From Plumapathes pennacea (taxonomy: Eukaryota; Cnidaria; Anthozoa; Antipatharia; Myriopathidae): a stretch of DNA of 64,000 bases. The translations under genes and the position numbers were made by a program. The stretch spans positions 39,103,680 to 39,167,679 of the forward strand of contig OZ038462.1 in the NCBI GenBank assembly GCA_964036295.1, read 5' to 3'. This document shows, piece after piece, positions 1 through 64,000 of the stretch (the first letter of the stretch is position 1; the number at the start of each line of letters is the position of its first letter). Below the pieces are notes generated by a model that saw only the letters and a list, made by a program, of their open reading frames with translations, searched no databases and had not been told where the DNA came from.

Positions 1-105
1 ATCAAGTAGACGTGGAGGAGAAGAAAGCCTCCATTTCTTGTCCTGTTGGAAAAGTTGTGGTGGTAAAGCAGGGTGGCGGGTCCGACATCCTTCGCTCTGA
101 TTGCG
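1..105 (+). CDS. Exon A (partial) of the secreted modular gene
   Basis: The only frame that continues into the next exon starts at base 3 and encodes 34 residues containing ISCPVGK and ILRSDC. It ends at GATTGCG|gtgagt, a consensus donor in phase 1. The exon continues leftward out of the window. The two cysteines suggest the end of an extracellular Cys-bonded module (HYR or sushi type is possible), but the fragment is too short to classify. Confidence 0.6.
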
Positions 106-3100
106 GTGAGTGGTCGTTGTACTAGCTTTGCGTAAAGTAACGTCGGACCATGAAAAACGTTTTGTGTGTGCACGGTTTTACGACAGGAGGTCAAGTTTGA
201 TCTGGAGAAAATACGCGATGTTAGCCAACACATTCTTTATGGCGTCAACGTCACGTTGATACAATCGACGCAAACCTGAAAGAAGTACTATGTTAATGTT
301 AGTACTGAGTTTTATTACACGACTTCACATTTTCGAGTGCAAATACGGGCCAAAACGAGTGCAAAGATGGGAGCGTATTGCACTCGTCAGGAACCAGATC
401 AACTGGTTTATTAGCTTACGTGATCAGTTTTCGCAAGCAAAGTTCACGAACGCGTCATTTTTTGTTCCATTTTGCGCGCGGCGAGAATGTTTGCCCTGCT
501 TCGTTTGTCGTGTAATAAAGAATTTATTACACGAAAAGTCGTGCAATACGGCTGTATTTTTACTCGTCAGTTTTATTTTTTCTCGCCTGAAGCAGGCTCG
601 AAAAAATAAAACCGACTCGTAAAAATACTCCGCCGTATTGCACTCCTTCCCGTGTAATAACTTCTTTATATTTTTGCTGTTTTCGTTCGAAAGGAAGTTC
701 TGTTGCGCTTGCACAGTGTTTTCACATTGTCTCTTTAGAACCCCTTGGACTCTGTGAACACACCAATCCAATTTCGCTCTTCCGAAGAAATAAACACTCC
801 CAACTAACCTAATATAGAGAGCGATTGTCGAATGGCTTTCGTAAAACCAAACTATCAAAGTAATTATAAGGCAAATTACAAATCACAAAGGATGTGAGAG
901 GAACTTTGAATCAACCAAAATCCAAAGTAAGTAGCGATTGGTTTTATTTTAAGAATTGACCAATTACAGAGCTGTTCGAAAGAACGCAATGACCACTTCT
1001 TTTTAGTGTTTGCGTGAGCAGATCGAAATCAGGTTTTGTTTTTGTTCCTGGCTGTCCAAAAATGCTATCCAACTTGTTTGGACCAATTCGGAAGTGTAGC
1101 CAATGCAAAATAAGACCAATCACACGATTAAATTGTACAGTCATCCGAGAACGCTCTAATTTATTTGTTTGTATTTACAGTCAACTGCGGTGTTGGGACG
1201 TACTACGACTTGGCAACTCGCACGTGCACAGCGTGTCCGATGGGGACATACCAGAACCAAGATGGGCAGATGACTTGTAAGAAGTGCCCAGCTGGTACAG
1301 TTACCATGGCAATACACTCCCACGAACTGAGCGACTGTAGAGGTAATCAGGGCCAGGTGTATTTTGTAAACTTCTACATCCACTAGACTCTCCTAGAATC
1401 TAACACTTGGCATTGGTCATCTATATCTTAAGACTAATTCAGACGTTTAATCCTTTTACAATTTTAGTTTTCTCCTTCAGTTTCTCCCCAGTAACAATTA
1501 CAGTAAACTCGTGTCAAGACGGACACCCTCGGAACCTGGCCTTGGTGTCCGTCTAATAGAGGTGTCCGTTTTGTAGAGGTGTCCGTCTTGTAGAGAGTTT
1601 AGATACAGACAAATAAGTGAAATTCGGCCGACCGGGACCAACACGTAATGTCCGGCTCGTAGAGGTGTTCGTCTTATACTGGTATCCCTTTGAGAGAGTT
1701 TACTGCATATCATATAGTGTGGAGAATTTGGCTTTTGATAGCTTGCTCAGATGACAGCTGCGCCGTGGTGCTGACACCTCAAATCGAACAGAAAACAATT
1801 TTTTTTAGAAAATCGGAGAGCGCAACAAAGGTTAAAAGGGTTAAAGCAAGTGCAAATGCAGGCTCAAGTGAATGGACCTTTTTGTAGCGCCTGTGTTTGC
1901 GTTTTGCTTTGTGTCAGTTCAAACGTGCTTATACAGTTTTCCACAATGCGATTTTTTTCTGTTTCTGTGATTAAATCTTACTTTTGTTTGAAAGTCTGAA
2001 AGTGCTTTAATTTTTAAACTAGATGACCATCCAGACAGCAAATGAAAAACAGGGAACAGTAGTATTAGTATTAACAATGATAGTAAAAAATCATACACCA
2101 ACTCGCAGCAATCTTCATTTCAGCATGTATTCATGCATGCATCCACCAATACTTGACTCACGCATACGCACGCACACTCGCACACGGTCACGGTCACGTA
2201 CACGCACGCACCCAATCACAGCCTTTCTCTGCTGTTCTCGATTGTTAACCTGGTCGCTCTTGGTTTCCTCACTGTGCGTTTCAGAGATCTGTGGTCCAGG
2301 TGAGTACTCAGCCACTGGACTAGAGACTTGCGACTCTTGCCCCATTGGTTCGTACCAGAGCAACAACCGCAGCACTTCATGCGTGAAATGTCCGACAGGA
2401 ACCAGCACGCTACAAACAGCAACAACGTCGGCAGAGGAGTGTAAAAGTAAGAACACGAACAGTCCCCCCTTGAATCTGTGAGATATAACGTTGTCTATTA
2501 ATAATGGCTGCCATGTAGTTTTACTGACAGAATTCCTATAAAGAAACATTTGAACTCTGCATAGCCTATTCTGCATATCTTCACCACTTGTATGCGGGAT
2601 TATTACTCTGCACTATTTAAAACAATGGTTTATTTGTTCATTTTTCTGCTACACCTCTCTGTATCACCTCATGGAAATCCATCCTTTTCTTTTAGTTATT
2701 AGTGGATTCGTTGTCCGAGTTCCTCTACTGTCCTGCATGCATGTGTTAGTTTTATGCACGGGAGGCTTAGTTATTGGGAAAAATGGTGTGTGTGTGTGTG
2801 TGAGGGGAGGGGGGAGAGGGTGGGTGTTGAAAGTGCGATAAAAGTATTCAGGTCATGAAACACCCCGGGGGTCCTTTCAAAGCAGTTGTTTATCAAGTTG
2901 CAGAAGGAATGATCATGTGTAAGCTGGAACGTCGACATTGTTAATTTCGGTGTTTCCAGAACCATTGCCATCCTATTGGTTGCAGCCACTGAGAATTATC
3001 TAAATACGGCTTTTTGAGTACAAGCGTTTATCAAAGTCAGACATTATCTTATATTATTTGTTTTTGTAAAGTGGAATGGATTGTGTGAGAGTAGAATGGG

Positions 3101-5384
3101 TTGGTCGTTGCACTAAACCAGGGAAACTGTCTTGTAAAGTTGGTGAATGTTTTTACTCTCTTCATCCGCAGGGTATTGTGGTCCCGGACTGTTTGCTCCC
3201 AAGGGCCTGGGTGCCTGTGTTCCATGCCCCCGAGGTTCTTACCAGCCTCATTCTAAAGGAACCACGTGTATCACGTGTCCAAATAGTAAAACAACTCTGG
3301 GTGATGGTGCGCGTTCGTCCTGCCAGTGCGTATCACGTAAGTTATGTATGAAGCATAACCTATATAGAGAATCCAGTGGGACCAAAGCTACGAAATTTTC
3401 CATAATCAAAATTCTGTATATGCAATGAAACATCTCGTAAGCGACCAATACCACATTTGAGGCTTGTCGTTGGAATTTTTTTGTTTCTTTTGTACCTCCA
3501 ATAAGCGACCACCTTGATTGCCCAAATTTTGACAGGGCGTGGTACTTCCTTTACAGAAATACAGACCTGCTGAGACACTGACATATATGCAATCACATGA
3601 AACAAGACAGGCGACTAAATTTGCTATTCAGCTAAGAAAATCCGATGGGTTTTCGCGGTGCCATCGTGTGACGGGCATAGTTGAACTGGCACTGACACAC
3701 CTGCTTCCAAAATACTTCATAGCTCAGTAGTTGAGCGTTGCACCGTTATCGCGAAGGTTATGGATTCGATTCGATTCTTGTTAGAGGGCTGACTTCTGTC
3801 ATGGCCATTTTTGTAACTTCTTCCGTTGCTTCATAACTGCGAACATATATTTCATATCAGTATTTTCTATCCATATTTCATATACTTATTATATCTATGT
3901 ATTCAGACTGAACACTCTGAATACGCGTCAACCCACTAAACGACGTGCAGAACGTAAAGTGTCAGGTCCAAAGCAATTAAAACTTTAAATTTGACGGCAC
4001 TTAAGTTCAGAAATGTTAAAAGGATTGGTATGGGGAACGTTATGTCGCGTCTTTATACTACATCGTTGGTTCTGCTCGATTTGAAAACGGAATCATGTGA
4101 TCCCGAGCCGTGCAAAGAGTCCACTGCATATAAATCATCTTAATGTCAATCGTCTTCATTTGTCGTTTTAGACTGTGACATGGACTTCGAAAGCGGCGTA
4201 GACAGCTGGACAAGAACAGGGAGCGCATTCAACAACCAACCCACATATGGAGACAATCCCAACCATCGCATCAAGAAACCTGCCAATCAGCAGGGCGACT
4301 GGTGGATCGGGACTTTTGAGAATCGCCCCAGCCCCTCTGGAAGCGCGGGCAGTGCCCAAGGAGACGCCCCAGTAGGCACCATCACTTCTGCAGAATTCAC
4401 AATAAACAGCAACACTCTGTCGTTTTTGATAGGTGGAGGGTGTGACGTGAGCACGGTACGAGCAGAACTTGAGGTTGAGAGCAAGGTTGTCCGCAAAGCG
4501 ACTGGAAAGTGCTCCGAGACAATGGAGAGGGGACAGTGGGATGTCACGGAGTTCAGAAACAAGGCAGGCCGACTCAGATTGGTGGACAGTAGCAGCGGAG
4601 GCTGGGGCCACATCAACTTCGACGACCTTCGTGGTGTGCAGTGCAATTCACGTGAGTTTTTATCTCAGTCTTGTTTCATTTTGCTGATCGTTGTTTACGT
4701 GCCAGAGTTGTTTTGTTTTGTTTTTGTTTTCACGCGAAAGGGCTTTTTTTCTTTTTTCCGTTTCAATGCACAAGGTGGTTATGTTGAGGTTGTCGTTTCT
4801 GCGATTTTACACAATAACATTATCATGATAGTTGTCAATTTACGATGCAATGGAAATAATAGAATATAACACAAAAATACGAGACGTAAACCGCTAAACC
4901 TCTAGGGTGTGTCATGGACTTTGAGAACGGTGGAGACAAGTGGACAAGGCAAGGAACAGCATTTAACAATCAACCAACGTATGGAGATAACCCTGCACAT
5001 CGTAACCGAGAGTCCGCGCAGCATCAAGGGGACTGGTGGATAGGCGGCTTTGAGAATCGCCCCAGTTCTTCTCACCCTGCTGGTCAAATTCAAGGCGACG
5101 CTCCGAAGGGCACTATGACGTCACCAACATTCACTATCGGGGGTAGACTGGTGACGTTTCTAATTGGTGGAGGTTGTGACATCAACACAGTCCGTGTCGA
5201 GCTCGTTGTTGACGGCCAAGTTGTCCGTAAGGAGACTGGGAAGTGTTTCGAATCCATGGAGAGGCGAGAGTGGAATGTGTTCGAGTTTAAAGGCAAGATG
5301 GCGCAAGTGCGGCTGATTGACAACTCCAGTTCTGGGTGGGGCCACATCAATTTTGACGACCTACGCGGAGACTTCTGCTTATGA
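1..5384 (+). CDS. 3' part of secreted modular protein: ephrin-receptor-like Cys modules plus tandem C-terminal lectin-like domains
   Basis: The gene enters from the left edge, so its 5' end is missing. Six coding exons join in one frame: 1-105, 1181-1342, 2285-2446, 3172-3336, 4172-4651 and 4906-5384. Every internal junction is phase 1 with GT-AG borders. The order of domains is a Cys-containing fragment, three GCC2/GCC3 modules (about 54 residues each, with CGPG, CxxCPxGxYQ and CxxCPxGT motifs), and two tandem copies of a ~155-residue domain (FExGxDxWTRxGxAFNNQPT start, GWGHINFDDLRG end). GCC2/GCC3 modules occur in secreted and cell-surface proteins such as SVEP1. The C-terminal domain resembles the beta-sandwich attached to some bacterial GH32 levanases, which suggests glycan binding; this is from memory of the family. 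An extracellular, possibly matrix or immune-adhesion role is inference. The exact orthologue is not recognised. Confidence 0.8.
280..670. repeat. Composite foldback element in intron
   Basis: The stretch holds two inverted repeats. One is a short palindrome at about 509-536, cgtgtaataa/ttattacacg. The other is a longer hairpin at about 549-637 whose arms contain tatttttactcg and cgagtaaaaata-type sequence with a short loop rich in gcctgaagcaggc. The word gtgtaataa recurs at 650-660. This looks like a non-autonomous foldback or MITE inside the intron between exons A and B. No coding function is seen. Confidence 0.55.
815..1158. mobile_element. MITE, TAGAGC family, copy 1 (diverged)
   Basis: The right end reads gtcatccgagaacgctcta. 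The left end, tagagagcgattgtcgaa followed by accaaac and caaagtaat, is a degraded inverted match. The same termini bound elements at 50789-51106 and 55625-55898. Interior motifs ccaatcac and ggaccaat are also shared. No ORF is plausible, so this is a non-autonomous DNA element ending 22 bp before the splice acceptor of exon B. Confidence 0.55.
1181..1342 (+). CDS. Exon B: ephrin-receptor-like (GCC2/GCC3) module 1
   Basis: The acceptor gtatttacag and donor gag|gtaatc enclose 162 bp in phase 1-1. The 54 codons encode a Cys-rich module with NCGVGTYYDL, CTACPMGTYQ and CKKCPAGTVT. The Cys spacing fits the GCC2/GCC3 family (Pfam family name from memory). The exon has exactly the same length as the next one, which fits tandem exon duplication. 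Confidence 0.85.
1501..1705. mobile_element. MITE with CAGT...ACTG termini and internal 17-bp triplication
   Basis: The left end cagtaaactcgtgtcaagac and the inverted right end cagtaaactctctcaaaggg form imperfect terminal inverted repeats. The left flank is TA and the right flank CA, so the TA target duplication has decayed. Inside, GGTGTCCGTYTWRTAGA occurs three times in a row. The small element at 45609-45678 has related ends, which suggests one pogo/Tigger-like non-autonomous family. Confidence 0.6.
2154..2212. repeat. CA/CG-rich simple repeat
   Basis: A degenerate run of cacgca, cacac and cggtcacg words lies upstream of the exon C acceptor. It is a low-complexity tract. Confidence 0.6.
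2285..2446 (+). CDS. Exon C: ephrin-receptor-like module 2
   Basis: The acceptor tgcgtttcag and donor aaa|gtaaga enclose 162 bp in phase 1-1. The encoded module contains EICGPGEYSA, CDSCPIGSYQ and CVKCPTGTST, a clear GCC2/GCC3 pattern parallel to exons B and D. Confidence 0.85.
2447..3171 (+). other. Intron C-D
   Basis: This intron is non-coding. It contains a short GT microsatellite at about 2785-2802 followed by a G-rich run. No gene or mobile element is recognised. Confidence 0.5.
3172..3336 (+). CDS. Exon D: ephrin-receptor-like module 3
   Basis: The acceptor ttcatccgcag and donor tcac|gtaagt enclose 165 bp in phase 1-1. The module contains GYCGPGLFAPKG, CVPCPRGSYQ and CITCPNSKTT. It is the most diverged of the three and ends with CQC instead of a single Cys. 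Confidence 0.83.
3715..3860 (+). mobile_element. tRNA-derived SINE fragment
   Basis: The sequence tagctcagtagttgagcg is a box A-like tRNA half, and aaggttatggattcgattc is a box B-like half with typical spacing. It is followed by a non-tRNA tail (gggctgacttctgtcatggc, then cataactgcgaacatat). The tail and the poor stem pairing rule out a functional tRNA. The same type of tRNA head occurs on the minus strand near 62.8 kb. It lies in the intron between exons D and E. Confidence 0.7.
4172..4651 (+). CDS. Exon E: lectin-like beta-sandwich domain, copy 1
   Basis: The acceptor tgtcgttttag and donor tcac|gtgagt enclose 480 bp in phase 1-1, so one exon equals one domain. Diagnostic strings are MDFESGVDSWTRTGSAF, GDWWIGTFENRPS, FLIGGGCD, VVRKATGKC and GWGHINFDDLRG. 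Paired cysteines (GGGCD and TGKC) could form a disulphide. The fold is probably carbohydrate-binding, by resemblance to domains of GH32 enzymes. Confidence 0.85.
4906..5384 (+). CDS. Exon F: lectin-like domain, copy 2, and protein C terminus
   Basis: The acceptor aaacctctag starts the exon in phase 1, and it reads to a TGA stop at 5382-5384. The domain repeats copy 1 almost motif for motif (MDFENGGDKWTRQGTAF, GDWWIGGFENRPS, FLIGGGCD, GWGHINFDDLRG), with roughly 60 percent identity by eye. The protein ends four residues after DLRG (DFCL). No transmembrane segment or GPI signal follows, which supports secretion. Confidence 0.87.
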
Positions 5385-5391
5385 AGTGTTG

Positions 5392-5601
5392 GTAAGTTCG
5401 ATGTGTTAATCCAAAGTAAACTGGGCAGGGATGTGATTATTAAAGCGTGAAATGATGGGAAGGGGAAAGAGGGGAGGAAAATGGGCAAAGCCTCTCTTTA
5501 AAAGAAATGCAAGTTCACAGAGTTTCTGCAAACTCAGTAACATAGGTGAGATGTGGCTAATAATTGTTGTTGTTGTTTTTTTTTTTTTGCTTTCTTTTCA
5601 G
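5392..5601 (+). other. 3' UTR intron of the secreted gene
   Basis: Seven bases after the stop there is a consensus donor (gttg|gtaagt). A strong acceptor with a T-rich tract (ttgctttcttttcag) lies at 5601. The intron is therefore within the 3' UTR. Because the junction is so close to the stop, nonsense-mediated decay is not expected under the usual 50-nt rule. Confidence 0.6.
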
Positions 5602-5665
5602 AAGATCATTATTTGTGACTCAAGAAGACAAAGATGTGTTGTTTTCATGAGTGGGAATGCCTCTG

Positions 5666-5671
5666 AATAAA
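5666..5671 (+). terminator. Poly(A) signal AATAAA of the secreted gene
   Basis: AATAAA lies 64 bases into the putative last (non-coding) exon that starts at 5602, and is followed by GT-rich sequence (tgttctgtgttgt) near 5697-5710. Cleavage near 5690 is expected. Confidence 0.65.
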
Positions 5672-5714
5672 TTGATCTTAGTTTTGATCATCAAATGTTC
5701 TGTGTTGTATTAGA

Positions 5715-6180
5715 TCGATGCACAACGTTCCAGTTCAACCCGTAGCAGTGCACAAGACGCACACGAACGGACACACACACGCACCCGCGTTACATATTAA
5801 ACTCGCTAACGCAGTTATTTCAGCGCGTACACTGGCTTGCTATTCCGTTTTGTTGTGGTCGGTGCTCAATAGAATCGTAAAATACATTAGAGAATATACA
5901 AACGTTTTTATTCATATCTGGTTAGTCCGTATGGGCGTGAAACTGATGCCAGTCTTTTGCCTTGGTCCGTATTTCAAGTGCAAGCCGACCCGCTAACTTA
6001 ATATTTCGGTACGCACCAACCTTCGTACATCAAGTGCTCATGATATTTTCATGAATGGTTACACCTCCGAATGTGCGCAGACTTTATTATTAGCATGTAA
6101 GCACGTACATTTACAGGCTGAAACGTCCGCTAGGGACGCTGTTGAACACGTGCAACGTGCAAACAGGCGCGAGGGCGTAC
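5715..6180. other. Intergenic stretch without a recognised gene
   Basis: Open frames here are short and low in complexity, with no splice context that links them to a known domain. The stretch runs directly into the minisatellite. Confidence 0.5.
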
Positions 6181-6182
6181 AC

Positions 6183-6530
6183 TCACTCACGCGCACACAG
6201 ACGCGAGGACAGACACGCACTTACGCGCACACACACGCGAGGACGGAAACACGCGCACACACAAGCGAGGACAGACACGCACTCATGAGTACACAGACGC
6301 GAGGACGGACACGAACTTACGCGCACACACACGCGAGGACGGAAACACGCGCACACAGAAGCGAGGACAGACACGCACTCATGAGCACACACACGCGAGG
6401 ACGGACACGCACTTACGCACACACAGACGTGAGGACGGACACACGCGCTCACAGAAGCGAGGACGAAGGGACGCACGAAAACACGAGGGCGGACATGCGT
6501 ACACAGACGCGAGGACGACAGCTGAGCTTT
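6183..6530. repeat. Minisatellite with 96-bp higher-order period
   Basis: The word ttacgc recurs at 6221, 6317 and 6413, exactly 96 bp apart. Each 96-bp unit comprises three ~32-bp sub-units built on gcgaggac followed by gacacgcac, gaaacacgcg or agacacgcac, joined by cacacac. Because 96 is divisible by three and no stop occurs, both strands stay open. The plus frame encodes 32-residue repeats of T, R and H. This is better explained as a tandem repeat than as a gene. Confidence 0.85.
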
Positions 6531-9010
6531 CGTTCTTTGATATTGAATTATTTGGGATGGACGCATTTGAAACAAGGATGGCATGAACTGATTTTGTAGT
6601 GATTTGCGTTTGTTGGTATCTAGTACATTTGCTCCATTTTGTACAATTTTTCCACTCGTTTGATAGATTTGCATGTACTTTTGCCCAATCGCGTTTGATA
6701 ATTAGGTAGGGTGAAAGAGGTATTGCTGAATTTAATAATAGCAGGAACAAAGTTGATGAATGTCTGATTTCTGAATTTCTTTTTTACTTTCTTGCACTTA
6801 AGTGCTTTGATATGAATTAGGAGTTTATTAAATTGATTTTGAGTGAGCTTCTTTTTAGCTTTGACGAAGTTATTTTATTTGTTAGGGTTTTGAAGTCTCT
6901 TCATATTTTATCTGAGTTCATTGTAGCTACTACAAATAAAGAATCAAGTGTGTTGTATTGGCTTTATGGATGCGAAGTAAAATTGAAGTTATTCGATGTT
7001 ACTCTTCCTTACTTGATCCTAATCTTAAAGGAAAGTCAGATGTTTTCATATATGTATTTTGTATATCTGTTTCTACGTTTACTACAATTAGCAATAAATG
7101 ACAATGAAGGAACATTCGAACCAGCTTATTGTACTCAGCTTTGCCTATAGTTGTGTTTACGGCTCTGTACGTGTGAATCTTTGAATTGAATCTCACCACA
7201 GTGGCTGCTCAGAAAATGATATGTTACACAAAACACAGCTGTCTGCAAGCACAGTCTAGAATACTAGAATTTTTCATTTCTTCAACTATAAATACATCGA
7301 CTCCTAAATTTAAACCTAATCTTTTCTAATTAACACGCAACCTATAGTTTGACATGTTGATACTAATTATTAGAAAGCTCCTTTCCCCGAGGGCCACGGA
7401 AAGGGCAAACCTGGGTATTGTGTCATTTCTAGAGGCTTCTTCCAATGAGGCCAGACGTGATACACCTGCAATATCCCAGGAAAGTCTGTGTTTGCTATAA
7501 TTGTGGTATTGGTAAGCATATTCTAGCATATTCGGCTTTGTACGTTACACTTTTTAGCGCGCGACGAATTTTGCGTCCATTGCCATTTTGTATGTTCTCG
7601 TTGGATTGGGAATTTACCCACTAATTGTGTAATGAGAATTCAGAGTATAAAGAAAATTGCCTAGCGAAAGGACCGATGTAATTGTGACGCTTTCTCCATG
7701 TAGTGTTTGTGGCTTATCAAAATAAATTAAACTTAATTCCCATTAGCTGCAAGAGTTATTAATATACGAACAAACTATTGTTTAGCAAGATGGCCAAATA
7801 AAATTTAGAAACGTACTATATTTGGGCTCAACAAAAATCCAATTTGACTATTGCCGTAGGGGATTTAACAATAAAACAATACCCTTTTCCAATATGAATG
7901 CCGTATGTTAAACTATCATCAAAGATGAATGGTTTGTTTAACGGAGTGTTTTGAGAGCACATTTTATTTGGCTGTTTAACGTCTCATTGTGTTTCCACAA
8001 CAAAGAAACAGCTCTTTTGTTTTGTTGGCCCAAAGAAGTGACAAATTAAGAAGTAGAGAAGGAAGAGCTCAAGAGAGTAAGAGTAAATTTGATTTATCAA
8101 CGATTGACGGTTTCTTTGGCTATTTTATAGTCCATATTTAGGGTTCGTACCATTTTATTGGATACACTAAATGTACTTCACATTTTTGTCGTTAGAGTGA
8201 TTACAAGAGGTTTAAGATAAAAGAAGATTCAATCTATTTGCTGTGCCGCGCCTACTGTCACTTGTTAAGAGCGATAAAAAAACGTCCATGAGTCCTATAC
8301 CACCCGATGCCACCTTTTACACTTTAAAGCAACATTTTTAAACCAGAGAAACCTTCTGCCAATGTCACTTACGGTTCCGCCAAATCATGACTTAATATTT
8401 AATTAGAATTGAACAAGTTCTTTGTCAGGGTTTGCTATCTCCTATCTTGTTTCCATTTTTGAGGCGACTAGCCTACAATAGGCTTCATATTAGAGTTTAA
8501 AGTCTCCAGTTTAGCAGGACAAATTGGTCCGTTCAATGACTTGTCTTACCTGCCAGCCCTATTGAATCTTCAAAGAGACTCTCACGTCAATTAGGGCTTC
8601 AGTTTTCAATGTTTTTCACTGAGCGATTGTATAATTAACAGGCAAATATGTCCAGATTGGCCCAGCTAATATTTCGCACACAGCGTGAAATGTGTCAAGG
8701 CCAACCGAAACGACAAACCAAAATGCGCTCTTACAAGAGCATTGTCAATAAAACTGTAAGCTATTCTGTATTAACACAAACACGAAGTCAGCTCGACAGG
8801 AAAAGACACGATAATCCAGAATTAATTATCTCAGTAATACGAAGTAGAACAATAATCGTTTCTCTTATCACGTTTTCACAAAGGCTGTATAAAGCGGCCG
8901 ACGGCGAACTCTGTGAGCAGAACATTTCATATTAGGTGCGCTGCGATACAGAAGTCTGCATAGCATGTTTGTTTTACTTGTGAATGCGTGCAATGTGACG
9001 TCCACAAAAC

Positions 9011-9040
9011 CGTGTTTCACAAAGCCGTGTTTCACAAAGC
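9011..9040. repeat. 15-bp tandem duplication
   Basis: The unit cgtgtttcacaaagc occurs twice in direct succession and begins a third time. No further context is recognised. Confidence 0.6.
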
Positions 9041-10491
9041 CGTTTTGTATGCGGTCGAAGCCCTGGACTCCGTATGAACAGCTTGTTTGTTGTGCTGTCA
9101 TGCAGTGGTTTTATTTTTAAGACAATGGCTGCCCTGTACTGATAGCAAAATTACAATAATATTTGAGAGAAAACCAAGGGAAAATATCGCTCGAAAGCAA
9201 GTGGTATTTTTGTCATCATAAACAATACAACATCATTCAGCCAGCTGGCGAATTCCTTGTCTACTTTTGCTTTATTTGTGAGCTTATAGGTAATACTTTT
9301 ATTAACATCGCTAAGTAAAACACTAATTATATGTAGTAGATTTTATATTTCTTCAATGAAATTGGTGATTAGATGGGAAAATCTTTGTGGCTTTGAGGCT
9401 TTGTGGCTTGGCGAGAGGGGGAGTCATGTATTGTTTAGTGTAACAACAGGCGGAATTCGTTACTAGAAGACGAGTATTACCTCGTAAATGAAAAGAGGAT
9501 TCAAACGTTATCTACTTTAGATATGCATGGGCCGGGTGCATGGGTTTCAATAATTACTGCATATAGAATGTTTAGAAGAGTACAGATAACTTGGTGTGGG
9601 GATAATGACATCCCGGCGAACTCAAACCGCTTTTTCTCGCCTCAACTTCACACTGTTTCATTTAACTGTTTGGCCTAATCAGGCGATTGCTGACAGAGCA
9701 GATGACTTTTATAGCTGAGGACTTTTTTGTTTACATAAGCTGCAGCCCATGTGTCGTCGTCATCAATAAATAGAAGTAAGCCCTCTTGCACTTCTTCTTG
9801 TTAAGACTTTTGCACACCATAGTACTGTGCAACCGTTTGATTTTTCATTCCCACAGAACGTTTGAAGGTCCTGTTACACAGTGCAACATGCCGCGTTGCG
9901 ATGCTTCTTGAAACGCTTCACAAGCGGCGTTACACGAGGCAACACCTATTAAAAATCTTTTTGGTTAAGCCTGAGATCAAGAGATCTGCGCTCGTGAAAA
10001 CGAGCTTTACTGCCGATGCCGCAGCAGAGCTAGGCAGTTTTACTCTTCACTAAAACATGTCTCCCAATGCAAACACGACCAAGTTCCATGAAACCGACCA
10101 TATTACACGGTGCAATTTTTCGTAAAACCTGTTTCGCGCTACAGTTTGACCAAACCGTAACATGGCCGCTGTAAAAATGAGTTCTGCACGAATCTGCCAG
10201 AGCAGAAATTTTCAGTATACAGTTTTCTTTTGCTTGCCCATGCCCGAACCCATAAGATAATTATGCCTAACATATTTGCAGATTGTTACTGCTCAGTGCA
10301 AGGATATCCGTGCTACTTTTAGTGGACAACAGCGGGCATTGAGACATCCAGAACGTGACGAATAATTTGTCGTTCCAAGCTCTTTAGCCTTGTAAAGTTG
10401 GATGGCTGTATATGGTTGATTGTTTGTTACTGTTTGGATTTTCCAGGATTTCGGGACCTTTGAAAAAGTTTATTTATTTCTTTGTTTTCCA

Positions 10492-10518
10492 TTTTTTTTT
10501 TTTTTTTTTTTTTTTTTT
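10492..10518. repeat. Poly(T) run
   Basis: An uninterrupted run of about 27 T. It could be the antisense tail of an old retroposed copy, but no body is recognised beside it. Confidence 0.7.
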
Positions 10519-10900
10519 GCGGAAGGCACAGTCAGCCCCCACCGCGTGACTGTTCATTGGTTGCGACTTTTGGTTGAATTTTTCCTCTAGAAACAACATC
10601 GTTTTGGCCGTTCCATAATCCAGAAGATAGTAAAACAGAGAAAAAACAAACCAATAACACATAAACAGCTCAGTGGAAATGGGCTAAAAGTCGATTCTGC
10701 CCGAAGTTCGGAAGAAACAAAATCATGCGATAGTTAGATTGGTGTTATAGCCGGTGCAGTAAGTTCATCAGAGTTATTTAGTGCGAATCAAAAAAAACTT
10801 TACGAGTCTAGTAATAAAACTCCTATTGCGGGTGACTGGCCAGCTACGTATATAGCTTTGCTTTGTTCTGTAAATGGCGAAGATTTGTAAAACAGTAGCA

Positions 10901-10902
<2 letters not shown>

Positions 10903-10932
<30 letters not shown>
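10903..10932. repeat. Poly(T) run
   Basis: An uninterrupted run of about 30 T. No adjacent SINE or LINE body is recognised. Confidence 0.7.
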
Positions 10933-10933
<1 letters not shown>

Positions 10934-11356
10934 ATTCTACGACCAGAAAATAAAGGACTGTTGTATTTTCTGAGTTCGTTTTTATTTCTCATCTTAATAA
11001 AATTCAAAGCACGTAGTTTGATAGAGCAAGTGTGAAACAGCTGAGTTTGATGACCTAACACCGTTTTATTATTTGCATTTCTTTTGTGTGCAATGATTTG
11101 CGTTAACAAGCCCCTCTATATAAAAGAACTTCTGTAGGTGGTCTATTGTTCTCTTTTGAGTAAAATCAAACAAACTCGAGTTTCATTCGACTTCCTCTGG
11201 GACTTGTTGTCATAGGTGGTTTGCACTTGCATTCATCGTGTGTCATCCTTTCTGTTACTTAACTTATCCCATGTTTCTATAACTACATTAAACTTCGAAA
11301 TGCAACAAATCTTGAAGTCCTTTCAACTTCAACGTGGGCGCTGTTGTTCACTAAAT

Positions 11357-11405
11357 GTCGAGAGCTTTCATCTGAGTGGTCACACTTTTTTTTTTTTTTT
11401 TTTTT
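11357..11405. repeat. Dispersed repeat word followed by poly(T)
   Basis: The word gagagctttcatctgagtgg followed by tcacac here closely matches gagagctttcatttaagtgg followed by tcacat near 54269-54295. A T20 run follows at 11386-11405. The pair is probably a fragment of an interspersed repeat of unknown class. Confidence 0.45.
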
Positions 11406-14400
11406 GCGACTGTTCATCTGCTGGGAGCTTTCTACGCTTATTCGGGAAAGGTTCAGTTCTGAAAGTGACCAGAGTTACTTTAGAAAGATAAATCCCAACC
11501 GATTTTGAATCTTAGAGTGCAACTTTTTATTGCGTGCGACAGGAACGCAAGCTCTTTTTCCTTTTCGTCGTCGCTATTTACATGTAACAAACACATCGAA
11601 GTAATTCTAAACTTCAAAGCCTCATCAGGCCTATTAGTATGTAGCGCATTTCTTCCTTTCTTTAATTCGCCATATGCGATCACTTAAACTTAAAAGAGCT
11701 GTCTGTCGAGCTTTTGTCCTAATGGCGCCTCGAGGTCCAGACATTTATTTAAAATGCGAGAACGCGGAAGCAAGAATTTTGCCTTGAAGCGTTCCTTAGT
11801 ATACAATTGTTGAACTGATGTTAAGGTCTAATATTTTCACACACCTTAAAGAAAGTAAGTTCAATTTTGAAGTTGTTGTTTTTGAAATCCCAGGCAGAAA
11901 AATGATACAACGTGTTAATGCCTCACCCTCTGGCTACGAAAGTGTAGCTTTTCTCTTCTATATTGACGATCAATGGGCACATTTCGAGCTCTGTTTATCT
12001 ACGCTTTCTTAATATCACCGGTTCTTTTGCATAATCGATAAACGTTCGTAAGCTTCTGCAAAGCTTACTTCGGCATAAGTTCAAATCTCGATAGTGACTT
12101 AATAAAAGGACAACTGCATGTTTACAAATATGTTTCTTCTCCTGCATGTTGTGAATATTTTTGCCGAATCAGCACCAGGGATACCGTTTGCCCCGTTTAT
12201 ATGGAGAAAGTTGCCTGGGGACCGGAGACACCCAACTCCCCGAATCACCCCGCGCATCCCGCCAACGTTTTATAGATTTCTTCATAATAGAAGCAAGTCG
12301 CTTGAACCCGAGAGACCACAGCTTGTCTCGGGACACCTCGTGCCTTCGATTTGAAGAAATGTGTATGATTGGATAGTTGGCGCGCCCAGGCTGACTCGGG
12401 TCCTCAGAAAAACTTTTCTCCATGCAAACTGGGCCTTAGAAATAATAAAACTATAATTTAACCCACACGCTAAGCCTTCCTTTTATACCAGTGAACCGCA
12501 CAATTTCATTTTGTATGTTCTGTTTTCCCCTTCTACTAGGAACTTCATTTATGAGTCTTATTTTTAACCTGGTCGGTAGGCATTATGCACATTCAACTGT
12601 TCAGTCACCCGTCCCTTTATGTGTTTATTCTTTCATTTTCTATTCAGTGAGTTATATTTACACTCAACAATACGCATTCGTCTTCTCATGTTTAATCATG
12701 TGGGATTGCACCCTTGCTTCGCCAAGCTTTCTAACTTAAACCGATCCGTGTATGATAGTGAAAGCAGCGTCTTTTACTGCCGTTTTTCTCTTCCTTTTTT
12801 CTTTTAATTGTAGATGTTTTTGAAATACAGATCTCTGTTTTACCAAAGCGAGGGACTAAATAAAGCATTGACCACACAACAATAAACTACAGCCTACAAA
12901 CAGGCAAGCTATTGAACACTGAAAAGAAGTATAAATTAGGATTTCACAGAATCATGGCGGATGCACACCAGTTCTGCTTGTGTTAGTTTTCAACATTATT
13001 TTTTTGCCGTCACAGAGAAAAATATATTTATGGTTGCACCTTTTTTAGATTTAACTGAAATTCGAGGCTTTCGCTTATTTGCTGTGTACGAACAACTAGA
13101 GTTACAGAAAGTTCACACTGTAGAATTAGCGATACTTCCCAACCCCGGTGTTGTCTATGAAAGGGCAATTATTATAGTCAAGGTAGAAAGTTATTACTCC
13201 GCGGAGGTGATATTTGTATTGATAAATGAAAGCGTGCATGCTGAACTGCAGTTTTATGCCAAGTGGCTCGTGCTTTCGACCAGTAAAGGTCAATATCACT
13301 CGTCGAATCTTACAAAGCAGCCACTGGAGTTTTACGCACAATTTTCAACTTAAAACACTTTTTGTATTAATAAAAATAAAACTGACTGTTTCTCAAATGT
13401 AAGAAAGAAATTGGTCGATCGAACGAACAGAATCTCTGACTGTGTACAAGCAAAGAATTAGATCTCGATCTTCCTGCAGGTGACCATTTTTCCAAAAAAA
13501 TACTACTGAAGGCAATTAAAACTAAAATGGAACTGGAGTAATTGGATTTGAGGTTGACTAAAAGCTGCTCCGTATAGGCAGTGCGTCATTTGGGTGACTT
13601 CCCGATACTATCAGCAAATATCTTGATCCTAACCTCAGGCTGATTTCAAACAGCAAAATTTTAATTAAAATCTCTTTTATCAGGTTTCAATTTTCAATCT
13701 GTCAGCCCACACTTTGCGTCCATCTCGGTTCGATCAGCGCCTTCCGATCTCTCGGGCAGTAAATTGGCCGATGGCGCGATAACACTATGATTAATACTAC
13801 AGTCCCACGGAAAGTTTGAATAATTATCTCCAGCGGTAAACACAGATGCAGTTTCGTTCATAGAAGTCGCGAGCAGTGTAGAAAAAGAACAGATTATCTA
13901 TTACATAGTGAGTAGAGATTATAAGCTTTTTGATGGAGTCTAAAGTTTGCTTTATCATTTTGAAGATTAGTTTTAATCTCAGTATTACGCATTGCGTATA
14001 GTTGAAAGAAGTTTCTCTTGGTTTGTTTGCGAAAAGACGACAGGTGCGAGGAAACACACGAACTCGTATCTTATCTCGGTAGCGATATCAGAGAATCTCG
14101 GAAATCTTTTGAAATCACTCCTAACTGAGCCGAAATGGCATAGATTGTCCAACACTGTTCATCAATTCCATTTTCCGCGATCTTGATAAGACAGACCAGT
14201 CAAACAGCGCATGCGCAGGTGCAGGTGTTTTTTTCTTGGTTTTTAACGAACGTGAAAGTTTGGCTTAAAAAGTCAGATTGCATCCATATTGTAAAATTAA
14301 CTTGTGATATCTTGAAGCTCAGTAAATTAATAGGCTGGTCTTTGCGGTTTTAGACCGTGTCGACAGGGGAAGTACAGCATTTTCTGCGCAAAAAGAAACC

Positions 14401-14962
14401 TGATCTTATGAGAGGTAAACGAATCTGTTCACTTCTCCTCAAGGCTTACATCAGCACGCACTCAAGAAATTAAAAGTTTCTCACTTTCTACTTTTCAACT
14501 TTTAATCAAATGATTTATTTACCTTTTACGCTGGCCGGGTTTTCTAGAATTCTGTGTACATAGTTTTACCGAGAAATTATTTGATTCAATTTTGAACACA
14601 AGGGGACAAAATGTTGATCGAATCATTTCAATATTTCTGACAAGTCAGGCAGAATTTTCAGACCATATTTTTTTCCTTTTTGGCTGTTTTGTTTACGAGA
14701 GATACTGTGTATTCATAATTTCAATTAGTTTTGGGGAGACTTCGCACGTTTGAAATCTTTGTTGGACGCCAGGGATAAATTTTGTAAAATGCCTATTAAT
14801 TAGTGTGCGAAGAACTTATATATATGATTAAAAAACCGAGTTGAAAAGTTTTCAAGTCTCGTCGTAGCATCATACAACACCCTCAATTATATATTAAAAA
14901 TAGAAAAAAATTCTAGAATAACAACAGATTTTCTGATCTGGTTTTATCTATATCGATAACAG

Positions 14963-14988
14963 AAAAAAAAAAAAAAAAAAAAAAAAAA
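14963..14988. repeat. Poly(A) run
   Basis: An uninterrupted run of 26 A. The upstream sequence is AT-rich and not recognised as a retroposon. Confidence 0.7.
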
Positions 14989-16122
14989 TGAGAGCACGGG
15001 CAGCGGTTTCCAGATAGTTTTGGAATCCAACATCAACAAGGTTACATAGATGGAGGGAAAAGACAAATTTTGGTTTTGATGTTCCAACTCTAGCAGTGAC
15101 GAAAACCAAACACAAGTTCGGGCAAACCCTTAACTATGAGTATTGCTGATTCATGGTCACTGAAAGATTGGCTTTTGTGCGTTGCTTCGTTGAAATACAC
15201 AAATAAACATGCGTAGAAATACATGTAAAAACCACTGTTCAGTCACTCAGTTTAAGTAAAATCGGTTCATGCTCGTTTCTACGCGGAAAAATAATACAAA
15301 ACAAATTGAACAAATTGAACTCGCTGTAGAAGTGGCTAGGTCGTCGTCATACACGATTTTAGCTTTTTCCGACTCGTTCTTTCCTTCATAAGCTACGAAG
15401 AGAACCAGACACAGTGGACAAGAAAGAATTAGCTTTGATTCAGACGTCCTGCAATAACTTTTGTAGAATTATATGAGTGCATTTCAAACCAACATGGGGT
15501 AACGTGAAAACTCACGGCATTGTGACGGACATTGTATATTTTAGACTTTTCTTCCGCAGTGCATCTAACTTAAAATCGTAATTCACACTTCGTTCAGTTT
15601 TCTTTAGTTCTCTCGATCTTCACAGCTGGTCACTTCTCATCATTTCCTAACGGAACAAAAGCGTGTACAGGTTTCAATACAGAACCTCCTCTCTCAGTCT
15701 TTTGCGGCTATTATTTCTTTTAACAAGCCTTTTAAATCCAAGTAAAAAGGTTTCCACAAATCAATGCAACAAAATGGCTATCTAACACTTCGAATAAAAC
15801 ATTGCACTAAGAGCGAAAGAGGCCACAGAATGATGCCACGGCTTAGCAATTGTTTGAACCGGTTCTCACACGAAAAGTGCGCTTGTAAAATTAAAGATCC
15901 TTCCCGCTTTTACCCTTACGACCACCAAATACAGTCTCAACGAAACTAATTCCTGCAAAAATGTAAAGTAATTGCTGCGTTCAGTAATTCCAAAACGAAT
16001 ACGTATGTGTACAGTCCCTGTTAAAACTGCGAGCAAAAAGAAAATATATAAAGCTAAAATGTGAGAGGATAGAAAAGACAGGACCAAAGAGTTATTGGAC
16101 AACTTCTGAAGTAATAATTTAC

Positions 16123-16128
16123 TTTATT
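16123..16128 (-). terminator. Candidate poly(A) signal of the GATA gene
   Basis: TTTATT on the plus strand is AATAAA on the minus strand, about 645 bp after the GATA stop. Further candidates lie at 16274-16279 and 16346-16351. Which one is used cannot be decided from sequence alone. Confidence 0.35.
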
Positions 16129-16772
16129 CACTTCCTTTTTACGAGTGGTAGCAGTATACATTGTTTTATCGAGGCTGGACGTAAGTCTGCACAGTAAATA
16201 CTCTTTTAAATTTATCACATTGGGGCCTACGACGAAAAACTAGACTTTCGTAAAGGATACTATTCCTAACATTTTTATTTAACTTGTCGTAGCATTTTCT
16301 TTACGTTCAAGACCCCTGAGGTCTCGATGTAGTTCTATTTTCTCATTTATTACGATAATTTCTACTCCTTGCGATGCCTGTCTATAGACGAAGCTTGGAC
16401 GGTTATCTTGTGTACGAACGATGCCTTAACTTCGGAGTGATACGCAAGTCAAACGATAAACCTTAATTACACAGAAATATCAAGAAATCAAATACTTGGA
16501 TTTTTATCTTCGTGGAGCCAACACTTTATCTCCTCAGCACGTTAACTTTTACAGCGAGCGCCGTCTAATCTTATCGTAGACTTGTACAATATTTAACACT
16601 AGGTAATATGTATAGGTACTATGTGTAGCCGTGAAGGCAAAATATCTGACAGAAGGTTTAGCGCGCTCCTTTTGGGCGAGCATGCTAAGGTTTGGCAAAG
16701 AACCGAAACGCTTCGTTAAAAGTTCGGCAAAGCTCCCACACCTCGTTGAAGATTCGCTGCGAAGTGTCTCCG

Positions 16773-17138
16773 TCACGAAGCATTTACAGACAGGGCAGGA
16801 GGGCTGGAGAGCAAACTTGGCGAAGGACCACTTGCAGGCGACGGCACGATAGGCCCGTAGAGCCCGGGATGCAATCCAGCAAGGGCTGGCATTGAAGGTC
16901 TGCTGAAAGCGGTCGGGGTATGTACCGAGGGACTTATAATCATGTTCGATGAAATCGCGATCATGTTTGAAGAGAGTCCGCTCTGGCTCGAAGCTGGGGA
17001 CGAGAAGCCGTAGCCTTTGTGCTCGTCGCTCGCTTTCTGCTCTTGTTTGATGTTCTTGTTTTTGTTCTTGTTCTTGGACGAGACCTTCCTGTTTCGTGTT
17101 TGAATACCGTCCTTTTTCATCGACAGAGGTCTGTTAAC
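16773..17138 (-). CDS. GATA exon 4: C-terminal basic tail and C terminus
   Basis: The acceptor cttgtatgcag opens phase 0 at [18 protein letters not shown], the DNA-contacting tail of the C-terminal finger. A KNKNKNKN stretch, encoded by a simple repeat, and a Ser/Pro-rich region follow. The stop is TGA at 16775-16773. Confidence 0.92.
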   Translation of the reverse strand, partial: VNRPLSMKKDGIQTRNRKVSSKNKNKNKNIKQEQKASDEHKGYGFSSPASSQSGLSSNMIAISSNMIISPSVHTPTAFSRPSMPALAGLHPGLYGPIVPSPASGPSPSLLSSPPALSVNAS

Positions 17139-20100
17139 CTGCATACAAGAATAAAACGCAAAAGTTCATAGGTTGCTATGAGCTAACGATGACTGAGATC
17201 TAGGATAGAATAAAGCGTCTATTAACCCATCCTCAATGGAGAAACAGATTGAATTATGGCTTTAAGGGTACATAAACACTAATTAGCAACTTCACTGCTG
17301 AACTTTCACGTCTTATGGAGCAGATAACTCGGAACAAATCTAAACTAGGGAAACGGATGAATTGTTTCTAAAAACTGTGTGTGGCTGCCATGGGCAATGA
17401 AACTTAGAGAGCAGAAAAAAAAAGGCCTGCGAACGTTTTAAGCAATCATGGCAAAACAGTGCTTTGTTTAACACAAAGGTTTTAAAATTTCACAACATCT
17501 CGCCCATAAATTGAATTAAAATAGTAATAATATTCGAATTGAGTATTATTATTGCACATTGTAAGTGCCAAGTATAGCTCAGTGCAGACTTAGATTAAGA
17601 AGTTATCCAGTAAAGAATAACTTGTCGTTGTATTTTTGCTTTATGAAAACCTAAAATGCCTTTCAAACGAGAGAAAGATAATAGTAACTCTGAGTCGGAT
17701 GTTAATCAAGGCAGATCGGAGAACAAGCTTTGAATTGAACCACCGGGGAGCTCGGACCATTTGTTCAGTACTTAATGAAAAGCAACTAAAACGACCCATC
17801 TTGAAGTTTCATTGTCTGTCTAATGGAACAGGAAATACAAAACCCCTGAGTTCTTAGAGCGCCAGAAAGGAAAGCCATTTTTGATATAAGAGGCAATCCT
17901 TATGTTTGCTGCCAGATTAATCACTGAAAACCTGGGGCCCTTAAAAACACAAATACTGTATTGGCTTTCGCCGCAGCGGTACACACGCAAAATATGAAAT
18001 AATAACAACTTTTCGCCAATTATTTAGCACGTGTAAAGGATCAGCATTCACTCGTGAGTGATGTTCAAATAAGGAGTAATTAACATACGGTACTTTGTCT
18101 TATTCAGTGGCATCTTGAACCTTCGATTGAAGTTTCTATTGAGTTTTTTAGTCGGCATGGAAAGAGGCCGAGCTCGCAAGAGCCGAAACAAACTGGTTGC
18201 TCGTTTTCTTTGGAAGTTCTTGCCGTGTGCGAGATAATCCGAGCAAACACCTTCGAATAGAGGATGTACAGATATTTACAAGCGAAAAACAAAAATCGGA
18301 ACCAACTAAACAGTGGCACATTAGGCTTTTACTCAGAATAACACCGGATATTGAAATTAAATGACGAGAATTCGGCTATTAGATGACAATGACGAAGCAG
18401 AATAAAAAACTAAGATCCGACACGGTACCTTAACGGCTTTTCTAGCAGCTGGACGAAGAAGAAACGTCTTGATAGATTTGAAATTATTTATTCATTTATT
18501 AATAACCTCAAATTTCGGTCCTTTGGTCTTTGTACTATGGGAAATATGTTTTCAGTTTGACCGTACTTCTCTCTATGTATGTATGCATGTATACCTACTG
18601 TATGTCCACATACACGTAATGTATGCGCCGGCCTAAATGTTGTTTGTTTCGTATAACCCAATAGAAATAAATGGCTTTTGCACCGTATGGCTGAAAGCTT
18701 TCTCGTCAAAACAAACCGTGAAACAGTCGTTCGCATTTTTTATAACAAATTTCCGTGCTTACCGCATGAAGTTTCCAGTACAAGCCACAAGCGTTGCAGA
18801 CGGGATCGCCGTTATTGTTTCGTCGCCAGAGTGTTGTCTGCGTTGTGTGGCAGTTAGCACAGGAAGTCCCCGCTCTCCGAGCAGCCGACTGGAATTGTCG
18901 TGAGAAGAGAGAGAACATGTTGTTAGTGATAAATTTTTAAAAAGAAATTATAAATCCGGAGACTTGAGGAAGATGTTCGAAACGGTGGCTGGCGCTCTTC
19001 TATTTAATCCCGAATTTCACCCATTACTAATCAGTTTGTCGACTAAACAGGAGATAAGAAATGCCAGAATCTTCTAATTACAACTCAGCGCCAAACACGA
19101 AGGGAAATAGAAAAAGGTTTTCACCTTTGCCTACAGCCGAACTCCACAAATTCTATAATTTGTACTTGCGACTTCTCAAAACAAGAACGATTTCCTTATC
19201 TCTTTTCTTCTTGACAGTGCAGAAAATTTCAAGCTATGGACTAAAAACTGTTTACGAGTCCTTTGCCTTAAAGAACCAAAGCTGTAGCTTACCAGTCTTC
19301 TCTTGGGTTTAATTAGAGGACGATTGGAGCCGTTCATCTTGTGATAAAGGCCACAGGCATTGCACAAGTAGTGTCCCGAACCATCTCGTCTCCACAGAGG
19401 AGTTGATGTAGCTCCGCAGTTGATGCATTCACGACCGTCCGCTGTCGAAGCAAAAGACGCGTACCCCAAGCATAAGAACAAACGCACAAAGAAAGAAAAA
19501 CCCACCCACCCCGAGACATTTGTTCCCGAAAAAAAGAAAGATTTCCATGTACGATGAAGAGCCATAGATAAGAGTATTGTTTCATGTTACAAGAGAAAAA
19601 TCTGAAACTTATTCAGATCGACCATTAGTAAACAGTGGCTTTTAGTATTGTACAATAGAGGATTAATTTTGTGAAATCCCCAAAAAACCGCTTGGGTGTA
19701 AACGGAAAGCAGCAGCTGCTTTAAGCGTTAACAGTTCTCTACGACGCCTAAGATAACAGTAAACACAAGAAGACTTCGAGTTTTCTTGACTCTTTTCCTC
19801 TTCGAGTTGTCATAAACACGAACTCTTCCTTCGGTACACTTTTTGATAATAAGCGCAAACACATAAGTATCAGGACAAAACGCCTCGTAGAGTGAAAAGT
19901 TGCCGCCAAAAGGGAACTTAAAAACCACTCTTATAATTAGATTGGCAATAATTAAAGAGAGAATTTTATTTCGAAACAAAAGAAACACTGGAAGCTCCCG
20001 CAGCTCTCGCGATGAGTGAAATAAATAAAAAAATAAATTCAGGCCAGGAAACGGGCTTTTAGCGAACATTTTCTGTGTAATTAGTCTTGTTTGCACTTCA

Positions 20101-21035
20101 CACTAACCTGAATTGGAACGGCTCTTGGTTCGGGTTCGCGCGTGAAAATTTCTATTTGCCATAATTCCGGGCAAACCCGGCAGTGGACCGAAGGAAGAAT
20201 GCATATTAAGCTCTGAACCAACGTAATGAGGAAGAGCCTGAGATGGATAACCTGTGAAAGCTGCAACATCGGGTCTTGCTGCACCAAACGGAATCCCGGC
20301 CCTCATGCGAGCCTTGTCATCACTGCAACTGAAAATGTCACCGCCGTTCGAAGCCATCTCTGGAGTGCTTTCTTTCGGCGGAGTCGGAGGGAACGAGAAC
20401 AGATGCTGTGAGCTGTGCGGACCGGCTCCAACGGACGAAGGAATCGAGACCGGTACAGACATAGGGTTTGGACGGTGTGATGGCGGAAACGAAGGGCACC
20501 AGACAGAAGCAGGACTGGCAGTCGGGCAACCGTGCGGTTTGCTCTCGATCCACTGTATGGGAGTGTGGAAATGCGGCCGACAAACTTGGCCCGAAGAAAC
20601 GCGAGCGGTCGGCAGGAAAACGCGGCTACAGCTTCCCTGAGGTCCGCTCTGACTCTGCGGATCTTGAAACGCAGTCGGTCCGTGACACACGGACGGACGG
20701 TACGCGCGGGCACTGGAAGAGTACGACCAATTCGCTGCGTTTCCTGAGCCATCGAGATGGTGAAAAAACACGTCCACTTCGTCTGGTGGTAGCAGTTGGT
20801 TAGGCTCCGTCATGTTCATCTGACCGGCTGCCGCACAGTTCTGTAAAGTTTGCGGCATTCTATCTGCGCTGCTTGGATGGGCATGAGGTCCGTGTGCTGG
20901 CTCGTGTTGTGCGGGATGAATCCATCTGTGATCCGTCTCCATTTCTCTGACAGTGGAAATTGTACACGGGAGTCCTGCGTACAAGTGAGAGGCAAATGGA
21001 TTTGCGTAAGAATTTATAAGACACGGATGTCGCAT
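16773..21035 (-). CDS. GATA-type zinc-finger transcription factor, GATA1/2/3-like
   Basis: Four exons on the minus strand (21035-20108, 19441-19293, 18888-18763, 17138-16773) join in frame with GT-AG borders and give 522 codons from the first ATG. The N-terminal ~310 residues are S/P/H-rich and likely the activation region. Two C-X2-C-X17-C-X2-C fingers follow, with cysteines 315/318/336/339 and 369/372/390/393. The basic tail [12 protein letters not shown] comes next, then a Lys/Asn-rich stretch and a Ser/Pro-rich C terminus. The [16 protein letters not shown] linker and the tail match the GATA1/2/3 class rather than GATA4/5/6. The protein binds WGATAR DNA in the nucleus and controls cell-type genes. 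The finger introns fall at positions conserved in animals. The start is uncertain: the methionine at 20942 (METDHRW) has a better Kozak context. Confidence 0.93.
17139..18762 (-). other. GATA intron 3
   Basis: 1624 bp with donor cgcg|gtaagc and acceptor tgtatgcag. No mobile element or ORF is recognised. Confidence 0.6.
18763..18888 (-). CDS. GATA exon 3: C-terminal zinc finger
   Basis: 126 bp in phase 0-0, acceptor caattccag, donor |gtaagcac. It encodes [25 protein letters not shown] and [12 protein letters not shown]. The finger ends with YWKLHAV where animal GATA factors usually have YYKLHNV or YYKLHNI. Confidence 0.95.
18889..19292 (-). other. GATA intron 2
   Basis: 404 bp separating the two fingers. 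Nothing else is recognised in it. Confidence 0.6.
19293..19441 (-). CDS. GATA exon 2: N-terminal zinc finger
   Basis: 149 bp, starting in phase 1 after acceptor ttgcttcgacag and ending in phase 0 at aagactg|gtaagc. It encodes [35 protein letters not shown] and [11 protein letters not shown], an intact first GATA finger. Confidence 0.95.
19442..20107 (-). other. GATA intron 1
   Basis: 666 bp with donor ttcag|gttagtg and acceptor ttcgacag. No other feature is seen. Confidence 0.6.
20108..21035 (-). CDS. GATA exon 1: N-terminal activation region
   Basis: 928 bp open from ATG at 21035 to a phase 1 donor. The product is rich in Ser, Pro, His and Gly and has no zinc finger. It includes [14 protein letters not shown], a proline-directed phosphorylation-like segment, and ends [10 protein letters not shown] before finger 1. 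The local GC content is higher than in flanking DNA, as expected for coding sequence. The alternative start at 20942 would remove 31 residues. Confidence 0.85.
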
Positions 21036-21067
21036 TTAATGGGCTTAATACCACTGGGAAACAATGA

Positions 21068-21136
21068 CTACAGGAAATAATGGCTAAAGGGCATTTCATT
21101 GTCATGGGAATAATTCGCAATGGGAAATTCAGCCAT
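21068..21136 (-). CDS. Possible upstream ORF in the GATA 5' leader (22 codons)
   Basis: The sequence gtggccATGGctg on the minus strand has a near-ideal Kozak context and opens a 22-codon frame starting MAEFPIANYS. It ends in TAG 32 bases before the first GATA ATG. If transcribed in the 5' leader it would be a uORF able to reduce translation. The transcription start is unknown, so this is inference. Confidence 0.3.
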   Translation of the reverse strand: MAEFPIANYSHDNEMPFSHYFL

Positions 21137-21333
21137 GGCCACAAGACGTGGGAGATGACGTGCGTTTAATAAAACGGAAGTTTCCTTTCTTAGCTCCTCC
21201 GCGCAAAGTGTGGTTATCTGATGAACACGCACTAAAAATCTGGAGAGTCTATTCAAATAGATATAGGACTTCTCCGCGGCTTCTAAGGCACAAAAGGAGA
21301 TCTCCGCAGCGGTGGGGAGTGATGATGAAGTAC

Positions 21334-21340
21334 AGATAAG
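21334..21340 (+). promoter_or_regulatory. AGATAAG motif upstream of the GATA gene
   Basis: A strong WGATAR match lies about 300 bp upstream of the first GATA ATG. Autoregulation is common for GATA genes. A single 7-bp word can occur by chance. Confidence 0.2.
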
Positions 21341-24300
21341 CTCGACGCGAAACTTTTGTGATAACAAGGAAAAGCGTTAAAGGGCTCCAATACAATCGAG
21401 TTAGAACCGTTTAAGAAAGAAAGACAAAAAAAAAATCACCTCTATACCTTGTGAAGACCAAATAGTGCTGAAGAGTTTAGCAGTGTTTTGTAAATAGCTT
21501 CACTGTTGCGTCTTTAGGATAAACCCCGCAATGCGCAAACTGAGATGTGACATCTGGATAAATTCAAACTGATTGAGAGGTTTTTGTAAGCAAACCAGGC
21601 CGAGTTATTTAGCAGACGTTAGATCGGCGCCGCAGTACCAGCTTGTACGCATATGTCAAGTTCAAAGCCAATCGCAGCGCTACAACATGACATTTTCTTG
21701 GGTTTTCCTTTCCATTCAAAGCATCATTGGTACACGATCAAACAATCAATTCCCCGCTTGTCAATCAAACAGTTGGGTGCCGTTTGCGTCACGTGACAAA
21801 TTCCACGTGACTTTTTGAAGCGAAGACCCTTCGGTGTGAATACTACGTGCAAGAATTGACTCCTTCAGTGAGATTGTTGGGCGGGTGTGCTATTTATTTT
21901 CAGCGTTGAGGCCCATTAGTTATCTCTCAAATGATCAAAATCCTATCGGCTCAGAAAGTTTGTATTTGTTATCATTAGACATTTTTTTTCTTGGCGATAA
22001 ATAAATTGTGTTTGACTTGTTGTTTGCCGAAATTAACGATTTTGACACGATGTTGATGTTTGGTCGAGCAGCATCTAACGAATGTTCCATGAAAAACAAT
22101 GTATGTGTACTCATGTCACGTCTAACCACTTCACTGTTTGATGAAGCGCCTTGCAAAAAGCTACATCCGTTCTAAAGACCCTAAAACAACACTGCTGACC
22201 CCCACCAGGGCTAATTGTCCAAGCAGACGCTCTGATTGGTCCGGCTGTTGACGCCATTGTTGAAACAGGTGGACATACAACCGCAAGATGAATGCGATAA
22301 CACGAGCGAGAACTTTATCGCTTATTTTTCGAACCTCGTTATCTGTCTTATGTTTGCCGAGGAGAAACCTCCTCGAAAATGATAGCAAATAAATTGAGCT
22401 CGTTTTGTACTTTAGCTTTCCTGTTGCCTTCAGCCAACCTCTCGAAAAAGCATGATTTGCGTTGACATAAAGTCACCGGTTACAATCTTTATATGACCTT
22501 TCTTGCCAGTTATCACTAGAATGATGCTGTAATTGGTTCGTGTTATCCCAGTCTTGAATAATGTTGTTGATTACGTACAAGCTTGGAGTTGAGACTCAAA
22601 GGCGCATACTTGACAGGTTGTTAAACGCCGATCACTAGCACCCGTCAGTGAAAACAAGACCAGTTGAAAGCTCTTCCCACTTTCCACAATAGGCAAAGCA
22701 AATGCCCTGCTTTGTTGACCAAATTCCTGCCGCGCCAGTACTGAATGAACCAAAATATTTATGCTTCTTTAATCTTGGAGCTACAGAATTTCGTAAACAA
22801 GCCATAAACATTATCGATGTAATCTTCACGATTACAAAGCTTGGGAAACGTATGCGCTGCGATAAGAGGAAATCAATCCGCAACTTAAGCGAACACTCAA
22901 AACGGTAAAAAGCTATTCTCAAAAGCAAAAATATTTCAAGAGTTTTGGTACTTGTAGAGTTCCTTTTGAAACCTGTCAATTTGGCAGGCGGGGTCTTAGC
23001 ACGTGCCGAGAAATTGGCTATGCACATTCTCTTTCAATCGCAAGGGTCTAATATACACATTCATGTTATGTACTTTTAAATGTCTCGACAATTTCTTTTT
23101 CAAACCATATCCTTGAATGATCAAGAACTCAATTAGCCTAATTATACGTTATAAATTTTTAAAGAAAAGTCTACCCTTAGGAAAGCCTATTTGTTAAGGA
23201 TTACTGAAGCCATTTATCTTTGAATATTCACAAGAACAAGTGTTCCCATCACAAGTTGATCATATATGAGTAGGAAAAAACATTTCAGAAGTGAAAGTTA
23301 AGAAAACTAAAGGAAAAAAACCGGTGCTCTTTGGCTAGGAACAAGTGACTTTGTTGATTTGGTTTTAATTTTCTTTAAGTAATATTTAAGCTCACTCAGT
23401 GGTTGATGGAAAGAAATTCCTATTAAATATTGATGCCAACTAAGAGAATTCGGTTTTTCTTCACGTGTCCGTGGTTTGTGCAATTAAAATTTGTCTATGA
23501 CAGCTTAGTGTTCATGCAGCTTGAAAGTTGATCTTTCGAAAAACGTGCACTCTTAGAAAACCCGTCTTAACAGCCTAACTGTATCAGAGAGCGTAAAGTA
23601 GTCAATAGATGCCTCGAGTTTATAAGTATACTAGAGAGTATTTACCAGTTATCTGAAGTGCAAACACGTCCGCTGGAATACTGTAGAAATATGGGCAAAG
23701 CTCCCCCGTAATGCAAGCCTTCCCATTAAAAATACATTCCGCTGCCATGACTTCTCAGTTTTCTACACCGAGGTGGAAGTTAGAGGCAAGGCATAGAAAC
23801 GACTGCAAAGTCGCTTGCGTGGACTAAGTCGTTACTCGGAAGAAGCGCTTAGGATATGCGATAACATAAAGGGGTTATCAGTAAAATGCTCGTCCCCTTT
23901 CCTTTGTATACGCTGGCGATGAAATCTCTGCTGGTAATCGCCACAATGTGTGATTACACCCCCGATTTTTAAACAGACAATTGTTTATTGCAAATTTAGC
24001 GACTGTTTTGAGAACTTTTAATCTCAGCCACTATCCGGCTACAGAGCCAAATATGAAGAAACACTTCACTGCAATAACACGAGTTAAGATTTTAGGATCA
24101 CTTTGTCATTCTTGTCGAATTGTCGAACTATGAAATAATTTTCATAGTACATACTTAAAACTGGAAACCTTGCGCGAATCCGATCTCCCGATACGACTTG
24201 TCCAAGGCGTTCAGATCCATACCTCATAAAAACATCAAAACCAGATTAATTTTTTATTCCAGACCACATGGCTCCAAAAGAAGTAATCACAAATACCGTT

Positions 24301-27300
24301 TAAATAGGCCCTTTCTGGTGAAGAGCAATGCGATAAACTCGTCCGGATTTCAAAACAACAGATAGGAAAGGCAAAATATCCGTTTCAAGCGATAAACCAT
24401 GCATTGCACATCACGGGGTGTCTGATTGCTGAAATAACAGAAAACAATAACAGAAAAACAAAGGTTCGTTGAAACTGTTTTATCGGTGAGGGAGAAATCA
24501 GCTTTGTAGAAGTGTGTGGTCAAACTTAATCTTCCATAAAGAAACTCATGAATTTAGACTACTCTCGTTGCGGTAGGTAGAAAAAAAATTCCAGTGCAGA
24601 TCTTCGTTGGAGGGCCGGATTTCATTATTCTGATACAACACAGGCCTTGCCTGTAAAGGAAGTTGACGGTGTTAAATCCTCAAGCCTCTTCACGGCTTTA
24701 TAACCGCAAAACTGATCTTCTTTAGTGGTGCCGGACACGGTTGTGCATTTGCCTCTAAAATCTCTGATATTCAGGTAGGAAAGAGAGAGACTACGTGAAG
24801 ACTTGAAATCTCAAAAGCCAGATTGTAATCTTAAAAATGTCAACAAGTTTCGAAAGCGGGGCTCGCCTTTCCATCTGCGATAGCAGATACAAAACAGAAG
24901 TTCGCGCGAAAGTACAAAGTGATGTACAAATGTGGAAATGCTGTTAAACGTCACACTCTCTCAAGGTGTTGATAACGTTTAAAAGCCGCATGACTTCTTA
25001 GACGCCTTCCAGATGGGTGTAAAATGAATCACTACAAACCACAGGAAACGCATCGTCGACCAAAGGCACTCCTTTTGGAACTATAAATAGTATTCTTTTT
25101 GCAAATTCCAATGCAAATAGCGAATGTTGAGGGGGCTTTTCAACGTGTTAGATGGCCTTAGTCGTTCTACTTCAGACCTCGTTTCACAAGTCAATACACA
25201 TTTGGTGACAATTGCTTCACTTCTTGTATCAGAGTTTAATTCTTCGAGTACTTGGTGAGACTGCTCCCATTAAAACCGACGGCTAAACATTTATTGCTTC
25301 ACAAACCACGACCAAATGGCGATATATCAAGAGCATGAAGATATTAACATGACAATGGTCTGGCACTGACTTGGAGCAAGTCGGCGCCACAGATTCAAGA
25401 ACTGCGGCCGTCTCTGCGTGATGTTGGACTACTTTCTTTACATAGAAACACTCAACGGACGAATCGGGTGAAAACGCGAAGCGTTCGACTCTGCACACAC
25501 ACGTATCATGACCAAATTATTCAAAATTAGGCAAGCAAAGCCACTTGACAAGACCACAACAGACGCCCACAATGGCCTACTCAACTGAACACGCGAACAT
25601 CCGATAAGAGAAGTCGTGCGTTCCATTGTCAAAAGGTTCTTATCAGTAATTTTAATTTCCTCGTTCTCAAATACATCGTTTCAGTAATACCTTGACAAAG
25701 TGTACTTTAGGTGTGCGACCTCAGCTGAGCAGACCGCACGGGGTAACTGATTTGCATGCAGAAAGTCGGATGGGTTTTGTGTTTAACAATAGCAATCAGA
25801 TCTCTGGCACCAAAACATCTTGACCAGTGGAAGTATTGTTCGAACTCACGCTTCACCTTAACCCATCTCAATTGCCCAAGATTGGACTCTAGAAACTGCC
25901 CACTTCTTTTCGGTTTTACAGACGCTCCCGATCAATCGACTAAATTTGTCGCTGCTCCCTAAAGTTGGAAGAGTGAAAATACGGCTTTATCTTTGAACGC
26001 ACCCCCAGTATAGAACTCGTATACTGACCCATCATGGATCCGTCTATTTTTCGGCCTAACCACTCAACTCATTTTAACACAACGGACAAACATTAAAGCT
26101 TTTAGGCGCCTCGATATAGCGAGATTTCAAGAGGTACTTCCATCTCACTGTTCTGACTTCATTACCATTGTGAATAGCTTAACCTACCAGAAAATTATTT
26201 CCAAAAAGAAGCAGACCTTAAGGGGAAAAAAGATCATTTGAGTTGATTTAGAATACTGATTTAGATTAAGGAACAATAATTAGTGATCGACTGCGGACCG
26301 CAGCATAGTTTGTGACATACGACTTGATGTTCCGAGCGCAATTTAGGATTAAAAAATAAATAAAATAAATATCTTTGACTTAGAAGCGATGTTTTTGTCT
26401 CGAAATGAAAGGATTCATTCACTCTGTGGAATGATCCAAAACGCGTGGTTTCTTTGTTTCACTGTTACTCAAAACGAAATGCTAATCAGTAATGTTACAA
26501 AAGTTGCTTATCGCCAATGTGCGTATAAAAGTTTAAAAATTAAAAAAAAAGTCGACTTAACATTACGTTTCCGCAGGAACACGCTATGACTTTAGCTAAA
26601 AAACCATGAAAGTACATTTTTTTCTTAATGGGAAAATTCTTTAAAGTCGTAGTGGCGACAGCCAGACGCGAGTCGGCCTCTTTGATTATTCGACATGAGG
26701 TTTCGGCAACTTCCTTGCATTTCATTCGCCTCTCACTGACCATGATTTTCTTGTCACACAACAAAAACTCAGAGATTTGCAGACTGAGAGCGCAGCAAAC
26801 ATTGTAGAGCGTATGCCATGAAAAAAAGTGCATCTCAATGTATCCTGCCCTGTCTCCGGAAATACCATCAAGCCTGACGATATAGGCTGACCACCTCCGT
26901 CGAACTGAACTCTCTAACTTACACTTATCTTTCACTCTATCTAAAATCGATAATTGCATAATTATCACGTCTTTGAATCTTCGCTTGATACAGGCTCGTA
27001 CGTCTCCTTTTTACCTACCGGGTTGAATGAATCAGATACTCTGGCCACGATCATCGAAGTCTGGAAATTTTACCCTAACATTGCACTGCGTAATAAGAAC
27101 CACATGTTCTAACAGTTTCTTTCCATTCCTAACACTATTTTAATATTGTCGAATAGTTCACTGAATAATTTATCCCATGTTGCCGAACAATGTTTTGAAA
27201 CTTCTCTGTTGAACTCGTAGCAATAACTGCATGATTGTTGGAAATAATCGTTTGTCCATAGGCGTTTTAGAATCAATATTTTTCAATGTTTAGACAGGGT

Positions 27301-28065
27301 AGTGCTGATACGATTGTGCCGAGTGTGAAATATCCCTCCCCTTTGATTGTGAGAAGACGAAAGTGAAATTCGTTGGTGTTTGGCTAATGAAAGGTTTCGG
27401 TCAGGCATTAATCTTTTATTGATCCTATTTGGCTCCTAATAGAATCCTTATAAATGTGTTTCAATGATTTTACGAAGACAAATTGTAATGTTTAGTGGGT
27501 AAATTGCTTTTGTTCCAAATAATAAAAGAATAGAGAGTTCGACATGACCTTTCTAAAGGCTGGTTCTAGAGATTTTAACGTTAAAACCTGTACGTGGCCT
27601 TTAAATGGCAAGAATAGATGTATCTGTGTATCAGTGGTAAGCTGGGGAAACAGAAGTTTCTAAACAAATGATAACTTGTATTACTTTATCGATAATGTGC
27701 AACCTTCTGTCGGGACAATAAATATATGACACAGTTTTGTTGGCTGTGTCACCATCAATATCGTCTGCAGAGACTTGACGTCGCATCGAATTCCAACCAC
27801 TAAAATATATAACAATTAGGAGACCGACAATATTAGGTAGAAAGCTTGTACACTGATTAGCGAGGCAGAAAAACTGTCTCCATCTATCTAATGAAGAGTA
27901 TATGCATCATTCCATAATGGCACTGCCTTTGTATAACGCTTGATAATCTATGCATAAATGATGAACTAGCTCATCATCCTGTAACACAGTCCTAATGGAT
28001 TCATAATAGGTCTTCAGTGTAGGCACGACAGCTGCGAATCTATTACGACACGTTTGTACGTTTGT

Positions 28066-28128
28066 ACGCGCGCGCGTGTGTGTACGTTGTGCGTTTGTGT
28101 GTGTGTGTGTGTGTCTCTCTCTCTCTTG
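28066..28128. repeat. GT/CT microsatellite
   Basis: Alternating cgcg, gtgtgt and ctctct runs in succession. No associated gene. Confidence 0.7.
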
Positions 28129-31100
28129 CTCTCGCCATGTGTCTCCGCGTGTCCACTATTTAAACTCTTTGCAGAATTTTGCGGGGTAGAACTGAATGTA
28201 CGACTTCAGTAGTTTCACGGAACACTGCCCTTGGTCTGAGCTGAAGTAAACTGTTGAATGCAACTGCTATATTGGATTATCAACATCACTTCATGATAAG
28301 ACGGCCACGTTTAACATTTTGAATGGATGATGTATAGGTATTTACAGAATCAGATTTGTTGTCCAGCGAACAGGCAACGCTGATTTCGCTTTATCGCAAT
28401 AAACCCATCGCTCCCCCGTTGTGTACCCAAAGATACGGCAATTTCAATTGATCTGCACGATTAAATGGAGTCAAAATGCATCTATCAACTCACCGGGGAG
28501 CGCATCTCGTCAAATTAGTGTACAAAAATGACCGAATGTGTTTACTGCAAGTGTTACCTTGTTTGTCGGCTGTCCGATTTGACCCACGGGAAGCACGAAC
28601 GAGAGGGAATTGTCCATGGATATATATTTAAGTTGGAAACTAATCGAATTATAATTGACTCAAATTCGTTAAAGCGGTCTTACCTTGTGAGCCACGAATA
28701 CTATAACTGGAGAAGGAGAGCGACTTTTTCCGCAGTGCAGCATTCACTTTGAAAGCCGGGGTTAAGGTTACATTCTATTTATATAAGTTTGAAAATTGGG
28801 CGCCGATCAGGCGCCACGAAAACCGGTATGATTCACTGCTTTGTCTGGTGTCCACATGGGTCTCCGGGCCGAATTCCAAACGCGCAAGATGCAGCTGGAT
28901 GTTAATTTCTGCGCCTACCGTACAGCATGGTACAAGTTTGATTTGCCGAAGTGAAAATCTGTCAGGCAGAGGGCGTTTCTGATGGACACAACCGGCCAGC
29001 ACCCGATGGTTTGAGGCAGCATTCGTGGCGCCAGGAGTGCGTATTGAACTGTACGTGGAATTTTGATTGAATCCATTTGCTTAAGGGAGACCCACAGGCT
29101 CCGAGCTTCAGCCGGTGAAGTGGTCTGGCGATTTTAGAATGGTATAGAGTCGCTTCTCTCGTTTCAGGAGGCTTAATGTTCGTTGCCGCAGAATTCACGC
29201 GCCATTTTACTTGGCCTTCAGTGACCCGATTACGAACGGAAACAAAAGGGGTTCGTGTTGACAGGGCGTCAAAGGGTGGGTTTTGCGAACACGCAACCAA
29301 CGGGAACCCAATTTTGGTTCGAATTAATGCGTAACAAAGTTTCTATTTTGTTTTAATTTTAGACATTGATTGAGACTTCCTTTTCGTTCAATTCGCGACC
29401 AAAGTTCTCGAGGCAAAATCGGCCCATGATTCGATGCAGAGACATTACAGGCTTCTGTAAAATTACATTTTCGCGTGAACGTGTGGTTTTCTGTTTAGCG
29501 CAGAGGAACTCTTTTTTGAGCAAAAATCTGTCAAATTCAAATTGATGGCAATATTTTCGTGCACTTGGCATGCAATCGAAGTTTTATACGAGTTAAAATT
29601 TGTATTAAAATATCTTGGTTATTTCTGCGCTGTTATAGCTGTGCTGTTGTGTTTTTTCAGGGTACTGAGAAATTTTCTGGAAGTCTGCAAAAGCCGATAA
29701 CTCAATTATTTTCCATGGAACTAAACGGAATCTGTTATGTCTTAATTAAAAATACATTTCCTTTCTATCCATATGTTCTTTCACTGAAAACCACTGACGT
29801 CGATTCACAGAGGAGAGTGTGTGTTCAAACATGGATTTATTCACCGAAGAAAAGGCCCGTGTTCTTCATACAACATGTAGTCCTGAATAGCGAACAAATA
29901 ATGAGATAATACTAAGTTTGTAAACAGAGAATTTACATAAACTAAAGAAACCATCACTTGTCCACATCTGGATTACTATACAACCAGCAAGCCGCTTTCA
30001 TGTTTAGTTAGAAGTTTTCAATGAAAGCAAAGCGTAAGTAATGAAGGCCGTGCCATTTGACATTGATGCCTGATAAATTGAAAATTATTTCAATTACAAC
30101 CCGTAGAAGAGAGACGATCGACGCCACCGGCTATATAAATTCCGTGAAACTGATGCCTTGATTAAGTTGTTCGATGTTCAAAAGGTGGGGCATTTATATG
30201 TACATCTGTTACTCGGTAAAGATGCCGAAAACAATAGTGCTTTTCTAATGCAAAATTACGCCGACCTCACCGTTTTGCAAATAGAAATCTGACTTGCATT
30301 GAATGACAGCTTTGCTTTTTATGTGTTCTTCTTGTTGCCCTGTATTCCAGATACTAGTACTAATTTTCAACCCGAAAATACCGTTATTTCCTGCAGGAAA
30401 CTCCCGGCGAACGATCGAGTTCCAAAACATCTTCCTTTCAAAATTCCGATCAATGCAGGAGTAAAATCGTGGCAAGAAACACAAACATGGCCCTTATTTT
30501 TTGTTATCAGATATATTTTACAAACAAGCAACTGAGATAGCCTTTTATGAAAGCGTAGCCTATAAAACACTTCGGGAAAAGAATTGGTTTATCTAAAAAT
30601 TGAGGTGAAAAGTCGTTGGGGCTGAATGGCGATCATTGGATCACTAGAAGGATATGGTATCTTGGAGCGTCAAAAAATCCATGGATGAGAACTTCAATGT
30701 CCATGTTCCGCCGTGAGTGAAATGTCAAAGCTTGCAGATTTATCGGTGTAAAATTAAACTCTCCAGTATCAAAATATCAACAACGACAGCCGCATTTGAA
30801 GCTACAGGTTTATCTTCGATTGTCGATCACTAGCGCAGATATTTGATCTGAAGACTCTTACAATAGCCCACGATCACTGGCTCAGTGCTTAACTGCAACT
30901 CGAGCGTTTTGAGTGAATGTTCCATCAGGCTGCTCAAGTGGTTTGAGCAACTCAAGTAAAGTCATGTCAAGCTTGCGTGCGTCGTATTGGAAGGAAAATG
31001 GTGTCAAGTAGGATTTCCAAGACAAGTATACGCGCTGCGTTGCTTAAAAAGCCGCATGCAGCAAAATGTCAGACAGCAAAGGAAATAAATAAAACAACGA

Positions 31101-34100
31101 AGACTTACTATTTTCGGGAGATTCACGCTATTTGTCAGCCCCTCAAACGATGCTGCGTTCCACCCGCTTGAGATAGCTCTGAGTTTTAAGTCAGGAAATA
31201 TTCAATTAGCCGTCATTTTAAAGCTATTTATGAAACGTATTAACAAATTAAAATAGTATGGCCGAGCAGGGCATGGGGAAGACTTGTCAAGTTTTGTTGA
31301 GTGTTATTGGCATCTGCTCTTTCGAATGTCCGGCCACGTGATCTGCCCATCTTGGGCAGCTGTTCTGCAGCGGTCTCCCATGCGGTTGTCCTTTCTGGCT
31401 GTGAAGTCCGCAGAACAATATTGCGCCAAAGCAGCTCGCTTGACAAGAAAGCTGTCGAAATCATCTCGTAACTGCCTCGAAGAGCAAACTTTTGAATATT
31501 AATTAAAGATTGAATCTCAAAAACCTGTTTTTGAACAGTTTTTTATTCTCCTGAAAGCCCTGTTCCTGTGAAAAGTATTAATAAAATAATAATGCGAGAA
31601 AAGTTTACATTTTCTAAATATCCACCAATACTGAAAGCTATTCTTGTGATTGGGGGAATGATATTTTTCGGGCGGGTTTTGAGTTATACGGCTAACTTCT
31701 TGTCTTTTTCTTCGTTCGCACTTTGCGAAAATGGTTTCTAATTCCAAACGAGTTACTCGAACTAAAAACAGTCTTGTTTATATGTCAAACGTTTGATTCA
31801 AAAGGTTTTAAATGTGGGTGAGGGAAGGCCGTTTCTGAGAGATATTGTAAAAACGCTAGCCATATAGTGATATCGAAAAATAGGCAAGTGCAATAGTTCA
31901 AAGAAGATTTATCACGTACGCTTCTTACACACATGCACATTCACACACGATCATGTGCATCACACACTCACACAAAGAGAAACACAACGGAAAGAAGACA
32001 TTGGAGAAAGTCCAACATTTCATCGTCTGCTTTTGCTGGCGCTTTTCCAGTTTAACTGTTTTTCCAATCACTAACTTGGTCTCAGTTTCACGAGTACTGA
32101 TTTCGCGCTGCTAAGGTGTCAATCGGTAATATAAAACTTCATCAGATTAAGACTACAGCTAGGCCAAACAATCTTGAACTTACTGTCTGCTGGGTTTAGA
32201 GTCGGGTATATAAATATATTCTGATACGAGACATAATATTGAATGATGAGGCATAATATGCAAGAGCTTATGGAAAGTAGGGGTTCGGGGTATCTGTCAC
32301 TGACAATAGTTTTTCTCAACCTAAAATATGTGCTACATTGTTGCGGTGCTGTCAATGAATGCTATAAGTTTTGTTTCAAAAAATGATTGATCTATATACG
32401 GGCTTACGTGTTTGGGGACTTCAAACGAAACCATAACCAGCTATCGCGTTGCGCGTTTCTCTGTTGCGACGCGGCTGCTTTTTGTATTCATCGCCAAGGT
32501 ACTTCCGAGAGTGTTTACGAAGGAAACCGTCGAAGGAAAATATTATCCCGCTCTTTGCAATCGATCTACGGCCTATCTTACTCAGAAACTAAGAGCCCTA
32601 ACTGATCCGTGAAAGTTTATATCTCATAGATAGTAATCCTCGTAACTCCTAGCGGCTGTTTAGCCATCACTCTACTTCACGGAAGTACCAAAGCGATTTG
32701 GTCTGTAAAGTCACGGACTTCATCCCAATACATTCATCGCTCACTGGACTATGGTCGGCAGTTTGCAGGACAGCCACATCCGCTGGGAGGTTCTCAAGAG
32801 TTTACTGTATTCTTGAGTAAGACTTTTTGGGCGGCTTATCTTCCAAGAAGCTTGTTTTTATGGTGTTATTTTAATCAAATTGTTGCATCGAAAGCACCTC
32901 TCACGTTTGACCTGATTTCGGATGAGATCAAGTTGTTTAATTGTATGGGAAACCTCTGAAACTCTTCGGTATCCAGGACGTAAAATACACGCTCATTATA
33001 AGTTCATTAAATCTCTGATTGCTACGATTACTTTCTAAACAAAACTTGACAGCACCCTTGTAAACCCAGCGTCGCGTTTTGCGAGGCCAAACGAAACCTT
33101 CGTATATCTTTGAAATCCAACCGCATAGAAAATATTTAAAACACATTCTAGTATCGGGAATAATCACCGACCTACCTACCTTTTCTTTGTTGCTGCTTCG
33201 TGAATCCTTACTGGACTTTGCTATATTCGTACGTAAGACCTGTAACAGTGCAAACGTTTTTTAAGCAAAAATAGCGGACTGAAGAGTGAGAGAAAAACGT
33301 GAACTTGAACTTCTGCCAAGGCGGAGAGAAATGAGGATCCACCCACTTAGCTCGTTTTATCAAACATTTAAAATGTACACTGCATGCTAATCACCTGTTT
33401 ATCTCAACCAAAGGGCGCGGCTTTCCTTGTTTGGTCTCCAGGCTCCAAACAGTGTTAATTGAAAGTCCCCTAAATCTTCAGCTCCTGAGTTCCGGTCAAC
33501 TGCAAATGCACTCATATATATCGGCACAGGAACCAGAATATAAGGTTTTTAGGAAGTAGAACTTGCTGATGCCTTTTATCCTGAAACTTAATTAGTGGCA
33601 ACCCGCTGGCCACGCACTCATTTCATTCGGCAGGAAAACGAGATACCATCGGTGCGTGAATTTTTGATTGAGGAAGTATATTTCCTACAAGCTGACAAAG
33701 GTCAAGATTTCTCATTTGATACCTTGGGTTATGAGTTGTTTGGTGAGCTTTTCACAAACAATACTGACAAATGAGTGGCCAAAGGCCGGAAGACAATCTG
33801 GTATTGAAATTTCTAAATTGCGCGGAGAGAGTGAATTCGTATCAGTCGATCTCTTATCTTGCGTTTGGCGAGTAGGAGGCGAATATCGCCAGATATCCTG
33901 TTTTCTTTTAGTTTCTTTGGCTTTCCGTTGTTTAAAGCTTGAATTTTCCTCAGGACGTGACCACAACGAAGTTCAGAGGCCACTTCTATTTTTTTTGTTT
34001 TGGCTCGACCGGGCACTATTATATCCATATCAACGTAATATCCCAGAATTTAAATTAACATGAGTAAAAACACCTTTCACGATTCCCATTTTTTTCTCCT

Positions 34101-37100
34101 TCTTAATCAGATTGCTTTTAGTGAATTTAAATGAAATATTAAGTGCCAGATAAGATTTAAGATTAATTTTATGCATTTTCAGGCCTTAAAATCAAATATG
34201 CTGAACATGTCGACTTTGCGCGCCGAAATATTTCGAGAAAACAAACAACCAAATATCTTCGCAGACATCTTGGAGTCTCGAATTATTTTTGCAATACCAA
34301 GGCGTTTCGCGCGCTTTCTTTAGATCCGTTCAGTGTAGCAACAGACTGGTAGGGGACACGATCAAGCATCGTTTCAAGTGTCACTACACTCTCTGCACTT
34401 ATTGTACTCGCCCAATCCATGTGAATATGCTTCATCTAGTCATTGATTTAAAACAGTCCAAAAATAAGTCTCCCTTTTCATATTAGCTTAGTTTCCTCGC
34501 AGTTTAGCAAAGGACGTCACTGAAGGTTCCCACATGCATATGGTCTACACTCGCACAGATAGGGCACACAAATAAATATACGCTATATAAGGAAATGCAA
34601 TAAAAAAATATATTAGCTTTACTTTTGAATCAGAGGCAAGGCTTCCTGCAGTCCAGACAAAACGATATGCACAACGGAAACGGTAACAGTAGCGACCGAC
34701 GTACAGCTATAGTGTTTTCCCTGTTTCCATCTTGTGATCGATTGCCTTTATGACACTACTTACGGTACCGGCCAGCAAGTACTATATAAAGTAATCAATT
34801 GGTGGCTATCATAGGTGCTCTATCTAGAGATATAATTAGGGAACGTGAAGCTTGGTGAGTAATCAAAGGGAGTCAACTCGATCTCACCGGCGTTGATCAC
34901 GCACTGGACAGACGTTTAGTGATTTTGTTCACACATGCATTTGTGAGTTAACTGCAAATTATTTTTTTGCTTCACCATGTCAAAAGTTAACTTGTTTCCT
35001 TGGATAACTACAGAATTACGGTTTTAGCCGCAGCATGCAGATATTCATTGTTGGTTTAAACTCGGTCCTTTCTGAATTTTTTATCAATCTCACTGTTAAA
35101 TTCTTCATAAACGCGATATAAAGTCTTGGTAACGTTGACTAGAGATCATATCAGCTCCAAATGCAACTAATATATTTGGAAGCACAAGGACTTTGCGAGC
35201 GCTTATTTGAAAATCTAGTGGACAGTAATTTTAACAGCCGATATTGCTGCGCCCATAATGTCGGCTCGAAACTCTCGCATAAGTGGAGGAAAGAAATGGT
35301 TTCAGTGTCTGCCCGGCGCTGTATAGTTTAGGTGTTCACGAATAACCGCAATCGATTGTAGAACACTTCACAACTGAAAGTGCAGGCAATACTAAGAAAC
35401 GATTCCCACGCGAATATCCTAAATGGAAAAACCCTTGGCATTACAAAGGCTAGTTCTATTTGTGGATCGACCGTGGCGACAGACTGGCGAATCTGGGGGC
35501 AAGTAGTAGACCCCGGAGAATCTTAAGCAGCGTCCCCCAAAAACTAGAAGAGATTGATAACCAGCAGTAGTATATAATAATAGTATATAATATATATATA
35601 TATATATTTCAGTACAATTGGTTAAATCAACCGCTAAGGGGAAATATGAATTTAGTTAAAAGTGAAGCTCGTTCTCATAAGCAATTGCCCCAATGATAAA
35701 ACTAATTTCAAATCTATGTTCCGAGATTCCATCGGTCAATATCTGAAAAACAACACAACTGGTTACGTCCGGCCCAGTGAGATGCCTGAAGGGAGATAGT
35801 TGCACCATATTACGGACACTTTGTATTACTAACCGGACCTTGCCATAGACATCGCGATAAGACAAACAGTTACTGATACACAGAGATTCGACGGACGGAC
35901 GTACGCCGGATAGCATGATTCACATCTGTGAGCACTTATGCTTGCTTGACTGTGTGATAAAAATCCGATTATCGAGCAAGAGTTTGTTTAAGTTAATAAA
36001 TTGAATTACGGATATCGCAGTCACAACTGCTCGAAGGATTAAAAAAGCGATAGGCGTTCTCAGAATTAGTCAACGCTAAACTGGAAAAATCGGCCTCTCG
36101 AACCGGCGTACTGTACGCTTACATTCTGCAGAAAAGTCTACCGCCAAAGGCAGACAACTCAGTTCAACTCCCGAAGGGCCCAATAAACACTAAGGGTGTG
36201 ACCACTGAAACGAAAGCCCTCAATGAGTACATTTTAATAGCAGTGTTCAGTTGAGACGTGTTCGTGGATTTTCTTATTCTGGACAGAAAACCGAGGCAGG
36301 GTTAATATGAGAGCATAAGTCTTCATCTCCTGAAGGATTACCGCGTCAGCATTGTTTTCGTTACAAGGAGCGACAATTTCAAAACAGTCTGTTTTAAAGA
36401 CCAACACAGAGCATATTACTTTCACTTTAGACCGGACTTAGATTAAAGCTGTTAAAAAAAATCAATTCACTATATTATATATAGACTGAGTCGCGTTACT
36501 CGAGGAACTGAATTTGTTAGCTATTTCATATGAACCCTTGTATTACCTAAAGCAAAGTCTTGGCTCCAGCTAGACTGATCCTCCAGTGACAAATTACCCC
36601 TTTATACAGTATCCATGCACCCTGTTGTTGAACTAGTTTTGTTTTTTGCGCTTTAAATTGATCAGAGCAGTACAAAGTGTGCATGTTAAAACAGTGTATG
36701 TCAACGCTTGTTCATTATTTTTATTTTCAGCAGTAACAGTAGCTTGTACATCCAATATACAGGTGATGTGTACCATGCATATTTCTCGCGTCTTTAGGCA
36801 AACAAATACCACAACTAAACTACGTGTCAATGTCCCAGCCCCATATAACATTGAAGTATGAACGCTCGGTAATTTTGCAATTTTTTCGTGACTAAAATTA
36901 GTCTGTAGGAAAGCCTAAATTTGCATTGGAATGTTTGCCTGATTTAAAGTGTGCTGACCAAGGTCAACAGCAGCGTGGGAAAGGCCAACCGAAATTGTGT
37001 CTAACTGGGCGGACGAAGCACCAAAACTTTTATATAATTTGACTGATATGTCTATGTTTTTCCCACTAATACAGCGGCCGTGCTTCTGGAAACGGCGTTT

Positions 37101-40100
37101 ATTGGCATTTGAAGATAGGTGGTCGTTCTCATGTTGCTATAGTGCTTGAGAAAAAAGTGACTGATAGTGAAGCTTGCTATTTTGGATACCAGCACTTTAC
37201 TTCAAGCTTACCCCAGTGGGCGCGTAAAAGTAAAGTAGCTGCTTTTTTTAAAAGGCTCTGTATGACTGTCAATATATTCTGACCGACAAGTTATGCACAA
37301 CCAAAATATCTCACGATGCTCTGGAATAAAGTACTTATAGTAATTATTTTCCGCTTGCAATTGTAGTCTGCGTTAATCACGATCTTACACAACGGACATA
37401 GTGTATTTTCTGTGTTTCAGCTCTCTTGTCTCCTCCTTAGATGTTCAAGACTTTTTCATTCATCTAAAGGCTTGAAAATGGGTAGATTCCGCTAACAATG
37501 CGGCCTGATATGTTTGAGGTAGAACGAGTTTTTCATGATGATTTTGGATCAAAATTCTGCGGTTTGTTGGCCAAGTCACTCTGGGTTAACTTATCGGGTT
37601 TTGCGGCCCTGTATTTGCCCACGTCCTCTTCAAATCTTTTCACCTTTCCTGTCTTTTGTTTGCTGCATGCCATACAAATGGTAATTGTACTGCACATGAA
37701 ATTACCAATCTTTCTGTCTCTCTTCTCTATGAATATATGTTTGTCTTTCCGTACTTGTTGAGATCTGGCTATCCCACCCTCTAAATAGAGTCAGCCTTCA
37801 TAATTACAATCTACCAAAACCAACCTTAAATCCACAGTGTGCAGTGTCCTATTTTCTATTTTTCAGCTCTTGAAGACAGTTGTAGATTAATATTGTTTTC
37901 TCCTGGCATACATATTCAATTTGCTAATGGCTGTTCTACTATACGTCTCTCCGTATATGCGACTATTTGATTTCAAAGACATGCAGGTGAATAAACCAAC
38001 TTCCTGCTATTGTTTTCACTGACATGACTCGAAATTGGTCGCTCTCTTCACGTCTTGGTCTATGTGTTTTGTTGCGTTTGACTTCCTGTGGGTCGGCTTA
38101 AACACCACAAGTTCAGTAGCTTTGGGCAACATGAAGAAACTAGCTAATGAAAGTCCTGAATCAGTTATCCCTATTTCTCGAAAGCTCTAGTCTTTTCCCT
38201 TTCTCCATGGTTTTCTTAAATCTTTTTGTCAACAAACATTCACTGTAAGAATCAAGCCCGCCCTGTACTTATTATGTATCTATGTAAACAACGGCAATGT
38301 CTAGCACTAATCCTGAAATAGTTGGCCAGCAGCTTTGGCAAAGGCAATAAAATATTTTTTAAACTAATATGTTTCTTTGCCGGAAATGAAAAACATAATT
38401 GAAAAATTATGATCCGGCCTTCTCAGTAATACATATTGAATACTTTCTTCATTCGACAGTCCCGGTGTTGAAAGTTTTGTAGGTTGGTAGTCACTGACAA
38501 GTTCTCCTTTAATTATTATGAGCGGGATACTGAGTTTGAACTCTGTAGCTGCGTAAAAACATTAGTCAAATTTGTTATCTTTTAATGGAGTTGGATATTT
38601 AGGGAAACCATGGAAATCCAGACTGAGTGGAACTTCAGATCCGTTTTATTAAAACATCGCGTCCTGGATGCCTTGCATCGCTGATAGCGCATTTCTGTAC
38701 AAGGATATAATGGCAGGATTTCCGGGAGAAAATAGTCAAATACCACTATCAAAAATAACTTCACTCTTGTAGTCTGTGTTATCGAGTGTCTTCATAAATA
38801 GTTCAACTTTCTTCACGGAACTTTGATCCTGGTCTCACGTGAACTCTCCATTGCCAAATCCAATAATTTTGTTAAACTGAGGAATACAGTGTTGAAGCTG
38901 ATAAAAAATTATACGTCTAGTTTCTCGAGAGTTTGATTTTTATGAAATCGTGACCCTATCCGGACTTCAGACAATCACTCTTAATATAATACGGATGCAA
39001 GACAATTAAGCAACTCAAACCATATCGTGCCTACATTGTGTACCTCTTGTTATATTCTTACTGATTTTACAAGTTATCGTTGCATTCCAAATATTACTTG
39101 TTTAGAACCAAAATTAGCCTTTTTGAAACAACAAGATTTAGCCCTTCTGTAAGTTTTTTTCAACACTTACTAATTTATCTTTACCTTGCTGTTTCGGCCC
39201 GTCTTCACAACCGGAGGTCCAAAGGTTCTTCTAGCCCACGCCCTAATACTTAGGCAAGGATGCCGAGTACTGTAGATCACACCACAAAAGCCTTCAGGTA
39301 GCCCCAAGGACGAGGTTAACTAGAAAGTAAAAGGAAACAAAATAACGCGATAAATATCACATGCACAATACTTCAAGGCACCGCCACTGAGGGCGACCTG
39401 AGAATGCTTCAAAGCTTGTACACACCAGCGTACTTTCCATTCAGGCGCCGTGAGTGTATTTTTAGATCCGAACTTACGATGGGTTTTTCAGTTGCTCGCG
39501 TTTTACACGCTACATTCTTACAGAGACGCACGATCGGTGCGCGTTGAGTCAATCTTGATCGTACCAAAGCTCTAAAACGCTTAATTAATTGTAAAAGCAC
39601 TTCGGAAAGTCATCCAAAAAAGAAACCCGGGAATGATCAAAACACTAGAAATTCAAGTTCAACTCACATTGTCGATAACTAAGCCCGAGAAACCGTGCAC
39701 ATCCAACAGTCACCGCACAGTTAGGTAAACGTTCATCCGTCGACAAGTCATCACATTTAATTGTGACGGAAAAAAGTGCAAACAATTATATTCGACGGCA
39801 CTACTGCGTCCCTAAACCAAATTGTGTTTGTCTGGGGAATTAATTCATAAATTTACCTGAATCAGTTTTTATCTAGTATTAGTCTGACGGATCAAGCGTC
39901 TACAAATTCGTACCTCTCAATAATATTTTCACAAAGTAGCGTCAACATAAAAATATTAATGTGTTGCCATCTGATGAACTTGGCCGCCTCTCAGTGTACG
40001 ACCTGTGGTCATATTAGCATAAGTCAGCCCGGCTGTAGTCGCTTACTTTTTATCTTAGTGTGCGCGTGCTTGAGCAAATTCACTGAGCAGCTAAAAGCGA

Positions 40101-42079
40101 GGCTAAGGAATAACTATTTACCTTGTGTCTGACGAAAAAGTCATGATCCAGCCCCACCACCGCCGGCGGAATCAGTGCATGATTTACAGAGGCAACACAA
40201 AAACGGTTTTCGATAGCATAATCACCGGCGAACTCGCATTGATTGTGGCTTAAACTCATAAACTCACTTCTCACACACTCATTGGTAAATTCATTACCTC
40301 AAGCCAGTAATTGTGTCTCTCAACTAAACAATCGCGGTTTCAACTGCTCCTGACAAGTACTGTACAAAAGCAAGCGCCATATATATTTGCCTTTTCAGGC
40401 ATTGCTTTTCATGCTCCTGATTGAGTTGCGTCAAGTAACAAAACAAACGCTACGACAAGCAATACGCCCAGAATATCGGGTTTTCTGGCTTCGCCTTCTA
40501 AGGTCGCCGCATTATACTAATAGCCGCCTTTACGGCTCTTTTTTAACTGCGCTTATGCATTTAATTAATTGTTAATTTCTATGTTTTGCCTTTTTCACAG
40601 CTTTGTTTCACAGTTTGGCGACTACATATTATCTTAAATATAGCCAAGTGTAATCGACTTGAGGTTCCTAAACATTTACTCTTTCACAGGATTAGAAGAT
40701 TTTAGATTACGTCTGTGACAAGATGGTTTGCCGGATCCGTTGATCTGCACCGCGGTTGAACCCGGGTCACTAAATCAACGACCAGTGGTCTATGAAGGTC
40801 TGAGTCGGCAGTCCTACTAAGAGATTGAGTCTCCGTGGTAAGTATAACGGCCCTTTCACTCTATGGGTGGGGCTAAATAGGTGGAGCCACGCCGTGTGAA
40901 CAGTGAGGTTTTTTAGAGTCGGATCTGAGCTATAACTTTCTGTTCATTGATGTTTCTACGGAGTGAACGAGCGCCAATATTATATCTCAATACCTTGATC
41001 AATCTCACCTTACCGATCTCAGTGTGAACAAACCCTAAGTTTCTGTGAACTATCCGTCTGAAAGCTTTGTAAAGCGAATAAGTATTAGTGTTATTATATG
41101 TATTAGTTTTCATACGTTTCCAGTGAAGGGGCTTGGAACTCGTGAAAAGCAAAATCCCTCACACACGAGCGTGCATTTTAATGTTAGCGCTGGCCAACAT
41201 GAACTCAAACTAGTTCAGAAAAACTGGTTTTATTGAGATTGTCAATGGACAAATCATTGAACGGAATCTGTCACTGCTTGATTCTGTTCGTTTTTTTTTT
41301 TACGTGAAATAGTCGTTATTTTCAGTGATTTTATCGGTAAAGCTCAATTCAACTAGGGAAATGATGAAAGATGCTGCCATAGGCATCAGTAGGTCGCTGG
41401 GGAGCACGTGCATCGCTTGGATCGTCATATGATCGGTATTCACTGCTCCTTCTTTCTCTCTCCAACAAGTAGCTTATGCGTAACTTTAGTTTAGTTTAGC
41501 TTTGGCCAGATTTGGGCAAACGACTATTCTATTATTTAGTATTGTTGCACTTCATATACGCCGGGTATAGTATCACACTGAAAGAGAAATAATTTTAATC
41601 CTTGTTCTTAGGATTTCGTTTGAACAAAATCTATGAACACTGTGAGGAGTTTTGAAACTCGTGTACTGATCAAAGCAATTAGCCGACGGCTACACGGCTT
41701 TGATATTCCTGAATACCTGCCGACCTTATACTGGAGATCCAGTAGTGCTTTTTTCAAATCGGTAAGTTGAGTTTTAAAAGCTTACCGATCTTGCCGCTGG
41801 CCATGAAACTTGTTGTGCTCGAAAACCACTGGTAGTGAATATGTTTCGGTGGTTTCCAAACTGTGCTAAAGGTGTGACCACTCAATTGAACTAATAAGAG
41901 GGTTCGATCATGTTGTTGATGAGCATTTCTTTTTGTAAATATATATATACGAAGAGAAATGTGATAACGAAAAAGGGTTAATAAGTTATACGAGAGATAA
42001 ATAGATTCATTTATTTAAACTATAGGCGACACATATTGTATTTTTACTTAGAATGCGGCCATATGTCGACAGTTGTGGC

Positions 42080-42106
<27 letters not shown>
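42080..42106. repeat. Poly(A) run
   Basis: An uninterrupted run of 27 A with no recognised retroposon body. Confidence 0.7.
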
Positions 42107-42112
<6 letters not shown>

Positions 42113-43535
42113 AAGATTATGCCCAGAATTTGTAGCTCATGCTTCTGGTAGCCTTTTGTAAAGATGTCAAAACCGCCGCAGCTGTAAAAGCTGATGCTAT
42201 AAAGGCTCACCTAATCCTATTTTAAGAATAATTAGAAATTAACTGCACAAAGCAAATGGTCGAAAATACTCGTAATTGATTTATCCGTGACGCATGTGTT
42301 AGCAGGAGGCGATCACGTAATGTACGACATCTTGCTTTAATTGTCAACCAAAATTTAATAAAATTCTCTCTCAGGCGGGCGTCTTTGAGTTATGGAAGCA
42401 AGGAGAAAAATAGGATGTGTTATTTTACCAAATTGTTTGATAATTGTTTTGAGTACAACAAATCATGGCTCTTAATAAAAGGCTTTTAAGGTGGGCATAC
42501 AAAACGGCCCATTTCCTCTAATAAACACCTTTTTCTATGTGCTTTTTGAGAGGTGTTTGGATTAGTTACGTCTTTAGTATGGAATATTGTCACCTCTTGT
42601 GATTCATGTATTACCACCATACCAGATAAAATGGAAGCCGATCTACAGACTAAAACTTGTCCTTGGGAGTTATTTCCTTTTTTCGAATCTGTTTGTCATG
42701 AGATGAGCGTAGTTTTATGGGACAGGTGTGTTTTTCATTGTTCCACATCCATTTGCGCTAAAGCGTGCAAGCTTATTGACACTGGCCGCTTTTCTTAAAT
42801 ATTTGCCGAAGTTCAGTAAACCAGACGGACTAATTGTTTGACGGATTTCTTTATCCGTCCCGTCGTTTTCCCTCGTTTTATTATTTGTGTGGCGATAAAA
42901 TCCCACCAGGTTAAAATGGCTTTAGAAAAATTAAAGTCGAAACAATTTATTGAAGTCTCCTTAACGCCTCGTGGTTCGGTGTCATTTCGTTCATTAAATG
43001 AGAAGTACAACAGTTGAATTAAAGAACGTTTAGAAAGCCATGCTTTCTTTCTGGTAGTATTCACATAAGTGGGAATTTTAAGAAACGGGAACAAAAAATC
43101 AAAAAAGAGAAGGAAATCACCCACACAAGGTAATAACAGTCTTGAGGTTCTTGCCCTCAATTTATGGATAAAGAAAGAGTTGCGTGATAGTACCTAAGAT
43201 TGGAGCATTTGTTTACAGGGGTACGATTACCAAGAGATTTAGGGGATTAGTTTTAGTGAATGTGATTAAAATTATGGACGTCATGAAATAATGTCTTAAG
43301 GTCGGTGAGATTATTCAGTGCCAGTATCATTTCGTGCTATCTATCTCTACTTCTATTAATGTTTAGATGTATGTATATTTCCCTGTTTCAATCTCATTTT
43401 CTGTGGCGTCTTTCTATCTGTGTGAGACTCTCTTTCTCGCTCCCTCTCTCTCTTCTTTATCTCTCTATCGTTTCCTCGTCCCCGGCATTGGCATGATTAT
43501 ATGATTGTACTGATTTAAGGTGTGCCAATAGAAAG

Positions 43536-43537
<2 letters not shown>

Positions 43538-43568
<31 letters not shown>
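43538..43568. repeat. Poly(A) run
   Basis: An uninterrupted run of 31 A. The preceding 250 bp (pyrimidine-rich, ctctctct words) is not a known SINE. Confidence 0.7.
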
Positions 43569-43570
<2 letters not shown>

Positions 43571-44043
43571 GTATTTTCTCTACGACACATATAATGCAGC
43601 AATCATAGGAAGGCACGATCAGTTCATTGAATAAACCACAAACAAAAGTCAGCGCAAAGTGGTAATCAATACAATCTGGTTTAAAAGCAATTAATGGACT
43701 ACAACATTAATTTGTTTGGTTTGATAATTGGAGGCATCCGGCAAATTGCCGCCGTTTCATTTTTCCTCTACTGTCCTGTTGACTTTTGACGCAAACCCAA
43801 AGAAATAAAAGCGTTCCTGCCAAGTGCATTTCCATTAAACTTTGATTGAGCGCTATTGAGAGGAAGGAAGTTACTTTCCTGTAAGAAATACTGCAATTAA
43901 CTAATCGCTCGGAAATGGGCCCAGCAAGGAGAAATTGATTGATTCAACTCTACTAAGCTAAACAAGAAATTATCATTAATTACCCGTGGAATTGGGTTGT
44001 ACTATATCGGGACCCAGTAAACCCAGTAAAATACGGGAAAGTT

Positions 44044-44220
44044 AACAAATTGACGTCAGTTTTTTATGTGTCTGTCCTCTTGTTGATCATGAAACGCGTC
44101 ATAACATTGTCAAAAAGTTGTGGATTCACAAGGCGAGTGGATCCGCAACTTTTTGACAATGTTACGACGCGTTTCAGAATCAATAAGAGGACAGACACAA
44201 AAAACTGACGTCAATTTGTT
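44044..44220. mobile_element. Foldback MITE with ~80-bp arms
   Basis: The left end aacaaattgacgtcag and right end ctgacgtcaatttgtt are inverted. The arms continue through tctgtcctctt, gaaacgcgtc and aacattgtcaaaaagttg with few mismatches, leaving only a very short loop near 44130. The arms are nearly the whole element. The word gtgtcctcttattgat recurs at 44830, which suggests a second degraded end nearby. Confidence 0.75.
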
Positions 44221-45070
44221 TTTTGCAATGACAAAACTCAAGCGACGACGCGGAGAAAACACGCAAAAAACTGGATTTTGTTCGATTTGACCGAGATGTT
44301 GTCAACAACTGTTCCCGCTTTCTAATTGGTCGAAGTTAAAATTCAAGACATTTCATTGGGCAAAAAGTGATAGTTTGACCACAGGCCGGCAACCCAGGCT
44401 CAGGGGGTTTTCATTTTATAAGAGTTTGAGTGGGAATCTAGATGGCGCAAAATAATTTAGGAAATATTCAAATAAAAGAAGTGAAAATTTGCTGTGGTGT
44501 TTATTTACCTACGAACTATCTGTGGTCGCGATTACAGCGTTTTCGGGCAAATTTTGCGCCCGCTGTGGGTTGCCTGTGGTTTGACGTGAGCATTTCGCGC
44601 GTGCAAAATAAAATTTTGTCAAAGAAGCTGGAAAGGAATGAAACTAGACGCTTTTCTGCTGCGTTTTTCTTGACAATTTCAAGACAAAGCTCAAGGAAAT
44701 TTGCCTCTGAACACTTCTGGTTCTCTACTTCAAATGCCAAATGTCGCTTTTGCAAGAATTGAGGTAAAATTGAAGCTGAATTCACCTTCTTCGTCCAAAT
44801 CACTGTCGTCAGCACTCGATTTTATGTGTGTCCTCTTATTGATAATAAAAATTAGCCAATCACATAGCGAGAAACTGACGTGTTATTGTAAAATTTGGAA
44901 TTGAACAATTTGTTAAAAACAAAAAAACAAAAAAACAAAAAAAACAAAAAACGCCACGACTCCCCCGCCGCCCATTCTTTTTTGGAACATGCGGCGCAAC
45001 AGCCCCATATCCACTACCCCGACAGCTCAACTTCTCTTTCCAAACTCATTTACAAACAAAAAACAAAAAG

Positions 45071-45132
45071 CAAAACAAAACAAAACAAAACAAAACAAAA
45101 CAAAACAAAACACACACACACAAAAAAAAAAA
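45071..45132. repeat. (AAAAC)n microsatellite
   Basis: At least nine copies of the pentamer caaaa in succession, followed by cacaca and an A run. Confidence 0.8.
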
Positions 45133-45289
45133 CACAGCGGTCGGCATAAGAGGCCAATATTTATATTCAGAGCTATCGGCTTAAAGACGCCATGTGATTC
45201 ATTCAGTGTTACATCAATGAAGAAGCCTGGGAAAGAGCGTTACTAGACACACGGAAGACCAAGCGTATTATATTTTAGTTACCTGAAGA

Positions 45290-45380
45290 TACAGGTATCT
45301 AAAATATGTATATTTATATTTACGTATATTTATATATCTGTATATTTATTTATAACTATAAAATATTTTAGATACCTGAA
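45290..45380. repeat. AT-rich inverted repeat
   Basis: The arms caggtatctaaaatat and atattttagatacctg flank a tatattta-rich interior. It is a possible short foldback element. Confidence 0.5.
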
Positions 45381-45608
45381 AGTTCTTGGGTTGTCACCTG
45401 TCACGCTCTCTTCCCGCGTTCACAAGGATGAACAATTCAATCCTATATTAAAAGTCTCCAAGTCGGTTATGCTATAAAAGTACCGTTTCATTGATCGTGA
45501 AGAACCGGGAGGGTAAATCATCAATTGCTCTGAAACATATAATAAATATTTGGTTATTGCTACTATCATTTAATAACATTAACAATACTTTCAATGTTAG
45601 TGGTATTA

Positions 45609-45678
45609 CAGTCAATTCTCTCTAAGGCGGACACTAAATGCTATTCCCGAGGGTGTACGCCTTAGAGAAAGTTCACTG
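45609..45678. mobile_element. 70-bp MITE with TA target duplication (pogo/Tigger-like ends)
   Basis: The left end cagtcaattctctctaaggc and the inverted right end cagtgaactttctctaaggc match over about 26 bp with few mismatches. TA flanks both sides (45607-45608 and 45679-45680). The internal sequence is only about 18 bp. It is related in its ends to the element at 1501-1705. Confidence 0.7.
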
Positions 45679-47051
45679 TAGTCTTAATTCGATATCATCA
45701 TTTTCATCATCATCATCATCATAACATTTATTTATCCGCGATAAGTTAAAATGTATCATAGATGATGTGGTCGTGTTATAAAATATGATTTAGGAAGTTG
45801 CTGCATCAAGTAGGCTGCGAACATCTCTCTAACTTGGCATTGTTGTCGTGAAGAATTTGTCGTCATACAAGAATTTCTCAATTCTCGAGCTTCCAAACTA
45901 ATTTTCTCCTAGTTAACGGGTTCACATGGGTCTAACATAGCCGAGAAACAGAGCGAGGCAACTGCAGCCGCTAAAATTAAAAAGAAGTTCCAACGGTTCG
46001 TATTGCGCGTGGAGTATCTATCTACTGTGGGCAACCTGTATATTTATTTATAACTACCGTAACTACGTATACATAAATACAAATATATATATAGAGATGT
46101 AGATAATCATAAATATGCAAAGGAATATTTCACTGTACAATGTTTATAACAGGACACGAGTGGAGCCGAAGGAGCAGTGAACAAGTGTACTATTTCGGTG
46201 GGTTTGGGTTATCACAATCAGATCAGCAAACGCTCTTGGATGAGCGTGTAATATTTTCCTTGGCCCATCAAGAATGCCTATGGGATGACGCGCAGCAAAT
46301 TACCGCTGATCAATATTCCGCGCGCCATTCTTCATTTGTTCGAGTTGATTGCTATTTATAATGTTGTTTCACTTCGCTCTCATGGGCACGTGCTGACTCA
46401 CGCTGACTGAGTCGTTTCCTCGGCCCTGGTAGCAATTGTGACTTTAACGGCAACAATATCGACATTTGCGGCTTATCAGGTGCAAACAGCGCTTTGTCGC
46501 CGAGCCTGCAAGGGTTACTAATCGTGACTTTATCTCGATTCTTAATGTTCGTCAGTCAGTCAGCTTTACGTGGTTTTGCTGATATATCTTGTCAACGGCT
46601 GAAATAGAATGAAGCAAATGCATGGCAAAAAGTCTTGTTATAGTCCCAAAAAGTTTTCCTGAAAGTTTTAAGTTTTAAAATTTTTGCTCAAAATCGGCTA
46701 TTTTTACTATTATTTTTATTATCTAACTTTACTTTTACTTGTTATAATACGCATACAATATAATAATTTACTTCGCGCAATTTTTTCAATTTCGTTACAA
46801 TTCAAAATTGTCCAAGAATTTTGTTTTTTTCGTAAATAGTATCGGAATCGTCCTATTAGCGTGGACAGTGAAAACGATTCGAAAACTTTCGATGTATTTT
46901 CGTTGAAAACTCCGTTTTTAAATTTATCCGAATTAGTGTGGACGGGTCCTGAGATGCGGCAGTGGAGAGAGAAAGGGATGAAGCAAACACATCAGCTTAT
47001 CATCTGAGTTACGACGTTGTATGGGGCTTGTGAAATATGGCCATATCTGGC

Positions 47052-47222
47052 CACATAAACGGGTGTCTTTCAAGCAAATCTCTCTTCTGGGCTTGGTTTT
47101 GTGTCTATATAATTGCAATATAACCATAGAATAAGTTATACACTCTGCCCGGCCTGCAAAACACCTGCGCTTCGCGAACTGCGCATGATTGTGAAAGTGG
47201 CATATTGAATGTATATCACATT
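47052..47222. repeat. Dispersed repeat, copy 1
   Basis: Shares ccacataaacg, ggttttgtgtctatataatt, actctgcccg and ctgcgcatgattgt with 50473-50646 in the same order and orientation. It is non-coding and probably part of a MITE. Confidence 0.6.
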
Positions 47223-47239
47223 CACGGGTTTGTTTTATA

Positions 47240-47289
47240 GAAAAATTCACTGCCTGACGAGTGAATTCCACGTTAAATTTCACAAGAAA

Positions 47290-47336
<47 letters not shown>

Positions 47337-47384
47337 TCGAGTGAAGTTTAACATGGAATTCACTCGTCAGGCAGTGAATTTTTC
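47240..47384. mobile_element. Near-perfect foldback element (~145 bp)
   Basis: The outer arms contain attcactgcctgacgagtg and cactcgtcaggcagtgaat. The inner arms are gaaaaaccgatatcgcac and gtgcgatatcggttttt. The loop of about 17 bp is itself partly palindromic (atcgcgaagcgat). No ORF. It lies directly beside the dispersed repeat at 47052. Confidence 0.75.
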
Positions 47385-47991
47385 TTGAATCGCAGAAGTC
47401 AAAGAAAAACAATGAAATTATGTTTTCACGCTTCAGCGCGCGCGAGAAATCCATTGCAAAAGTCAACTGTCAAGAACCAGCGAATTAGGAATCAAGTTGA
47501 GATTCCAGATCACAGTCGCTTTTATTTGAACCTTGTGGTGTGACCAATCTCTGTTTTAAATGCCCTTTAAAGGCAAGAAAAGTTCTATTCAACAAAACCT
47601 GTTCCACTTATAATTCATAACAAATCACCAAGAAATCTGGAAACAAAATCTTTGTCGTTGAACGCAGATGTTCAAGCACGTAAACTGGTGCCGACAACTG
47701 AAAGAAAAAACTTGCGTGAAAGAAAAAGTCCGAACAAGACATTAAAAAAATATATAACCGGTAAGTACCTGGATGTATTTGCTCCATAGTTTACACCGAA
47801 ATACTCAGCTTTTAGCTAAAAAGTTAGTCAACAATTTTTTTTTTCATTGTTTACAGCGAGCTTGCTCGCGTAGACACACGTCATCCATGCAATTCCACAC
47901 TAAATACCCTTGCTTCGTAACCAATCAGAATGCGAGTTTTCTTTGACTTATGCGATTCTATAAAAAATTACGTATTCGTACTAGCATGTAC

Positions 47992-47997
47992 TTTATT
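47992..47997 (-). terminator. Candidate poly(A) signal of PTPDC1
   Basis: AATAAA on the minus strand about 380 bp after the PTPDC1 stop. No closer exact match is seen. Confidence 0.4.
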
Positions 47998-48378
47998 CAC
48001 TAATAACAAGCGGGCCCAGCCCACTTGCGAAGTTTCATATCCTCAAATGCGATGTTATCACAACTGTCACTTCCTCTTCATCTTCCGTTATAGTCATTTT
48101 ATGGAAGGCGTCCTGAGAATGAATTCCACAGTTAGGCCTACACTATTTTGTAAGCTGTGACTTGGAGAGCCCGCACTGGTACCACAGATTTTGGGTAACT
48201 TTCTTTCTAACTTTCTTAACTGGAGAATGGCGTATATGGCTCTTCTTCTAACCCTCACAATGTCCGTATCTGAATTTTGGACTCTTGCGGTTTGCGATTT
48301 CCTCGACAGTCAATCTCGTCCCGTCCGACTATCGGGGTTAAGAAAGCAAGGCATGCACTTGACGTGGTCCTGGAATCT

Positions 48379-48723
48379 TTATCGGCTGTCTCTCTGTTTT
48401 CTAACCGCTGTCATGAGCTGTCGTAGGAACATTAGAAGTCTGTACGATTGGGAACTGGCAACCGATCCACTCGTGTCCAGTTCATTACCCTGTTCCTCCA
48501 GCTGGGAAGTGGGCTGGGGCTGGTCAGGTTTTGAGGAGAGCCGGATATTCACGCCCAGTGCGTCAAGAGATGCTCGGGGGAATGTTAACGACAACACGCG
48601 GTTGTGGGTAAGAACCATGGAAACACGACGGAGAACTCGGTCGTTGACCTCTTCCGGGAGCGGCCCCAGCTGTCGAGGGTAAACATTGGAACTGTCAGAA
48701 AAGCGCAACAAAACGAGGACGCG
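48379..48723 (-). CDS. PTPDC1: PTPDC1 exon 14 (C terminus and stop)
   Basis: The acceptor catctctattag opens phase 0 at RVLVLLRFSD. The exon encodes LPEEVNDRVLRRVSMVLTH, aligned with the last helices of human PTPDC1, then a lineage-specific tail ending in TAVRKQRDSR and a stop. The tail beyond the family domain is long and rich in Pro and Gln. Confidence 0.8.
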   Translation of the reverse strand, partial: RVLVLLRFSDSSNVYPRQLGPLPEEVNDRVLRRVSMVLTHNRVLSLTFPRASLDALGVNIRLSSKPDQPQPTSQLEEQGNELDTSGSVASSQSYRLLMFLRQLMTAVRKQRDSR

Positions 48724-51700
48724 CTAATAGAGATGATGAGGTATTGGTGTTGTTGATGGTGATAAATGATGATGACGAGTGTGAAAGTGGTAGTAGTACA
48801 GTAGTAGTAGTGATAGTAGTAGCGGCAGCAGCAGTAGTAGTGCGAGAAGCAGTTGCTAGTGATGGCGTTCCAACTAATAAAACGTATCATCCAAGTTACC
48901 TGATGGATCGTGGTAATCAAGCATTCTAAAGTCTTTCTCGTACCCTGCAGGTAACGAAATACAAGAGTCCAATAGGAGTGTTAATGGCAATGCAAACGTT
49001 TATAAACAATTCTGTTGTTTAATTCGTTATTTTACACAGAAGTAAACGACACAAAGATTAACTTAGAGGATTTGGGGCGATGCGGATGTTTATAAACAAG
49101 TCTGTTGTTTCAGCTATACCGGCCCGTTCGTTACTTTAATAGTATTATTTACCCATTTCTTTACATTGTTCTACTTCTAACAAATTTCGATCGCGATAGT
49201 TCGGAACAGGAATTCTTAGGAAACCCTAATGGGCTTATCGAGGAGAGCCCCTGTTTACAGTTACCAGTCCAAGTTCTAATAATACAAAAATATGACTATC
49301 GTAGTCATACATTTAACATAAATGTAATATTTAATAATTATTCGCCGAAGTGGAGGTGAATAGCGGTGGATATTTACCTCGCCGAAACGGCTCGGTATTC
49401 ACCTCCACTTCGGCAAATAATTGTTTTAGTATATACCACACAAGTTTAATAGCCAACTCCCAAATAGCTATTTTATTTCCGACAAAAGTGGGCAAAAATT
49501 GAGTTCGCGCACCATTTTGTTTTACCGGAAGCCGCCGGGAGGTGAATAGTACTTGATATTCCAAGATTGAGGAGCCAATCAGATCGCGCGAAAAGCACTA
49601 TTCACTTGTGTGGTATATACTAAAATGTAATAGTGAAATTTGATAATTACTTGATGTAAAATGTACAAGTTTCTTGTTGCACACCACAACTATACACAGA
49701 AGTAAAGGACACAAATATTAAAGCAAAGCCGCTAAATATATGTTGCTTTAGTCCGTAGACACACTTACTTGATGCAAGTTCTTCAAGGCACTGAGTGGCT
49801 CCAGTTGAGAGGATGCCACGAGCTTAACATCTGCAGGACTCATTACTGGTTCCTTCAAAAGAACAAAAAAATAAAAATGAAGAAACGGAACGACCACATA
49901 CAAAAACACAACAAGGATGTCAACGGTCTCTGGTGCATGATAAAAAAGTTGGAGCAAACAGGAAAGTAAAGAGAAAATCGTAAATGCAGGAGGAATTGTT
50001 TTCAAGTGAATCGAGTGTGAGTCGGGTGTCCACCTAGTTGTCACAAAACTACAACTAAAAACAACTAATAATGCGTAGTTTTCAAGCAACGAACAATGTG
50101 TGGGTACTGTACGAGTATGCGGGGGTAAGGGACATGAGTAGCAGGGGTTGGCAGTTTGTCTTGTTGTGCCTAGCTTGGTCTGACTTTCCAGCCCGTCCAC
50201 AATGTTTCAGGACATTAGGTTCTATCATTCCTCCACAGCAAATATTGTACCATTAGTCTTCTCTTACGAGATAGTCTGGCCCGTTTTAAACGTCGAACTT
50301 TTCATGTGCCGAACTCAATGCAAATTAGCTCAAACAAAGGATTTTGCTCATTTGCATTGAGTTCGGCACGGCAGTGGCGCGACGTTTGAAACGGACCTCA
50401 GTCTCACGAGATTCTTTTGAGTGGTCAGGTTTGGCCACTTTCACAATCATGCGCAGTAGCACTTTTTACTGCCCACATAAACGAGTGTCTGTCAAGTAAA
50501 TCTCTCTACTCAGCTTGGTTTTGTGTCTATATAATTGCATTAGTACCACAGATTAAGCGATACGCTCTGCCCGCCGAGATTTTTCGTCTGGTGGCGCTTT
50601 GCAAACTGCGCATGATTGTAAAAGTGGCTTATTGTATACTCTGTAATATAAGTCAGGCACGTGATTTGCCGACAGTGGCTCCCAGGTGTTGTATAGTGGT
50701 GTTGTTTCCTAGCGGTGTGCGAGGATAAACATAAAAAAAAAGGATTCTTCAAGAATGAATCCTAATGAGAGATCGTAATCGATAACAATAGAGCCGTTTT
50801 CGGATGACTGTCGAAAACCAAAACCAAAGTAATCACACAGGCCAATCACAGAGACTGAGAGAAAACAGTTCAGCCAATTGGAAGCCAAAGTAATTCGCGT
50901 TTGGTCTTGCATTTGGTTTTACTTTCCAATCAGCAGTGCGAGTACACGACATCGCTTGCGTGAGAAGTGTTTGGTTTTGGTTTTGGTTTTGTTCCTGATT
51001 GGCTGAGCATGCTGACAAACTCGTGTGGACCAATGCGAAAGCGAAGCAAACGCAAAACCAAAGCAATCACACAATTACTTTCGACAGTCATCGGAAAACC
51101 GCTCTAAAACAACAAACTTGCAAGTGCGCGATACGTAACTCAGCCAAAGTAGCTCTTTGTTAAATGTAGTTAGTATATACAACGCAAGTTAATAGTGCCT
51201 TTCGCGCGCTCTGATTGGCCCCTCAATCTCGGAATCTCAAGCACTATTCACCTCCCGGCGGCTTCCGGTAAAACAAAATGGCGCGCGAACCCAATTTCCC
51301 AATTTTTGCCCACTTTCGTCGGAAATAAATAGCTATTTGGGAGTTGGCTATTAAACTTGTGTGGTATATACTAAAACAATTACCATCTCAATTACAAGAG
51401 TTGCTTCTATGCTAATATTATTTGTACATTATACTGGAATACTAAAACGGGGAATGGGGAATGAGTTCAGAGAAGCCGACAGAGCTGAATCTTGCAGGGT
51501 TAGGTTTAGGGCTAGGTTTATAGTTCGACGTCAAAACAAGTAATCCTACCATAAACCTACCAGATTTAGCTCTGTTAGCTTCTCGGATCTCGTTCCCCAT
51601 TCTAGTAAACATAACAGGTAAAAATTGCAATTCATGCATACCGACAGATGCTCGAGCCAGGCCCACAGGAGTCTGGTGAGGACCCAAGGATCACTTTCCG

Positions 51701-54700
51701 TCTTCAGTTCTTCCCAACATGAATTTGAGCTGTTCAGTTTCCGCTGCATAGGAAACAGATACGTAGACAAATGCTGTTCAGCTTGCGCTATGAGAGAAGC
51801 AACCACACCTCGGAAAATAGCAACATAACCTGTTCTAAACCAAAGACAAATTAAATCTATGCCCTAATTCAGATACCTTTTTGGGGCGGCACATACTTCC
51901 ATATGGCTTACATATGGGACTCCCCCTTCCTGCCCGGGACAGCAACCAACAACAACAGCAACAACAACAATAACAACATCAACACAACACAGAAAGGGGA
52001 TAAAAATCTCCTGCTTGTGATGTACCGTTTACCTTGAGTCGTTCCGTTCGGTTCTGTACTCCTGCATCGGCACAAGCACTCGCCGCTAAAGCTCTGGCTA
52101 CTTGTATTCTCTCATCAGCGCTCTGTGTACACGCGCTTCTGTCTTTCTGTGTCGCGCTATTTCCAGCCTCACAGCTGCTGCGCCGAGCGCAAACGTCCGT
52201 TGGCCCATTTTCACTGGTAGATAAATAACTGTTTTCTTTCACTCTAAGATCGCTATATCTCTTGACTAGCGAAGGCTGTTTCATGTTCGGGTCTAAGTCT
52301 TTCTCTAGAGTTAACTCAAAGTCTGATGCCCTCCTTTGTCTGTTGGAGACGTTTACAGCTAAATCGTCGGTGGAACCGTTCAGAGTGGGCGCCAATGTTA
52401 CGTCATTCACTCCTTCAACACTGCAGGATCTGCTTATCACTTTCTTGGAGTCTTTGTCTGCGTTTCGACTGAAGGATTCGGTGTCTTGTTCAGTTAATGA
52501 TGAATCTGGTGACCTCTCGTCACCTTCAGTAAACATGTTCTTTATGTCGTCAGACAAACTCCACGGATACGAGGGATCTTCGGCTTTGACACTCCCAAGC
52601 TCTAAAAGCCTCGAACAGACGCTGTACACAATCTGTTGATTCGGAATTGGTAGTGACAACGACGAATACTTCAAAATCAAATTTAAGCCTTGATCAAACG
52701 GTGAATGATAGCTGATGATAGTCGAAGGATCGACAAGAAAAATAACAGAAATTTGACGGAAAAAATATCCCGTAGTTGCTCATTTTCAAACTGTCGAGGT
52801 TTGTTTTTCAGCGCTTCAAAGACTTAAATTTACTTCGCAACACTTTTGGCATTGAACGATCTCTTCAGGTCTAAACATGGAGATCCTTTCTCTAGCGTCA
52901 CAAGAATCGTTTAATCATTCATTAATCCCACACTCACTCTTCCATCAATAACTCAAATCAACGTGTTTACCTTAGGGAGGTATTTGAGGTGTCGGGACTC
53001 GAAGCCATGAAGTAAGCGTTTTTGCCGGATTAAGTACTGTTGTAGCGTGAAGGCCTTGGAATCATGCTGACTGCAGATTGATAAAGGACAAATTACGGAA
53101 CAGTACGTATAAAAATATATGTATATACACGTACAGGGACTGTACGAACGTGTACATTCAATCAGTATGTACACTTGCAGTGACAACAGAGCTCTATGTA
53201 TACATTGACAGCATGGATTTGTTCAAGTTGGGAGAACACGAGAGTAGGCCTCGGCAGCCTCGTGGTTTCCTTACGCTACTCTCGTGTTCTCCCAACTTCC
53301 CGCGCCTTTAGATGAGGCTATATTACACGGGAACGCGTTATATATTTCTTAAACATTGTATATATATAAGAGCATACTGTACCCGGACGCAAACACCACC
53401 CAAAGGTTACTGACGAAACTGGCGAAGTCATTTACACACTCGATTTGACCACGGGTTTGGACAGCTTTCGGTCTGCGCAAAAAGCAACAACACACCAATA
53501 ATCAAACAAACAAACAAACAAAAAATACCAGGGCGCAACCTTTCCTGTCGGGATAATTAACTTTCCCTACAATTTGCTCAGACGAAAGTTGTTTAAACTA
53601 TCTAGTTTAGTGAGCCATGACTACGGACACAAGCTGCCATTTAAAAAAAAAATTTTTTTCATCGCAATTACAGATGAGAAAACTCGTGGGAAGATGCACC
53701 CTCGCTGGAGGAGTTGCTGAGCACGAAGGCATTCCGAACTAAACTAAATATCTCGTTCTGTACAAAGAGGGTATTTGTTTCAAGCCGTTCCAGAACTTCT
53801 AAGAAAAATCACGATGAAGGCAATAGGACTCACCGTTTGGTTCTCATTTTGTGGATGGCCTGTAGATAAAGAACGATACGATCAATATATTTCGATCTGG
53901 CTTTAAAACTCCAAGGTTTAATAAACAGAAAATAAATTCAGTCTTACGCTCCAACCGCTTCCCAACATATGCCACCCCCCCCCCCCCCCTAAAATAGTAA
54001 CACGAAAAGTTGCTTAATAAGTTGAACCCTTCTCTTCCAAGAATGATGAACTTCGATTGTCTCCTTCAGTCTTCTCACAAGGACAATATCATATCAGATG
54101 AAAGCTGATTAAACTATATCAGTTCTTTCTATATCACTCATGCATTTTATACTAAAAGACTGGGAGAATCTGCAACATTGCTGACCCTTTCTGTTTCTCT
54201 GTCCAAGAGTGTAAAAGAAAAAAAAAGAAAAAAAAAATCCAAAACTCCGCTCAATGACATGAAATTGAGAGCTTTCATTTAAGTGGTCACATCTTATCGA
54301 TTCAAATTTCGAGTTTGGCAGTGAAATAGCTATCTTCCCAATGTTACGCACCCTTTTCCAATTAAGACATACTAATGACTAAAGCCCTGGCCAAACGAGA
54401 TGCAAGTCGATGCAAGTTCGACATGACAAAAAAAATTGCATCGACTTGCAAAAGGTGGCCAAACGAGACGCAAGTCGATGCAAGCTCGTGCAAGTTTTGT
54501 AAAAACTTTTTCTTTTTTAGACGGTTCTGAGTCAGAAACCGAGTAAAAAGTCTCTCTTGAGCTGGAACTTAATGAGGAGGCTTTTACTTTTGATTTTTTA
54601 AATTTAGACTTGCCTTTGCTAACGCGCTCTTCGCTGTTTTAGGTGAAAAACTTGCGTCGATTTGCATGAAAATTTGAACATGTTCAAATTCCATGCAAGT

Positions 54701-57700
54701 CACTGCAAGTCGATGCAAGTCCGTGCAAGTTGGTGACCTAACGAAACGCAAGTCCGCGCAAGTTTGAAAACTTGCATCGACTTGCGTTGACTTGCACCTC
54801 GTTTGGCCACCTGACATAGAAATAATAGGGCATTTAATGACGTACCTCATCTGCCTTGAGCCTTTCTGAGTAGATGAAGAAACATGAAATAAGCACACCG
54901 GTCCGACCTGTAAGACAGACCGTGTTAGCTGTCGGTCTAGACCTGCATTAACGCTTTTATGCAGCTGTGTACATGCAATATATAACAATTACATTGTTTT
55001 TTTCATTCATGTTGTAAACGTAAAACATCGTAATTCATGCGGAGAAATTATTCAATAACATCCAGCTTTTATTCTCCATCCTTTATTTACATTTCACCCA
55101 CCTAGTCCTGCATGACAGTGCACAGCAGCCTATCAGACAAGGAAACAACATAATTAAATATAATCCACCACAACCGCAGTATTTGTTTTTTAGATAGAAA
55201 ACCATGCAGCCATTTGTACTGGGAACAATTAAAATTATTTCATACAATTTTCTTTTGCAAATGCTTTTGAGTAATAATTGAGATGAAATATTAACTATTA
55301 TTTGTGATGGGTGCCCTGGCTTAAGCCCTGGCCAAACAAGATGCAAGTCGATGCAAGTCGATGCAAGTTTGACTTGACAGTAAACTTGCATCGACTTGCA
55401 AAAGAGGTGGCCAAACGAGACGCAAGTCGATACAAGCTCATGCATGTTTTGTAGATACCTTTTCATTTTTTACAGTTCTGAGTCAGAATCCGATTCAGAG
55501 GTCTCGCTTGACCTGGAACTTAATGAGTAGGCTTTACATTTGATTTTTTCGGCCTAGACCTGCCTTTGCTAACACGTTCTTCGCTGTTTTAGGTGGAAAA
55601 CTTGCGTCGACTTGCATGAAAATTTAGAGCCGTTTTCGGATGACGGTCAAAAGTAATCGTGCGGTTGCTTTGTTTTTCTCTTTGAGTTTGCTACGCTCTC
55701 GGATCGGTCCAAACAAGTTTAAAGCACTCTTGGCCAATCAGGAGCAAAATCACTGCTTGGTTTCTTCTTCAAAGTGAAATAAAATGTGAACTACTGTACA
55801 TTGCTTCTGATTGGTTGAAAGTACTTCTTACAGCTTATGTGATTGGCAGTGTACTAACTTCGGTTTTCGTTTTCGACAGCCATCCGAAAACAGCTCTAAA
55901 GCCAATGTACTTGTAAGTTCATAATTTACCGTACATTCAAAACTTATGCTGGCTCCTGTAAAGTATATTATTTTGCCTATTGAAGGGTCTATCATACAAA
56001 TTAAAAAAAAGTATTCTTGCCTTTCCTTCTTGTAAAGCAAAAGACATGACTTTAACCATGTCCAGTATGGACTCCAGAGAACGCACCCCATAGTCATTCC
56101 TGGAAACCAAACGAGTGCAACTTAACTATACCAATCCAGCATATGCAGTAACAGTAACATTATATAATCTGGAACTCATTTGGTGGACTGTAGCTGCAAG
56201 GCTAACAAGACAGGTCAAAACTTCCCAACACTTAGAAGAGCATGAAAACTAGCAGTTTAAAACAAATTCAGCAAAAAATAACTGCCGAAATGTTTCATTC
56301 AAATGAAAGCCATGATCACATTTTCAAAGTGAAGCAGGTTGCAGGTCAGAGGTAGCATTTTCTTCTCTTTTAACAGGGCTCGAAATGGCGACCGATACGG
56401 TCGCCAATGCGACCAAACCAGTACCTTTGGCGACTAAAACCTCTCCAGCAGTCGCCAAATTGGCGACTAGCTTTAGACTAAAACAATGACACAATTTTGC
56501 ATGCTATTCCTGCTTTGACAGCAAAATTCCGTGCGGAGACACGACAGACGCAGTTATAACGTAACAGCGCTTTGGATGCAACTTCATGTAATACCACATT
56601 AAATGCGAGCACTTAACATGTGACAGTGCGGCTTCTTTTGATTGGCAGATAAGGAGAAACGTAGATAAATTACGAAGCATTCCTCGAATGTTCTTGGCTG
56701 TCGCGACGTTGGTCAGTTTTTTACACGTGAAACTTAATTATTGGCTTACGGTGACGTTAGTGTGCGGAACGTTTATTTACCGAACGAGAGATTTTGTAGA
56801 TCTTAAATTTTAAATTTTCATTTGCTGAACGAAATAAAACTAGTCATGTCCTGTCTGGTGATAAATGATAATGGTCCTTCTGTAAACAGTGGAGTATGCT
56901 CACTTCGTAAATTCCCGAATGCCTTGTAATCTTGAAATAACGCAACCGGATCACCCAAAGCTTGGCCCGCCTGTGGTTTTACAGACTCAATTGTCTCAGT
57001 TTGTTTCAAAGGCCAACAGATTAAATGCAAATTAGTTTTTGTAGTATGAGTTCCATACAAGAAGTCGCCGATTTGGCAGATTTTAAACAATTTCTTTTAA
57101 CTGATGCAGTCGAAAATGCAAAATGTTTGATCGCCAGTAAGCAAGAAGTTTATGCAAAGTATGTGAGCAAAAGGCGGAAAATCAATTTTGAAGGTAAGCT
57201 GTCAGACGACCTCGCAACAACTCTGATCCCAAACGATGTTGGACAGGGAAAATTGATGTCTGCACTGAGAGCGACAGGAAATGGCGATTGTCTCTTTAAC
57301 TCTGCCTCCATTCTTGTTTGCGGAAATGAATCACTTACGCGAACACTGTGCCTTCTGGTAGCTGGGGAACTTTACTTCAATACCACGTTTTATGTTAACC
57401 ACGAGGCGTGTGTAGTCTGTTCAAGTGAGTCACAATTTTTCTCGGCCCAGGCCTCCAATTGTAAAAACATGGCGGACGTGTGCTTTCGGAGATGATTTAT
57501 CATAACGTGAGGTTATTCTAAGTTGTTGAGGTAGACTATGCAAACTCCAGATCTAATGTAGTTAAAGAAAGTTAGTTATAGTTTCAATGTAAAAATTACA
57601 TATATACATTGTCATCGATGCAATATCGGCATATTACGACACGTACGTTCGTACGTTCTAATCTAGTTACGAATGTTTTTCTTAAGTCTTGACATTGCTT

Positions 57701-58168
57701 GCGATTAAAGGATGAACAGTCAAATTGAAGATTTCAGCCATGTATGATGCTTACACGTCCTTGGTTGCTCGTTTTGAGACATTTTCGACTAATCATATTT
57801 TGCGACTGAAATGTACGAATTGGCGACTAAATGTTTGTACCTAGTCGCCAAATGGCGACTGGACTTTTTTTTTAATTTCGAGCCCTGTTTAACCTGCATC
57901 TGGTATGATACGGACGTACAGTGCTTGGCGTCCTCGCTACATAGGTCCAAACAAAAAGGGGCTGTACTGTGTTGTTTTTCCAAGCGCCCTTCCATTTTCC
58001 AAATGACTCAAGTAAAGAAAACTTTTTAAAAGCTCACTCAAATAATGTGAGTCCAAAATCCCCAGGACGCACTCTGGATACATTGCTGAACTGTAATGGG
58101 TGCAAGGAAAAATGAGAAGGCACTGTACCCTCTACACTGTAGTTTGGGTCTAGCAAGAATGGCTAATA

Positions 58169-58208
<40 letters not shown>

Positions 58209-61200
58209 TAGGTTTATTAGTATTTTCCACTGCGTGGCTCTTCTAATGCTAAGTAAACAAGAATACATATAAGAAATGTAAAAAAATAATGTGTGGGCAC
58301 AATTCTAACTAGTTAATATACAATAACTAATTTACGATAATTAGCTGGCATGGTGACTATTATATAATATTATGAGAAAGCAAAAAGAAAATATCCTGAA
58401 AATAGACATGACAATGAGTACATTTACTGTATCTACAGGGAACTTCAGTATATCACACAGGAAATATTTCGGGAACACTAATGAAAAAAGAACTATTGTC
58501 CTTACCAGCCAAAGTTGTAGAAGAAGACTACTCAAAAAATCATCAACCAGATCATACATGAAAAAGGAACAGAGAAAATACAATGAGCACACTAGCACAT
58601 GATCTATTTTCACCATTAGCCTATCTGTGAGTAACAGTAAACAAGTTCAAAGGCTTGGGCTTGTGGTTTATTGATTCTTTCATTATTGTGAAAAGCCTGA
58701 CAGAAATTTGAGAAGTTAGTTTGGGAAAGGTTTTGGGACTCCAGATGAGCTTGTGGTTTATTGATTCTTTCACTGTTGTATACTATAGTTTTACAGTATA
58801 TGGTCAGATGAAGAACATCTTACTCTCAGCCTGCATGAAGTCTTCTGGGACATAAGAAAATCCACTTTGTTCCAATCCATAACCACAGCTGGCATGCTCT
58901 CCTGGGCGCTGCAGATTCATCACAGAACGTATCCCAGCCCTGGAAAAGAATTAAAAAGCTGCTACTGTATGTAACAAGGACAATTAACTATAAACTCTGG
59001 CAAATACCAGTATGTCAGTACTTTCAATTGATTAAAATGGTTTTCGGGTGAGTTCCCACACATGCACACATATATATATTTATTATATAGACACGAGTAT
59101 TTTACTGGAAAATATACCGTGCGTAAAATCCATACAAAACTACATCCGGGACCCGAGTGGCGTATTTTCCATATCCTCACTAGTGAGGATATCGTTGGCA
59201 TCATTTCCCGCTTTTGCATATGGTTGTTTGTGCAATTTCTCGTAAAACACTCGTGTCTAATATAATAAAAAGAAAATTACACAGCGGCTTGAAGATATGG
59301 ATTATATTTTCGAGTGGTAAAAACAATAATTTACTCACTCACAAAGCGCTTGTTCGTAAAATATTGTTTTTACCACTCGAAAATAAAATTACAGTCATTC
59401 CCAAAAAGGTGGTCCAGTCAAAATATATATTTAGGCAATTATATCTTTATCACGTGACCACTGAAAAACACCATATAACTACAAAGAAATCATTAAGTCA
59501 GCATGTTTATATAATCTTATGGTTGCTAGTCAATAGAATGGTAAAACCAAGAGCCATTGGAGTGTTTCCAGTTTAAAAAACACTATGTACTTTTAGGTGG
59601 TCACGTGACAGATATATTTGTATATTTATATATTATTTATATATTTATACGAGCAACTTGTAAAATACCGGCTTGTATTACACGCTAGACCATTGAATAA
59701 GATGCATATATCTATATATATATACAGTCATTTCAAAAAAGGTTGACCCTCAAAAAATAGTGAAATAGGTAAATACCACGACCGAAAGGGATATTGGGAT
59801 TCATGATTAATTTCAGCTTATTTACTGAATAGCCAAGAATTTCGGGCAAATATATTATTCTCCAGCGAAGTTCACACTCTACGCACACGACATGACTTAT
59901 TAAAACGCGAATATTATCAGATTCATATCATTTCGTCTATTTCACAGAATCCCTTTCGGTCGTGGTATTTGCCTATTTTACTATTTTTTGAGGGTCAACC
60001 TTTTTTGAAACGACTGTATATAATTATATATATAAATTTGTGGGTACAGTATAATATCGATCATGGGGGACCAATCAACATACAAGCATGTGGAAAGCTC
60101 TCACATAAGTTTAAAAGACAGTTAATTATCTTAGCCAATTGGTACTTTGTTCTTTAAACAATTTTATATTACAATATCAAGCCAGGACCAACAAGAGACA
60201 TGTTCTGTACAACTCATAACATTAATGAATAATCAAAACTCCTTGATCTAAACTTACAGTGCATTCCAAACAAATAGTTTCACAGATTTCTTCGATACAT
60301 ACATCCTGCGACCTGAATAACTTACTCGGTAAATTGCTCAATGACATTGTATGTCTTCATTATTTCTGTGGAAGGTCTTGCCATGGCCATGATGTTATCT
60401 GTTATCCTGCAAAAAGATCTGAATAATTTTAATCTGCATCAACAATAACAATATTATTTTAATAGTAAATCATCGAAATAACAATGTCAGTATTGTAAAT
60501 AATATACCAAAGGGGTATTTTGGACTTAGTAAATCTGGTGCCATTAAATTCCTTTGGCATCTTAAGCCAACAAGCTGTATAGCCATGACTTGACCATTAG
60601 CCCAGATAGTTCAAGCAGCTGAGTGTAGGCTGGGTTTAATGATTCATACTTTCCCAAGAGTAAAATGATGAGCTATTTGAGACAGTTGGGGTGTGTAAGG
60701 GAATATATATATACTATAATGTAACTGAGGCTGGATGGAAAATAATGTCAAAGAGATTTGTTTGGTTTGGCAGGAGACAGAAACTTTGTTGGCACAAGAA
60801 TTAAAAGAGTTCATGCTGTCACAAGTGAATAGCAAATAGTACTGTGATGGCATTAATCCCTGATGTTGCAATTATAACAATATTACATCTCACTTATCGA
60901 TCACTGTACACTCTATAATATTGTAAATTAAATAAATTGTTACAAAATAAAGACAGTTTTAAGTGGGCCGGGCCGGGTTTTGCTTATGAACCAAAAACTC
61001 CCAGGAATGTTTGATTTAGGGCTGATGTATAATTTGCATTTGACCACTGACAATCTTGTCTTCCTTTGCTTACAGTACATGTTTACAAGAATAATTTGTA
61101 AACATATATATAGCTGCAAATTATATTATAATAAATAACACCAGTATTAGATATAACCTATATGGTTAGCAGGTAATTTATACAAGTAAAAAATACATTC

Positions 61201-62299
61201 ATAAATAAATAATTTAAAAGGGTTTAGAACAGTACAAAATGCAGCTTGGAAAGGCAGTCAGTCTGCGACTAGATCCACATTGCTCAGTGGATCTAGTCGA
61301 GTGAAGCTTTGAACATTTTAAACACACACAGTACACAAGACTCAACATCTGACCTGCAACCAAATTGCCAATCATGAAGTTTTGTCAACATGCATTGATT
61401 GTAGGCAGATCTTGCCATGGAAATATTTTTATGATCAACTGCATCTACAGTAGTCATTTTGTGTCCTTGAAGCACTGCTTATGTCTGCAGCCTCCCAAGT
61501 GTTGTTTCTTGATTATTAAACAAAGTATTCAATTTACAGATTACCCCAATAACATAACCGTCCTGAGAATATACACCGTTGTACATAATATCGTGAAACG
61601 TTTTTGCTCACACAATAATTACACAGCACTTTGACAGATTGTGTACTCATTCAAAATACGTCTGATAACATTCACAACATGGTGTAATATTGCAATCCGT
61701 GCATCCAGTAAGAGTACAACATTTTGGAATTTATATTTACAGTGTATCAACTACCTTAATTGATACACTGTAAATGTAAATTCCAAAATGTTGTACTACT
61801 CTTACTGGATGCACGGATTGTTATTTCTGCGTTTGGAAAATTTGACTGGGACACAAAATGGAGCGGGCTATCCGGTAGTGACCCATCGAACCTACTCAGA
61901 TGATCCAGTATCATTATTCTAATTCAAAACCTTTTGATAGTCCCGATGTGTTTGGCTAGAGTACCTTGGAAACGCAAGAAATATAGCTGCATGATGATTG
62001 TATACACAGGTCGTGATATCTCTGCAGAAAGCGATCATTTGTAAGTACAAGATATATCACTTCAAGGCAACTTACCATGTGGAATACAGTCCTTTAACAG
62101 CCATCTCTTCGTCTTTCATTTTGCTGGGATTCTCGTATTTGCACTGACGGCCTCCGCAAAACATCGAACATTGGACTGTTCCGGGAGTGAGATGCCGAAT
62201 AGACTCTGACAAACGCGAATATTTCGGCCCTGCATCTTTCTCCAGTTGTTTAGAGTCCAGATGAGTCCACTTCACTTGTCCGCTATTGCCTTCCGCCAT
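48379..62299 (-). CDS. PTPDC1: PTPDC1: cysteine-based protein tyrosine phosphatase domain-containing protein 1
   Basis: Fourteen coding exons on the minus strand join to 1959 nt and 652 residues, with every phase compatible. The N terminus (CSMFCGGRQCKYENPSK, AVKGLYSTW) matches human PTPDC1. Next come TDNIMAMARPS, NLQRPGEHASCG and the general-acid loop FGWNDYG (Asp150). The P-loop is HCHAGLGRTG (His178, Cys179, Arg185), and QTRGQIECV and LQQYLIRQKRLLHGFESR follow. Residues 277-476 are a Ser/Thr-rich, probably disordered region. The C-terminal helical part contains WVLTRLLWAWLEHLSEPV, matching the human C terminus. All catalytic residues are present. Human PTPDC1 has been linked to centrosomes and cilium length (from memory). 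Human length is about 750 residues; the difference is mostly in the disordered middle. Introns hold several MITEs. Confidence 0.95.
49339..49423. repeat. Foldback next to MITE copy A
   Basis: The arms attcgccgaagtggaggtga and tcacctccacttcggcaaat face each other across a short loop containing gccgaaacggc. The foldback abuts the TTTTAGTATATACC element, so it may be part of one composite unit. Confidence 0.7.
49424..49625. mobile_element. MITE TTTTAGTATATACC family, copy A
   Basis: About 202 bp bounded by ttttagtatataccacacaa and ttgtgtggtatatactaaaa, perfect 20-bp inverted ends. The interior contains agccaactcccaaatagc and ccgccgggaggtgaatag. A second copy in opposite orientation lies at 51171-51375. 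In PTPDC1 intron 13. Confidence 0.8.
49769..49852 (-). CDS. PTPDC1: PTPDC1 exon 13
   Basis: 84 bp in phase 0-0 encoding EPVMSPADVKLV and LSALKNLHQ. It aligns directly with EPVITKEDVDMLV in human PTPDC1. Acceptor ttcttttgaag, donor caa|gtaagt. Confidence 0.88.
50279..50396. mobile_element. Foldback MITE
   Basis: The arms ccgttttaaacgtcg and cgacgtttgaaacgg enclose inner arms gtgccgaactcaatgcaaat and atttgcattgagttcggcac. The left arm carries aacttttcat where the right arm carries gcagtggcg, so pairing is interrupted there. No ORF. Confidence 0.7.
50473..50646. repeat. Dispersed repeat, copy 2
   Basis: Same order of shared words as copy 1 at 47052-47222. Here flanking inverted words gccactttcacaatcatgcg (50436) and ctgcgcatgattgtaaaagt (about 50608) look like terminal inverted repeats, suggesting a MITE of about 200 bp. 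Confidence 0.6.
50789..51106. mobile_element. MITE, TAGAGC family, copy 2 (best preserved)
   Basis: The ends tagagccgttttcggatgac and gtcatcggaaaaccgctcta are inverted, and the inner parts continue with tgtcgaaa and tttcgaca. The interior repeats accaaaacc and gccaatcac. About 318 bp with no ORF. Copies also occur at 815-1158 and 55625-55898. Confidence 0.75.
51171..51375. mobile_element. MITE TTTTAGTATATACC family, copy B (inverted relative to A)
   Basis: The right end cttgtgtggtatatactaaaa is intact. The left end tagtatatacaacgcaagtt has a few changes. The interior is the reverse complement of copy A, with ctattcacctcccggcggct and gctatttgggagttggct. Confidence 0.8.
51642..51743 (-). CDS. 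PTPDC1: PTPDC1 exon 12
   Basis: 102 bp in phase 0-0 encoding RKLNSSNSCWEELKTESDPW and VLTRLLWAWLEHLS, a strong match to the human C-terminal WERICGERDPF/MWSWVEQLK block. The acceptor ctgtttcctatgcag was chosen by alignment. An in-frame upstream acceptor at gctgaacag would add ten residues. Confidence 0.85.
52033..52632 (-). CDS. PTPDC1: PTPDC1 exon 11 (long disordered middle)
   Basis: 600 bp in phase 0-0. It starts IVYSVCSRLLELG, matching the human helix after HVPK, then runs through 180 Ser/Thr/Asp-rich residues with many RRxS-like sites, and ends with ARALAASACADAG and NRTERLK. Likely a flexible, phosphorylated region. Confidence 0.85.
52971..53070 (-). CDS. PTPDC1: PTPDC1 exon 10
   Basis: 100 bp starting in phase 2. 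It encodes QHDSKAFTLQQYLIRQKRLL and HGFESRHLKYLPK, nearly identical to the human LPQYLIRQRHLLHGYEARLL block. Donor cctaag|gtaaac. Confidence 0.92.
53225..53298. repeat. Short hairpin with 22-bp arms
   Basis: The arms begin aagttgggagaacacgagag and end ctctcgtgttctcccaactt, a perfect inverted repeat of about 22 bp separated by about 30 bp. In PTPDC1 intron 9. Likely a foldback element; no evidence for a small RNA. Confidence 0.7.
53383..53472 (-). CDS. PTPDC1: PTPDC1 exon 9
   Basis: 90 bp, phase 2 to phase 2, acceptor gctttttgcgcag, donor tccgg|gtacag. It encodes PKAVQTRGQIECV, NDFASFV and SNLWVVFAS. It aligns residue for residue with human RPNSIQTRGQLLCVREFTQF and the following block. Confidence 0.88.
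53834..53859 (-). CDS. PTPDC1: PTPDC1 exon 8, 26-nt microexon
   Basis: The acceptor ctttatctacag and donor cg|gtgagt enclose only 26 nt encoding AIHKMRTK plus two bases of an Arg codon. It fits between exon 7 (KADE) and exon 9 (PKAVQTRG), where human PTPDC1 has AIIFVRAKR. Removing it would break the frame. Confidence 0.85.
53975..53989. repeat. Poly(C) run
   Basis: A run of about 15 C, unusual in this AT-rich setting and a likely site of assembly length error. Confidence 0.7.
54384..54812. mobile_element. TIR element rich in GCAAGTCGATGCAAGT words, copy 1
   Basis: The ends gccctggccaaacgagatgc and the inverted right end gtggccaaacgaggtgcaag match. Both subterminal regions are filled with tgcaagtcgatgcaag and its reverse complement, arranged as possible transposase-binding iterations. 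About 429 bp, no ORF. In PTPDC1 intron 7. Confidence 0.75.
54846..54907 (-). CDS. PTPDC1: PTPDC1 exon 7 (second half of P-loop)
   Basis: 62 bp, acceptor tgtcttacag, donor gatgag|gtacgt. It begins with the last two bases of the P-loop Gly codon, then RTGVLISCFFIYSERLKADE. It supplies the phosphate-binding Arg185. Confidence 0.93.
55102..55129 (-). CDS. PTPDC1: PTPDC1 exon 6, 28-nt microexon with catalytic Cys
   Basis: The acceptor tttccttgtctgatag and donor ctag|gtgggt enclose 28 nt encoding AAVHCHAGL plus one base. It carries His178 and Cys179 of the CX5R signature, so skipping it would remove catalysis. Phases match exon 5 and exon 7. Confidence 0.88.
55325..55624. mobile_element. GCAAGTCGATGCAAGT element, copy 2, truncated
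   Basis: Parallel to 54384-54690 of copy 1 (gccctggccaaacaagatgc, then shared middle ttctgagtcagaa and ctgttttaggt). It stops after ttgcatgaaaattta, exactly where the TAGAGC MITE begins. The right terminal region is missing. Confidence 0.7.
55625..55898. mobile_element. MITE, TAGAGC family, copy 3
   Basis: The ends tagagccgttttcggatgac and gtttt/ccatccgaaaacagctcta are inverted. The interior contains ggccaatcagg and tctgattggtt. About 274 bp. It abuts the truncated element on its left. Confidence 0.75.
56021..56099 (-). CDS. PTPDC1: PTPDC1 exon 5 (general-acid loop), GC donor
   Basis: 79 bp, acceptor gtttggtttccag. It encodes NDYGVRSLESILDMVKVMSF and ALQEGK, including Asp150. The exon ends GGAAAG|gcaaga. 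No GT donor in the right phase is present, so a GC-AG intron fits; AAG|GCAAG is the typical consensus for such donors. Confidence 0.85.
56374..57887 (+). mobile_element. DNA transposon with CAGGG termini carrying an OTU-like ORF
   Basis: The left end cagggctcgaaat and the right end atttcgagccctg form a perfect 13-bp inverted repeat. TTTAA flanks both ends (56369-56373 and 57888-57892) as a likely 5-bp target duplication. Both subterminal regions have repeated ggcgact/agtcgcc words, typical of transposase-binding sites. CAGGG-type ends are common in hAT elements, whose usual duplication is 8 bp, so the superfamily is uncertain. It carries no transposase, only the OTU-like ORF at 57025-57495. 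It is probably a deletion derivative. Confidence 0.75.
57025..57495 (+). pseudogene. Truncated OTU-like cysteine protease ORF inside the transposon
   Basis: A 156-residue ORF. The strongest feature is ATGNGDCLFNSAS, close to the Asp-Gly-x-Cys active-site motif of OTU deubiquitinases, followed by LLVAGELYFNTTFYVNHEA. The usual first half of an OTU fold is present (Asp and Cys), but the later catalytic His region is absent; the frame degenerates after residue ~135 and stops. A methionine at residue 8 (MSSIQEV) may be the true start. Related OTU domains accompany repetitive genes in cnidarians (from memory). Function here is not expected. Confidence 0.6.
58169..58208. repeat. (TAA)n microsatellite
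   Basis: About 13 uninterrupted TAA/AAT units in PTPDC1 intron 4. Confidence 0.85.
58506..58527 (-). CDS. PTPDC1: PTPDC1 exon 4, 22-nt microexon
   Basis: The acceptor gattttttgagtag and donor ctg|gtaagg enclose 22 nt. They encode the last two bases of an Ile codon, FFYNFG and two bases of Trp. Together with exons 3 and 5 this gives EIFFYNFGWNDYG, matching YFYNFGWKDYG of human PTPDC1. It is the smallest exon of the gene. Confidence 0.85.
58824..58939 (-). CDS. PTPDC1: PTPDC1 exon 3
   Basis: 116 bp, acceptor attcttttccag, donor gctgaga|gtaaga. It encodes AGIRSVMNLQRPGEHASCG and YGLEQSGFSYVPEDFMQAE, very close to the human NLQRPGEHASCGNPLEQESG block. Confidence 0.93.
59090..59615. repeat. PTPDC1: Nested palindromic repeats in intron 2
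   Basis: Three separate inverted repeats follow one another: a perfect 22-bp palindrome, an 18-bp pair tied to cgagtggtaaaaac, and a 14-bp pair with tcacgtgaccac. They may be remains of one or more foldback elements starting near cacgagtattttactgg. Confidence 0.55.
59725..60016. mobile_element. Tc1/mariner-type MITE with 68-bp TIRs
   Basis: 292 bp between TA dinucleotides (59723-59724, 60017-60018). The left end cagtcatttcaaaaaaggtt and the right end, inverted, cagtcgtttcaaaaaaggtt agree over about 68 bp with only a few mismatches, up to accgaaaggga. The middle has no ORF. The TA duplication and CAGT ends fit the Tc1/mariner group. Confidence 0.85.
60326..60406 (-). CDS. PTPDC1: PTPDC1 exon 2
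   Basis: 81 bp, acceptor atctttttgcag, donor ccga|gtaagt. It encodes ITDNIMAMARPSTEIMKTYN and VIEQFT, aligned with human VTDNILAMARPSSELLEKYH. Confidence 0.93.
60407..62075 (-). other. PTPDC1: PTPDC1 intron 1
   Basis: 1669 bp containing a short hairpin at 61266-61299 (gactagatccac/gtggatctagtc) and the foldback at 61693-61820. Otherwise AT-rich with nothing recognised. Confidence 0.65.
61693..61820. mobile_element. Near-perfect foldback element (128 bp)
   Basis: The left end caatccgtgcatccagtaag and right end cttactggatgcacggattg are exact inverses. Pairing continues through acaacattttggaattt and acagtgtatcaa almost to the centre, leaving a loop of about 12 bp. No ORF. Confidence 0.8.
62076..62299 (-). 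CDS. PTPDC1: PTPDC1 exon 1 (start codon)
   Basis: The ATG at 62299 has Kozak context aaggATGG, and an in-frame TGA lies two codons upstream, so the start is well supported. The exon encodes SRLSESIRHLTPG, CSMFCGGRQCKYENPSKMKD and AVKGLYST, ending in the split Trp75 codon at acatg|gtaagt. Confidence 0.93.
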
Positions 62300-62407
62300 C
62301 CTTCAACAACAACAGGCATAAACAATGACTAAAACAACTTGAACAAGGTTTGAACAACAGGGCATCGGGAGCGAAGATAATACTAGTTCCCAGATCCTCT
62401 AGCACTT

Positions 62408-62418
62408 CAAAATGGCGG
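62408..62418 (-). promoter_or_regulatory. Candidate YY1-type site in the PTPDC1 promoter region
   Basis: CCGCCATTTTG on the minus strand fits the YY1 core (GCCATNTT), about 110 bp upstream of the PTPDC1 ATG. Such sites often mark TATA-less promoters near the transcription start. The start site itself is not known. Confidence 0.3.
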
Positions 62419-62744
62419 ATGGCATAATTACGTAATCGATTTCAATTTTCCGCATGTATTTGTTTTCTACCAATTGCACCGACTGCTAATAAAAAGCTTG
62501 AGATTTCAAGTCTATGATTATGAAAAATATTTTATATGTGGGTCAGCAACATTTTTTTATTTCATTCTATTGGCGGGGGCGGGATAAATTTGCAGCTGTT
62601 GTTCACGATTTTACAGCTCCTGCGGCCATTCAAGACATTAAACACACTGCACGTGTACCTCTGTAGTTCAATATAATTGCTGGATGCGCTCAGACACGGT
62701 ATATTATAGTCAGCAGTTATGAAGTAACTTTAAAGCAGTTTGCA

Positions 62745-62850
62745 AGGGGAAAAAAGAACGGGCTTCAACAAGAATAGAACCCAGCACCATCTCGATACCA
62801 GTGCGATGCTCCATATCCAACGAGCTATAAAGCCGTATGGAAGCTAGCCA
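62745..62850 (-). mobile_element. tRNA-derived SINE fragment (minus strand)
   Basis: Read on the minus strand: tatagctcgttggatatgga (box A-like), gcatcgcactggtatcgag, then ggtgctgggttctattc (box B-like) and ttgaagcccgttc. This is a degraded tRNA head with the same layout as the SINE at 3.7 kb. A functional tRNA is unlikely because the acceptor stem does not pair. Confidence 0.6.
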
Positions 62851-63126
62851 GTTCCAGGCTCTCGTGATACTGAAGGCATGGTGCCGCAGAAGAACGAAAA
62901 TGAAAATAATAGCGCGCGGGCCATAGCCCCAGTCTTTCCCTCCTTCCTACCTTGCGACATTTTTGCGTGTTTTCTGCATGGAACACTTATATGGGAGCTG
63001 GTCAAGTGTATGGTTCGAACTGTACTCGTCACAGTATGATGGGAATAATAATGATGATACACAAAACAAATCACACCGCAAACAAGTTTACACTGTTCTG
63101 TGACTGCCAGATTATCCCGCAGGGCC

Positions 63127-63411
63127 GTTTTTGAACACCTCGTGTAATGGCACGAAATCCACGTTCACGGCCGTCAATCAGCGGCTAACACGGCCGCAGC
63201 GCAGCTTATCCTGGCCTGGGGATTTCGAGCTGTTCTTATATAAGCCGCGGCTTATCTTGGACGTGAAACCGCGAACCATTTATACGAGTCTCACGTCTTG
63301 TGTAAGCCGTACTCGTATAAATGGGGCTATTCACGTCTTATGTAAGCCGCGGCCTATGCAAGCCGCGGCATATTTTCTCCCGTATAAACGACCCCAGTAT
63401 GTCTTATGTGG
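63127..63411. repeat. GC-rich structured repeat with AAGCCGCGGC words
   Basis: Contains a perfect 16-bp palindrome ataagccgcggcttat, repeats of taagccgcgg and caagccgcgg, and an inverted pair ccatttatacgag/ctcgtataaatgg (about 63277-63324). Its composition differs sharply from the AT-rich flanks. Probably a dispersed MITE-like element. Confidence 0.6.
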
Positions 63412-63459
63412 TTCGGAAAAAACTTATTGCCAAAGAATATATTTTGTGCTAAAATAAGA

Positions 63460-64000
63460 AAACAAATAAAGTCAGTAAATATGTCTGCAAAGGTTTATTT
63501 TACCACACAGTGAATTGAGCAAGTGAAAGTAGTTACATACATGACCGGGCGTTAGTTATATTAAATTAAGTGACTTTAGACGAGAAACGAACAAGAGCGA
63601 ATTTGAGTGTAACTACTGAGTAATTCACTGTCTTCTGGCTGTACTAGGAGGATATGTTTTGACCTAATAAACGAAGCTTTTCATCTTTACCTAAAAGACC
63701 TATTTCCTTGAAATATTTTATGGTCAATGTGCTTGAATTTTACTTGCTTGCATATATTTATTTTTTATTTAGCTAAACTCAATTCATATTAATTATGACA
63801 TAAATTATTTCGAGTTACGAGTTAGAGAGGTCTGAAGGAAGAAAAAGAAACAAGAAAGAAGCCAAAGAAAGAGGAACTCGAGATCTGAGGAGAGGATTTC
63901 AATTTGGCCCGGCGGGCTAAGAGAGGATTAAGGCAATTAGATGAAACAATCAAGGGCTAGAAGTCGTTGTTTTCTCGCCATTGTTTCTGAAAAAGAGTGA
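63460..64000. other. Right-edge stretch without a recognised gene
   Basis: AT-rich sequence ending in a purine-rich patch (gaaagaagccaaagaaagag). No exon or repeat is recognised. Confidence 0.4.

Follow-up and report, generated by a model that had tools for sequence, protein, structure and literature searches.

Three predicted microexons in the phosphatase domain of a PTPDC1-like gene of Plumapathes pennacea

The window, that is the whole 64,000-nucleotide stretch of Plumapathes pennacea DNA analysed here, carries a PTPDC1-like gene on its reverse strand. The gene model was drawn by hand from the DNA letters and then checked by script. The reading frame is open across all 15 spliced coding exons, and the coding sequence is 1950 nt long including the stop codon, not 1959 nt as given in the first-pass annotation. 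The features discussed below are the following (window coordinates).

48379..62299, reverse strand: PTPDC1-like gene, 15 coding exons, 1950-nt coding sequence with stop, 649 residues (gene model and domain matches)
58824..58939, reverse strand: exon 3, 116 nt (gene model)
58506..58527, reverse strand: microexon E4, 22 nt, phase 1 in and 2 out, encoding (I)FFYNFG(W)
56100..58505, reverse strand: intron 4, 2406 nt
56021..56099, reverse strand: exon 5 (E5), 79 nt; the donor after it is probably GC, which would make intron 5 a GC-AG intron
56020-55130, reverse strand: intron 5, leading into E6
55317..55625, unstranded: MITE-like repeat in intron 5, arms 55329-55370 and 55405-55450
55102..55129, reverse strand: microexon E6, 28 nt, phase 0 in and 1 out, encoding AAVHCHAGL(G), the cysteine phosphatase P-loop
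54846..54907, reverse strand: exon 7 (E7), 62 nt
54376..54812, unstranded: related MITE-like repeat in intron 7, arm 54767-54812 complementary to the intron 5 arms
53834..53859, reverse strand: microexon E8, 26 nt, phase 0 in and 2 out, encoding AIHKMRTK(R)
53383..53472, reverse strand: exon 9, 90 nt (gene model)

The full protein matches the DSPc (42.2 bits, cut-off 33.5) and Y_phosphatase (36.9 bits, cut-off 20.9) families and contains a catalytic domain with an HCxxGxxR P-loop, here HCHAGLGR. The gene is presumably a PTPDC1 orthologue, a name taken from similarity to the human PTPDC1 sequence. Four of the six matches found in the genome fall on the PTPDC1-like locus; the remaining two are homologues of CDC14 and DUSP23 and lie at distinct loci. 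By these matches, the PTPDC1 orthologue appears to be single in this assembly. A query with 276 of the 649 residues of the spliced protein retrieved no confirmed relative from two non-eukaryotic collections, one of viral contigs (10 pattern matches) and one of genome contigs (11 pattern matches).

Three internal exons of 22, 28 and 26 nt, bounded by splice sites on both sides, fall in the usual microexon class (30 nt or less), the acceptor of E4 being weak. Their lengths and matching phases, as proposed in the first-pass annotation, were reproduced by the script-checked model, and the four junctions named there (58824|58527, 58506|56099, 55102|54907 and 53834|53472) agree with it. That the small exons are required for the coding frame also held up: the 15-exon frame is open with exact phases, and skipping any one of them leads to an early stop. 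Exon positions, frame and splice ranks are direct observations, as are the homology of E6 and the effect of E8 on the domain score.

To score the splice sites, all AG-(6..51 nt)-GT segments restoring the frame without a stop were taken as candidates and ranked on splice score alone, using a textbook matrix and a matrix trained on 11 sites of the PTPDC1-like gene. Both matrices rank E6 first of 19 candidates, E8 first of 48 and E4 second of 101. When homology to human PTPDC1 and splice score are combined, none of 300 dinucleotide shuffles reaches the observed value for E4, E6 or E8. The 11-site matrix gives E6 low scores for both acceptor (3.6) and donor (1.4), probably a small-sample effect since the textbook matrix rates E6 as good. 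The E4 acceptor is also weak with the 11-site matrix and scores 2.4 bits with the textbook one; among the 13 other acceptors, 11 lie at 7.0-10.4 bits, E10 at 5.1 and E11 at 2.8. Thus, the earlier statement that each microexon has good splice sites applies to E6 and E8 under the textbook matrix and fails for the E4 acceptor. Its companion statement, that the encoded residues are those of human PTPDC1, fits E4 and E6 when set against the human sequence (0 of 300 shuffles reach either homology score); for E8, 85 of 300 shuffles reach it.

E6 is firmly predicted. It carries the catalytic motif VHCHAGLG, and its similarity extends to distant phosphatases: no shuffle out of 200 reached the score of its P-loop against the CDC14, DUSP23, PTPRE and ShufPTP peptides. 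The call for E8 is equally firm, from other evidence. Against distant phosphatases only, the score of its peptide was reached in 72 of 200 shuffles, and the true E8 came second, one point below an unrelated 29-nt segment. Because this comparison is not significant, E8 rests on its splice sites and on a Pfam swap test. Replacing its peptide by those of three of the 47 rivals, or omitting it, lowered DSPc from 45.2 to 28.9-30.4 bits and Y_phosphatase from 40.0 to 26.3-27.9 bits.

Upstream of E6, intron 5 probably begins with a GC donor (AAG|GCAAGA), a feature absent from the first-pass annotation. Among the GT and GC sites listed up to 300 nt into the intron, it is the sole donor that keeps the whole of E5 and the frame. 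Inside E5 there are three in-frame GT donors (at 13, 43 and 49 nt) and one GC donor (at 61 nt). Each would remove 6-22 residues of the domain in a region where ShufPTP aligns; the ShufPTP alignment spans the E4-E8 residues with a single gap of one residue.

We propose that this is a PTPDC1 orthologue in which many introns interrupt the phosphatase domain, and that the three microexons are constitutively spliced, each being needed and a switch being unnecessary as an explanation; we hold this to be very probable. Division of the domain by many introns would have left three very short exons. The ordinary U2 spliceosome would presumably include E4, E6 and E8 constitutively, E6 and E8 through their good splice sites. 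All three would be needed by every functional mRNA, since they supply the frame, the tryptophan shared by E4 and E5, the catalytic P-loop encoded by E6 and the conserved residues of E8. This tryptophan, split between E4 and E5, would be the first residue of what we take to be a WPD-loop-like W-N-D-Y-G motif. Mis-splicing of any single microexon would lead to an early stop and probably to nonsense-mediated decay.

One of the microexons could instead be mis-drawn, the true exon being another small segment or having a shifted splice site. E4 is the likeliest candidate, given its weak acceptor and its second place in splice rank. A tandem acceptor (GAG|TAG|) would permit a 25-nt form. Distant references and Pfam barely tell it from other candidates. 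Against distant phosphatases only, its score was reached in 92 of 200 shuffles, so that E4 leans on PTPDC1-specific similarity, and the true E4 was second-best, the 25-nt form scoring one point higher. With three rival candidates, DSPc remained equal (45.1-45.7 versus 45.2 bits for the true E4), and omission of the peptide even raised DSPc from 45.2 to 48.1 and Tc-R-P from 37.7 to 40.4 bits; Y_phosphatase dropped from 40.0 to 34.7-34.9 bits when the peptide was omitted or swapped with three of 100 rivals. However, none of the 300 shuffles equalled the match of IFFYNFGW to human IYFYNFGW, and E4 repairs exactly the frame between E3 and E5. A drawing error is the least probable of the alternatives; E4 is probably real as drawn, and its exact limits are presumably those given. 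Barely more probable, and still very unlikely, is the on/off switch by single-exon skipping put forward in the first-pass annotation, in which regulated loss of E4, E6 or E8 would act through nonsense-mediated decay. Losing E4, E6 or E8 singly does create a stop, at codon 175, 199 or 218 respectively, and these stops lie 976-1109 nt upstream of the final junction. But skipping the ordinary exons 3, 5, 7 and 10 also gives early stops (110, 156, 206 and 252), so that a frame-breaking length is not special to the microexons, and the sites of E6 and E8 are good by the textbook matrix. Regulated microexons of the eMIC type usually have frame-preserving lengths, and 22, 28 and 26 nt are not such lengths. 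In the available text of a mouse survey (PMC7821500), splice signals are strongest for microexons whose inclusion is constitutive. Sites are weak in neuronal and muscle microexons and in some neuromuscular ones, with an in-frame fraction of 0.74, and non-neuronal alternative ones combine high site scores with the top in-frame fraction. With good sites and frame-breaking lengths, E6 and E8 best fit the constitutive class. The eMIC-driven neural programme is moreover described as of bilaterian origin in the accessible part of PMC8797185. A search with PF15230 (eMIC) gave no match in this genome, but none in any of 14 control genomes either. A search for the GFP family likewise gave no match in this genome and none in its controls. 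Three microexons of this size are not by themselves evidence for a switch.

No single microexon has a length divisible by three, as had been pointed out, but E6 and E7 together make a 90-nt, phase 0-0 unit that contains the active site. This cassette could sometimes be skipped or circularised through pairing of the MITE arms of introns 5 and 7, giving an in-frame protein without the active-site loop. The inverted arms enclose E6 and E7 alone: 55329-55370 is 90% complementary to 54768-54809, and 55405-55450 is 80% complementary to 54767-54812. In a predicted fold of 2161 nt, pair probabilities are 0.75-0.87 across a 24-bp helix (55405-55428/54789-54812); six of its 24 pairs reach 0.63-0.69 when 1.3 kb is folded, and 0.91-1.0 when the folded span is 0.76 kb and lacks some of the intron 7 element that competes for pairing. 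A Pfam search of the skip product gives no hit at E<=1, and human PTPDC1 yields a circular RNA of exons 2-6, according to the available portion of PMC8579456. The probable GC donor of intron 5 would also suit such skipping: the accessible part of PMC2490688 describes an enrichment of GC donors among genes with alternative splicing in human, nematode and Arabidopsis, so that some regulation at E6 would be conceivable. On the other side, the reading is post hoc, about one third of exon pairs would keep the frame by chance, and the intron 7 element is able to pair with itself. Such arms enclose 3.0% of sampled positions and occur in 4 of 20 ten-kb stretches; at that 3.0% rate, the chance of finding one or more enclosed exons among 14 independent ones is 0.35 (about 1 in 3). 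A longer inverted pair in the same gene (49418-49623/51170-51382) surrounds E13. Given that longer pair and the 4 of 20 stretches, looping of E6 and E7 is a hypothesis that we consider unlikely, if less so than the other two alternatives. Its fuller form, in which arm pairing behind the GC donor would loop out the cassette and tune the share of active-site-bearing PTPDC1 (or give an E6-E7 circular RNA), is slightly less likely again. The intron 5 repeat itself is apparently truncated, many other copies bearing a second inverted end.

The constitutive arrangement favoured here is striking, yet of a known kind. As far as the available text of PMC8831610 goes, conserved coding microexons of plants (9 nt in AP2 and in invertase, 1 nt in APC11) are likewise tiny exons that lie in a conserved domain motif, that correct protein models require and that annotation easily overlooks; here the gene is animal, the exons are 22-28 nt long and they were read in one species. 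Constitutive vertebrate microexons (PMC7821500, same part) are alike in size (30 nt or less) and, for E6 and E8, in good sites, whereas here three lie in one domain and all break the frame. With the neural eMIC/SRRM4 microexons (PMC8797185, same part) the likeness is size class alone: the eMIC/SRRM4 exons are neural, are included alternatively and are linked to a splicing domain whose origin is described as bilaterian, and the PTPDC1 ones are predicted from DNA only. Among the literature matches listed, titles and abstract openings contained no report of PTPDC1 microexons. An annotation pipeline missing a 22-28 nt exon would lose the active site and judge the PTPDC1-like gene broken. With three microexons, a probable GC-AG intron and a repeat-flanked active-site exon pair, the locus would make a compact test case for tiny-exon recognition beyond vertebrates.

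Homologues in the same genome differ in intron placement around the P-loop. The CDC14 homologue, which scores 260 bits against CDC14A, shows no intron at the pre-P-loop position; its P-loop region lies inside one 388-residue open frame, so that the E6 and E8 equivalents are contiguous there. A third homologue (L008), which we take to be PTPMT1-like, has no intron directly ahead of its P-loop. In the DUSP23 homologue, splice consensus points to a phase-0 intron just ahead of the P-loop (GRGE|AVAVHC), four residues from the histidine, versus three in PTPDC1 (K|AAVHC). The two introns may be one ancient intron or two. About 1.5 kb of intron 4 of the PTPDC1-like gene is a repeated element that also occurs elsewhere in near-identical form.

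The PTPDC1-like gene, which we name from its presumed likeness to the human protein, contains three microexons within its phosphatase domain. The following features were placed, in window positions.

62299-48379, minus strand: 15-exon PTPDC1-like gene; the open frame, stop codon counted, is 1950 nt long and encodes 649 aa
58527-58506, minus strand: microexon E4, 22 nt
55129-55102, minus strand: microexon E6, the active-site exon, 28 nt
53859-53834, minus strand: microexon E8, 26 nt

The gene model returned the coordinates of the first-pass annotation for the three microexons, with phase kept as claimed; the coding sequence has 1950 nt rather than the proposed 1959. Residues about 93-229 of the 649-aa protein are recognised by DSPc (42.2 bits; cut-off 33.5), Y_phosphatase (36.9; cut-off 20.9) and related Pfam families, and the protein also matches cysteine phosphatases of solved structure, among them PTPRE, LAR and ShufPTP. 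A domain query of the 290-Mb assembly gave six matches, four of them at this locus. The others belong to two further genes, identified by solved-structure searches as CDC14 (260 bits to CDC14A) and DUSP23 (141 bits) homologues. Thus, no second PTPDC1-like copy was seen at the sensitivity of this query. In the CDC14 homologue (locus L006 of the same genome, 700-1866), one 388-aa open frame holds the entire catalytic region. Towards its C-terminus (residues about 467-553, window 48900-52100), the PTPDC1-like protein shows a weak likeness to RhoGAP (PF00620; E=0.026 with the full protein; E=0.0021, 18.4 bits against a cut-off of 24.5, with the C-terminal piece), beginning at profile position 26. 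A PDB sequence search found no RhoGAP chain at E<=10; its five hits are all repeat proteins.

Candidate segments of the form AG-(6 to 51 nt)-GT, no closer than about 40 nt to the span ends and restoring the frame without a stop, number 101, 19 and 48 in the E4, E6 and E8 spans, the true exons among them. By splice score only, E4 ranks second and E6 and E8 first, both with a matrix built from the gene's own sites (11 non-microexon donors, 11 acceptors) and with a textbook vertebrate matrix. The latter scores the sites of E6 at 8.9 and 8.9 bits and those of E8 at 9.9 and 10.7; the 11-site matrix is at odds for E6 (3.6 and 1.4). The acceptor of E4 is a tandem, GAG|TAG, whose upstream site is much weaker (-2.1 versus 2.4 bits, textbook matrix). 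Against distant phosphatases, E6 is beyond chance (0/200 shuffles reach its score) and E4 and E8 are not (92/200 and 72/200), each being the second-best candidate. Against the presumed human peptides, the counts are 0/300 for E4 and E6 and 85/300 for E8, and 0/300 for each once splice strength is combined with the score. Replacing the E8 peptide by 3 of 47 rivals, or omitting it, lowers DSPc from 45.2 to 28.9-30.4 bits. The same operation on E4 (3 of 100 rivals) leaves DSPc equal or higher (45.1-48.1) and lowers Y_phosphatase by only about 5 bits. E6 and E8 are therefore firm exon predictions and E4 is a probable one. Tiny exons within conserved motifs have already been described (PMC8831610); three in a single domain is, in our judgement, uncommon.

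Intron 5, which leads into E6, most likely begins with a GC donor, AAG|GCAAGA, as read from the sequence. Four alternative donors inside E5 also keep the frame: three GT, which would shorten the exon to 13, 43 or 49 nt and cost 22, 12 or 10 domain residues, and one GC, which would shorten it to 61 nt and cost 6. The GC donor was absent from the first-pass annotation.

Skipping E4, E6 or E8 singly gives a stop at codon 175, 199 or 218. Such stops had been proposed as a possible on/off switch but are not special to the microexons, as skipping ordinary exons 3, 5, 7 or 10 also gives early stops. Skipping E6 and E8 together restores the downstream frame (631 aa). E6 and E7 form a 90-nt phase 0-0 unit, so their double skip is in frame; the resulting protein has no Pfam match at E<=1. 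In mouse, one study (PMC7821500) reports the strongest splice sites for constitutive microexons. Those of neurons, of muscle and in part the neuromuscular ones have weak sites and are mostly in frame (0.74), and non-neuronal ones combine high site scores with the highest in-frame fraction. E6 and E8 score well at both sites with the textbook matrix and break the frame. Constitutive inclusion is the simplest reading for the microexons.

A different outcome is conceivable from repeats in the flanking introns.

Introns 5 and 7: one MITE-like copy each
49418-49623 and 51170-51382, introns 12 and 13: inverted repeat around E13 (214-column alignment, 90% identity)

The inverted-repeat arms of the MITE-like copies may pair, so that E6 and E7 would be skipped or back-spliced, as such inverted pairs are reported to favour in C. 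elegans (PMC8330042). Arms at 55329-55370 and 55405-55450 (intron 5) are complementary to 54767-54812 (intron 7) and enclose exactly E6 and E7; folding the whole 2161-nt stretch predicts a 24-bp helix between them with pair probabilities of 0.75-0.87. However, a longer inverted pair of the same gene encloses E13, and in 20 sampled 10-kb stretches 3.0% of positions are enclosed (4/20 stretches with any), so that at least one enclosed exon among 14 is expected about one time in three. We consider such skipping or back-splicing quite improbable and keep constitutive inclusion as the preferred reading. Copies of the MITE-like family are widespread: the 40 places scored, out of 457 candidates, gave 102 matches.

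The E13-flanking repeat includes a 56-nt stretch at 100% identity, and E13 itself is 84 nt and in frame. An inverted-repeat element at 55623-55900 (TTTAGAGCCGTTTTCGGATGAC...) adjoins the intron 5 MITE, and a pair resembling it lies at 50789-51106. Intron 4 carries an element of ~1.5 kb (56370-57892, ends by eye) with inverted ends ACAGGGCT... and, apparently by eye, TTAA on its flanks. It is probably young, since eight further near-full genome copies have 96-100% identity. Its ORF at 57025-57495 (+ strand) matches no Pfam family at E<=5 and contains GNGDCLFN, which we take to be reminiscent of OTU proteases.
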